From the IMG/VR virus record IMGVR_UViG_3300049847_000092, positions 1-38,150 of that record: a stretch of 38,150 nucleotides of DNA; one strand, given 5' to 3'. The position numbers were made by a program, and so were the translations under genes. Below the pieces are notes generated by a model that saw nothing but the letters and a program-made list of their open reading frames with translations, did no database searches and was not told the origin of the DNA. The stretch comes from a virus. This document shows positions 1-38,150 of the stretch, piece after piece; within the stretch, counting starts at the first letter, position 1, and every line of letters begins with the position of its first letter.

Positions 1-127
1 TAATGGCTACGTGTATATATTCCGAGCTAAACCCTAATTTTTCGTATCTTATAATTTTATCAAAAATAAATTTTATGTCAATAATGTTGTTTTTTTTATC
101 CATTTTTTAATATATTTTCTATTTGTT
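1..127. repeat. Terminal direct repeat, left copy (assembly overlap)
   Basis: Bases 1-127 are identical to 38024-38150. A leftward gene is intact when read through the right-hand copy into unique sequence, so the two ends are the same locus of a circular map. The length of 127 equals a k-mer size commonly used by de Bruijn assemblers, so this is more likely an overlap artefact than a real virion terminal repeat. The unit genome is 38,023 bp. Confidence 0.95.
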
Positions 128-368
128 CTTCTGAATAACAATTATCGCCTATAAAATACCTATATTTACCAACTCCAAATCTAACTCTTTTATAACTTTT
201 AATTGGACCATGATTTGTTAAAACGCCAACTGGTATTGGATGATAATAAGTTATTTTACCACATTTTGCACATCCAGAATGATAATCGGATAAATCAAAA
301 ACATAATAATTATTAATACATCCTTTACATTTTGTAGATTCCATAATATAATCTTCTATAAAAAACAT
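96..368 (-). CDS. Small zinc-ribbon-like protein, unknown function
   Basis: A 90-residue leftward protein. Cys14-x2-Cys17 and Cys33-x2-Cys36 form a four-cysteine knuckle that could bind one zinc. The rest is rich in Tyr and Lys. Its start overlaps the stop of the upstream gene by one base (TAATG arrangement), and its stop overlaps the start of the gene that crosses the circular join, so translation is probably coupled. An alternative start is Met9, which keeps the zinc knuckle. No family is recognised; nucleic-acid binding is an inference from the knuckle only. Confidence 0.75.
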   Translation of the reverse strand: MFFIEDYIMESTKCKGCINNYYVFDLSDYHSGCAKCGKITYYHPIPVGVLTNHGPIKSYKRVRFGVGKYRYFIGDNCYSEEQIENILKNG

Positions 369-616
369 TATTCTTTAATATATTTTACACCTTGTTTAAA
401 TTCATAGCAATCTAATAGGTCCTCTAATAGCATAGAGGTATTTTTAATAAAATAACCCTTATTTTTATTTACTGCGTAAGGACCTAAAAAACCGTATGAC
501 AAAACAGTAATATTTATTATTCCATTACTAGAAGGTGATTGAGATAATAAAAAAGAGTTCTTTTTAAATCTTAAACTTTTTCTTTTTGAAATACCAATAT
601 ATTCTATCTTTTTCAT
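368..616 (-). CDS. First gene of the leftward cluster, unknown
   Basis: An 82-residue basic protein beginning MKKIEYIGISKRKS. I chose the ATG at 616 over a TTG two codons upstream because it lies 3 nt after a perfect TATATTTG box, which would make the transcript start at or beside this codon. It is the promoter-proximal gene of the leftward unit and so likely among the first expressed. No domain is recognised. Confidence 0.7.
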   Translation of the reverse strand: MKKIEYIGISKRKSLRFKKNSFLLSQSPSSNGIINITVLSYGFLGPYAVNKNKGYFIKNTSMLLEDLLDCYEFKQGVKYIKE

Positions 617-619
617 GCA

Positions 620-649
620 CAAATATACATACTTAAACTAATACACAAA
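620..649 (-). promoter_or_regulatory. Leftward promoter PL (-33 TTTG, -7 TATATTTG)
   Basis: On the minus strand TTTG (649-646) is followed after 18 nt by TATATTTG (627-620), a full match to the Bacteroidetes consensus TTTG-N18-21-TAnnTTTG. The start codon of the first leftward gene is at 616, so the message would be leaderless. It faces away from the rightward promoter near 691-720, and the two define the divergent early control region. Confidence 0.7.
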
Positions 650-690
650 ATATTTATTTGTTAAATTATGTTAAAATTTATATAAACCTA

Positions 691-720
691 TTGTGGATAT
701 AATTTTTGTTTGTACTTTTA
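691..720 (+). promoter_or_regulatory. Candidate rightward promoter PR
   Basis: TTG at 691-693 and TACTTTTA at 713-720 are spaced 19 nt, resembling the TTG / TAnnTTTG pattern with the last base changed. Transcription would start near 724, giving a leader of about 16 nt before the ATG at 740. It is a weaker match than PL, but it is the only candidate found in this gap that suits the early right arm. Confidence 0.4.
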
Positions 721-739
721 CAACCATAAAACCAAAACA

Positions 740-970
740 ATGACACCAGAACAACAAGCAATACACCACATTAATAGATTAGATTCTATGCCTAATGATA
801 AGTATAAATGTGAGCTTTGCGGATGTAAGCACGAAGTAGTAGCTAAAGACCCTGATACTAATGATTATTACTGTCAGGATTGTATAGTAAGTGGTGAGGT
901 TACAAGATGCCTAGAAAGAAACCAATACGGAATATGTCAAATATTAACAATTATAAACCAAGTAAAATGA
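740..970 (+). CDS. Small cysteine-rich zinc-binding protein
   Basis: A 76-residue protein starting MTPEQQ at 740. A longer reading begins at 710, but the ATG at 740 has the A-rich leader typical of this genome and leaves room for the promoter. Cys24, Cys27, Cys29, Cys45 and Cys48 form a CxxCxC...CxxC zinc ribbon. It is the first rightward gene and overlaps the next by 64 bases in another frame. Its role is unknown; small zinc-ribbon proteins in this position are common in early phage operons. Confidence 0.65.
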   Translation: MTPEQQAIHHINRLDSMPNDKYKCELCGCKHEVVAKDPDTNDYYCQDCIVSGEVTRCLERNQYGICQILTIINQVK

Positions 971-1140
971 CAACAGAAGAAACAAGAATACTAAACGCCT
1001 TAGAAGATAGGTTGTATAAAAAAAGCACCTTAAACAAGCATTTAACTGCTCAGGCGGCTTATGTAGATGCAAGTTTTGAGGTATTAGAAACAATTAAACA
1101 AATTAGATTATTAAACCAAAAAACAGAAAACAAATGCTAA
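907..1140 (+). CDS. Small basic helical protein, unknown
   Basis: A 77-residue protein, starting inside the previous gene (ATG 907). Its N-terminal 20 residues are basic and its C-terminal half looks helical. A later in-frame Met (MTTEETRILN) gives a 57-residue version that overlaps the upstream gene far less and could be the true start. No domain is recognised. Confidence 0.55.
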   Translation: MPRKKPIRNMSNINNYKPSKMTTEETRILNALEDRLYKKSTLNKHLTAQAAYVDASFEVLETIKQIRLLNQKTENKC

Positions 1141-1226
1141 ACTTATTATTATTTATATTTGCCTTTATGCTAGTAGCGGTAATAGGTGAGGGAATCAGAG
1201 TATTAATCAATAAACGTAAGAAATAA
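1134..1226 (+). CDS. 30-residue single-pass membrane peptide
   Basis: ATG 1134 to TAA 1224-1226 encodes 30 residues: a hydrophobic stretch of about 16 residues (LNLLLFIFAFMLVAVI) followed by a short polar tail ending in KRKK. The positive-inside rule puts the C-terminus in the cytoplasm. It overlaps the stop of the preceding gene and shares a base with the next ATG (TAATG), so it sits tightly in the early operon. Role unknown. Confidence 0.5.
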   Translation: MLNLLLFIFAFMLVAVIGEGIRVLINKRKK

Positions 1227-1945
1227 TGATAAAAATAGAAATTAAAAATAGATGGACTGGCTCAATTATATTTGAATACAGTAAAGAAAATAACACGGTT
1301 AAAGACACGTTAATAGAAGCGGTAAAAAATGGTGCTTACTTGCGTGGTGCTTACTTGCGTGATGCTGACTTGGGTGGTGCTGACTTGGGTGGTGCTTACT
1401 TGGGTGGTGCTGACTTGGGTGGTGCTTACTTGCATTGTGCTGACTTGGGTGGTGCTTACTTGGGTGGTGCTTACTTGGGTGGTGCTTACTTGCATGGTGC
1501 TGACTTGGGTGGTGCTTACTTGCATTGTGCTGACTTGGGTGGTGCTTACTTGCATGGTGCTGACTTGGGTGGTGCTGACTTGGATGGTGCTGACTTGCGT
1601 GGTGCTGACTTGCGTGATGCTGACTTGGGTGGTGCTGACTTGGGTGGTGCTTACTTGGGTGGTGCTGACTTGGGTGGTGCTTACTTGCATGGTGCTGACT
1701 TGGGTGATATTAAAATCAAAAAAGCACAAGTATTTACAGGGCTTTATAAGTATATTTGTATGCCGATAATTTCAGATGACGATAAACTTTATATTAAATT
1801 AGGCTGTTATACACGTTTACTTTCTGAATGGGAATCTTACTTTTGGAATAATCCTAAAGAATTTCCTAACGATGGAAATATAGAATCTCAATATAGAGTA
1901 ATGGCATTTGAAACGTGTAAAAAGTGGTTAGAATTAAATAAGTAA
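1226..1945 (+). CDS. Pentapeptide-repeat protein
   Basis: A 239-residue protein with three parts. Residues 1-35 form a leader starting MIKIEIKNRWTG. Residues 36-160 are 25 uninterrupted pentapeptides of the form (G/D/C)-A-(D/Y)-L-(G/R/H/D). Residues 161-239 are an aromatic-rich C-terminal domain. Pentapeptide repeats fold as a right-handed quadrilateral beta-helix with A and L facing inward; known members such as MfpA and Qnr mimic DNA and bind gyrase. Here every A and L is invariant and all variation is at exposed positions. Whether this protein mimics DNA is not shown; the many Asp at exposed positions would fit, but half the repeats carry Tyr there. Confidence 0.9.
   Translation: MIKIEIKNRWTGSIIFEYSKENNTVKDTLIEAVKNGAYLRGAYLRDADLGGADLGGAYLGGADLGGAYLHCADLGGAYLGGAYLGGAYLHGADLGGAYLHCADLGGAYLHGADLGGADLDGADLRGADLRDADLGGADLGGAYLGGADLGGAYLHGADLGDIKIKKAQVFTGLYKYICMPIISDDDKLYIKLGCYTRLLSEWESYFWNNPKEFPNDGNIESQYRVMAFETCKKWLELNK
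1331..1705 (+). repeat. 25 x 15-bp tandem repeat (pentapeptide array)
   Basis: Twenty-five copies of a 15-bp unit, GGTGCTGACTTGGGT in its commonest form. Differences occur only at first or second codon bases: GAC/TAC, GGT/CGT/CAT/GAT and GGT/GAT/TGT. All 125 third codon positions are fixed. Units 3-7 and 20-24 are the same five-unit, 75-bp block, showing duplication or gene conversion above the single-unit level. The repeat has no stop in several frames, which creates spurious open frames on both strands. Confidence 0.95.
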
Positions 1946-1964
1946 TCAATAAATATAAAAACAA

Positions 1965-2351
1965 ATGAAAACAGCAAAAATCACAAAAGTAGTTGGTAAG
2001 AAAGACTTTACTAACAGTTTCGGAACTACAATTTACCATCAATTAGTTATGGATAATGGTGATAAGATTGAAATCGGCAAAAAGAAAGAACTTAAAGAAG
2101 GTTGGGAATTAACCTATGAAATCACAGATGATGGTTTTGAATATCACAAAGCTAAAAGCGTTCAACCATTACCACAAGCTACTCAACCAACCCCACAAAA
2201 TAACCCTGTCTTAAACGTACAGAATTTAATTGTGGCTCAAAGTTCGTTAAGTACTGCTGTTGCGTTTTTAAAAGAGGCTGGTTGTACAGATTCAACAGAT
2301 GTTATAGCTTTAGCAAATGACTTTTACAAATGGGTTTTAACAAAAGGATAA
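1965..2351 (+). CDS. Early protein next to recombination genes, unknown
   Basis: 128 residues, with the leader AAAAACAAATG at its start. Residues 1-65 look like a small beta-barrel (alternating hydrophobics with DNGDKIEIGKKKEL). A Pro/Gln linker follows (about 70-82), then a helical C-terminus ending in DFYKWVLTKG. Position just before the Gp157-like and NinG-like genes suggests a DNA-binding or replication accessory role. An OB-fold is an inference from the strand pattern. Confidence 0.65.
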   Translation: MKTAKITKVVGKKDFTNSFGTTIYHQLVMDNGDKIEIGKKKELKEGWELTYEITDDGFEYHKAKSVQPLPQATQPTPQNNPVLNVQNLIVAQSSLSTAVAFLKEAGCTDSTDVIALANDFYKWVLTKG

Positions 2352-2352
2352 T

Positions 2353-2838
2353 ATGAAATCACTTTATCAAATATCGTCAGAGTACCTCCAACTTGCGGAG
2401 GCTCTGACAAACGACGAGTTAACGGTTGAATCAGAATCTCAACTACAAATCAACCAACAGGAACTTCAGGCAAAGGGGTTAGCGTATGGCTATCTGATTA
2501 AAGAGTTTGAATACGATATTGACACCATAGATTCTGAGATTGCACGTTTAGAGGCTTTAAAAACTAGCCGTAAAAACGCATTAGACAGGCTTAAAACAAC
2601 TTTAAAAGGTGCTATGGAGTTATACGGCATCTTAGAATTAAAAAGCCCTACATTAAAAGTGAACTTTAGAAAGTCTGAATCTGTAATTATCCAGGATATG
2701 TCTCAATTAGATTCTAGGTTTATAAGAGTTAAGACAACAAAAGAACCGGATAAAACAGCCATTAAACAAGCTATTAAAGAAGGGCAGAGTGTGCAAGGGG
2801 CTGAATTAGTAATTAATAACAATTTGCAGATTAAGTAA
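2353..2838 (+). CDS. Siphovirus Gp157-like protein
   Basis: 161 residues. The pattern matches the Gp157 family: an N-terminal helix (SLYQISSEYLQLAEAL), a central coiled coil with EIARLEALKTSRKNALDRLK (about 67-86), then KLKSPTLKVNFRKSESV-type strands and a C-terminus rich in Lys and Ile. Family members sit in phage replication or recombination clusters; some have been linked to phage-resistance phenotypes, without a settled mechanism. Its stop overlaps the next start (TAATG). Confidence 0.75.
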   Translation: MKSLYQISSEYLQLAEALTNDELTVESESQLQINQQELQAKGLAYGYLIKEFEYDIDTIDSEIARLEALKTSRKNALDRLKTTLKGAMELYGILELKSPTLKVNFRKSESVIIQDMSQLDSRFIRVKTTKEPDKTAIKQAIKEGQSVQGAELVINNNLQIK

Positions 2839-3191
2839 TGAAGTTAATTTTAGAATCAATAGTTGACGGTATATCAACTCTAAAAGATGGCAGTTTAAAG
2901 GTTGTATTATCTACTCAGGAAGTGGATAGTACAACGGCTGCCTCCTTGTTTAACTTTAGGAATAAGTTTTGCAAGGTACTTATATCAGACAGCAATATAA
3001 CATCTTTAGAGGCTGAGTTGGTTGACAATACAAGTGTGGCGGTAGGTAAAAAACCTAAATCAGAAAGTTCAAGGTTAAGAGCTGTATTGTTTAGAATGCA
3101 CGAACAAAGCAACTCGGAATTAGATTTTGAGATGTTTTATAAGAATGAAATGAATAAGATTATTGAACATTATCGGTCAAAATTAGATTAA
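2838..3191 (+). CDS. Unknown protein in the recombination block
   Basis: 117 residues. The N-terminal half reads as alternating beta strands (LILESIVDGISTLKDGSLKV) and the C-terminal half as charged helices. It is coupled to the Gp157-like gene upstream and abuts the NinG-like gene, whose ATG follows this stop directly, so it probably acts in the same DNA-processing step. No signature motif is recognised, and it is too short for a RecT or ERF annealase. Confidence 0.65.
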   Translation: MKLILESIVDGISTLKDGSLKVVLSTQEVDSTTAASLFNFRNKFCKVLISDSNITSLEAELVDNTSVAVGKKPKSESSRLRAVLFRMHEQSNSELDFEMFYKNEMNKIIEHYRSKLD

Positions 3192-3818
3192 ATGGTTAAA
3201 CCTATCCAATACAAGCCAAAGCCTAAGAAATGTAAAATGTGTGGGACTCAGTTTAATCCATACACGCCTTTACAAATGGTATGCAGCCCTAATTGTGCAT
3301 TAGAATATAACTCAGAACGTGAGGTTAAGAAAAGGGTTAGTAAAATGAAAAACGACTTAGAAGATTCTAATTTTTTAAGAAACAAAGCACAAAATGAGTT
3401 TAACGAACTAATTAGAATGATTGACAGTTCAATGCCTTGCATAAGTTGTGGTAATCGTAAATATGGACATGGTGAGGCTGGACACTATCACTCAAGGGGT
3501 AAAAATCCAACTATATTCATTCATGCTCACAATATACATTTACAGGATAATCATTGTAATCAGCATTTATCAGCTAATATAATTGGTTATGATAATGGAT
3601 TAATTAATAGATACGGTAAACAATATTGGGAATATGTTAAATTTGAATTACCTAAAATAGAACCATTGCACTTAACAAGAGAAGACTATAAGGCTATTAT
3701 GGTAAAAATAAGAACTTTTAAACGTTACTTACAAACACTAAATTTGGAAGGATTAACGAACTCGCAAAGATTAGAATTAAGAAATTTGTTAAACGAAAGA
3801 TTAGGAATTTATAAATAA
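3192..3818 (+). CDS. ninG: NinG/Rap-like recombination protein
   Basis: 208 residues. A first zinc site is formed by Cys14-x2-Cys17 and Cys31-x3-Cys35; a second lies at Cys83-x2-Cys86 followed by GHGEAGHYHSRG with several His. Coiled-coil charged helices separate the two, and a segment typical of the family (IHAHNIHLQDNHCNQHLS) follows. Lambda NinG (Rap) is a Holliday-junction-targeting recombinase. Length matches the family (about 200). It is adjacent to other recombination or replication genes. Confidence 0.8.
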   Translation: MVKPIQYKPKPKKCKMCGTQFNPYTPLQMVCSPNCALEYNSEREVKKRVSKMKNDLEDSNFLRNKAQNEFNELIRMIDSSMPCISCGNRKYGHGEAGHYHSRGKNPTIFIHAHNIHLQDNHCNQHLSANIIGYDNGLINRYGKQYWEYVKFELPKIEPLHLTREDYKAIMVKIRTFKRYLQTLNLEGLTNSQRLELRNLLNERLGIYK

Positions 3819-3829
3819 ACAAAAACAAC

Positions 3830-4507
3830 ATGAAAAAAGAAATCGAACAACTAAGAAAAGAATTTAACGAGCGTATAGATGCTTTGCTTAAAGAAGAACC
3901 TAAAGAATTAGAATTAAATAGGTGGTATAAATACAAAAATACTAATCAGATTATATTTAGAACTTCTAATTATGATAATTATGGTATTGCTTATGGTGAA
4001 TGGAGAACAGATTTATATTGTAGCGGTAAATGGTTTATCCCGGCCACAGACAAAGAAGTAAGAGATGCTTTAATTGCCGAAGCAAAAAAGAGGGGGTTTT
4101 ATGATATTGGAAATAAATTTATATCATCAATATCTGATAATTGTAAAAAAAGAGAAATACGCCCTTATAATACTCAAGGTGAAATTAGTTATATTTTTGA
4201 TGATAATGGTTTATGGTGCGATGAAGGAATGGCAACTTTTAATAAATTTTGTTCTAATCCTTATATTTTTAAAGACGGCAAATGGGCAGAAATAATCCAA
4301 GAAGAAACAATCAAAATAGGTGAATATCCTATTGAGTTTAAATATGGTAATGCATTTATTAATGGTTTAGCTTACTCAAAAAATGATTTTGAAAAAGTTA
4401 AAGAAGTATTATGTATGCACAACGTACACTCTTTAAACGTAGGTTGTAATGGTCAATACGAAGTAGATTTAGACACTATCAATAAAATCCTATGCAAACT
4501 AAAATAG
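3830..4507 (+). CDS. Unknown protein with N-terminal coiled coil
   Basis: 225 residues with ATG 3830 behind an AAAAACAACATG leader. Residues 1-28 form a charged coiled coil (KKEIEQLRKEFNERIDAL). The body is rich in Trp, Tyr and Gly with repeated 'KW' and 'YKYKN' segments, suggesting small beta domains. It contains two related-looking surface patches (around SGKWFIPATDKEVRDALIAE and FKDGKWAEIIQEE). No enzyme motif is seen. Confidence 0.65.
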   Translation: MKKEIEQLRKEFNERIDALLKEEPKELELNRWYKYKNTNQIIFRTSNYDNYGIAYGEWRTDLYCSGKWFIPATDKEVRDALIAEAKKRGFYDIGNKFISSISDNCKKREIRPYNTQGEISYIFDDNGLWCDEGMATFNKFCSNPYIFKDGKWAEIIQEETIKIGEYPIEFKYGNAFINGLAYSKNDFEKVKEVLCMHNVHSLNVGCNGQYEVDLDTINKILCKLK

Positions 4508-4644
4508 ACTTCACAATTAACAAACTAGCCTACTTAAAACAAGATTTAAGGAAGGCAGAAGAAAAGTTAAACAAAGCACTTTTAAGTATTAGAGCTTACA
4601 AAGGGCATAAGACTAAACGTGTTAATAAGTTGTTAATTAAATAA
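4492..4644 (+). CDS. 50-residue basic helical protein
   Basis: ATG 4492 to TAA 4642-4644, overlapping the end of the previous gene by 16 bases. The sequence is almost wholly helical and Lys-rich (LKQDLRKAEEKLNKALLSIR), likely a short coiled coil. It closes the first early operon just before the promoter at 4654. Function unknown. Confidence 0.5.
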   Translation: MQTKIDFTINKLAYLKQDLRKAEEKLNKALLSIRAYKGHKTKRVNKLLIK

Positions 4645-4653
4645 TAAATAAAT

Positions 4654-4684
4654 TTTGCAGATAGATAAATAATAACTATATTTG
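4654..4684 (+). promoter_or_regulatory. Promoter of the replication operon (TTTG-N19-TATATTTG)
   Basis: TTTG at 4654-4657 and TATATTTG at 4677-4684 are separated by 19 nt, a perfect Bacteroidetes promoter. The start site would be near 4688, leaving a leader of about 97 nt before the ATG at 4785. Within the leader GCGACC (4690-4695) can pair with GGTCGC (4754-4759). Confidence 0.7.
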
Positions 4685-4696
4685 TACCAGCGACCA

Positions 4697-4798
4697 ATGA
4701 AAAACTTTGAAAATATCCCGAACGAAATTAGCCCTGTGTGTTCTACATTTGTGGGTCGCCTAGTTTTTAGTAGGGTATTTTTTTATGGCACAAAATAA
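4697..4798 (+). other. Possible leader peptide in the replication-operon 5' UTR
   Basis: A 33-codon reading frame with ATG at 4697 ends with TAA 4796-4798, overlapping the start of the next gene in another frame. It begins about 9 nt after the predicted transcript start and is enclosed by the GCGACC/GGTCGC pair. It could be a translated leader that couples to the next gene, or chance. I see no protein signature in it. Confidence 0.2.
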
Positions 4799-5393
4799 AA
4801 AATCAGTACTACTTTACTGCGACATTATTCACACTATTGAACAGCTTGACGATTCAGATGCCGGACTGCTTTTTAAGCATTATTTAAGGTACATAAACGA
4901 CCAGAATCCAGAGCCTCCAAGCAAATTAATTCAAATTGTTTTCGAGCCAATTAGACAAAATCTTAAAAGGGATTTAAAGAAGTGGGAAGATAAGTCATTG
5001 AAAAACAAGGATAATGCCAATAAGCGATGGAATGCGAACGCATCCGAACGCATAAAACATGATGCGAATTATGCCGATAAAGATAAAGTAACAGTTAAAG
5101 TAAAAGATAAAGTAACAGTTAAAGTAAAAGATAAAGTAAAGTATAGGGATTTAGTAAACCTCACACTTTCTGAATTTGACAAGTTAGTTAGTGAATATGG
5201 TGAACAACCAACTAACTGGATGTTGGATAAACTAAACGCCTACAAACTAAGCAAGGGTAAAACCTACAAAAGCGACTACGGGGCTATCTTAACTTGGGTA
5301 GTTAAAAGCTACGAAGAACATAAAAAAACGCAAACTAAAGAAGAAACCAACCCATTAATAAACGCAATTAACAAAATGTATAAACAATCATAA
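4785..5393 (+). CDS. DUF6291-type replisome-organiser candidate
   Basis: 202 residues. The N-terminal 90 residues (KKSVLLYCDIIHTIEQLDD..., AGLLFKHYLRYIND, EPIRQNLKRDLKKWED) match the DUF6291 pattern found in Bacteroidetes phage replication genes. A low-complexity linker follows (about 85-120, including a doubled DKVTVKVK). The C-terminal region (LTLSEFDKLVSEYGEQPTNW) resembles DnaD-type helicase-loader tails. Such proteins are thought to open the origin and recruit host replication proteins. The linker DNA carries direct and inverted repeats, the same arrangement as the lambda O origin. Confidence 0.65.
   Translation: MAQNKKSVLLYCDIIHTIEQLDDSDAGLLFKHYLRYINDQNPEPPSKLIQIVFEPIRQNLKRDLKKWEDKSLKNKDNANKRWNANASERIKHDANYADKDKVTVKVKDKVTVKVKDKVKYRDLVNLTLSEFDKLVSEYGEQPTNWMLDKLNAYKLSKGKTYKSDYGAILTWVVKSYEEHKKTQTKEETNPLINAINKMYKQS
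5032..5139 (+). repeat. Iteron-like repeats inside the replication gene (candidate origin)
   Basis: Two repeat types sit side by side. ATGCGAAC/GAACGCAT and their inverse recur between 5032 and 5069, including the palindrome-like ATGCGAACGCAT. Then a 24-bp unit beginning GATAAAGTAACAG is present at 5082-5105 and 5106-5129, with a third partial copy at 5130-5139. The region is AT-rich and encodes a flexible linker, which tolerates such repeats. Origin function is inferred from the analogy to phages with iterons inside the initiator gene. Confidence 0.4.
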
Positions 5394-5405
5394 AAACCAA
5401 AACAA

Positions 5406-5648
5406 ATGACTGAACAACTAAAAAAAGAATCAGCAATACTAATGGCTTTATTTAAAGCTACGGTAGAGCAGAGCAAGTATTTAACTGGAGAGTTAAAACA
5501 GCGACCTAAACAAGTATTTAACGATTGGTATCGTAAAGGATGGATGTTATTAGATGAATTGGAAAAATCAAAAACAGTTGATAATGAGTACTTAGAGAGA
5601 GTTACTGATATTTATCACAATATTAACTTAGAAATACGTAGGTCATAA
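5406..5648 (+). CDS. Small helical protein, unknown
   Basis: 80 residues, all-helical appearance (TEQLKKESAILMALFKATVEQ; EYLERVTDIYHNINLEIRRS). It starts behind a CCAAAACAAATG leader, and its last base is shared with the ATG of the helicase-methyltransferase gene (TAATG), so the two are translationally coupled. It might be a partner of that enzyme; nothing in the sequence proves this. Confidence 0.6.
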   Translation: MTEQLKKESAILMALFKATVEQSKYLTGELKQRPKQVFNDWYRKGWMLLDELEKSKTVDNEYLERVTDIYHNINLEIRRS

Positions 5649-7831
5649 TGGAATATTTAAAGTTTTTAGAAACAAAGCGTAAAACATTTTTAGAGTCTGG
5701 ATTTGAAATAGATGAATCAGAACTAAATACTAACCTTTTTGACTTTCAAAAGTTTACGGTTAAAACAGCATTATCAAAGGGTAGGTTTGCAATTTTTGCA
5801 GATTGTGGACTTGGTAAAACACTTATGCAGTTAAGTTGGGCGGAGGCTGTTTGGAAACATACTAATATGCCTGTATTGATTTTAGCACCATTGGCAGTAG
5901 TAGAACAAACTAAATCAGAGGCATTAAAGTTTGGAATTAATACGGATAGTTTTGATATTACCAATTATGACCAATTAAAAAACATAGAAAACATTAACCA
6001 ATATTCAGGAGTTGTTTTAGATGAATCAAGTATTTTAAAAGGAAGGGATGGTAAACTAAGCAGTTTAATAATTTCAACATTTAAAAACACTCCTTATAAG
6101 TTAGCTTGTACTGCAACGCCCTCACCAAATGACCATATGGAGTTAGGGCAGCATTCAGAGTTTTTAGGGGCTATGAGTTATTTAGAAATGTTGGCTATGT
6201 ACTTTGTTCACGATGGAGGTGAAACGTCTAAATGGAGGCTTAGAAAGCACGCTAAAGACCCTTTCTGGAAGTATGTATGTAGTTGGTCTATTGCTATTGA
6301 TAAGCCAGATACATTAGGCTTTAATCATCAAGGTTATGATTTACCGGAAATAGAATACATAGAACATATTATAACAACTGAAAACAATACAGAAAACCTA
6401 TTCGGGGATGTTGCTGTTAGTGCTACAGATTTACATAAAGATTTAAACCGTTCATTTGATAAGCGTTTAGAAAAAGCAATAGAGTTAGTAAATTCAAATG
6501 ATGAACAATGGATTGTTTGGGGGCTTAAAAATAATGAAACCGATGAAATAGCCAAAAGATTAAAAGACGCTGTAAATGTTCAGGGGTCTGATAGTCCAGA
6601 GTACAAAGCTAAATACTTAAATGGTTTTGCTAAGTCTGAATTTAAAACACTTGTAACTAAAACAAGTATAGCTAGTTTTGGTATGAACTACCAACAATGC
6701 CACCAAATGGTATTTATGAGCTACGACTTTAAATTCGAGGCATTTTATCAGGCAGTAAGAAGGTGCTATCGTTTTGGTCAAAAGAACAAAGTAACTGTTC
6801 ATATTCTTATACCTGAAAGTCAAACAAATGTACGCCAAACCATTTTAGATAAACAGCAACGTCATAAGGAAATGATACAGGAAATGGCAAAATATTCAAG
6901 TGAATCAAATTATAAATCAAATAAATCAAAAATAATGATTACAAAGAAAGAAATTAAAACAGATAGCTACCATTTAATTAATGGAGATTGTGTTCAGGAA
7001 ACCAAAAGACTACCAGATAATTGTGCGGATATTATTGTATTTAGCCCTCCATTTGCAGAGTTATACGTTTATTCTGATAAAGAGGAGGATATGGGTAATG
7101 TTCAGAATTACAAACAATTTGAACAACATTTTAAATATCTTATACCTGAGTTAAAAAGAACATTAAAGAAAGGGCGTATTTGTGCCATTCATTGTATGGA
7201 CCTACCAATTCAGAAGGGTAAAGAGGGGTATATTGGGTTAAGAGATTTTAGCGGAATGTTAATTGATTGGTTTCAGGAATGCGGATTTATTTACCATTCA
7301 AGGGTTACAATTTGGAAGAATCCAGTAACAGAAATGCAACGTACTAAGGCATTAGGATTACTACATAAAACAATTAAAAAGGATAGCTCTATGACAAGAG
7401 TAGGTATTCCTGACTATATTTTATTCTTTAGAAACGAAGGGGAGAATGAAGTACCAATTACTCATCAGGATAAAGACCAAAGTAGATTAGATTATTTACC
7501 TGTTGATTTATGGCAGCAATACGCTAGCCCAGTTTGGATGGATATTGATTATAGCCGGACTTTACAATATCGCTCTGGTCGGGATGGTAATGATGAAAAA
7601 CATATTTGCCCTTTGCAGTTGGATACTATTGAAAGAGTATTACATTTGTACTCTAATGAAGGCGAAACTGTTTTAAGTCCATTTGGAGGAATCGGTTCTG
7701 AGGGATGTTCGGCTTTAAAGATGAACCGTAAAAGCATTAGTATTGAATTAAAAGAATCTTATTTTAAAATAAACGCAAGTAACCATAAGGCATTTGCAGA
7801 AGAAAAGAATAGTATTTTAACTTTATTTTAA
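5648..7831 (+). CDS. SNF2-type helicase fused to DNA methyltransferase
   Basis: 727 residues with two enzymes in one chain. The helicase half has Walker A DCGLGKT (about 52-58), motif II DESS (125-128), motif III CTATPSP (154-160) and the SNF2-type motif VI QAVRRCYRFGQ (about 368-378). The methyltransferase half begins with YHLINGDCVQE, then the catalytic FSPPF (about 465-469), a target-recognition region, and the AdoMet-binding SPFGGIG plus IELKESYF near 677-700. Catalytic motif before AdoMet motif means the beta-type order. SPPF is usual in N4-cytosine enzymes but also occurs in N6-adenine ones, so the methylated base is uncertain. No restriction nuclease is adjacent, so it probably protects phage DNA or couples unwinding to modification. 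Confidence 0.88.
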   Translation: MEYLKFLETKRKTFLESGFEIDESELNTNLFDFQKFTVKTALSKGRFAIFADCGLGKTLMQLSWAEAVWKHTNMPVLILAPLAVVEQTKSEALKFGINTDSFDITNYDQLKNIENINQYSGVVLDESSILKGRDGKLSSLIISTFKNTPYKLACTATPSPNDHMELGQHSEFLGAMSYLEMLAMYFVHDGGETSKWRLRKHAKDPFWKYVCSWSIAIDKPDTLGFNHQGYDLPEIEYIEHIITTENNTENLFGDVAVSATDLHKDLNRSFDKRLEKAIELVNSNDEQWIVWGLKNNETDEIAKRLKDAVNVQGSDSPEYKAKYLNGFAKSEFKTLVTKTSIASFGMNYQQCHQMVFMSYDFKFEAFYQAVRRCYRFGQKNKVTVHILIPESQTNVRQTILDKQQRHKEMIQEMAKYSSESNYKSNKSKIMITKKEIKTDSYHLINGDCVQETKRLPDNCADIIVFSPPFAELYVYSDKEEDMGNVQNYKQFEQHFKYLIPELKRTLKKGRICAIHCMDLPIQKGKEGYIGLRDFSGMLIDWFQECGFIYHSRVTIWKNPVTEMQRTKALGLLHKTIKKDSSMTRVGIPDYILFFRNEGENEVPITHQDKDQSRLDYLPVDLWQQYASPVWMDIDYSRTLQYRSGRDGNDEKHICPLQLDTIERVLHLYSNEGETVLSPFGGIGSEGCSALKMNRKSISIELKESYFKINASNHKAFAEEKNSILTLF

Positions 7832-8613
7832 TGGATTTAATTAAAAAATATGAATTTGACAGTTTACCTTTAAGACTTCAAACATTTGCAATAAGTCGTA
7901 TTGGTAAGAAGTCAATAAGAGACTTACACCCTAACCAAGTGAGGGACTCCGTAAAGATAATTGTAAATAGAGCTTTTACAGAATCAGGTCAAACAAAAGC
8001 TGTAACGGCTGAAATGTTAGCTTTTCAATACGATACACTAATAGGAGAGCTTACAGGGCGGTTTAAGGACTTAACCATAGAAGAACTACAAGAGGCGTTT
8101 AAAATGGGGATAAGGGGCGAATTTGGCGAATATTTCGGGCTATGTGCAGCTACATACCATAAATTTATTAAATCTTATTTTGAAAGACCTGAAAGGGCAG
8201 AAAGTATGAGAGTATATTTAGACGCGGTAAATAAGGAATTAACCAAAGAACTTACACCGGAAGAAAAGCGTGAGCGGTTAATTAAAGGGATTTACCTAGC
8301 TTATGAAACCTATGTTAAAAGCAATCAACTACCATACAGCCCAGCTCCTTACTATGACTTTTTATGGCAAGACCAAAAGTTAATTAACTGGACATTAGAA
8401 GAAAAAGAGGAAATAAAAAAAGAAGCAAAGATTGAATACGAGGCATCTATTAGAGAAAAGAAAAACGCGAGACAAATAACAGCCCAACAGTTTAGCGACC
8501 TTTTAAACAACCTAAGCTCAAACCATACTTACATTAACACAATAAAAAGAATAGGACTTAAAAGATTTTTTGAATCCTGTAAATTAACTAACTTTAAACT
8601 AGAATTGAAATGA
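7831..8613 (+). CDS. Unknown early protein of the replication operon
   Basis: 260 residues, directly coupled to the helicase-methyltransferase (ATG shares the stop's last base). An N-terminal region (LRLQTFAISRIGKKSIRDL, residues about 15-33) is followed by a helical body with EEKEEIKKEAKIEYEASIRE coiled coil near 190-210. The repeated aromatic SPAPYYDFLWQDQKLINW patch is distinctive. It could be a replication accessory protein or helicase loader by position only. Confidence 0.7.
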   Translation: MDLIKKYEFDSLPLRLQTFAISRIGKKSIRDLHPNQVRDSVKIIVNRAFTESGQTKAVTAEMLAFQYDTLIGELTGRFKDLTIEELQEAFKMGIRGEFGEYFGLCAATYHKFIKSYFERPERAESMRVYLDAVNKELTKELTPEEKRERLIKGIYLAYETYVKSNQLPYSPAPYYDFLWQDQKLINWTLEEKEEIKKEAKIEYEASIREKKNARQITAQQFSDLLNNLSSNHTYINTIKRIGLKRFFESCKLTNFKLELK

Positions 8614-8876
8614 GTGGTAAAAAAGGAACTCGATACGTAGTTGAACTAAACGGAGAGTTAAAGATTATAGGCTTATGGGAGTACGAAAGATTTATAAACA
8701 GGGGCATAGATATGAAGTACCTGGGAGTGTTACAACACGTAAGAAAGACATTAAAAGAGCCACCAATTAAAAAAAACGTATTAAGGCTATTTGAACAAAA
8801 CATTGACATGATAGCCAACAAAGGAAAAGAGAACTGCCTTAACAACTTTAAAACATTAGTTTATAACAGATTATGA
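8610..8876 (+). CDS. 88-residue basic protein, unknown
   Basis: Overlaps the previous stop (ATGA). Begins with a short beta hairpin (GTRYVVELNGELKIIGLWEYE) followed by basic helices. It is part of a chain of four overlapping small genes (8610-9225) between the replication and packaging genes. No family is recognised. Confidence 0.6.
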   Translation: MSGKKGTRYVVELNGELKIIGLWEYERFINRGIDMKYLGVLQHVRKTLKEPPIKKNVLRLFEQNIDMIANKGKENCLNNFKTLVYNRL

Positions 8877-9088
8877 AAGAAGATAACTTTAGCTTTGTAA
8901 GCTACAAACACAACACTACTTTAGAGGATTACTTTATCTGTGAAAGATTTACAAAACACCTAAAACAAATGGCAGAAAGAACCTCAGGTAAATACGTTGA
9001 ATGCAGAGGGGGTTATGAACGCACACACTTTAAGAAAGCCCATAAAGAACATGAAAAGATGTTAAAACAACTAAAAAAGAAACTATGA
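8873..9088 (+). CDS. 71-residue charged protein, unknown
   Basis: Starts at an ATGA overlap with the gene before and ends at an ATGA overlap with the one after. Very rich in Lys, Glu and His; the C-terminus (KKAHKEHEKMLKQLKKKL) is a basic helix. It is likely expressed together with its neighbours. Function unknown. Confidence 0.55.
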   Translation: MKEDNFSFVSYKHNTTLEDYFICERFTKHLKQMAERTSGKYVECRGGYERTHFKKAHKEHEKMLKQLKKKL

Positions 9089-9225
9089 GCAAAATACTAA
9101 GAAACAACGAGCCTAAAGAAAAGGCCCATAAAATCCAAACCTTAATAAACTATGCTAACTTTGTAAAAGCCAGTAATAATGTAGATAAAAAGATTGATAA
9201 ATTAATTTTTATTTTACAGAAATAA
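9085..9225 (+). CDS. 46-residue basic protein, unknown
   Basis: ATG 9085 overlaps the preceding TGA, and TAA is at 9223-9225. Reads MSKILRNNEPKEKAHKIQTL then a helical tail ending IFILQK. It is the last gene of the replication operon; a new promoter lies 4 nt beyond it. The size is small but the coupling supports it being real. Confidence 0.5.
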   Translation: MSKILRNNEPKEKAHKIQTLINYANFVKASNNVDKKIDKLIFILQK

Positions 9226-9229
9226 GTGT

Positions 9230-9237
9230 TAAATTTG
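9230..9237 (+). promoter_or_regulatory. Promoter of the packaging genes (TAAATTTG)
   Basis: TAAATTTG is an exact TAnnTTTG box. The -33 region is only a T-run (about 9206-9211) instead of TTTG. Transcription would start near 9241, giving about 22 nt of leader before the small-terminase candidate at 9263. A second, imperfect box TAAATTTC follows at 9241-9248. Confidence 0.45.
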
Positions 9238-9262
9238 TTGTAAATTTCAACCGATTACAATA

Positions 9263-9538
9263 ATGGGATTTAAAAAGGGTGTTTCAGGAAACCCAAAAGG
9301 CAAACCAAAAGGGGCTTTAAGTGAAAAGACTAAGGCTTGGGATTCTTTAGGCGACTTCCTGACAGAAGAAGGGGCAGAAAAAGCAAGGGAAATAATAAGA
9401 AATGCACCACCAGATAAATTCATTTTCTATTACACAATGTTTATTGAGTACTTTAAGCCTAAGCGTAGTAGGGAGGATTCTCAAGGTAATCCTGAGAACA
9501 AGATTGTTATAAACGTAAATAAACCAAACGATATATGA
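9263..9538 (+). CDS. Terminase small subunit candidate (DUF5681-like start)
   Basis: 91 residues starting MGFKKGVSGNPKGKPKG, the 'SGNPKGRPKG' signature seen at the N-terminus of many phage proteins immediately upstream of the large terminase. A helical middle (EEGAEKAREIIRNAPPDKFIFYYTMFIEYFKP) follows. Small terminase recognises phage DNA and stimulates the large subunit. The call rests on this motif and on position; it is shorter than most small terminases. Confidence 0.6.
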   Translation: MGFKKGVSGNPKGKPKGALSEKTKAWDSLGDFLTEEGAEKAREIIRNAPPDKFIFYYTMFIEYFKPKRSREDSQGNPENKIVINVNKPNDI

Positions 9539-9609
9539 TAATTCAAGACAAAAAGAAACTAGAAAAGGCACTAGCCATATACGGTAAAAATGCTAAAGTA
9601 CGAGGTTAA
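9535..9609 (+). CDS. 24-residue linker peptide between terminase genes
   Basis: ATG 9535 overlaps the preceding TGA, and the frame runs to TAA 9607-9609, overlapping the large-terminase start at 9590 by 20 bases. It encodes a short Lys-rich helix (IIQDKKKLEKALAIYGKNAK). It may exist only to carry ribosomes to the large-terminase start (translational coupling). Confidence 0.3.
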   Translation: MIIQDKKKLEKALAIYGKNAKVRG

Positions 9610-11041
9610 TTGGTGTGAATGGTCGGATATAATAAACCCGACATTTGAACCACTTATAAATAATAAAGACAGGTATTTAATCCTTTATGGCGGTAGGGGT
9701 AGTTCTAAATCCAACGCAATAGCTAAAAAACTTATTTTCAGATGTTTGACAGAGCCTTACTTTCGCTATATTCTTATAAGGAATCAATACAATACAATCA
9801 AAGATTCGAGTTACCAAACCTTGAAAGATATTATTATAGAATTGGGTTTGAGCCAATTATTTGTTTTCAAACTACAACCTTTAGAGATTCATTGTTTAAA
9901 TGGGAATATGTTTCTTGCTCGTGGCTGTGATGATACAACTACCCTAAAATCAGTTAAAGACCCCACTGGCTGCTGGTTCGAAGAAGATATTCCAACGGAA
10001 TCCGATTTTATTACAATTACAAGTTCAATACGTACGCAAAGGGCTAGTTACTTACAGGAGGTATTTACAATAAATCCAGAAGTTGAGGGAAATTATCAAG
10101 ACCATTGGTTTTGGAAGGCTTTTTTTAAAGATAAACCAGTTAATCAGACATTTAGTGATATTAGAAGGTTTGAAGTAAACAAAGATACAAGCGTAGATTT
10201 GACATACACAGTACACCACAGCACCCATTTAGACAATAAGTGGTTGCCGGATGAATTTAGAGCCTTATTATTAGACCTTAAACGAACTAATCCATATTAT
10301 TACACGGTTTATTGTTTGGGTAATTGGGGTAATAAACAACTAGGTGGGTTGTTCTATAAGAAATTTGATATAGGCAAAAACACAAAAGTAAATGAGTATA
10401 ATCCAAATATCCCTTTACATATTAGTTTTGACTTTAACGTAAACCCTTACATGAGTTGTACTATTTGGCAACTGCAAGGTAATACGGCTTACAATATTGG
10501 TGAGATAGCCTCAGAAAGCCCTAATAACGATACAAAGTCAATATGTAGGGAAATAATGTACCGATACAGAAACCATAAGACAGGAATGTTTATTTATGGA
10601 GACCCATCAGGAAGGCAAGAAGATACAAGGTCAGAACAAGGTTTTAACGATTATACCATAATAAGTAACGAACTGGCACAATTCAGACCAGAGTTAAGGA
10701 TAGCAAACGCACACCCACCAGTTCACATGAGGGGGCAGTTTATAAACTCAATATTTGATTATAATTTTAACGGCTTGTATGTGTATATTAATGAAAAAAG
10801 TGTATATTTGAAAAATGATTTGCTTTTTGGTAAGGAATCAGCAGACGGCACAAAGCACAAAGAAAAGGTAAAGGGAGCAAATGGTACAAGTTATGAAAAG
10901 TACCACCATCACTCTGATTCAATGGATTACTTTTTATGTGAGGCATGGAGTGAACATTTTGAAACATACCAAAACGGAGATATGAGTAATTACAAACGAT
11001 TAACCGGACATTCAGTAAGAAACGATAAACTAAGATTATGA
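9590..11041 (+). CDS. terL: Terminase large subunit
   Basis: 483 residues, the usual size for TerL. The ATPase domain has Walker A YGGRGSSKS (33-41) and a Walker B-type strand GCWFEED (about 127-133). The C-terminal nuclease shows SFDFNVNP (about 277), IYGDPSG (about 337) and HSDSMDYFLCEAW (about 443), which carry the acidic metal ligands of the RNase H-like fold. It cuts and translocates the phage genome into proheads at the portal. The PBSX/Terminase_3-like lineage is my best guess. Confidence 0.95.
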   Translation: MLKYEVNWCEWSDIINPTFEPLINNKDRYLILYGGRGSSKSNAIAKKLIFRCLTEPYFRYILIRNQYNTIKDSSYQTLKDIIIELGLSQLFVFKLQPLEIHCLNGNMFLARGCDDTTTLKSVKDPTGCWFEEDIPTESDFITITSSIRTQRASYLQEVFTINPEVEGNYQDHWFWKAFFKDKPVNQTFSDIRRFEVNKDTSVDLTYTVHHSTHLDNKWLPDEFRALLLDLKRTNPYYYTVYCLGNWGNKQLGGLFYKKFDIGKNTKVNEYNPNIPLHISFDFNVNPYMSCTIWQLQGNTAYNIGEIASESPNNDTKSICREIMYRYRNHKTGMFIYGDPSGRQEDTRSEQGFNDYTIISNELAQFRPELRIANAHPPVHMRGQFINSIFDYNFNGLYVYINEKSVYLKNDLLFGKESADGTKHKEKVKGANGTSYEKYHHHSDSMDYFLCEAWSEHFETYQNGDMSNYKRLTGHSVRNDKLRL

Positions 11042-11265
11042 CAGAAACAGAAAAGCAACAGTACGATAAGAAACTACTTAGCAAAGAAGTTAAGAAGTTT
11101 ATGAAAAAGTTAAAGGAATTAGAACCTAAATTAAAGGCTGTTTATGTAACGGATGTTAAATTATGCATTCAGGAAAAGAAAACAGTTATAAACATTGAGG
11201 ACATTGAAAAGCAAAAGTTAATAGTTGATGAACGTAGCTTTGCTGATAAAATAATGAGTATTTAG
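11038..11265 (+). CDS. 75-residue charged protein after terminase
   Basis: Overlaps the terminase stop (ATGA). It is a highly charged, all-helical protein (EKQQYDKKLLSKEVKKFMKKLKE) with a short strand region near LKAVYVTDVKLCIQEKK. It is the last gene before a strong terminator, so it belongs to the packaging operon. Function unknown. Confidence 0.6.
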   Translation: MTETEKQQYDKKLLSKEVKKFMKKLKELEPKLKAVYVTDVKLCIQEKKTVINIEDIEKQKLIVDERSFADKIMSI

Positions 11266-11309
11266 GATTGAAGTTAATAGTTAGTTGTTTGGTTTCATAC
11301 AATCCTAAT

Positions 11310-11335
11310 AAGCCCCTTAAAAAAGGGCTTTTTTA
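11310..11335 (+). terminator. Intrinsic terminator after the packaging operon
   Basis: AAGCCC (11310-11315) pairs with GGGCTT (11325-11330), with additional inner TT/AA pairs, and is followed by a T-run continuing to 11334. It separates the packaging operon from the head/neck operon, which has its own promoter 13 nt further on. Confidence 0.85.
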
Positions 11336-11347
11336 TTTATATAATAG

Positions 11348-11391
11348 TAACAATTTACGCAATATATTTACATATTAGGTAATTTTGTATT
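11348..11391 (+). promoter_or_regulatory. Late promoter, head/neck operon
   Basis: The upstream element TAACAATTTACG (11348-11359) and the -7 box TAATTTTG (11380-11387) have exactly the same spacing as at 23105-23138. The 18 bases 11374-11391 are identical to 29261-29278. The start codon at 11394 lies 6 nt after the box, so the message is predicted to have a leader of only 2-3 nt. Confidence 0.65.
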
Positions 11392-11393
11392 TA

Positions 11394-12386
11394 ATGGCAA
11401 GATTACTAACCGATACAGACTATTTAAAAGTTACATTATCAGATACAGTTAGAGATTTAATAGATTCTAACTACAATCAATGGTTAGATGCTGAACAGGC
11501 GGCTCAACTTGAAATGGCTAGTTATTTAAACCAGCGTTACATAGTTTCAAGTATTTTCACAGACACGACAATTTACGATTCATTACGTACTTACTCCGCA
11601 AAGGCATTAGTACAGTACACAGAATCAGAATATAATGATTTAACAGCTTATACTGTTGGTAACAGGGTAAGTTTTGAGGGTTATATTTATGAGTGCTATT
11701 TAGCTGCTCAAGGTATTAGCCCAGATAATACAGATTATTGGGTTAAACGTGTTTTAGATTATTCTTTATATTATGTTACCCTGCCAGGTGATGAGTGGGA
11801 TAAAGATACTACTTATTTAGCTGGTGATGTGGTTTGGTACAAAAACAAACAATACACAGCAACAGTATCATGTAAGAATATTGAGCCAAGTGCATCAACA
11901 AGCGTAAATATTTGGGGTAGTGGTACAACTTACACTATTGCGGCTAATTTAACGCCAGATATTGAGTATCACGATGAAATTACCTACGCACAATTTAACA
12001 TAGTTACCTACATGGGTAACAAGTACACTTATAAAAACATTGCACCAACAGCAGGAAATTTACCAACAGATACAAATTATTGGGATTTAGAAACAACTGC
12101 TTATGAATGGACAAAAGGTGATAATAGAAACGCTTTATTAGTTCGTTTTTTACTAGATATTACAGCTTATCATTTCATGAGGTCAGTACCAGCGAGAGCA
12201 ATACCTGACCATATTAAACAAGCGTATAACGGTGATAGTGCCGATGATAGAGGTGGTGCGTTGGGGTGGTTGAAAAACGTAGCAAAAGGATTTGTAAGTG
12301 CGGATTTACCTGAGATATACTCAACGCCCCTCTATTCAATTATGCACGGTCAAAGCCGTGATAAACAAGATAATTTATTGTGGTAA
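11394..12386 (+). CDS. Connector-like protein carrying carbohydrate-binding-like modules
   Basis: 330 residues from ATG 11394 (a TTG three codons upstream lies inside the promoter box and is unlikely). Residues 1-70 (LTDTDYLKVTLSDTVRDLID...) resemble a head-tail connector at the position of Mu gp36. Three modules follow, with repeated Tyr/Trp patterns: TAYTVGNRVSFEGYIYECYL, then DTTYLAGDVVWYKNKQYTA, then YMGNKYTYKNIAP, each ending in 'tDYW' or a similar motif. This spacing is that of chitin-binding-type (CBM5/12, ChtBD3) domains. A C-terminal helical domain closes it. Sugar binding is inferred from the pattern only. Confidence 0.6.
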   Translation: MARLLTDTDYLKVTLSDTVRDLIDSNYNQWLDAEQAAQLEMASYLNQRYIVSSIFTDTTIYDSLRTYSAKALVQYTESEYNDLTAYTVGNRVSFEGYIYECYLAAQGISPDNTDYWVKRVLDYSLYYVTLPGDEWDKDTTYLAGDVVWYKNKQYTATVSCKNIEPSASTSVNIWGSGTTYTIAANLTPDIEYHDEITYAQFNIVTYMGNKYTYKNIAPTAGNLPTDTNYWDLETTAYEWTKGDNRNALLVRFLLDITAYHFMRSVPARAIPDHIKQAYNGDSADDRGGALGWLKNVAKGFVSADLPEIYSTPLYSIMHGQSRDKQDNLLW

Positions 12387-13606
12387 TGAAACTATTTGGA
12401 TTCGAAATAAGTAAAGCTAAAGAAATTACAAACGTATCACCTGAGCCTAAACCGCTAGGTGATTTTATAGCTTATAAACAACATATTTACAGAGTTGCTA
12501 GTGATATGGCTGCTTATAAATACGGTGTTTTAGCGGCTGAGAATTACATTTATCCTAATCGTTACCAATTATATCAAGTCTATGTTAATACTGTGTTAGA
12601 CGCACATTTATCGGCAGCTTGGGAGCAAAGAAAGAATTTAACACTAAGAAAAGAATTTGTAATTAAAAACGAGACTGGTGAAGTTGACGAAACTAAATCT
12701 GAACTATTAGAAAAGAAATGGTTTAGGGATTTTATCAATTATTCACTTGAATCCATTAATTGGGGACACTCGTTAATTCAATTAGGTGATTATGATAAGG
12801 CTAAAAAGGAGTTTTTAACCTGTCAATTAATCCCTAGACAATATGTTAACCCTCCTAAACATTGTGTTATTGCTAACTATACCGACCAAACCGGAATAGA
12901 TTACACCCTACCAGAATATCAAGATTGGGTTGTTTCAATCGGTAACGAATGGAATCTTGGTTTATTAATGAAAGCAAGTCCGTATATTATTTGGAAAAAG
13001 AATGCTATGGGTGCTTGGGCAGAATATCAGGAGGGATTTGGTGTACCGTTAAGAATAGGTAAAACAAACTCAACTGATCCAAACACACAGAACAATATGC
13101 AAAACTTCTTATCTAATTTTGGGGTAAGTAAGTGGGGACTGTTCAAAAAGGATGATATGATTGAAATCATTGATTCTAATAACTCAGACGCATCTAAGGT
13201 ATTTGATGATATGATTAAGATGGTTAACAATGAGATTTCAAAGTTATATCTAGGTCAAACATCAACAATGGATGAAAAGGCGTTCTCAGGTAGTGCAGAA
13301 GTTCACGAAAGAGTATTAGATACTTATGAGGAGGCAGATGAACACTTTATTATGTCTGAACTTAATTACAAGTTAAAGCCTATTTTAGTTGCTCGTGGCT
13401 TAATGAGTGAAACTGATTGCATAGATTATGAAGAAGAAGAAGGACGTGATGCGTTAGAACAAATTAAAATTGATGCTGAGTTAATGAAGTACTTTAATTT
13501 AAGTCCTGAGTACATTAAAGAAACTTATGGAACTGATGTTGAGCCTAAAGAAGTTCAGCAAATGACAAACTTTAAGAATAAGTTAAATGAATATTACCCA
13601 GATTAA
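12386..13606 (+). CDS. Portal protein, DUF935 (Mu gp29-like)
   Basis: 406 residues from ATG 12386 (TAATG with the upstream stop). Diagnostic DUF935 stretches are LDAHLSAAWEQRKNLTLRKE (about 73-92), the middle MKASPYIIWKKNAMGAWAEY region, and LYLGQTSTMDEKAFSGSAEVHERV (about 285-310). Portal proteins form the dodecameric ring at one prohead vertex and bind terminase. It is followed by MuF and gpG homologues, the standard Mu-type order. Confidence 0.85.
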   Translation: MKLFGFEISKAKEITNVSPEPKPLGDFIAYKQHIYRVASDMAAYKYGVLAAENYIYPNRYQLYQVYVNTVLDAHLSAAWEQRKNLTLRKEFVIKNETGEVDETKSELLEKKWFRDFINYSLESINWGHSLIQLGDYDKAKKEFLTCQLIPRQYVNPPKHCVIANYTDQTGIDYTLPEYQDWVVSIGNEWNLGLLMKASPYIIWKKNAMGAWAEYQEGFGVPLRIGKTNSTDPNTQNNMQNFLSNFGVSKWGLFKKDDMIEIIDSNNSDASKVFDDMIKMVNNEISKLYLGQTSTMDEKAFSGSAEVHERVLDTYEEADEHFIMSELNYKLKPILVARGLMSETDCIDYEEEEGRDALEQIKIDAELMKYFNLSPEYIKETYGTDVEPKEVQQMTNFKNKLNEYYPD

Positions 13607-14415
13607 TGTGTGTAAGTTGTTTAACAAACAAGGCAGATAAGCCTATTGAGATATTTGGTGAATCCGATTATGAACGTGTAATTAACGGGATAATAAACGG
13701 AAGTATCACCACAAGTTCTTTGGATTATGAAACATATAAGAAGATAGCCGAGGCTTTAACGGCTGCTTTATACAATGGCTTTGGAAGTACGTTGGATGAA
13801 CTGCAATATAGTTCTGAGGCTTATTCACTTTTAAATGATATGCGAAGGAATGTATATTATTTTAGTGGTGCTAAGACCTACCAACAAACAAGGGAAATAA
13901 GCGAACAGTTTAAACAGTTGTTTAGCGGTAAGGGTGAGATTAAAACCTTATCAGACTTTAAAAAAGGTGCTTTAGAGATACTTAAAACGTATAACGTAAA
14001 TTACCTAACAACTGAGTATAACTTCGCTATAAGTCAGGGGTTGAGTGCTAATAAATGGCAGGAAATTGTAGCAGATAAAGAACTATACCCTAATCTTACT
14101 TATCATACCGTAGGCGATGGTAGGGTGCGTCCCGAACACGCTGCTTTAGACGGTACAACTCGACCTATTAATGACAGTTTTTGGAGAAAATATTATCCGC
14201 CTAATGGTTGGAACTGTCGCTGCACCGTAATGCAGGGTAGCGCCGAGGAATCAATCACTCCAAAGAAAGATATTAAGATTGAAAACGTGCCAGAAATATT
14301 TAGAATGAATGCAGGATTAGATAGGATAGTTTACAGTAAAAAACATCCATATTTCGACGTAGCACCAAAGGATAAAGATTTAGCAAGGGTTAATTGGAAT
14401 TTACCAACGCCATGA
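13606..14415 (+). CDS. MuF-like head morphogenesis protein
   Basis: 269 residues. The C-terminal half carries the MuF signature: TEYNFAISQGLSANKWQEI, then DGRVRPEHAALDGTTRPI and PPNGWNCRCTV (about 175-210). MuF proteins are minor head proteins near the portal, and some are ejected with DNA. A Cys-containing N-terminus (MCVSCLTNKADKP) could bind metal. Overlaps with both neighbours (TAATG and ATGA) show tight coupling. Confidence 0.9.
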   Translation: MCVSCLTNKADKPIEIFGESDYERVINGIINGSITTSSLDYETYKKIAEALTAALYNGFGSTLDELQYSSEAYSLLNDMRRNVYYFSGAKTYQQTREISEQFKQLFSGKGEIKTLSDFKKGALEILKTYNVNYLTTEYNFAISQGLSANKWQEIVADKELYPNLTYHTVGDGRVRPEHAALDGTTRPINDSFWRKYYPPNGWNCRCTVMQGSAEESITPKKDIKIENVPEIFRMNAGLDRIVYSKKHPYFDVAPKDKDLARVNWNLPTP

Positions 14416-14861
14416 GATTTAACGAGGCAGGAAAAATAAGAAAACTACAACAACAAGTTCAAAAGGCTTGTGAATCTGCTTTGGTTGATATGATGGTAAC
14501 GGCTCAAAATCATTTTACCGAGAACTTTAGAAAGCAAGGTTTTGATGATAGGTTTGTTGAAAAGTGGCAACCACGTAAAAGAACCGAAAGAAGTCGGGCA
14601 GGTAACAGGGCAATATTAGTAGGTAAGGGTACAGGAGTTTTAAGACGTTCAATAGCTAAAAGAAAGACCGGTAAATACTCAGGTTTGATTTACATCACAG
14701 GTAACGCTAACAAATACGCCAAAGTTCACAATGACGGTTTAAGGTCGGGGCGTGGTAAAGGTTTTATAATGCCTAAACGTCAATTTATAGGGGATAGTTA
14801 TAATATGTTTCAAAAGATTGACCGTAAAGTCAAACAAAGATTAGAAAGAGTTTTTAGATGA
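14412..14861 (+). CDS. Mu gpG-like virion morphogenesis protein
   Basis: 149 residues from ATG 14412, which overlaps the MuF stop (ATGA); a TTG at 14394 gives a longer frame but is less likely. Markers are KWQPRKRTERSRAGNRAILV (about 51-70), GTGVLRRSIAKRKTG, YAKVHNDG and GFIMPKRQFIG, which match the Phage_tail_S/gpG family involved in tail completion and head-tail joining. Confidence 0.8.
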   Translation: MRFNEAGKIRKLQQQVQKACESALVDMMVTAQNHFTENFRKQGFDDRFVEKWQPRKRTERSRAGNRAILVGKGTGVLRRSIAKRKTGKYSGLIYITGNANKYAKVHNDGLRSGRGKGFIMPKRQFIGDSYNMFQKIDRKVKQRLERVFR

Positions 14862-15361
14862 GCCAAAAAGTAATATACACAAGTGTTAAAACTGCCTTAA
14901 CAGAAGTTGAGCAAGTTAAGCACGTTGGTATGTGGAATAATGATTTTGATAAAGAAGAAAAGCGTGATGTTTACAAACTACCCGCTACTTTTATCGAATT
15001 GTTACCACAGAATTTTAGAGACATGGCTCAAACTGGCTGTCAGGATTATGATATGATTATTCGCATTCATGTAGGATTCGAAGATTATACCGCCCCTGAG
15101 TTAGTTTATGATTTAAAACAATTAGTACACAAAAAACTACAACATTTAAGATGTTTAGATAATACTGATGAATTAGAATATCCAGTTAGCAAGTTGGTTA
15201 GAATAGATGAACGCCAGATATTTGATTTTGACAATTTAATAGTATTTGAAATTGATTATTTAGTTAAGGTTAGAGATTTAAGCACCGATAAACGTATAAC
15301 TCAGGATATGAGTACATACACACCAGTATTAACACCAACAATAGTAACAGTTATTACATAA
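14858..15361 (+). CDS. Neck/tail-completion protein candidate
   Basis: 167 residues, coupled to the gpG homologue (ATGA). Pattern: KVIYTSVKTALTEVEQVKHVG then a beta-rich core with QDYDMIIRIHVGFEDY and NLIVFEIDYLVKVRDL. This resembles small tail-terminator or gp37-like proteins that cap the tail tube and sheath at the neck. Assignment by position and fold pattern; no hard motif. Confidence 0.55.
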   Translation: MSQKVIYTSVKTALTEVEQVKHVGMWNNDFDKEEKRDVYKLPATFIELLPQNFRDMAQTGCQDYDMIIRIHVGFEDYTAPELVYDLKQLVHKKLQHLRCLDNTDELEYPVSKLVRIDERQIFDFDNLIVFEIDYLVKVRDLSTDKRITQDMSTYTPVLTPTIVTVIT

Positions 15362-16206
15362 TGGCACGTAAAACATCAGATATATTAGTACAAATGGATG
15401 ATGAACAAACCCTACAAACAGGTTTAAGTTCATTAAACAATCCATCACAAACAAGTATTTACCAACTTTTTAAAGGCGTTTTAGCACAATGTATTAACTA
15501 CTTTGAACAATTACTTGATACCAAAAAAGATGAAATTGATGCGCTTGTTTCAAATGCTGCCCCAAATACAGAGGCTTGGTTGCAGAAAGAGATTTTAAAG
15601 TTTCAATACTCGGCAACTAATCCACAGATTTTAAGTTTAATTGATTACGTACCGCAATACCCAACTGTTTACACAGATTTACAGATTATTTCAAGATGTG
15701 CAGTTGTTACAGACCTAAACAAAGTGGTTAAAATTAAGGTAGCAACCGGAACAACCCCAACAACATTGAGTGCTGCACAATACACAGCCCTTTATTCATA
15801 TATTGATAGTATCATGGCTGCTGGGATTACTTTTGATTTAGTAAACCTAACAAGTGATAAACTTTATGTTGAGGGTAATGTTTACTATGACGGTCAGTAT
15901 ATTGATGAAATCCAAACAAACGTAGAACAGGCTATTAATACTTACTTAGCAGAATTACCGTTTAATGGTTCGGTTACAATCGTAGGAATTGAGGATGCAA
16001 TCCAGTCAGTAAGCGGAGTAAAGGATGTTAGACTAAGTGTTGTTAAAGCGCGTCAAAACTCAACAGCTTTTGCAAGTGCTACTACTGTGTTTAGTTTGGC
16101 ATCAGCAACCAATAATCGTAAATGGGATACTGTGGCTGGTTACATTGTTGAAGAAACAACAGCAGGGCAAACATTTGCAGATAAAATATCTTACATAGTA
16201 GATTAA
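15361..16206 (+). CDS. Baseplate J-like protein
   Basis: 281 residues. The N-terminus (SDILVQMDDEQTLQTGLSSL) is followed by a middle region with VVKIKVATGTTPTTLSAAQ and a J-type C-terminus: EIQTNVEQAINTYLAELPF, VTIVGIEDAIQSVSGVKDVR (about 180-225). The gpJ family forms the baseplate wedge around the hub. It is displaced from the rest of the baseplate genes (25178-29236), sitting instead between neck and protease genes. Confidence 0.65.
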   Translation: MARKTSDILVQMDDEQTLQTGLSSLNNPSQTSIYQLFKGVLAQCINYFEQLLDTKKDEIDALVSNAAPNTEAWLQKEILKFQYSATNPQILSLIDYVPQYPTVYTDLQIISRCAVVTDLNKVVKIKVATGTTPTTLSAAQYTALYSYIDSIMAAGITFDLVNLTSDKLYVEGNVYYDGQYIDEIQTNVEQAINTYLAELPFNGSVTIVGIEDAIQSVSGVKDVRLSVVKARQNSTAFASATTVFSLASATNNRKWDTVAGYIVEETTAGQTFADKISYIVD

Positions 16207-16871
16207 TGAGTATTTACAATTTTGATATAGATTATTTAACCGAAAAGTTAACTCCACCTGTTTTAAGGCAGAGTAGGATTATAGCTTTTTTAAAAGTTAT
16301 TTGCCGTCCGTTACAGCTTATTTGGAAAAACACAGAAAAGTATTTCAACGGCTCTGGTTATGCTATTTGGTCAAACGTAACGACTTATAACAGGGGTGAT
16401 AAAGTAAGATACGGATATGAGATTTACGATGCTTTACAATCAAGTACAGGCGAAGTACCTTTTGAGAATACTGACTATTGGTTAATGATTAATAAAGACT
16501 TTGTAGGATTAGATGCTCGCGCAAGGTTTAACGGTGGTAAAATGCTATTTGAGTACATTTTAAACCTATATCTTAACACAACCTATGCAACACTACCAAC
16601 AATATACACAACACGCAATACAGTTGATGTAAATGGTTTTTTTATGGGTACAGATGGTGCAAGTGAATTAGGTGAGTTGGGAACAGAAACAAATCAGGAT
16701 GACTTTTTAGGAACAACAACAACAATAAACCAGTACGCCATGACAATTTACGTACCATCGGCTTTATACACTTCTTTAGCTACAACGTCAGCAGACCGTG
16801 AGGCAAGAGTTAGAAATATAGCAGATAGGTATGTTTATGCCGGAATACAATACAACGTAACAACGTATTAG
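16206..16871 (+). CDS. gpI/gp48-like baseplate protein with a carbohydrate-binding-like insert
   Basis: 221 residues, coupled to the J-like gene (TAATG). By order (J then I) it should be the tail protein I homologue linking baseplate to fibres. Residues about 55-97 (IWSNVTTYNRGDKVRYGYEI ... NTDYWLM) match the same Tyr/Trp module seen three times in the 11394 gene and once in the 29564 gene. The C-terminal half (TREAR-like SADREARVRNIADRYVYAG) is helical. Confidence 0.55.
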   Translation: MSIYNFDIDYLTEKLTPPVLRQSRIIAFLKVICRPLQLIWKNTEKYFNGSGYAIWSNVTTYNRGDKVRYGYEIYDALQSSTGEVPFENTDYWLMINKDFVGLDARARFNGGKMLFEYILNLYLNTTYATLPTIYTTRNTVDVNGFFMGTDGASELGELGTETNQDDFLGTTTTINQYAMTIYVPSALYTSLATTSADREARVRNIADRYVYAGIQYNVTTY

Positions 16872-16874
16872 ACT

Positions 16875-17738
16875 ATGAAAAAAATAATTACAAGTTCAGT
16901 AACAAGCACAGCAAAACAACCTTTATTAGGGCGTTCAATTACTCACTTAACAGAGGGTATAACAGAAACATTTGACAGCGTTTTAAAGAAACTAATTTAT
17001 AGTTACTCGGCTGGGGACGTAGTAATAATCGAAGGATTAGTAGATACAGGAACAGCAGGGGTAAACTTTAATATATCTGCTGGTTCAGTTTATTATAACG
17101 GTGAGGTTTATCAAGTTGCTGCTGCTAGTGGTGCTTTTGCTGGAACTGTTGCAGTTTTAACATTAACAACTACGTATCAAAGCGGAGACCCTGTACAATT
17201 TACAGATGGTTCATATAATAATGTACACCAAATTAACACAATGGTGATTAGCAACGCTGTTAGTGGTTCAGGTACTAAAGATTATTCAGCTTGTAAGAAA
17301 TTAATTGCAAATCCAGTATTTGCTAAATTAACAAGTGTTGGTTCGGGTGCAGCAAGTACTTCGTTTACTTTAACAGGTTGGGATGCATCACCGATTGATG
17401 ATGATGGTATTTTTAATATTACAAACGGAAGATTAACGCCGCATTTAGGACGTTATAAAGTTAGTTTATGTGTTACAGCAACACCATCAACAACTCCGAC
17501 AGGGGCTTATGAATTGAACATTTATAAAAATGGTGTTTTATATGATTTAGTTTGTGGTGATTCATTTTTAGGCACAAATGCTCAAAGGGTGGCACAGTTT
17601 AATAACTACGTATTAACACAAACAACTGCAACGGATTATTGGACATTTGTTATAACTACTGTTAGTGGTACTTATACTTATTCAAGTATTCAGTTAACGG
17701 TTGAGCCACTTGTAAACACTTTGTCTAAGGCTTATTAA
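16875..17738 (+). CDS. Tail fibre with C1q/TNF-like C-terminal domain
   Basis: 287 residues. The N-terminus (about 1-40) should attach to the baseplate. Residues about 50-80 carry the fibre-type motif FNISAGSVYYNGEVYQV. The C-terminal 135 residues (FAKLTSVGSGAASTSFTLTG..., LGRYKVSLCVTATPS..., YELNIYKNGVLYDLV) have the strand pattern of a C1q/TNF jelly roll, a trimeric receptor-binding fold. It follows the J and I homologues, as fibre genes do in P2 and Mu. Confidence 0.65.
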   Translation: MKKIITSSVTSTAKQPLLGRSITHLTEGITETFDSVLKKLIYSYSAGDVVIIEGLVDTGTAGVNFNISAGSVYYNGEVYQVAAASGAFAGTVAVLTLTTTYQSGDPVQFTDGSYNNVHQINTMVISNAVSGSGTKDYSACKKLIANPVFAKLTSVGSGAASTSFTLTGWDASPIDDDGIFNITNGRLTPHLGRYKVSLCVTATPSTTPTGAYELNIYKNGVLYDLVCGDSFLGTNAQRVAQFNNYVLTQTTATDYWTFVITTVSGTYTYSSIQLTVEPLVNTLSKAY

Positions 17739-17827
17739 TTAAGCGAATAAGTAAAACTTATATAAGTAGGGAATATTGTGATGGTTTCAAAACTACCATC
17801 ATTGGTTACTACATACCAAGTAATCAT
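17735..17827 (-). CDS. 30-residue leftward peptide, doubtful
   Basis: ATG 17827 overlaps the stop of the leftward helix-turn-helix gene (ATGA), and TAA is at 17737-17735. Reads MITWYVVTNDGSFETITIFP and on to a Tyr-rich tail. The coupling argues for translation, but the stretch also contains inverted repeats that may simply end transcription from both sides. Confidence 0.3.
   Translation of the reverse strand: MITWYVVTNDGSFETITIFPTYISFTYSLN
17747..17801. terminator. Two hairpins between convergent genes, possible terminator region
   Basis: ATAAGT/ACTTAT with a 3-nt loop (about 17747-17761) and TGATGGT (17779-17785) pairing with ACCATCA (17795-17801) over a 9-nt loop. They lie between the rightward fibre gene and the leftward helix-turn-helix gene. 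Neither is followed by a clear T-run, so termination is only a suggestion. Confidence 0.3.
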
Positions 17828-18207
17828 AATTTAATCCGTGCTTTTAAATAGTCTTTAATTTTGTTGGGTTCAATCTTTTCAAAATTGTGTATTGATTCCT
17901 GTATAAAGTAGTAAGTTTCATAAACGTGGTTAGACATTTGACTTTCGTTATATCCCTTGTCTAAACAGTCTTTAATAAACTTGTTTTTAAGTGTACCCTT
18001 TAAATAAGAGGTAACTCGTATTTTATAGCTAGTGCCTTTTTTGATTAATCTCTCAATATTTAACCCCCCCTTTTCGTGTGATTCTTTTAACTGAGAAACA
18101 AATGCGGTACTTACTCCATACCGTGCAGCTATTTCTTTTTGCATTAAATTTTTATTACATAAATCATTTAAGATTTTATTTCGTTTGTCTTGGGGGATTT
18201 TTGCCAT
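17824..18207 (-). CDS. Helix-turn-helix DNA-binding protein, embedded antisense in the late region
   Basis: 127 residues from ATG 18207 (MAKIPQDKRNKILND). An earlier in-frame start is possible, but it would lie inside the promoter. Residues about 18-41 (LMQKEIAARYGVSTAFVSQLK) are a textbook helix-turn-helix of Homeodomain/resolvase type, followed by basic segments. It is the only leftward gene in about 34 kb of rightward genes, and its promoter overlaps that of the protease-capsid operon. It is likely a regulator of late head genes and of itself. It does not look like a CI-type repressor and has no peptidase domain. Confidence 0.75.
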   Translation of the reverse strand: MAKIPQDKRNKILNDLCNKNLMQKEIAARYGVSTAFVSQLKESHEKGGLNIERLIKKGTSYKIRVTSYLKGTLKNKFIKDCLDKGYNESQMSNHVYETYYFIQESIHNFEKIEPNKIKDYLKARIKL

Positions 18208-18225
18208 GCTATAAATTGTTACTAA

Positions 18226-18259
18226 TATACAAATATACAAATATAGCAATATAATTTTG
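18226..18259. promoter_or_regulatory. Overlapping divergent promoters with tandem TATACAAA operator-like repeats
   Basis: Rightward box TAATTTTG is at 18252-18259, 5 nt before the GTG start at 18264. Leftward boxes TATATTTG lie at 18237-18230 and 18245-18238, feeding the helix-turn-helix gene. The leftward boxes form a tandem repeat, TATACAAATATACAAATATA (18226-18245), located just upstream of the rightward -7 box. A protein bound there could affect both directions. Confidence 0.5.
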
Positions 18260-18263
18260 TATT

Positions 18264-19406
18264 GTGGTAAATAATTTTAAATTTATTGACAATGTTTCTA
18301 GTGGCATCGCTACTATTAATCTGTATGAACGAATAGGTGACACGGTTAATGAAGATGGGAGTATTAACTACGGTATCTCTGGAAGTTCTTTTGCAAATGC
18401 TATCCAATGGCTAGATGAAAACGAGCAAGTAAGCGTTATTAACGTACGCATCAATTCTATTGGTGGTTCTGTTTTAGATGGTTATTCAATGTGTTCGGCT
18501 ATTTTAAACTGTTCTAAGACCGTAAACACGTTTATAGATGGTTTGGCAGCGTCTACGGCTGGTTGGGTTGCTGTATGTGGTAAAAAGGTATCAATGGCTG
18601 ATTACGGTACTTTTATGATGCATAACCCTAGTGGTGGTACAGATAAATCGGTTACAGCCTTAGTAAAAGACACAATTACCACTATTTTAAGCAATCGCAC
18701 CGGAATGACGGCAGAAGAGTGTGCTAAAATGATGGATAAAGAGACTTGGATGAACGCACAGGAATGTATGGATAAATGCATAGTTGATGAGATTATCAGT
18801 CATAATAAGAAAATTAAAATGAGTACCAACGCCAGTCTTTACGATATGGCTTTAATTTATAACAAAGTAATAAACAAACCAAAAATGGAAAACATCAAAA
18901 ACAAGTTAAGTTTAGGGGCTGAGGCTACCGAACTAGAGATTGTTAATGCAATCGAGGTGTTTCAAAATAAGGTTACAGAATTAGAGAACTCTAACAAAGA
19001 ACTATCTAATAAAGTTGCTGAATTTGAGGCAAAAGAGGCTGAGAAAGTTGAGGCTGAAAAGGCTGCTTTCGTAGCTGAGGTTACAGAAGTTGTTGAAACT
19101 GCTGTAAAAGAAGATAAAATTAAGGCAGAAGAAAAGGATGCTGTTTTAGCTAATGCGCTAAGTTCTAAAGAAAACTTTGCATTTGTTAAGAATATGTTAG
19201 ATAAGATTTCTAACGTAGTTAAGGCTCCGGTAGTATTTGACCTTAAAAATGTAAAAGCTGCTAATGGCATTGAAAATCGTGAAGGTTGGACTTGCCGTGA
19301 TTGGGAAAAGAAAGACCCTAGCGGATTGCTTAAACTTAAAAACGAGGCTCCTGCAATTTATACAATGTTGTATAAAGCTGAATACGGAGTAGAACCAACA
19401 GTATAA
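18264..19406 (+). CDS. ClpP-like prohead protease fused to scaffold domain
   Basis: 380 residues from GTG 18264; no ATG fits without cutting the first strand of the protease. The protease half has RINSIGGSVLDGY (62-74, oxyanion Gly67-Gly68), nucleophile Ser97 in DGLAASTAGW, and His120 in MMHNPSGG, the ClpP/S14 order. Residues about 208-305 are a Glu/Lys/Ala coiled coil typical of scaffolds, ending in a conserved-looking tail (EGWTCRDWEKKDPSGLL). In Mu and lambda such proteins both build and process the prohead. A nested start at 18885 probably makes a scaffold-only form. Confidence 0.85.
   Translation: MVNNFKFIDNVSSGIATINLYERIGDTVNEDGSINYGISGSSFANAIQWLDENEQVSVINVRINSIGGSVLDGYSMCSAILNCSKTVNTFIDGLAASTAGWVAVCGKKVSMADYGTFMMHNPSGGTDKSVTALVKDTITTILSNRTGMTAEECAKMMDKETWMNAQECMDKCIVDEIISHNKKIKMSTNASLYDMALIYNKVINKPKMENIKNKLSLGAEATELEIVNAIEVFQNKVTELENSNKELSNKVAEFEAKEAEKVEAEKAAFVAEVTEVVETAVKEDKIKAEEKDAVLANALSSKENFAFVKNMLDKISNVVKAPVVFDLKNVKAANGIENREGWTCRDWEKKDPSGLLKLKNEAPAIYTMLYKAEYGVEPTV
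18885..19406 (+). CDS. Nested scaffold protein from an internal start (predicted)
   Basis: ATG 18885 is codon 208 of the protease gene and is preceded by AAACAAACCAAAA, the A-rich leader used by genuine starts in this genome (compare 19431 and 33997). Starting here gives 173 residues: MENIKNKLSLGAEATELEIV, the coiled coil and the C-terminal tail, without the protease. This mirrors Mu gpZ within gpI and lambda Nu3 within C. Confidence 0.5.
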   Translation: MENIKNKLSLGAEATELEIVNAIEVFQNKVTELENSNKELSNKVAEFEAKEAEKVEAEKAAFVAEVTEVVETAVKEDKIKAEEKDAVLANALSSKENFAFVKNMLDKISNVVKAPVVFDLKNVKAANGIENREGWTCRDWEKKDPSGLLKLKNEAPAIYTMLYKAEYGVEPTV

Positions 19407-19430
19407 ACAAACAAACCAATATAAAAACAA

Positions 19431-19832
19431 ATGAAAAAATCAATCGCAATCTTCGCAATCGTAGCATCTATAATTGGTGCGTTTGCGTTCACTTACCAAA
19501 CAACGCCACAATGGCCTAATGGTATTTCAACACCTCTTACAATTTCAACTGGTACTACTGCTTTAACAATCAGTAACAAAATGAACCACGTTGCAAGTGT
19601 ACCAACATTAACTGCTGCATCAACAATCAGCGTGACTGCTGCAACTGGCTTAAAAGCTGGTGCATTAATGAGCATCACAGTTAAAACACAAACCACTAGT
19701 GCAATCTCTTTTGCTGGTAGCAGTATTGCTGCTCCAACATTTACAGGTGTAGCTGGTAAAACATTTTCACAAGGTTTTATTTACAACGGAAGTAAATTCT
19801 ACCCTGTTGGAACAGTAGTACAAGTAGATTAA
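19431..19832 (+). CDS. Putative head decoration protein with signal-like N-terminus
   Basis: 133 residues between protease/scaffold and capsid, the slot of decoration proteins (lambda D). The rest is a Ser/Thr/Ala-rich beta protein. Unusually the first 24 residues (KKSIAIFAIVASIIGAFAF) are a Lys-plus-hydrophobic segment like a signal peptide or membrane anchor. A virion protein would not normally be exported, so either the segment is kept as a hydrophobic anchor or the protein is not a decoration protein. Confidence 0.5.
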   Translation: MKKSIAIFAIVASIIGAFAFTYQTTPQWPNGISTPLTISTGTTALTISNKMNHVASVPTLTAASTISVTAATGLKAGALMSITVKTQTTSAISFAGSSIAAPTFTGVAGKTFSQGFIYNGSKFYPVGTVVQVD

Positions 19833-19859
19833 TAACATAAAAACAGAAAACTAAAAATC

Positions 19860-20786
19860 ATGGCATTACAACAAGAAGTTTGGGCAAAAGACATCCAAGA
19901 TAACTTTTACCAAAATAACGAGTTCTTACAAAAATCAACAGACCATTCAATGTGGGTTAACTTTAAAACAGTTCACATCCCTCAAGCTGGTGCTGCATCA
20001 AGTGTAGAACAAAATCGTGCAATTTTACCGGCTGCAATCGGTTCACGTACTGATACTGAATTAACGTACAACCTTAATGAGTATTCAATCGACCCAATTT
20101 TGTTAACTAACTTAGAAGAAATCCAAATTAGTTATAACAAACGTGCGTCTGTATTGTTTAACATTATGGAAAACTTAAAGTACACAGTAGCTACCCAAAC
20201 ACTTTACGCTTGGGCTCCTTCTGGTGCATCTCGTATTGTTCAAACAAGTGGATCTACATCTACTTTAAACTTACCTCACTCAACTGCAACAGGTTCACGT
20301 AAAATGTTAACCCTAGCTGATTTGACTGCTGCTAAGAACATCTTAGATAAAGACAATGTACATCAATCAGGTCGTGTTTTATTGATTCCTTCTTATATGT
20401 ATAACGTAGACTTGTTAAACATCACTAACGTAGCTGCTGCTTATGCATTCGGTCAACCTGTATTACCTACTGGTGCTGTTGCTAAGATTATGGGCTTTGA
20501 TATTTATATCCGCCCTGATGTATTAGTTTACGATAACACAGGTACTCCGGTAATTAAAGCAGTTAACGGTGATGGCTCATTAACAAGTGCTGCTGCAACT
20601 GACCAAGGTGCTGCTATTGCTTACCATCCTTCATTCGTTGGTACAGCTATGGGTGCTATTAAAATGTTCTACCGTGAAAACGACCCTGTATACTACGGTA
20701 ACGTATTATCTGGTTTAATGATGCACGGTGCATCTAAATTGCGTACAGACCAAAAAGGTGTAGTAGCAATCGTTCAAGGAACCTAA
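19860..20786 (+). CDS. Major capsid protein
   Basis: 308 residues, of typical size. Starts MALQQEVWAKDIQDNFYQNN with KTVHIPQAG and later GFDIYIRPDVLVYDN and MGAIKMFYRENDPVYYGNVL, a pattern common to Bacteroidetes phage capsids of HK97-type fold. It is followed by a strong terminator, as expected for a highly expressed gene, and has an A-rich leader. It follows the protease/scaffold gene in the usual order. Confidence 0.85.
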   Translation: MALQQEVWAKDIQDNFYQNNEFLQKSTDHSMWVNFKTVHIPQAGAASSVEQNRAILPAAIGSRTDTELTYNLNEYSIDPILLTNLEEIQISYNKRASVLFNIMENLKYTVATQTLYAWAPSGASRIVQTSGSTSTLNLPHSTATGSRKMLTLADLTAAKNILDKDNVHQSGRVLLIPSYMYNVDLLNITNVAAAYAFGQPVLPTGAVAKIMGFDIYIRPDVLVYDNTGTPVIKAVNGDGSLTSAAATDQGAAIAYHPSFVGTAMGAIKMFYRENDPVYYGNVLSGLMMHGASKLRTDQKGVVAIVQGT

Positions 20787-20803
20787 TAATTAATAACTAA
20801 AGA

Positions 20804-20834
20804 GACCCTCTCTAAAACCAGAGGGGGTTTTTTT
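20804..20834 (+). terminator. Intrinsic terminator after the capsid gene
   Basis: CCCTCT (20806-20811) pairs with AGAGGG (20820-20825) and is followed by GGTTTTTTT. It lies 20 nt after the capsid stop and 15 nt before the next start, so it probably reduces rather than abolishes transcription into the tail genes. Confidence 0.85.
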
Positions 20835-20848
20835 ATAAACTTTTTAAA

Positions 20849-21133
20849 ATGGAAAGAACCATAGACGGCAAAAAGCCTTTAAGCAAAGAAGAAAAAGCAC
20901 TACAAATCTCTTTAGGTTGGTGGAATCGTGAACATGATACTGTATTAGTAGCTTTGGAATCTCACACAGTTTTCACAACTGATAGTGATGCTATTAGAGA
21001 CTGGGCAGCCAAAAACAAACAGACCCTAGTTTTAGTAAAAAAGGGTGGTAAATTATTAATCGGTGATAATTCAGAAGTTCAACCAGAAGTGGAAGAAGTG
21101 AAAGAAGAAAAGCCTAAAAAAAGTAAAAAATAA
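20849..21133 (+). CDS. Head-tail junction protein candidate, unknown
   Basis: 94 residues between capsid and sheath. A compact N-terminal part (LSKEEKALQISLGWWNREHD...LVALESHTVFTTDSDAIRDW) is followed by an acidic/basic tail (EVEEVKEEKPKKSKK). The acidic tail resembles those of small capsid-associated proteins. Coupled to the sheath gene (TAATG). No family is recognised. Confidence 0.6.
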   Translation: MERTIDGKKPLSKEEKALQISLGWWNREHDTVLVALESHTVFTTDSDAIRDWAAKNKQTLVLVKKGGKLLIGDNSEVQPEVEEVKEEKPKKSKK

Positions 21134-22659
21134 TGGCAACTAATTTAGTTTTTAATAAAGGTCAAGGCGGTTTAGGTCGACCATTGGCTGGAACAGACCA
21201 CATAAGTGGAATGTTATTCTATTCTGGTGCAACTTTGCCAACAGGATTTACATCATCTGCAAGAGTGGTTAAAATGTACTCTTTAGAAGATGCTGAGAAT
21301 GCTGGTATAACAAACGCTAGTTTAGGTGAAACAAAATCAACAGCTACTTACTTATTCACAAATAAGGGAGCTGCTGGTGATACATTTAAAATCACAGTAA
21401 CAAGTGCAAGTGGTAAGACTTTAACCCTAGCAAGTTACACACAAGTAACTGCTGACGTAACAAGCACAACAACTGCCGCATCTCGTTTAGCTGCTGAGAT
21501 TAACTTGTTAACTTATTCACACGGTTTTACAGCATCACCAAGTACTGCAACTGTAACTATCACGGCTGCTGCTGGTCAGGGTGTTTATTTAAACACGGGT
21601 ACACCGTATGTAGTAACCGTAACAGGTACTATTGCTGGTACGTTAACTCAAAACGTGGTAACTGGTGTAGCGAGTGATATTGATATTATGCACTATCACA
21701 TTAGCGAGTTTTTTAGAATGCAACCTAAAGGAGTTCTTTATGTTGGTATCTATGCAACTGCTGATGTGGGGACATTCTCAAATGTAACCGATATGCAAAA
21801 CTTTGCACAAGGTGAAATTAAACAAATCGGTATTTACTACAAATCAACCGCTTTCAGTACTGCACATTGTACTACTTTACAAGCTATTTACGCATCATTA
21901 TACACTAACAACAAGCCTTTAGAAATCATTTTAAATGCTGAAATTAGTGGTACTGCTGACGTTGGAAGTTTAACTACTTTACGGTCATTAACCGCACGTA
22001 ACGTATCGGTTTGTATTGGTCAAGATGGCGATGCTGCTGGTTTAAAACTTTACAACGCAACCGGAAAATCAATCGGAATGGTTGGTACATTGTTGGGTTC
22101 AGTAGCTTTATCAAAAGTACAAGAGTGTATCGACTGGCGTGGTAAATTCAACATTGATAATGGTGTTGAGTTTAATACATTGGCTTTTGCAAATGGTCAA
22201 AAATACACAGCTATTTCAGATTCATTACTTAGTACATTAGATATTTACGGATATATCTACGGTGAAAAAGAACAGGATGTTGAGGGGTCATTCTTTAATG
22301 ATTCTTGGACCGCGGTTTCACAATCAGATGACTATTGTTATATTGAGGCTAACCGCACAATTAACAAATCAATTCGTAAGATGCGTTTTTATCTTATCCC
22401 TGCATTAGGTGGTAATGTTTATTTAAACACAGACGGTACTTTACGTGAAGATTCATTAGCATACTACGAGCAACTTTGCCAACGTGGTTTAGATGAAATG
22501 AAGTCAGCAGGTGAGTTATCTGATGCAAAAGCAAGTATTGACCCTACACAGGACATCTTATCAAGTTCTAATTTAGAAATCACAGTACAGGAGTTACCAG
22601 TTGGTGTTAGCCGCACTATTACTGTAAACCTAGGGTACGTAACCAAAATAACTAATTAA
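21133..22659 (+). CDS. Contractile tail sheath protein
   Basis: 508 residues, the right length for a sheath. Starts MATNLVFNKGQGGLGRPLAG with an early KMYSLEDAENAGI (about 46-58), characteristic of DUF2586-type Bacteroidetes sheaths. The C-terminal region SNLEITVQELPVGVSRTITV carries the strand that links to neighbouring subunits. It polymerises around the tube and contracts to drive it through the cell envelope. The tube gene follows after 2 nt. Confidence 0.85.
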   Translation: MATNLVFNKGQGGLGRPLAGTDHISGMLFYSGATLPTGFTSSARVVKMYSLEDAENAGITNASLGETKSTATYLFTNKGAAGDTFKITVTSASGKTLTLASYTQVTADVTSTTTAASRLAAEINLLTYSHGFTASPSTATVTITAAAGQGVYLNTGTPYVVTVTGTIAGTLTQNVVTGVASDIDIMHYHISEFFRMQPKGVLYVGIYATADVGTFSNVTDMQNFAQGEIKQIGIYYKSTAFSTAHCTTLQAIYASLYTNNKPLEIILNAEISGTADVGSLTTLRSLTARNVSVCIGQDGDAAGLKLYNATGKSIGMVGTLLGSVALSKVQECIDWRGKFNIDNGVEFNTLAFANGQKYTAISDSLLSTLDIYGYIYGEKEQDVEGSFFNDSWTAVSQSDDYCYIEANRTINKSIRKMRFYLIPALGGNVYLNTDGTLREDSLAYYEQLCQRGLDEMKSAGELSDAKASIDPTQDILSSSNLEITVQELPVGVSRTITVNLGYVTKITN

Positions 22660-22661
22660 TC

Positions 22662-23090
22662 ATGGCATATCCAATATTACCATTAATTAACGGCAAAGCC
22701 TATGAATGGGCTGATATTGCCTTAAACATCTTAGGAACTCAGTTCTTTGGTGTTACAGCTATCGAATACGGTGAAACACAGGATATGAAGAATATCATGG
22801 GGGCTGGTCGCTATGCAAACTCACGTACTTATGGACAAATCGAGGCAACAGCATCAATTACTTTACTTATGAGTGAGGTTGAGGCTTTACAATCGGTTGC
22901 ACCAAACGGACGTATTCAGGATATTCCTGAGTTTGATATTCCAGTTGCTTACTTAGATGACAGATTAACCACAGTTAGACACGTACTAAAGAATGTACGT
23001 TTCACTAACAATATGCGTTCTTCTGAGCCGGGCAATAACGCTATCGAAACAAAGATTGACTTAATTATTTCTCACGTACAATTTGCATAA
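22662..23090 (+). CDS. Tail tube protein
   Basis: 142 residues directly after the sheath gene, the standard sheath-tube order. Beta-rich, with INGKAYEWADIALNILGTQFF, ATASITLLMSEVEALQSV and NNAIETKIDLIISHVQFA, matching small tube proteins of contractile injection systems and myophages. Forms the inner tube that conducts DNA. Confidence 0.8.
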   Translation: MAYPILPLINGKAYEWADIALNILGTQFFGVTAIEYGETQDMKNIMGAGRYANSRTYGQIEATASITLLMSEVEALQSVAPNGRIQDIPEFDIPVAYLDDRLTTVRHVLKNVRFTNNMRSSEPGNNAIETKIDLIISHVQFA

Positions 23091-23097
23091 AATAGTA

Positions 23098-23138
23098 GTT
23101 ACAATTTACGACTGACTTAACGGTTAGTCGTAATTTTG
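23098..23138 (+). promoter_or_regulatory. Late promoter with overlapping inverted repeat, tail operon
   Basis: TTACAATTTACG (about 23099-23110) and TAATTTTG (23131-23138) repeat the layout at 11348-11387, with TTTAC and the box 21 nt apart in both. An inverted repeat TTACGACTGAC (23106-23116) / GTTAGTCGTAA (23123-23133) with a 6-nt loop fills the spacer and reaches into the -7 box. It may be an operator, or a terminator for the tube gene. The start codon at 23144 is 5 nt beyond the box. Confidence 0.6.
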
Positions 23139-23143
23139 TAGCT

Positions 23144-23473
23144 ATGAAAAGCAACGAGGAATTATTACAGGAAAAAGAATCTTTAAAGTTAAAACACGGA
23201 AAGGTTATAACTTTAGAAGTACCAGTAGACCAAGACGATTTGAGTAAAATAGCTACTATTTTCTTAAAAAGACCAGATAGGACTACTCGTTCATTGATTA
23301 GTAAATTAGCATCAAACGATGGCATTAAAGCTATCGAGGCTGCTTTAAAAAATCTTTACATTGGTGGAGATGATTTAAATTTAGTTGTAAATAATGATGA
23401 TGCTATTGTTGCTTGTGAAGATGCAATTATTGATATTTTAGCTGTTCAAAAGGCTACTCTAAAAAAAAATTAG
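23144..23473 (+). CDS. Tail assembly chaperone, short form
   Basis: 109 residues. Reads NEELLQEKESLKLKHGKVIT, then DQDDLSKIATIFLKRPDRTT and DAIVACEDAIIDILAVQKA, the pattern of the small tail chaperone before the tape measure. The gene ends in CTA AAA AAA AAT TAG, and the next 175 bases are open in the -1 frame. Phages of this layout make a short and a frameshifted long chaperone (lambda G and G-T) that wrap the tape measure during tail assembly. Confidence 0.8.
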   Translation: MKSNEELLQEKESLKLKHGKVITLEVPVDQDDLSKIATIFLKRPDRTTRSLISKLASNDGIKAIEAALKNLYIGGDDLNLVVNNDDAIVACEDAIIDILAVQKATLKKN

Positions 23474-23649
23474 AAAAATATCAAGTTTTATTAAGGGATA
23501 GCGAGTTTGAAAAAAACAATGCTATCCTTTTTTTTTATAAGGGTAAACATAAAAACCCAGAAAAGATGTCTGATTCCGAATGGTGTAAACGAATTGAACA
23601 AATAAATTGGGTACTTAGATATACTGGACAATTAACCGATAAAAAATAA
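23467..23649 (+). CDS. -1 frame extension of the tail chaperone
   Basis: A -1 slip on A-AAA-AAA at 23461-23467 continues into 60 further codons, giving a fusion of about 168 residues. The extension reads KLEKYQVLLRDSEFEKNNAI, then FFYKGKHKNPEKMSDSEWCK and ends RYTGQLTDKK. Its stop overlaps the ATG of the tape measure (TAATG), so this frame is clearly coding. No good independent start lies near its beginning. It could in principle be a separate gene starting at an internal Met (23568), but that would discard half of it. Confidence 0.75.
   Translation, partial: KLEKYQVLLRDSEFEKNNAILFFYKGKHKNPEKMSDSEWCKRIEQINWVLRYTGQLTDKK
23493..23530 (+). other. Hairpin downstream of the frameshift site
   Basis: AAGGGATAGC (23493-23502) pairs with GCTATCCTTT (23521-23530), 10 pairs with one G-U, over an 18-nt loop. 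It lies 25 nt past the slippery run, further than the usual 5-9 nt spacer, and is followed by a T-run. It may therefore act as a stimulator, an attenuator of tail transcription, or neither. Confidence 0.4.
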
Positions 23650-25178
23650 TGGCTAGCAATCAAAGACTAGAATACTACTTAGCGTTAAAAGACGGCTTCA
23701 CAAAAAAAATGAAAGAAGCGGAAGACAGGACTAAAGGTCTTGATTCTGCAATGAGTGGATTAGGTGGTAAAATAGCCGCAATAACTGGTGGTATTGGTAT
23801 TGTTGCTCTTGGGAAAGAGATGGTTCAAACTGGAGCCAAATTTGATGCTTACAAATTACAATTAGAAACATTATTAGGAACTCAAGCCGAGGCTTCTCTT
23901 GCTTTTAATAAAATAAAAGAAGATGCAGCAAAAACACCATTTGACGTAGCTAGTTTAACTCAGGCTAATACTATGTTAATTAGCGCAGGAACTTCTGCAA
24001 ATGAAGCTAGAGCAATGGTTATGAATTTGGGTAATGCTATTGCGGCAACTGGCGGTGGTAGTGATGAACTATCTAGGATGGCTGTAAACTTACAACAAAT
24101 TAAAACGTTAGGTAAGGCATCAGCAATGGATGTAAAACAATTTGCTTTTGCTGGAATACCAATTTATCAAATGCTAGCAAAAACAACAGGTAAAACCGTT
24201 GAGAAATTACGAGGCATGGATATTACCTATGAGCAATTATCCGCTTCTTTTGAAAAGGCTGCTCAAAAGGGCGGTATGTTTTATGGAGGATTAGAAAAAC
24301 AATCACAAGCAATAGGGGGTCAGTTAAGCAACTTAGGTGACCAATTTACAAATACATTAGTTGGTTTTTATGATAGATTAAAACCAACAATAGCAGGCGT
24401 AATAGGAATGCTTAGTAAAATGCTGGCTTGGGCTAATAGAAACCAAGAAACATTAATATTTCTAGGTAAAATGACTGGTTTAATACTTGGTATAGTTGCG
24501 GCAGTTAAAACGTGGACGGCTGTTACTACTGGTTTAAAAGCGGCTCAATTAGCCTTAAATATTGCAATGGCAGCTAATCCAGTTGGGGCTATTATAGTTG
24601 CTGTTAGTGCATTGATAGGAACTTTAGCTATATTAATAAGTCAATATAAAACAATAGAAGACTTGCATAGTGAATCTGTTAAAAACAGAATGACATCTGC
24701 AATGCAAGAAGAAACAAAACAAGTAGAATTTTTAACTGCTAAATATGAAAAATTAGGCAGGTCTAAATCAGAAGCTATGTCTCTGGCTATTGCAGCATCG
24801 AAAAGAAATTTAGCTGGTGAATACTCAGAGGCAAAAACGCAATTAGCAAGGGCAAGCACAGAAGAAGAAAAAAGAATAGCACAATTAAGAATAGCTAGCT
24901 TAGGTGGAAGAAATCAAGCCTTAGATATAATGGCTAAAGGCAGAAGCGGTGGTAACGCTTCATCAAAGGGTACTGCAAAAGGCGGTTCGCTTGGTTCAAG
25001 TACTGAAATAAGCGGAGCAAAACCACAATCAATAATTATTAATATTACCAAGTTAGTTGAGGAATTAAGTATTCAAACAACTAATTTAAGTGATAGTGCG
25101 AGTAAGATACGTGAAGAAGTAGCAAAGGCTTTATTAGAGGCTGTAAATGACGTTAACATATTAGCAAGAGCAACATAA
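23649..25178 (+). CDS. Tape measure protein
   Basis: 509 residues. Starts MASNQRLEYYLALKDGFTKK with a tape-measure-type domain (GAKFDAYKLQLETLLGTQAE, DVASLTQANTMLISAGTSAN, KQFAFAGIPIYQMLAKTTGK). Hydrophobic membrane-inserting stretches lie at about 270-335 (MTGLILGIVAAVKTW; NPVGAIIVAVSALIGTLAIL). The length sets tail length; 509 residues is short and predicts a short contractile tail. It follows the chaperone gene as expected. Confidence 0.88.
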   Translation: MASNQRLEYYLALKDGFTKKMKEAEDRTKGLDSAMSGLGGKIAAITGGIGIVALGKEMVQTGAKFDAYKLQLETLLGTQAEASLAFNKIKEDAAKTPFDVASLTQANTMLISAGTSANEARAMVMNLGNAIAATGGGSDELSRMAVNLQQIKTLGKASAMDVKQFAFAGIPIYQMLAKTTGKTVEKLRGMDITYEQLSASFEKAAQKGGMFYGGLEKQSQAIGGQLSNLGDQFTNTLVGFYDRLKPTIAGVIGMLSKMLAWANRNQETLIFLGKMTGLILGIVAAVKTWTAVTTGLKAAQLALNIAMAANPVGAIIVAVSALIGTLAILISQYKTIEDLHSESVKNRMTSAMQEETKQVEFLTAKYEKLGRSKSEAMSLAIAASKRNLAGEYSEAKTQLARASTEEEKRIAQLRIASLGGRNQALDIMAKGRSGGNASSKGTAKGGSLGSSTEISGAKPQSIIINITKLVEELSIQTTNLSDSASKIREEVAKALLEAVNDVNILARAT

Positions 25179-25837
25179 TGCCACAAAGTACATTAAATAA
25201 ATCACAGGGGTTAAATCCAAAAGGACAGGTAACCTTACAAGTAAAGAACGTAGCAAATCGTTTTATTAAACCTGTTTTCTTTAAAGTAGATGAGGATAAG
25301 GTAGCTATTGAACAGGGTGCTTTTCCAGATAAAAAATCATGGTTAGGTACGCCGTCTTATGATATTGTTAGGATTCCTGCATTCAGTTATGTTGATAATA
25401 ATGGACAGACAGTTAATATAGGTTCAGAAATAGACTTTGAAACCGTGTTAATTGAGGTTAACCAAACACGTAATATAGTTACAACAGCCGTACAGGGTAG
25501 AAATGGGACAGTAAAAGAATACATATCAGATGGTGATTATCAGATTTCAATATCTGGTAAAATAACATCACAATACAATAACGTAGCACCATTTGAGAGT
25601 GATATTGCTTACATTAATAGTGTATTCGCTATGTTAAAAGCAAATGTAGCTATTCCGGTTGCAAGTAACTTTTTAGATATGTTTCAAATCAATTCTATGG
25701 TTGTTTTAGATTATAGATTGGCACAAAATGAGGGGGCTAGGAATACTATTGACTTTTCAATGAATTGTTTAAGTGATGAACCATTCGAGATTAAATACTC
25801 TGAAAAGCAAACATCAGTACCATCTATTACATTTTAA
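25178..25837 (+). CDS. DUF6046-type baseplate/hub protein
   Basis: 219 residues between tape measure and hub, in the place of Mu gp43. Contains DFETVLIEVNQTRNIVTTAV, GRNGTVKEYISDGDYQISIS and a beta-rich C-terminus, as in DUF6046 proteins found in this slot in Bacteroidetes phages. Probably a tube-to-baseplate adaptor, possibly analogous to gp53/LysM hub proteins. Coupled on both sides (TAATG). Confidence 0.6.
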   Translation: MPQSTLNKSQGLNPKGQVTLQVKNVANRFIKPVFFKVDEDKVAIEQGAFPDKKSWLGTPSYDIVRIPAFSYVDNNGQTVNIGSEIDFETVLIEVNQTRNIVTTAVQGRNGTVKEYISDGDYQISISGKITSQYNNVAPFESDIAYINSVFAMLKANVAIPVASNFLDMFQINSMVVLDYRLAQNEGARNTIDFSMNCLSDEPFEIKYSEKQTSVPSITF

Positions 25838-26898
25838 TGTTAAGACTTTACACAAATATTACAATTAACGGAAGTGGTGGCGAAGTGCAGTTTGATTACG
25901 TGCATGAGGCCTCTACTTCTGAAAGTTGGGAAAACTTAACTGACTATTTTAAATTGGTATTCCCCCGTAATATAAATAAAGAAGGTTTAAATATATTCAC
26001 AGGTGATAATGCATTGTTACGTAAAGGCGATGAAATAACTGTTAAACACGGTTACTATCCTAATCTTAATTTGATTTTTAAAGGTTATATTTCTGATATT
26101 GGGGCAAAAGTACCACTAGAAATAAAGTGTGAAGATGAAATGTATTTACTTAAAAATACTAATATTATATTCCCAACAAAAAGAACTGTAATAACATCAA
26201 AAATAAGTAAAAAAGGTAAAGAAACAAGACTTAAAAAACCAAGAATAATTGTAGATACTTATTCTTTAGATGATTTATTAGACGAAATTCTGCCCGATTA
26301 CATACATTACGAATGTTTAGATATGCAACTAGCCAAAAGGGCTTATACAAATGTTTCAGTAAGTCGTATTTTAGAAGATTTACGTTCTACATACGGACTT
26401 TATTCTTATTTTAGGAATAATGAAATAGGTGATACAATTTTACACGTTGGTTTTCCTTCTGATGCCTCAACCGGAAATACAGTAGAATTTGAATTTGAGA
26501 ACAATATAATTGACGATTCAAACCTAATTTATCAAATTGAGGATGATATTTTTTATAAGATAGTTGTTAAATTAATAGACCAAGACAATAACGTAACTGA
26601 ATATACATACGGCGATACGGATGGTTCTCAGCGTACGTTTCACGTATATTGGGACACCACAAAACCAAAACCGGATACAGAAAAGATAGGTAAAGAAAAC
26701 CTAGCTAAATTAAAGTACACAGGTTATAAAGGTTCTTTTGTTACGTTTGGTGAGCCTTATGTAACGGCTGGTGACATTGTTAAACTGACTAGTAAAAAGA
26801 TGCCTGAAAGGGATGGTAATTACTTGGTAAAGGGAGTTAAAAGAAGTTGGGGCATGGAGGGAAGTAGACAGGAAATAGAAATAGAACAAAAGGTATGA
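25837..26898 (+). CDS. Baseplate hub protein (Mu gp44 / gpD-like)
   Basis: 353 residues. The N-terminus (INGSGGEVQFDYVHEASTSE, NLTDYFKLVFPRN) and KGDEITVKHGYYPNLNLIFK with ISDIGAKVPLEIKCEDEMYLLK match the hub fold of gp27/gpD proteins. The C-terminal YVTAGDIVKLTSKKMPERDGNYLVKGVK segment (given in two parts: YVTAGDIVKLTSKK, RDGNYLVKGVKR) is also typical. Forms the trimeric ring that holds the spike. Overlaps the next gene by 4 bases (ATGA). Confidence 0.75.
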   Translation: MLRLYTNITINGSGGEVQFDYVHEASTSESWENLTDYFKLVFPRNINKEGLNIFTGDNALLRKGDEITVKHGYYPNLNLIFKGYISDIGAKVPLEIKCEDEMYLLKNTNIIFPTKRTVITSKISKKGKETRLKKPRIIVDTYSLDDLLDEILPDYIHYECLDMQLAKRAYTNVSVSRILEDLRSTYGLYSYFRNNEIGDTILHVGFPSDASTGNTVEFEFENNIIDDSNLIYQIEDDIFYKIVVKLIDQDNNVTEYTYGDTDGSQRTFHVYWDTTKPKPDTEKIGKENLAKLKYTGYKGSFVTFGEPYVTAGDIVKLTSKKMPERDGNYLVKGVKRSWGMEGSRQEIEIEQKV

Positions 26899-27416
26899 GT
26901 AATTTAACTGACATAAAAGACGCTTTAAAACTAGCTGTTAAAAACGGTGACGATACTTACTCTATTGTTTGTACTGTTGAGTCTATTGATACAACCCGCA
27001 AAACGTGCGTTTGTGAGCCTGTAGGCGGTGGGGCTGAATTAATGGGTGTTAAATTAATGGCTAAAAACCAAACAGGATTTTATATCATTCCAAAGGTTAA
27101 CAGTCAGGTGATAGTAACCATTACGCCTGAATTTGTGGCTTATGTGGCTATGTTTTCAGAGGTTTCGGAGATTCATTTAAACGGTAGTGATAATAGCGGA
27201 GTTATAAAAGTAGTTGAGTTACTGAATGAAATAAATACTAGGAATACTACGTTAAAAACGGCAATAACAACAGCTTTAACGTCGATTGATGCTTCTATTG
27301 TTGCATTGGGGGGTGTTAGTTCATCAGGTGCGGCATTCACAGCAGCAACAGCAACACTAACAAATATATTAAAAGCAAGTGTAGAAAGTACAACAGTTAA
27401 ACACGGCAACGGATGA
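26895..27416 (+). CDS. Baseplate spike protein (gpV / Mu gp45-like)
   Basis: 173 residues. An N-terminal OB-type domain (YSIVCTVESIDTTRKTCVCE, then GFYIIPKVNSQVIVTITPEF) precedes a segment with HLNGSDNSGVIKV, then a Thr/Ala-rich helix tail. gpV-type spikes puncture the outer membrane. The order hub-spike matches other contractile tails. No clear metal-binding HxH tip is visible. Confidence 0.7.
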   Translation: MSNLTDIKDALKLAVKNGDDTYSIVCTVESIDTTRKTCVCEPVGGGAELMGVKLMAKNQTGFYIIPKVNSQVIVTITPEFVAYVAMFSEVSEIHLNGSDNSGVIKVVELLNEINTRNTTLKTAITTALTSIDASIVALGGVSSSGAAFTAATATLTNILKASVESTTVKHGNG

Positions 27417-28342
27417 GTTATATTGTAGTTGGAAATAATTTTTATTATTGTGATTCTTTGAGTGATGTTAATTATTCATGGGCAGAACAATCACGTATTT
27501 ACATTAAAGGTGAATCCGCACACACAGGTACTTATTATATTTTAACTGGTGGAGCATTAGTGTTTTTAGCCAATCAATCAGATTCAAAAGCTATTCACGA
27601 AAAGCAAGATACTTTAGTTAGTGGTACTAATATTAAAACAATAAACAGCCAAAGTTTATTAGGTAGTGGAAACATTGTTATATCTGGTGCAAGTTTAGCA
27701 GATGCCGATTATGGAGATATTACCGTTAGTGGAAGTGGTACTGTAATGACTATTGATAGTGTTGTGGCTACAAAAGTTACAGAAGATAGTACACATAGAT
27801 TCACCACAGACTCCGAGAAAACAACTTGGAATAGTAAAGCAAACGGTACTCATACACACGCACAATCGGATATTACAAACTTAACAACTGATTTAGCCGC
27901 AAAAGTAACGGCAAATGTAGCAATAGCTGGGGCTACAAAAACAAAGATTACATACGATACAAAAGGATTGGTTACAAGTGGGGCAGATGCTACCACAGCA
28001 GATATAGCGGATAGTACCAATAAGCGATATGTTACAGATGCACAGTTAACCATTTTAGGTAACACATCAAGCACTAATTCGGGAGATGAAACAACAGCAA
28101 CGATTAAAACTAAGTTAGGGGCAGCAGCAACAGGAGCAGATGGATATTTAACTTCAACGGACTGGAATACTTTCAACAATAAGGTTAGTTATGTTGTACC
28201 AGATTTAAACATAGATAAATTAACAGTAACTGCAAATCAAAATATCCCTGCTGGTTATGGTTCAGTAATAAGCAGAAAATACTCAATCAATTCAGGTATA
28301 AAATTAACAATCGGCTCAGGAGGTCGTTTAAGAATAATATAA
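27413..28342 (+). CDS. Tail fibre/spike protein
   Basis: 309 residues. Recognisable fibre elements are KTINSQSLLGSGNIVISG (about 78-95), GTHTHAQSDITNLTTDLAAK, and the T-TRNKRYVTDAQLTILGNTSS-like (read as NKRYVTDAQLTILGNTSS) and GYLTSTDWNTFNNK units that recur in Bacteroidetes phage and prophage fibres. It likely forms a trimeric coiled fibre. The C-terminus is short and lacks a chaperone-like domain. Confidence 0.65.
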   Translation: MSYIVVGNNFYYCDSLSDVNYSWAEQSRIYIKGESAHTGTYYILTGGALVFLANQSDSKAIHEKQDTLVSGTNIKTINSQSLLGSGNIVISGASLADADYGDITVSGSGTVMTIDSVVATKVTEDSTHRFTTDSEKTTWNSKANGTHTHAQSDITNLTTDLAAKVTANVAIAGATKTKITYDTKGLVTSGADATTADIADSTNKRYVTDAQLTILGNTSSTNSGDETTATIKTKLGAAATGADGYLTSTDWNTFNNKVSYVVPDLNIDKLTVTANQNIPAGYGSVISRKYSINSGIKLTIGSGGRLRII

Positions 28343-28343
28343 T

Positions 28344-28931
28344 ATGGCACAATTAGATTTAACAGCAATAGCAGCGGCATCAATAACCACCCCAGCCGCA
28401 GGTGTAGAATCAGTTTATATCGATGCAACAACTAAAAGGTTAGCAAGTAAAAACGATGCAGGTACAGTTAGTGATTATGCTGACTTAACAAGTACACAAA
28501 CATTAGCAGGTAAAACATTAACCACTCCGAATATCGGGGCAGCCACAGGCACTTCATTAGCTGCCACTGGGGCAATCACTTCAAGTGGTACAGCAGGTGT
28601 AGGATATGCAACAGGGGCAGGAGGTACAGTAACTCAGGCAACATCAAAAGCTACTGCATTTACTTTAAGTAAAACAACAGGTACAATACAATTTGCTGCT
28701 GATGCATTAGCATCTCAAACAGGGGTTAATAGTACGTGGACAAACACAACTATTGCAGCCAATGACTTAGTGGTGTTTACTCATATTTCGGGTGGTACAC
28801 TTGGGGCTTATACTATTGCTTGTGCAGCAGGTGCAGGTTCAGCTACTTTGACTTTACGTAATACTTCGGGTGGTTCTTTATCAGAGGCTCCTGTTTTCAG
28901 ATTTGCAGTAATTAAAAGTGTAAATGCATAA
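28344..28931 (+). CDS. Ala/Thr-rich tail protein
   Basis: 195 residues, starting 2 nt after the fibre gene. Repetitive low-complexity N-terminus with LTSTQTLAGKTLTTPNIGAA, a motif common in tail-fibre shafts, then a beta-rich C-terminal domain (NDLVVFTHISGGTLGAYTIA). Probably the receptor-binding partner of the upstream fibre. Confidence 0.6.
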   Translation: MAQLDLTAIAAASITTPAAGVESVYIDATTKRLASKNDAGTVSDYADLTSTQTLAGKTLTTPNIGAATGTSLAATGAITSSGTAGVGYATGAGGTVTQATSKATAFTLSKTTGTIQFAADALASQTGVNSTWTNTTIAANDLVVFTHISGGTLGAYTIACAAGAGSATLTLRNTSGGSLSEAPVFRFAVIKSVNA

Positions 28932-29236
28932 TGGCAGCAACAGACATACTTTTAGACGATGATTTAGACATCACAATCTCAGATAGTGGTGATTTTAAGG
29001 TAACAGAATCAGATTACCAAAGTTCGGTATTAGTCCTAAACACGTATTTAGGGGCATGGAAACAACACCCTTTATGCGGAATGGGTATAGTACGGTACAA
29101 GGGTAGTTCAGGACAGCAACTTCAAATCAGGCGTGAAATCAGCGTACAATTACAGGCAGACGGTTACAAAATAAACTCTGTAATTGTTAAGGATTTTGAT
29201 AATTTATACTACGATATTGAACGTATAAATTTGTAA
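28931..29236 (+). CDS. gp25/gpW-like baseplate wedge protein
   Basis: 101 residues. DILLDDDLDITISDSGDFKV, then YQSSVLVLNTYLGAWKQHPL and IRREISVQLQADGYKINSV follow the GPW/gp25 pattern, including the conserved 'EI..QL..DG' stretch. gp25 nucleates the sheath on the baseplate wedge. It is found far from its usual partner, the J-like gene at 15361. Confidence 0.7.
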   Translation: MAATDILLDDDLDITISDSGDFKVTESDYQSSVLVLNTYLGAWKQHPLCGMGIVRYKGSSGQQLQIRREISVQLQADGYKINSVIVKDFDNLYYDIERINL

Positions 29237-29260
29237 CTATTATATATTAAAAAACTCACA

Positions 29261-29278
29261 ATTAGGTAATTTTGTATT
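29261..29278 (+). promoter_or_regulatory. Late promoter, fibre/lysis operon
   Basis: TAATTTTG at 29267-29274 within an 18-bp segment identical to 11374-11391. The start codon at 29282 lies 7 nt after the box, predicting a leader of about 4 nt. The upstream element seen at 11354 and 23105 is not present here. Confidence 0.55.
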
Positions 29279-29281
29279 AAT

Positions 29282-29563
29282 ATGGCTGTAAAATCTATAA
29301 CAATAACAAACGGACAGACATTGTTTGATATTGCGTTAAGATATTATGGAGATGTTAGTAAAGCTGTTGATATTATTAAGTTAAATGATAATATCACAGA
29401 TTTGATATTTAACAAACTTGAGGGATTAACAATTTTAGTTGATGAACAAAACAACGATATTGTTAATTATTACAATTCAGGTGATGTTAAGTTTGCTACC
29501 CGTTACCCAGAAACGATTTCGGGGGCAGCATTTGATTTAGAATTTAGTTTAGCATTTTTTTAA
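29282..29563 (+). CDS. LysM-domain tail protein
   Basis: 93 residues. The first 55 form a LysM module: ITNGQTLFDIALRYYGDVSK, then AVDIIKLNDNITD and LEGLTILV. Tail LysM proteins (P2 gpX, T4 gp53 type) bind the tube-baseplate junction or peptidoglycan. It abuts the next gene (stop then ATG). Confidence 0.7.
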   Translation: MAVKSITITNGQTLFDIALRYYGDVSKAVDIIKLNDNITDLIFNKLEGLTILVDEQNNDIVNYYNSGDVKFATRYPETISGAAFDLEFSLAFF

Positions 29564-30238
29564 ATGGCAACACAAAGTAGAATAGATTTACAGTCTAAGA
29601 TTGACACCAACTTAGCGGATAATACAACTGGAGCAATTACGGCAGCTCTTTTAAGAGAGGTTGCAACAAATGTTAACGATTCATCTGTTAATAAAACAAC
29701 TGACACAAATTTAATAGGATTGCACGAGTATGACGCAACTAAAGCCTATTATTCTGGAGAAATAACTGTGTATGACGGTAATTGGTATATGGCTAATTCT
29801 AACCAACCAGTTGGTGCTTTTGACCCTACTTATTGGGACTCTTTAGAGGGTAACGTGTTTCATAAATCACTTACAATAGAAACGGCAAACGTTTTAACTT
29901 TATTTACTACACCAATAGAGATTATTCCAGCAGTTACTGGTAAAACCATCGTAGTTAATCATGCGGTAATGACGGTTACGTATAATTCTGTTGCTTATGC
30001 CACTAACACTACTGTACAGTTAATTACAGATACAGCAGGACAGCCTCAGGTCGAGTTTTTGGCTGGTTTAAATGCTACAACAACACGTACTTATATGGGA
30101 CGTTTAAAGGTTAGTGCTGTGGCGGCAGGTGATACTCAGTTAATAGCTAGTAAAAGCGTAAAAGTCCAAGTTCAGACTGGGGACCCAACAGCAGGAAATT
30201 CACAAATTAAAATCAATGTTTATTACTTATTACTATAA
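29564..30238 (+). CDS. Fibre protein with a carbohydrate-binding-like module
   Basis: 224 residues. An N-terminal coiled part (QSRIDLQSKIDTNLADNTTG) is followed by a CBM5/12-like module at about 55-90 (YDATKAYYSGEITVYDGNWY ... DPTYWDSL), then a beta-rich tail ending SQIKINVYYLLL. Its module is related to those in the 11394 and 16206 genes. Probably an adhesion component of the baseplate periphery. Confidence 0.6.
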   Translation: MATQSRIDLQSKIDTNLADNTTGAITAALLREVATNVNDSSVNKTTDTNLIGLHEYDATKAYYSGEITVYDGNWYMANSNQPVGAFDPTYWDSLEGNVFHKSLTIETANVLTLFTTPIEIIPAVTGKTIVVNHAVMTVTYNSVAYATNTTVQLITDTAGQPQVEFLAGLNATTTRTYMGRLKVSAVAAGDTQLIASKSVKVQVQTGDPTAGNSQIKINVYYLLL

Positions 30239-30615
30239 TGAATATAGTACAAAATAGCGACATAACTGTTAGACTTACAATAACAGACGGTACTAACCCT
30301 TATGCGATTAGTTCATTAGATGATTATGAAATTTACCTTTATACATTAAGTGGTAAAGATAAGGTTTTAGTAGCTAATTATAAGAAGTCAAACGCTGGTA
30401 AATACGGTATTACGGTTTATGACCCTATTACAGGTAAAGTTGATATAGTTATTCACCGTCAAGATACCAAAGATATAGAGGGTAAATTGTATGCTGAGGT
30501 TCGTATAAGATTAACTGCAACTTCTGATTATGTTTCAAGTGTTCAGAATTTAGGTCAAACAGGAATAGAGGTAACAACAGTATTAAAAAGTGCAGCCCCT
30601 AATTATTTACCATGA
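30238..30615 (+). CDS. BppU-N-like baseplate periphery protein
   Basis: 125 residues. DITVRLTITDGTNPYAISSL, then YEIYLYTLSGKDKVLVANYK and DPITGKVDIVIHRQDTKDIE resemble the N-terminal domain of baseplate upper proteins that hold receptor-binding proteins. The resemblance is by strand pattern only. Coupled to the previous gene (TAATG). Confidence 0.5.
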   Translation: MNIVQNSDITVRLTITDGTNPYAISSLDDYEIYLYTLSGKDKVLVANYKKSNAGKYGITVYDPITGKVDIVIHRQDTKDIEGKLYAEVRIRLTATSDYVSSVQNLGQTGIEVTTVLKSAAPNYLP

Positions 30616-30734
30616 CAGTAACGGTACAAATATTAAACACTATATCGGTGAGTGTAGAGATTATAAAAATAGAAATATGCTCACCACCAGTACAGTATAA
30701 TCCACAAGTAATAACAACAATAACAACAATTTAA
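30612..30734 (+). CDS. 40-residue peptide, unknown
   Basis: ATG 30612 overlaps the preceding stop (ATGA), and TAA is at 30732-30734. Sequence rich in Val, Ile and Thr (MTVTVQILNTISVSVEIIKI) ending in a ITTITTI tail. It lies in the fibre gene chain between two coupled genes. Role unknown. Confidence 0.45.
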   Translation: MTVTVQILNTISVSVEIIKIEICSPPVQYNPQVITTITTI

Positions 30735-30737
30735 AAA

Positions 30738-31088
30738 ATGGCATTTCTTCAAAACATAGTACCATCAGGTACTTCGGCAACAGCAGACTTCACAACCGGA
30801 ATTATTGAGTTAAAAGACAATTTAACTATTAATAATATGTCTATTCAAGTAATCGGTACAGGGTTAAGCACAACTGATTCAACTATTAAATTACAACAAT
30901 CTAATAGTAAAGATACGGCAAGTTTTTCAGACGTTTTAAACTCTGATAATACTAGTTTTACTATCACAATGAGTTCATCTGTAATGACTGGTATTTTAAC
31001 AAACGTAGCTTTTAAGTATTACAGAATTGTATTTACTAAAAACACGAATGCAGCAGGAACTATTCAAGTACTTTTAAACTTTAACTAA
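30738..31088 (+). CDS. Beta-sandwich tail protein
   Basis: 116 residues, Ser/Thr-rich all-beta pattern (FTTGIIELKDNLTINNMSIQ, MTGILTNVAFKYYRIVFTKN, GTIQVLLNFN). It resembles small fibre-associated domains that precede receptor-binding proteins in Bacteroidetes phages. Its function is probably adhesion or decoration of the fibre. Confidence 0.55.
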   Translation: MAFLQNIVPSGTSATADFTTGIIELKDNLTINNMSIQVIGTGLSTTDSTIKLQQSNSKDTASFSDVLNSDNTSFTITMSSSVMTGILTNVAFKYYRIVFTKNTNAAGTIQVLLNFN

Positions 31089-31090
31089 CA

Positions 31091-32167
31091 ATGAAAAAGA
31101 TAGTATTTTTATTATTAATGCCTGTATTGGCATTGGCACAAGTGCCACAACCTAAATCAACTACTACTTTTAGTAATATTTTAGCCACTGGAAATTTAAC
31201 AGTAAATGGTACTTCTTTATTAAAAGGTGCTGTAACTACTAATACTAGTTTAACTGTTGGTGGTAAAATAATGCAAGGCTCGTTAACTTATACAGATAAC
31301 AATGTATGGATTTCTAGTCAAGGTAGTTCAAATAACTATTATCAGGCTATTTTACAAAACTCATCAAATGGAAATCAAGCTAGTACTGATTTTGTTGCTA
31401 GTAACGACCAAGGAACTGCCACAACTTACTATGGTAACTTTGGGATGAATAGCAGTACATACACGGGCAGCGCGGTTTTTTCACAACCTAATGCAGTTTA
31501 TTTAACAGCTCAGAATGGTGATATGTGCATAGGAACTACATCAAATAACGCTATTAATTTTGCTGTTAATAATTCAAGTCTTACGGCTATGAAAATCACA
31601 ACAGCAGGAAATTTAAATGTAGCAAATTCATCTACTTTTACAGGTCAGGCAACGTTATCTAACTCTCTTAATATTTTAGGTAATACAACATTAATAACAA
31701 ATGCAACAAAGACCATAACAACAGGCAACACAGGAACGTTAGCTGTGCTTAGTGATGCGCTTATACCTGTAGCATTTACAACAAACACATATAACCCTGT
31801 AGATGCAACAACTTATTTTATGGGGAACGTTTCAGGATATTCTCCACAGGGAGTTTCTTATGGTGCTTTTTATATTCCTTATAACGCTACTTTAATTGGT
31901 TGGACATTAAACAGTGTACAATCTAATACAAATGCAAGTGCTGAAACAACAACTTTGCAAATTGCAGTTAATGGTAGCACGACAAATTTAAGCACCTCAA
32001 TAACATTTAGCGCAACAAGCGGAATAAACACATACACCGCTACAGGATTAAGTCAAAATGTTAGTGCAGGTGATAAAATAGAGCCGAAATTGGTTTCGCC
32101 AACATGGGCAACTAATCCACTTGCACAAGCTTTTAATATTACATTTTGGTTTGTTAGACGTCAATAA
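31091..32167 (+). CDS. Receptor-binding fibre with signal-peptide-like N-terminus
   Basis: 358 residues. Residues 1-16 (MKKIVFLLLMPVLALA, then Q) match a Sec signal peptide with a good Ala-x-Ala site. The middle is a repetitive beta-helix-like shaft (ILATGNLTVNGTSLLKGAVT, LTVGGKIMQGSLTY). The last about 110 residues form a compact domain ending FNITFWFVRRQ. The shaft and position say tail fibre, yet virion proteins are assembled in the cytoplasm. The hydrophobic start is therefore anomalous. Confidence 0.6.
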   Translation: MKKIVFLLLMPVLALAQVPQPKSTTTFSNILATGNLTVNGTSLLKGAVTTNTSLTVGGKIMQGSLTYTDNNVWISSQGSSNNYYQAILQNSSNGNQASTDFVASNDQGTATTYYGNFGMNSSTYTGSAVFSQPNAVYLTAQNGDMCIGTTSNNAINFAVNNSSLTAMKITTAGNLNVANSSTFTGQATLSNSLNILGNTTLITNATKTITTGNTGTLAVLSDALIPVAFTTNTYNPVDATTYFMGNVSGYSPQGVSYGAFYIPYNATLIGWTLNSVQSNTNASAETTTLQIAVNGSTTNLSTSITFSATSGINTYTATGLSQNVSAGDKIEPKLVSPTWATNPLAQAFNITFWFVRRQ

Positions 32168-32194
32168 TGAAAACACTTATATAATAAATAATTG

Positions 32195-32202
32195 TATATT
32201 TA
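32195..32202 (+). promoter_or_regulatory. Possible promoter for the lysis genes (TATATTTA)
   Basis: TATATTTA resembles TAnnTTTG with the last base changed and lies 4 nt before the ATG at 32207, the same close spacing as the late promoters. There is no -33 match. Lysis genes may otherwise be read through from 29267. Confidence 0.3.
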
Positions 32203-32206
32203 CCAC

Positions 32207-32593
32207 ATGAAAACAATTTTAATACTGTTTGTGGCTTTCGGGATGAACGCACAATCTACAATGTTTAAAGTGGGTAAATACAATATTACTGATTTTGATT
32301 GCCATTATACTGTTTCGGTTAACATGAGTGCTTTTATTAGTTCTAATGCTTACTACGTTACTAAACGCCCGGTAATTAGCGGTTTAATCGGATTAGGGGC
32401 TAGTTTCTTAGTAGGTATGGGTAAAGAGTACATCTATGACGGAATGATGCACAAAGGCACAAAATCAGGCTTGGATTTAGATGCCGATGCAAGGGGTAGT
32501 ATAGTAGGTGGATTGTTCTCGTTTGGAATAATGGACACAATGGAAAAAAGAAAGGCTAAAATAGATTCTTTAAAATATCAGTTTAATTTATGA
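32207..32593 (+). CDS. Secreted/membrane protein of the lysis region
   Basis: 128 residues from ATG 32207 (a TTG upstream lies in the promoter box). Residues 1-15 (KTILILFVAFGMNA, then Q) look like a Bacteroidetes signal peptide. A hydrophobic Gly-rich stretch RPVISGLIGLGASFLVGMG follows (about 63-81), with a second near SIVGGLFSFGIMDTM. It may be a lysis accessory protein acting in the periplasm or inner membrane. No family is recognised. Confidence 0.55.
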   Translation: MKTILILFVAFGMNAQSTMFKVGKYNITDFDCHYTVSVNMSAFISSNAYYVTKRPVISGLIGLGASFLVGMGKEYIYDGMMHKGTKSGLDLDADARGSIVGGLFSFGIMDTMEKRKAKIDSLKYQFNL

Positions 32594-32793
32594 CCTCTAG
32601 TTTATTAATTACAATATTGCTCTCTATTGTTGGTTTTATAGGAGCTTTAATGGTTAAGCAATTAATCAAAATTGCCGATGCCGTTCAACAGATTCAAATC
32701 GAGATTAAAGGTCTGGCAATAGACCACAATAATTTGAAGGATGACCACAAAGAACTTAAACAGAGGGTTGATAAATTAGAATATATTTCTTAA
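32590..32793 (+). CDS. TM plus coiled-coil protein, holin/spanin-like
   Basis: 67 residues: one N-terminal transmembrane helix (LLITILLSIVGFIGALMV) then a coiled coil (IKIADAVQQIQIEIKGLAID ... DDHKELKQRVDKLEYIS). This is the XhlA-type or Rz-type layout. Located directly before the endolysin and coupled to the previous gene (ATGA). Confidence 0.6.
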   Translation: MTSSLLITILLSIVGFIGALMVKQLIKIADAVQQIQIEIKGLAIDHNNLKDDHKELKQRVDKLEYIS

Positions 32794-32802
32794 TTTTATT
32801 GA

Positions 32803-33210
32803 ATGAATATATCTGAACACATAACATTTGATGAGGCTATAATAAGTCCAACAGCGTTAAGATTAGGGATTAAAAACGAACCTAACGAGGCTGAATTTAC
32901 GGCTATGGTAATGGTGGCTAGTCATTGTTTTGAGCCTTTAAGAAAGTGGTACGGCAAACCGATTAGGGTTAACTCGTTCTTTAGATGCAAAGCTTTAAAT
33001 GATGCGGTTGGCTCAAAAGATACAAGTTGGCACAGGCACGGCTCAGCTATTGATATGACTGCCGGAAGTAAAGAAGAAAACGAAAAGCTGTTTAACTACA
33101 TTAAGGATAATTTAGAGTTTACAGAGTTAATTAATGAATATGATTTTAGTTGGGTTCACGTTGCTTATGTACCTGACAGATTAATAAAGCAAGTAAAAAA
33201 AATAGGCTAA
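32803..33210 (+). CDS. M15-type peptidase endolysin
   Basis: 135 residues. Zinc motif H77-x2-G80-x-A82-x-D84 in SWHRHGSAIDM, and second ligand H119 in SWVHVAY, with RVNSFFRC before them: the M15 (VanY/D-Ala-D-Ala carboxypeptidase-like) core. It cleaves peptidoglycan cross-bridges at lysis. No signal peptide, so it needs a holin, which likely follows at 33210. Confidence 0.85.
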   Translation: MNISEHITFDEAIISPTALRLGIKNEPNEAEFTAMVMVASHCFEPLRKWYGKPIRVNSFFRCKALNDAVGSKDTSWHRHGSAIDMTAGSKEENEKLFNYIKDNLEFTELINEYDFSWVHVAYVPDRLIKQVKKIG

Positions 33211-33506
33211 TGGAAGAAAAAAAAGAACTTTGGATTAAAACATTATTCTTTTACCCATTCAGGGTGATAGGTATGTTAATTAGTTCCCTTGCTATGGATG
33301 ACAAGGGGTTAAGTCTTAAAAAGATTTTAGCCGCTTATGCAACTTGGGAGGCGGCACAAATAACAAACAAAGAAATAGCACCGAATAATGTGATTATTTT
33401 AGTGTTCATTTGGTTAGTTTATGCAGGTATTTTAGTAGGTATTTATTCATTAGGAGATATTTCAAATGCAATCGGCAAATACAAATCAGGAAACGCCCAA
33501 CAATAA
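33210..33506 (+). CDS. Holin-like membrane protein
   Basis: 98 residues with two hydrophobic segments: LFFYPFRVIGMLISSLAM (about 12-29) and NVIILVFIWLVYAGILVGIY (about 60-80). Size and topology fit class II or III holins, and it follows the endolysin directly. Its last 41 bases overlap the next gene. Identity as holin is by position and topology. Confidence 0.6.
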   Translation: MEEKKELWIKTLFFYPFRVIGMLISSLAMDDKGLSLKKILAAYATWEAAQITNKEIAPNNVIILVFIWLVYAGILVGIYSLGDISNAIGKYKSGNAQQ

Positions 33507-33987
33507 TTGGTTTGTTTGGGTTCTATTCGTAGTTACTATTTTGTGGTTAACTTGTATCACCTCAAGTTGTGGCGTTTTAAAGAACCACTATTTACAAAAG
33601 TACTGCCAGAGTAAGGATAGTATATCAGAAAGAACCGAGATAATCTACAAAGATACTACTTTGTATATTTCAAGCCCCAAAGATTCAATTATAATCAACA
33701 ATCCGTGTGATAGTATCATTAAGATAGTCAAAGAAAAAAACGGTCTTAAAATGTCCGTAAATAAGTCTAAAGGCAAATTAACCTTTACTTGTGAGGCTGA
33801 CAGTTTAAAAGCAGTCATTAAGACTTTGCAAGAAACTAAATCCAAGTATCAATATAGGACAATAGAAAAGAAAGTAAACGAGTTAACACGGTGGCAATCA
33901 TTTTTAATTGTTAGTGCTTATATTTTCTTTGCTTTACTAATAGTTTATTTAATTATTCGGATTATTCGTTTATATTTGCACATATAA
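33466..33987 (+). CDS. Candidate unimolecular spanin
   Basis: 173 residues. An N-terminal hydrophobic stretch WFVWVLFVVTILWLTCITSS ends at Cys35, a lipobox-like site. A periplasmic-type domain with coiled-coil stretch (ADSLKAVIKTLQETKSKYQY) follows. A C-terminal transmembrane helix (FLIVSAYIFFALLIVYLIIR, about 149-168) ends the protein. N-terminal lipoprotein plus C-terminal TM is the layout of unimolecular spanins (T1 gp11), which join outer and inner membranes. It starts inside the holin-like gene. Confidence 0.55.
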   Translation: MQSANTNQETPNNNWFVWVLFVVTILWLTCITSSCGVLKNHYLQKYCQSKDSISERTEIIYKDTTLYISSPKDSIIINNPCDSIIKIVKEKNGLKMSVNKSKGKLTFTCEADSLKAVIKTLQETKSKYQYRTIEKKVNELTRWQSFLIVSAYIFFALLIVYLIIRIIRLYLHI

Positions 33988-33996
33988 ACCAACCAA

Positions 33997-34805
33997 ATGG
34001 CTAAAATAAAACGCCTCTTTTTCGATATAGAAACTTCGTTTAATATCATAGGGGACTTTGCCTGTGGTTACAATAAACACGTAGGGTACAATCAAATACT
34101 AGAAGAATGCAAAATCATTTGCATTTGTTATAAATGGGAGGGACAGTCCAAAGTTTACTCTCTTAATTGGGATAAAAACAAATGCGACAAATCAATGATT
34201 AAATCCTTCCTTAGAATCCTAAACCAAGCCGATGAAATGTAGCCCATAATGGGGATAAATTCGACATTAAATGGATTAGGGGAAGGTGCTTTATTCACGG
34301 ATTGGACATGATGCCACAGTATAACACCGTAGATACGTTAAAACAAGCCCGTAAACAGTTTAATTTAAACTCTAATAGGTTAGACTACCTTTCAAAAATA
34401 ACAGGCAGTACTGGTAAAATAAAAACGGATTGGGATATGTGGGTTAAAATAACCTTATACAATCATAAGCCTAGTCTAACTAAAATGGTTACTTATTGCA
34501 AAAAAGACGTTGTAGAACTTGAGAGGGTATGGGGCAGAATGAAGAACCATATTAAACCTAAGACTGGCAGAAGACCAATAGGATATTTGAGTAATTGCCC
34601 TGAGTGTGGCAGTTCTAAGACGTTTGTTAATAGACACATGGTAACAGCAAGTGGCACAATGAATGTTCAGTTTAAATGTAAGGATTGCGGAAAATACCAC
34701 CAAATGCCACAAAGCAAGTTCATGAAAGAAAAGCGTAGACAGGAATCGGATATTAACAAGGTTAGACTAAAACAAGGGCTTAAAGCTATTAGGATTTTTT
34801 CATGA
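33997..34805 (+). pseudogene. DnaQ-like 3'-5' exonuclease, broken by a frameshift
   Basis: The first part (33997-34242) has motif I in LFFDIETS (D10, E12) and stops at TAG 34240. Reading one base back from 34239 restores VAHNGDKFDIKW (motif II), then continues in one frame to 34805, with motif III YCKKDVVELERVW and a C-terminal zinc ribbon (NCPECGSSKTF, FKCKDCGKYHQ). One missing G (ATGGTAGCC expected, ATGTAGCC present) explains the break. The intact protein would be about 269 residues. It is a mutation or an assembly error; there is no slippery heptamer at the site. Confidence 0.8.
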
Positions 34806-35119
34806 CAGACTGGTTTAAAATAGACGTTTATTGTCAGGTTACTAGAAACCTAGAAACATCTGAGGAACTTTCAGAAGTGGATGAAATACGCCTAAAAAAC
34901 GAAGGTGTGTTTATAGATGAACATGAAAAGGAATCAGCCCGTATTAACTTTGAAGTTGAAACAGTAGCACAACTTAACCCTAGATGTTTTGTACCTAAGA
35001 ATGGTGTTCAAAAAAGATGGGCTACCGAAATAGTATTTGATTCCGGTAGAATTATTTATGCTGTTGGCAATCCTGAATCAGTCTATCAGAAGATAGCTGA
35101 GTATTTAAGTAAGGATTAA
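34802..35119 (+). CDS. Unknown protein after the exonuclease
   Basis: 105 residues, overlapping the exonuclease stop (ATGA). Mixed alpha/beta pattern (DWFKIDVYCQVTRNLETSEE, CFVPKNGVQKRWATEIVFDS, IYAVGNPESVYQKIAEYL). It is the last rightward gene and converges with the leftward cluster; stops are adjacent. It is likely co-expressed with the exonuclease. Confidence 0.65.
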   Translation: MTDWFKIDVYCQVTRNLETSEELSEVDEIRLKNEGVFIDEHEKESARINFEVETVAQLNPRCFVPKNGVQKRWATEIVFDSGRIIYAVGNPESVYQKIAEYLSKD

Positions 35120-35128
35120 TTACTTTTT
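35107..35128. terminator. Short hairpin at the convergent gene junction
   Basis: AAGTAA (35107-35112) pairs with TTACTT (35120-35125) across a 7-nt loop, followed by TTT. The two facing stop codons lie within it. The stem is AT-only and weak, but the A/T flanks on both sides allow bidirectional use. Confidence 0.4.
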
Positions 35129-35287
35129 AATTGAAATATTTTGATGGAACAAAAGCTCTTTGTCTATTATTTTTAAAGTATCTTTTATTATTTCATTAAT
35201 AAACCACTCGTTTTGTTCAAGGCAAATGTTACCCCACCCGTACTCTTTTTCGAGTTTCTTTTTAATTTTTGCTACTGTTATTTTCAT
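35120..35287 (-). CDS. 55-residue leftward protein, end of cluster
   Basis: ATG 35287 to TAA 35120. Basic, helical sequence (KITVAKIKKKLEKEYGWGNI) with a Trp-containing middle. It is the promoter-distal gene of the leftward cluster. No family is recognised. Confidence 0.55.
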   Translation of the reverse strand: MKITVAKIKKKLEKEYGWGNICLEQNEWFINEIIKDTLKIIDKELLFHQNISIKK

Positions 35288-35317
35288 ATCTATTTACTTT
35301 ATCGTGAAATCTCAAAG

Positions 35318-35530
35318 TTAAAACGGACATACAATCCGTTCTACTGGTTTTAAATCCTCCGTGAATTGTGCTACCCCATTTACATAGATAGCCTTTTTAT
35401 TGCCTCTTAAAAACGTTTTCAATTCAATTCCTTTCTTTACGTTTATGTACTTTCCACATTCAGTAAGACAAATGTCATCTGATACGAAGTACTTAACATT
35501 GTAAGTTGTTGATATTGTTACTTTTTTCAT
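35318..35530 (-). CDS. 70-residue leftward protein, unknown
   Basis: Starts MKKVTISTTYNVKYFVSDDI and is beta-rich (ISTTYNVKYFV; KYINVKKGIELKTFLRG; KAIYVNGVAQF). The C-terminus ends VERIVCPF. It resembles small phage proteins with one beta sheet, possibly an inhibitor or accessory protein, but no motif is diagnostic. Confidence 0.55.
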   Translation of the reverse strand: MKKVTISTTYNVKYFVSDDICLTECGKYINVKKGIELKTFLRGNKKAIYVNGVAQFTEDLKPVERIVCPF

Positions 35531-35543
35531 GTTATAAAATTTG

Positions 35544-35840
35544 TACTTAGCGAGTAGTTAGCGGCAATGCTATGAACACCTAAATCCATTGTGAACTACT
35601 TCCCACTCCCAATATTTTGAGTTGTTTTTTTTAACTCTATTTTCTGACCAACCTTGCTTATACCAAACCAACTGATAAGGATTAGACTTACGAGAAGCAC
35701 TTCCGCTAACATCGGTTTGTTGCAAGCGGGGTTTCTGTGGTTTAATCAAGTGTAGTAATTCTAATAATCTTCGTATCATAATTTCAAGTTTTGTGTTTCT
35801 AATCCCCCGCCTGACAACAAGCCGAGAACCGTTATAAGTA
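35544..35840. other. Cassette-like segment flanked by TACTTA/TAAGTA
   Basis: A 297-bp segment bounded by TACTTA (35544-35549) and its inverse TAAGTA (35835-35840). Its outer parts (GTTAGCGGCAATGC on one side; CCCCCGCCTGACAAC and AACCGTTATAAG on the other) are GC-richer than the rest of the genome, and it holds one small gene. The layout resembles dispersed gene cassettes I recall in flavobacterial chromosomes, but this is memory, not a match. Outside the gene, 35780-35845 has no coding sequence. Confidence 0.3.
35570..35779 (-). CDS. 69-residue basic Trp-rich protein in the cassette-like segment
   Basis: Starts MIRRLLELLHLIKPQKPRLQ, then a Ser/Arg-rich part and an aromatic C-terminus (LVWYKQGWSENRVKKNNSKY). 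Base composition is richer in G and C than neighbouring genes, suggesting separate ancestry. Positive charge suggests nucleic-acid or envelope binding, unproven. Confidence 0.4.
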   Translation of the reverse strand: MIRRLLELLHLIKPQKPRLQQTDVSGSASRKSNPYQLVWYKQGWSENRVKKNNSKYWEWEVVHNGFRCS

Positions 35841-35845
35841 ATATT

Positions 35846-36169
35846 TTAAATTTTAATTTTATTAATTAATTGCTCGTTTAAATATATTCCATAGTCCAAG
35901 TGAGCCAAAACAACCTCGTTATATGGGTGTAATCTAATTTCATAGCCTCTAAATGTCATTTGGCTTGTCTCTTTTTGTCCTACAATTTGATAGCTGTTTT
36001 CAAAATATTTTTGCAGATATTTAATAAAGTATTTTGGAGCAAACAAGCTCACGTTTTCTCTATGATCAGCAAGCAATCTCGGCTCGGCTGTGTCAATAAC
36101 TCGGTTAATTATCTCATAGGCTTTATGTGCCATTAGAGTTTCAGTTTCTTTAATAATGTTCTCGTTCAT
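35846..36169 (-). CDS. 107-residue leftward protein, unknown
   Basis: Reads ETLMAHKAYEIINRVIDTAE, then FAPKYFIKYLQKYFENSYQI and a beta-strand C-terminus (GYEIRLHPYNEVVLAHLDYG). It is one of the largest genes of the leftward cluster. Its alpha-beta pattern could suit a protein-protein inhibitor, but nothing is diagnostic. Confidence 0.6.
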   Translation of the reverse strand: MNENIIKETETLMAHKAYEIINRVIDTAEPRLLADHRENVSLFAPKYFIKYLQKYFENSYQIVGQKETSQMTFRGYEIRLHPYNEVVLAHLDYGIYLNEQLINKIKI

Positions 36170-36173
36170 AAAA

Positions 36174-36278
36174 TTAAAATTTAAAATACATACTTATAAC
36201 ACAACCTAAAATCAAACCGCCACCTACTAACCGCTTATAAAGGCGGTCAGCTTTTAGCTTGATGCCGTTACTCCTCAT
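36174..36278 (-). CDS. 34-residue membrane peptide
   Basis: ATG 36278 to TAA 36174, overlapping the upstream gene's end by 11 bases. Basic N-terminus (MRSNGIKLKADRLYKRL) then hydrophobic VGGGLILGCVISMYF, a possible single transmembrane helix. It is one of three small hydrophobic proteins in a row (36174-36489). Confidence 0.4.
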   Translation of the reverse strand: MRSNGIKLKADRLYKRLVGGGLILGCVISMYFKF

Positions 36279-36366
36279 CTATATTAGGAGCATTTTTAAT
36301 TTCGTATATTAGCCATATAATACCTAGTAAAATAGCTAAGTCTAATATTATCTCCTGTAATGTCAT
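36268..36366 (-). CDS. 32-residue membrane peptide
   Basis: ATG 36366 to TAA 36268. A hydrophobic core LQEIILDLAILLGIIWLIY followed by a polar, acidic tail (NIDEE). It fits a single transmembrane helix with a cytoplasmic C-terminus. Function unknown. Confidence 0.45.
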   Translation of the reverse strand: MTLQEIILDLAILLGIIWLIYEIKNAPNIDEE

Positions 36367-36369
36367 AAT

Positions 36370-36489
36370 CTATTTTTTTAAAGTTAATATTTCCTCCACA
36401 ACCTTAACCACCCAAACAAATATAGCTAATTGTAATAATCTGTCAAAGGTTAGTATTAAGTGCCGCCAGAGTTTATAGTTTGGTTTCAT
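36370..36489 (-). CDS. 39-residue amphipathic/membrane peptide
   Basis: ATG 36489 to TAG 36370. Reads MKPNYKLWRHLILTFDRLLQ followed by LAIFVWVVKVVEEI. The central hydrophobic segment may span the membrane. Its stop lies 3 nt before the next start. Confidence 0.45.
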   Translation of the reverse strand: MKPNYKLWRHLILTFDRLLQLAIFVWVVKVVEEILTLKK

Positions 36490-36504
36490 GTTTGTTGATT
36501 AGGT

Positions 36505-36663
36505 TTAATTCCATTTAATATTAAAACAATGTCCCATGTACATCCACCAAGTACATCCAGGATTTTCTTTATTTGCTTTATGGGCATTAGTTTTAAATTT
36601 AATCGGAACTATAAACTGTAAAATGTATTTCCAGTCTAAGGTACTATACTGTATTTTTTTCAT
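36505..36663 (-). CDS. 52-residue protein, Trp/Cys-containing
   Basis: ATG 36663 to TAA 36505. Reads MKKIQYSTLDWKYILQFIVP, later CTWWMYMGHCFNIKWN. It shares its reading frame with the 36756 start; only a TGA (36678-36676) and 12 nt separate the two. Start context AATAAAATG is good. Function unknown. Confidence 0.5.
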   Translation of the reverse strand: MKKIQYSTLDWKYILQFIVPIKFKTNAHKANKENPGCTWWMYMGHCFNIKWN

Positions 36664-36675
36664 TTTATTACCCTG

Positions 36676-36756
36676 TCACCTATACACAGGAAGGTTTTTG
36701 GTTATTTCTATATGTGTTGGTTTAATATGTATAGATTTTAATGTTTTTCTATTCAT
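36676..36756 (-). CDS. 26-residue peptide upstream of the 52-residue gene
   Basis: ATG 36756 to TGA 36676. Reads MNRKTLKSIHIKPTHIEITK and then NLPVYR. It overlaps the end of the gene upstream. It could be a leader, or the N-terminal part of one gene interrupted by the TGA. Confidence 0.3.
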   Translation of the reverse strand: MNRKTLKSIHIKPTHIEITKNLPVYR

Positions 36757-36970
36757 GTTCTTTTAAATTATCAAATTTACTATTCAGATTAGCCGCTAAA
36801 TAATGGGTTCTGTCTCCGACAAATACCTTTTTATATTCTCTTAAACCGCTTTCTAAATCTACACGTGCTAATAATTGATACGTTTTATTGCCAGTGCCAT
36901 ATTCTTCGACAAACATTATATGTGGCCATTTTGTCCAGTTTCTTTTTTTGAATTTTAAAAATGTTTTCAT
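36749..36970 (-). CDS. 73-residue leftward protein, unknown
   Basis: From ATG 36970 (MKTFLKFKKRNWTKWPHIMF); a longer start exists, but this one has the better leader. Beta-rich with basic residues (YGTGNKTYQLLARVDLESGL; KKVFVGDRTHYLAAN). No family is recognised. Confidence 0.55.
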   Translation of the reverse strand: MKTFLKFKKRNWTKWPHIMFVEEYGTGNKTYQLLARVDLESGLREYKKVFVGDRTHYLAANLNSKFDNLKEHE

Positions 36971-36980
36971 GGTATTGTTT

Positions 36981-37325
36981 TTATGGTTTTTTAATTGCAT
37001 TTAATATCTTAGTGTGTAATTCTTGAAATTGTTTTTTATGACCTGATTCGTGATTTGTTATCTCTAATTCGCAATCGGTCAAAATATCCAAAAGCTCCCT
37101 CTTTTCTTCTTCTGCTTTGGCTAACTGTGATTTGAGGGATTCAACCTCTGCCTTTAGTGAGGAGGTTTCTGGCGATGTTTCGTTGATTATATCACATAAG
37201 GCTGTTGTCAACATAGAATGAAGTTCGTCTATCTGAGATTCCGGATAGCCATCCTTACATAAATCAGATTTTAACCCACTTGTAACTGCGGTTATTATTT
37301 TCTTTACTTTTTCCTCTTTTGTCAT
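36981..37325 (-). CDS. 114-residue coiled-coil protein
   Basis: N-terminal helices (KEEKVKKIITAVTSGLKSDL), then a clear coiled coil at about 55-85 (SLKAEVESLKSQLAKAEEEK), ending KKQFQELHTKILNAIKKP. It could be an oligomerising regulator or inhibitor. It is the largest gene of the leftward cluster. Confidence 0.65.
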   Translation of the reverse strand: MTKEEKVKKIITAVTSGLKSDLCKDGYPESQIDELHSMLTTALCDIINETSPETSSLKAEVESLKSQLAKAEEEKRELLDILTDCELEITNHESGHKKQFQELHTKILNAIKKP

Positions 37326-37335
37326 CTTATTTAGT

Positions 37336-37485
37336 TTAATTGGTTATTGGTTTAATGTAATATCCAAAGCAACAATTTTCTAAGAACCACTCAAAACTCA
37401 TCGCTTTTTTGTTTACCCCATTTTCGGCATAAGAAGCCCATAATCTTTTACGGTCTTCTTTTTTATATCTTTTACTTATTTTCAT
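37336..37485 (-). CDS. 49-residue basic protein, unknown
   Basis: ATG 37485 to TAA 37336. Reads MKISKRYKKEDRKRLWASYA, then FEWFLENCCFGYYIKPI. The basic N-terminal helix and adjacent Cys pair are notable. ATGA overlap with the upstream gene supports translation. Confidence 0.5.
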   Translation of the reverse strand: MKISKRYKKEDRKRLWASYAENGVNKKAMSFEWFLENCCFGYYIKPITN

Positions 37486-37709
37486 CTTAATATATTTAAT
37501 CGTTTGTGTTTATCGTTAATCTCTTTTAAAAGTTCGTTCTTTGCTAGGCACATCTTTTCCTTAGTTAAGTAAGTACAGTCTATTGTATGATCTGCTGCTC
37601 TAAAGTTATTAGTGTACTCTATTTTACTAAGTACTTCAATTAATCCCTTTCTTACTACCGGATAGGTTACAGCGTTAGTATTGGATAGATATACTTTTAC
37701 TTTTTTCAT
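37482..37709 (-). CDS. 75-residue leftward protein, unknown
   Basis: Starts MKKVKVYLSNTNAVTYPVVR and has a C-terminal basic helix (CLAKNELLKEINDKHKRLNI). Mixed alpha/beta. Overlaps both neighbours by 4 bases (ATGA). No domain is recognised. Confidence 0.55.
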   Translation of the reverse strand: MKKVKVYLSNTNAVTYPVVRKGLIEVLSKIEYTNNFRAADHTIDCTYLTKEKMCLAKNELLKEINDKHKRLNILR

Positions 37710-37981
37710 TTGTTAGGTTTTGTTAATCTTTCTTTTAATGCCTGTCTTACTCCTCTAATTTTGCAGGATGTTCTAACGATGTTACCATTATATTCATATT
37801 TGTAACAAAGCCCTGAATCGGTTTTGAACGTACCAACTATCCAATCTCCTGCTTTTCGTTTTGTAATTGCTTTAATTCTCATTGTTTTATTATAACTTTT
37901 AGGTGTATAACATTTTAAAGTATTATATTTTGCTATTTCTTTACCTAAATTAATTAGGTCCTTATTTTGTTTTAATCTCAT
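37706..37981 (-). CDS. 91-residue leftward basic protein, unknown
   Basis: Reads MRLKQNKDLINLGKEIAKYN, then TLKCYTPKSYNKTMRIKAIT and a beta region (AGDWIVGTFKTDSGLCYKYE). Strongly basic, which may mean DNA or RNA binding. Overlaps the join-crossing gene by 20 bases. Confidence 0.55.
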   Translation of the reverse strand: MRLKQNKDLINLGKEIAKYNTLKCYTPKSYNKTMRIKAITKRKAGDWIVGTFKTDSGLCYKYEYNGNIVRTSCKIRGVRQALKERLTKPNK

Positions 37982-38126
37982 TATTTGAGTTATCTAATTC
38001 TAATTGAGCTTTTATGTAAGCCTTAATGGCTACGTGTATATATTCCGAGCTAAACCCTAATTTTTCGTATCTTATAATTTTATCAAAAATAAATTTTATG
38101 TCAATAATGTTGTTTTTTTTATCCAT
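37962..38126 (-). CDS. 54-residue gene crossing the circular join
   Basis: ATG 38126 to TAA 37962 (its start region is also present at 103 to 1 in the left copy, where it is cut off). Reads MDKKNNIIDIKFIFDKIIRY, then EKLGFSSEYIHVAIKAYIKA. It is intact only when the map is circular. Its start overlaps the stop of the zinc-ribbon gene at 96-98. Confidence 0.6.
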   Translation of the reverse strand: MDKKNNIIDIKFIFDKIIRYEKLGFSSEYIHVAIKAYIKAQLELDNSNNEIKTK

Positions 38127-38150
38127 TTTTTAATATATTTTCTATTTGTT
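38024..38150. repeat. Terminal direct repeat, right copy
   Basis: Identical to bases 1-127. It carries the first part of the join-crossing gene and the end of the zinc-ribbon gene. See the left copy for interpretation. Confidence 0.95.

Follow-up and report, generated by a model that had tools for sequence, protein, structure and literature searches.

The window, by which we mean the whole 38,150-base virus record analysed here, carries on its plus strand an open reading frame (ORF; positions 1226–1945, ATG start, stop included) that codes for a pentapeptide-repeat protein of 239 residues. The protein matches Pfam family PF00805 (E = 1.2e-46; 156 bits versus a cut-off of 20.2) and contains 25 contiguous units, where the family is defined by at least eight of the form A(D/N)LXX. 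Three parts can be distinguished on this strand. An N-terminal cap (MIKIEIKNRWTGSIIFEYSKENNTVKDTLIEAVKN; 1226–1330) is assigned from an alignment of relatives and an AlphaFold model, which places strands at residues 2–8 and 14–20 and a helix at residues 25–34. It is followed by the 25-unit array (1331–1705), whose main unit is GGT GCT KAC TTG SRT, and by a C-terminal domain (1706–1942; VFTGLYKY...GC..R...W...FWNN..EFPND...) of strands and helices that is common to pentapeptide and hexapeptide relatives. This last domain matches no Pfam or NCBIfam family of its own.

The AlphaFold model of the whole protein (mean pLDDT 88.5) consists of a hairpin and helix, a rod with one short strand per unit, and C-terminal strands and helices. 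The structures closest to it are synthetic consensus pentapeptide solenoids, led by 4yfo (VIA Z 24.3), and natural pentapeptide proteins; 2j8k scores Z 22.0. On this model, the gene product is predicted to form a right-handed quadrilateral (square) β-helix rod, capped at the N-terminus and followed by the C-terminal domain. Like HetL, Np275 and the synthetic beta1 solenoid (PF00805), it has A(D/N)LXX units and a right-handed square helix, which is predicted here. Unlike these proteins, it has an extra C-terminal domain that belongs to no named family, and units of its type are near-identical in DNA, use codons private to a lineage and turn over quickly among relatives.

The host of the window phage is a Flavobacterium-like bacterium. 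Shortly after the array gene lie a Gp157-type gene (2353–2838) and a NinG-type gene (3192–3818), and the array gene of Listeria phage A500 adjoins SSB and is near a Holliday-junction resolvase. Such proximity to recombination genes is no more than suggestive and is not seen in other relatives. An ORF beside the array gene of one relative (L107) looks NinG-like by eye. PADLOC gives no match. Further along the window, a 727-residue ORF (5648–7831) appears by eye to fuse a helicase-like part to a DNA methyltransferase-like part carrying an SPPF motif.

The array comprises 25 in-frame 15-bp units of eight distinct sequences, and Tandem Repeats Finder reports a period of 15 with 25.1 copies. The original prediction described an array in which every third base is fixed, Ala and Leu never change, and exposed residues vary with Asp and Tyr at 14 to 11. 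Our counts agree on each point: there are no third-base variants across the 25 units, the Ala and Leu codons are constant at every base, and the 14:11 ratio is exact. Variation is confined to columns 1 (G/T), 2 (G/A), 7 (G/T), 13 (G/C) and 14 (G/A) of the unit, a pattern that is not adenine-specific and led us to reject variation of the diversity-generating retroelement (DGR) type. Units 3–7 are indeed identical to units 20–24, and the duplicated block proves larger than was proposed. Units 1–8 (1331–1450) recur 17 units downstream as units 18–25 (1586–1705; lag-17 z = 4.7) with three nucleotide differences in 120, all of them replacements. A repeated run of at least five units arises in 0.8% of shuffles of the window units. 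The array is little diverged (mean of 1.7 differences per unit pair), and the absence of silent changes among its five variable sites has a probability of 0.16 if all replacements are tolerated, or 0.07 if Ala and Leu are barred from change. Selection is therefore not proven by this array alone, and a comparison of silent and replacement rates required relatives.

Relatives were sought by the C-terminal domain rather than by the array. A first set (L003–L010) was followed by some 40 further loci that were found with a FWNN..EFPN DNA pattern and then confirmed by profile search. Searches with the window protein and its end domains against 50,697 phage records (tblastn), and a scan of genome contigs with the query A1, gave no match. 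The C-terminal domain follows pentapeptide, Phe-centred (L130) and hexapeptide (L091, L099, L104, L112, L125 and L126) arrays, and at one locus (L008, 2866–3234) both end domains flank only about 1.5 units. These arrangements indicate that the array is an exchangeable module of variable length, set between ends that are conserved. Several hexapeptide members match the Pfam Hexapep and LbH models, on which the assignment of their helix type rests, because the model of a hexapeptide relative (pLDDT 74.5) has no significant match in the PDB. In the six hexapeptide loci, the type of solenoid itself looks as if it had been swapped beside a window-type C-terminal domain. Contigs from Sulfurimonas metagenome-assembled genomes (L131, L135 and L138) hold seven or more paralogous pentapeptide genes of older appearance that include this domain, several of them in tandem.

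Homogenisation has made silent sites nearly uniform inside an array, while they differ from one array to another, which is concerted evolution. Silent departures from the consensus of an array are confined to 2 of 448 Ala codons and 12 of 453 Leu codons, yet every one of the four Ala and six Leu codons is the fixed choice in some array. At silent sites, the units of one gene thus resemble each other more than they resemble those of orthologues, as in the HNWD and PRDM9 repeat systems. In the window, the fixed codons GAC (26%) and TTG (12%) are minority choices in the phage's own genome, so that codon choice resembles a founder effect rather than optimality. The original prediction would have been undermined by the same order of units in distant relatives; the order found in the window is common to no relative of different codon background.

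The comparison of rates was made on 29 little-diverged phage pentapeptide arrays, mostly from short-read metagenome assemblies. Of 119 variant alleles counted within arrays, only 9 are silent and 110 are replacements; the expected silent share is 30% if all replacements are allowed (P = 2e-9) and 40% if changes of Ala, Leu and Phe are barred (P = 6e-16). The deficit holds under transition/transversion weights of 0.5 to 4 (P = 3e-6 to 2e-11) and at every divergence cut-off tried, and 23 of the 29 arrays have no silent variant at all, where 8.8 are expected. These allele counts presume that few variants are common by descent among related arrays, which is covered in part by drawing a single array at random from each Ala/Leu codon class (median P = 3e-4, 95th percentile 0.005); if the worst array is chosen in each class, the deficit drops to P = 0.02. 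Hence the replacement-versus-silent test that the original prediction called for, not significant in the window alone, reveals an excess of replacements at exposed positions in the pooled set, as is characteristic of HNWD and PRDM9 arrays. Variants present in at least two units show 4 silent to 88 replacement changes (P = 6e-10), whereas singletons are near neutral (5 to 22; P = 0.13). This contrast points to a roughly neutral origin of mutations, with replacements as the ones that spread. Homogenisation alone cannot create such a bias, because under neutrality the silent or replacement label of a variant depends on the site of mutation and not on its history of duplication. In the older Listeria and cellular arrays, the silent fraction is near expectation and allele counts are saturated; cellular arrays were discarded as a control for this reason.

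Near-identical phages differ in both the number and the content of their units. Loci L097 and L127 (G005 and G006; whole records L144 and L145) are identical over 2296 nt upstream of the array and differ by one change in 2615 nt downstream, but the arrays comprise 7 units in one and 10 in the other and differ by replacement changes only, including Asp to Gly. Each also has private unit types, which assembly collapse could not generate. Loci L109 and L112 (G003 and G004; whole records L142 and L143) differ by one substitution in 4341 nt, which is a Tyr/Asn replacement within the array; their unit numbers also differ, and misassembly could explain that difference. The cultured Listeria phages A500 and WIL-3 have identical coding flanks (0 of 72 nt at the N-terminal side and 0 of 237 nt at the C-terminal side) and arrays of 8 and 22 units. 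In these relatives, unit number thus varies between near-identical alleles.

The explanation we favour, with somewhat better than even confidence, is that the array is a coding minisatellite kept homogeneous through unequal recombination, in which selection keeps exposed residues mixed on a rod that, by analogy, would bind a variable partner. Among relatives, units come and go and are reshuffled rapidly, and inside each array silent differences have been levelled out, as unequal crossing-over, slippage or conversion would do. The allele statistics point to selection that keeps or spreads replacements at three outward-facing positions, namely the Asp, Asn or Tyr before Leu and the two residues after it. 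By analogy with other shuffled repeats, the rod would bind a variable partner, probably in phage–host conflict, and shuffling would alter the fit.

The same data could also come from an inert, length-variable rod or spacer whose residue mixture is kept for folding or solubility, for example to avoid stacked Asp ladders, such that selection acts on composition rather than recognition and there is no arms race. We regard this as unlikely, though it deserves serious weight. Across 453 units, the residue before Leu is almost always Asp, Asn or Tyr, nearly every array has a mixture at this position, the order of units appears random relative to the helix faces, and the locus with both end domains and about 1.5 units suggests that length is freely variable. 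However, a purely structural need poorly explains why the +1 and +2 positions vary without silent change, and does not easily explain residue sets private to a lineage (Cys, Trp, Ile, Phe and His). An array that is entirely Asn and Gly (L110) demonstrates that the mixture is not obligatory. Variation before Leu is restricted, since His, which is one transition from Tyr, is absent from this position in all 453 units. Recent expansion from one unit with a few chance replacements and no selection would suit the window, with its young array and non-significant silent deficit. It is made improbable by the pooled deficit, which persists with one array per codon class, and by the stronger replacement bias of shared variants than of singletons. 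Fixation of silent sites by codon optimality or an overlapping gene is scarcely credible. The other reading frames are open across the window array, but simply because the repeat lacks stops, and their amino acids change too, on which grounds an overlapping gene was rejected; codon optimality was rejected given the minority codons of the window and the use of every Ala and Leu codon, private to lineages, among relatives.

A rather unlikely alternative is that the number and order of units in the window record are products of assembly; collapse, the second refuter named by the original prediction, keeps some probability for the window itself. The 375 bp of near-identical repeats are longer than short reads, some related contigs start or stop within arrays (L005, L141, which is G002, and L142, which is G003), and in marine viral data long reads yielded pentapeptide proteins at 26 times the frequency of assemblies (PMC9238414). 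Assembly errors, however, give no preference for replacement over silent variants, and the unit types that distinguish L097 from L127 could not be generated by collapse. The truncated contigs do imply that public viral catalogues are likely to cut short or collapse arrays, a warning that short-read catalogues misreport genes of this type. We consider it very improbable that the protein is a DNA mimic of the Qnr/MfpA type whose array is tuned to inhibit gyrase or a restriction enzyme. The gyrase-protecting proteins Qnr, MfpA and AlbG belong to the same fold class (PMC8145042), Foldseek and VIA match the predicted model to QnrB1 and MfpA, and the array of the window is itself acidic, at about -0.5 per unit. 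Across the family, however, net charge runs from acidic to basic (-0.9 to +0.24 per unit), so that no acidic DNA-like surface is conserved, and the window protein scores 16–45 bits against NCBIfam Qnr and MfpA models with cut-offs of 240–500 (44.6 versus 360 for MfpA; 26.6 versus 240 for Qnr). A search for helix-face register and lag-4 periodicity among the variable residues found neither; no defined binding face is visible in the order of residues. Varying charge and residues that ignore the four faces both speak against a conserved DNA-mimic ridge. Thus, the original prediction of an expanded, homogenised and shuffled array with probably selected surface residues is borne out among relatives by silent homogenisation, replacement excess and unit turnover, and its proposal of a tuned DNA-mimic surface is not supported.

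The preferred reading, a homogenised coding minisatellite under surface selection, has parallels in two eukaryotic systems. The HNWD WD40 arrays of Podospora (HET-D/E) have concerted repeats, diversifying surface codons and unit numbers that vary between alleles (PMC1805685), features that recur in the phage arrays, where unit number varies among relatives; they are NLR-type proteins with the partner het-c, whereas the phage protein has another fold and its partner is proposed by analogy. The PRDM9 zinc-finger array is likewise a coding minisatellite with mostly non-synonymous variation, located at contact residues, and copy-number polymorphism (PMC3890296), but it belongs to a vertebrate DNA-binding protein with known contact residues. 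More tentatively, phages may combine a common C-terminal domain with interchangeable, self-diversifying pentapeptide or hexapeptide β-solenoids, in which shuffling and selection would generate a recognition repertoire against host defences; this would be a viral counterpart of HNWD that operates without a reverse-transcriptase diversifier.

To our knowledge, pentapeptide proteins are frequent in phages and have no known function there. Should the arrays prove to be surfaces that are selected and shuffle fast, these proteins would join a short list of repeat systems that diversify a protein without a dedicated mutator, and they would point to a host target. Among openly accessible papers, we found none that joins pentapeptide repeats with concerted evolution in phages. 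In the text of a review of pentapeptide proteins covered by a term search, phages are not mentioned (PMC8145042).

Cultured Listeria isolates make the array hypothesis directly testable. Their proteins (A500 YP_001468439.1 and AG20 AG2_014) resemble that of the window in having a cap, an array, a C-terminal domain with a GC motif, and unit turnover. Their arrays are more diverged and, unlike the 29 pooled arrays, have a silent fraction near expectation. Comparison of the Listeria and window C-terminal domains by hhalign gives no significant homology (E 0.088, probability 0.6%); because these domains differ, the Listeria proteins demonstrate the same behaviour rather than proven common descent. 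Another Listeria phage, LMTA-34 (L151), carries two pentapeptide genes, one of them divergent, with one small gene between them. The window phage itself has a second coding repeat, a perfect 24-nt tandem repeat of 2.5 copies (5079–5140) that lies in the ORF at 4785–5393 and codes for KDKVTVKV.
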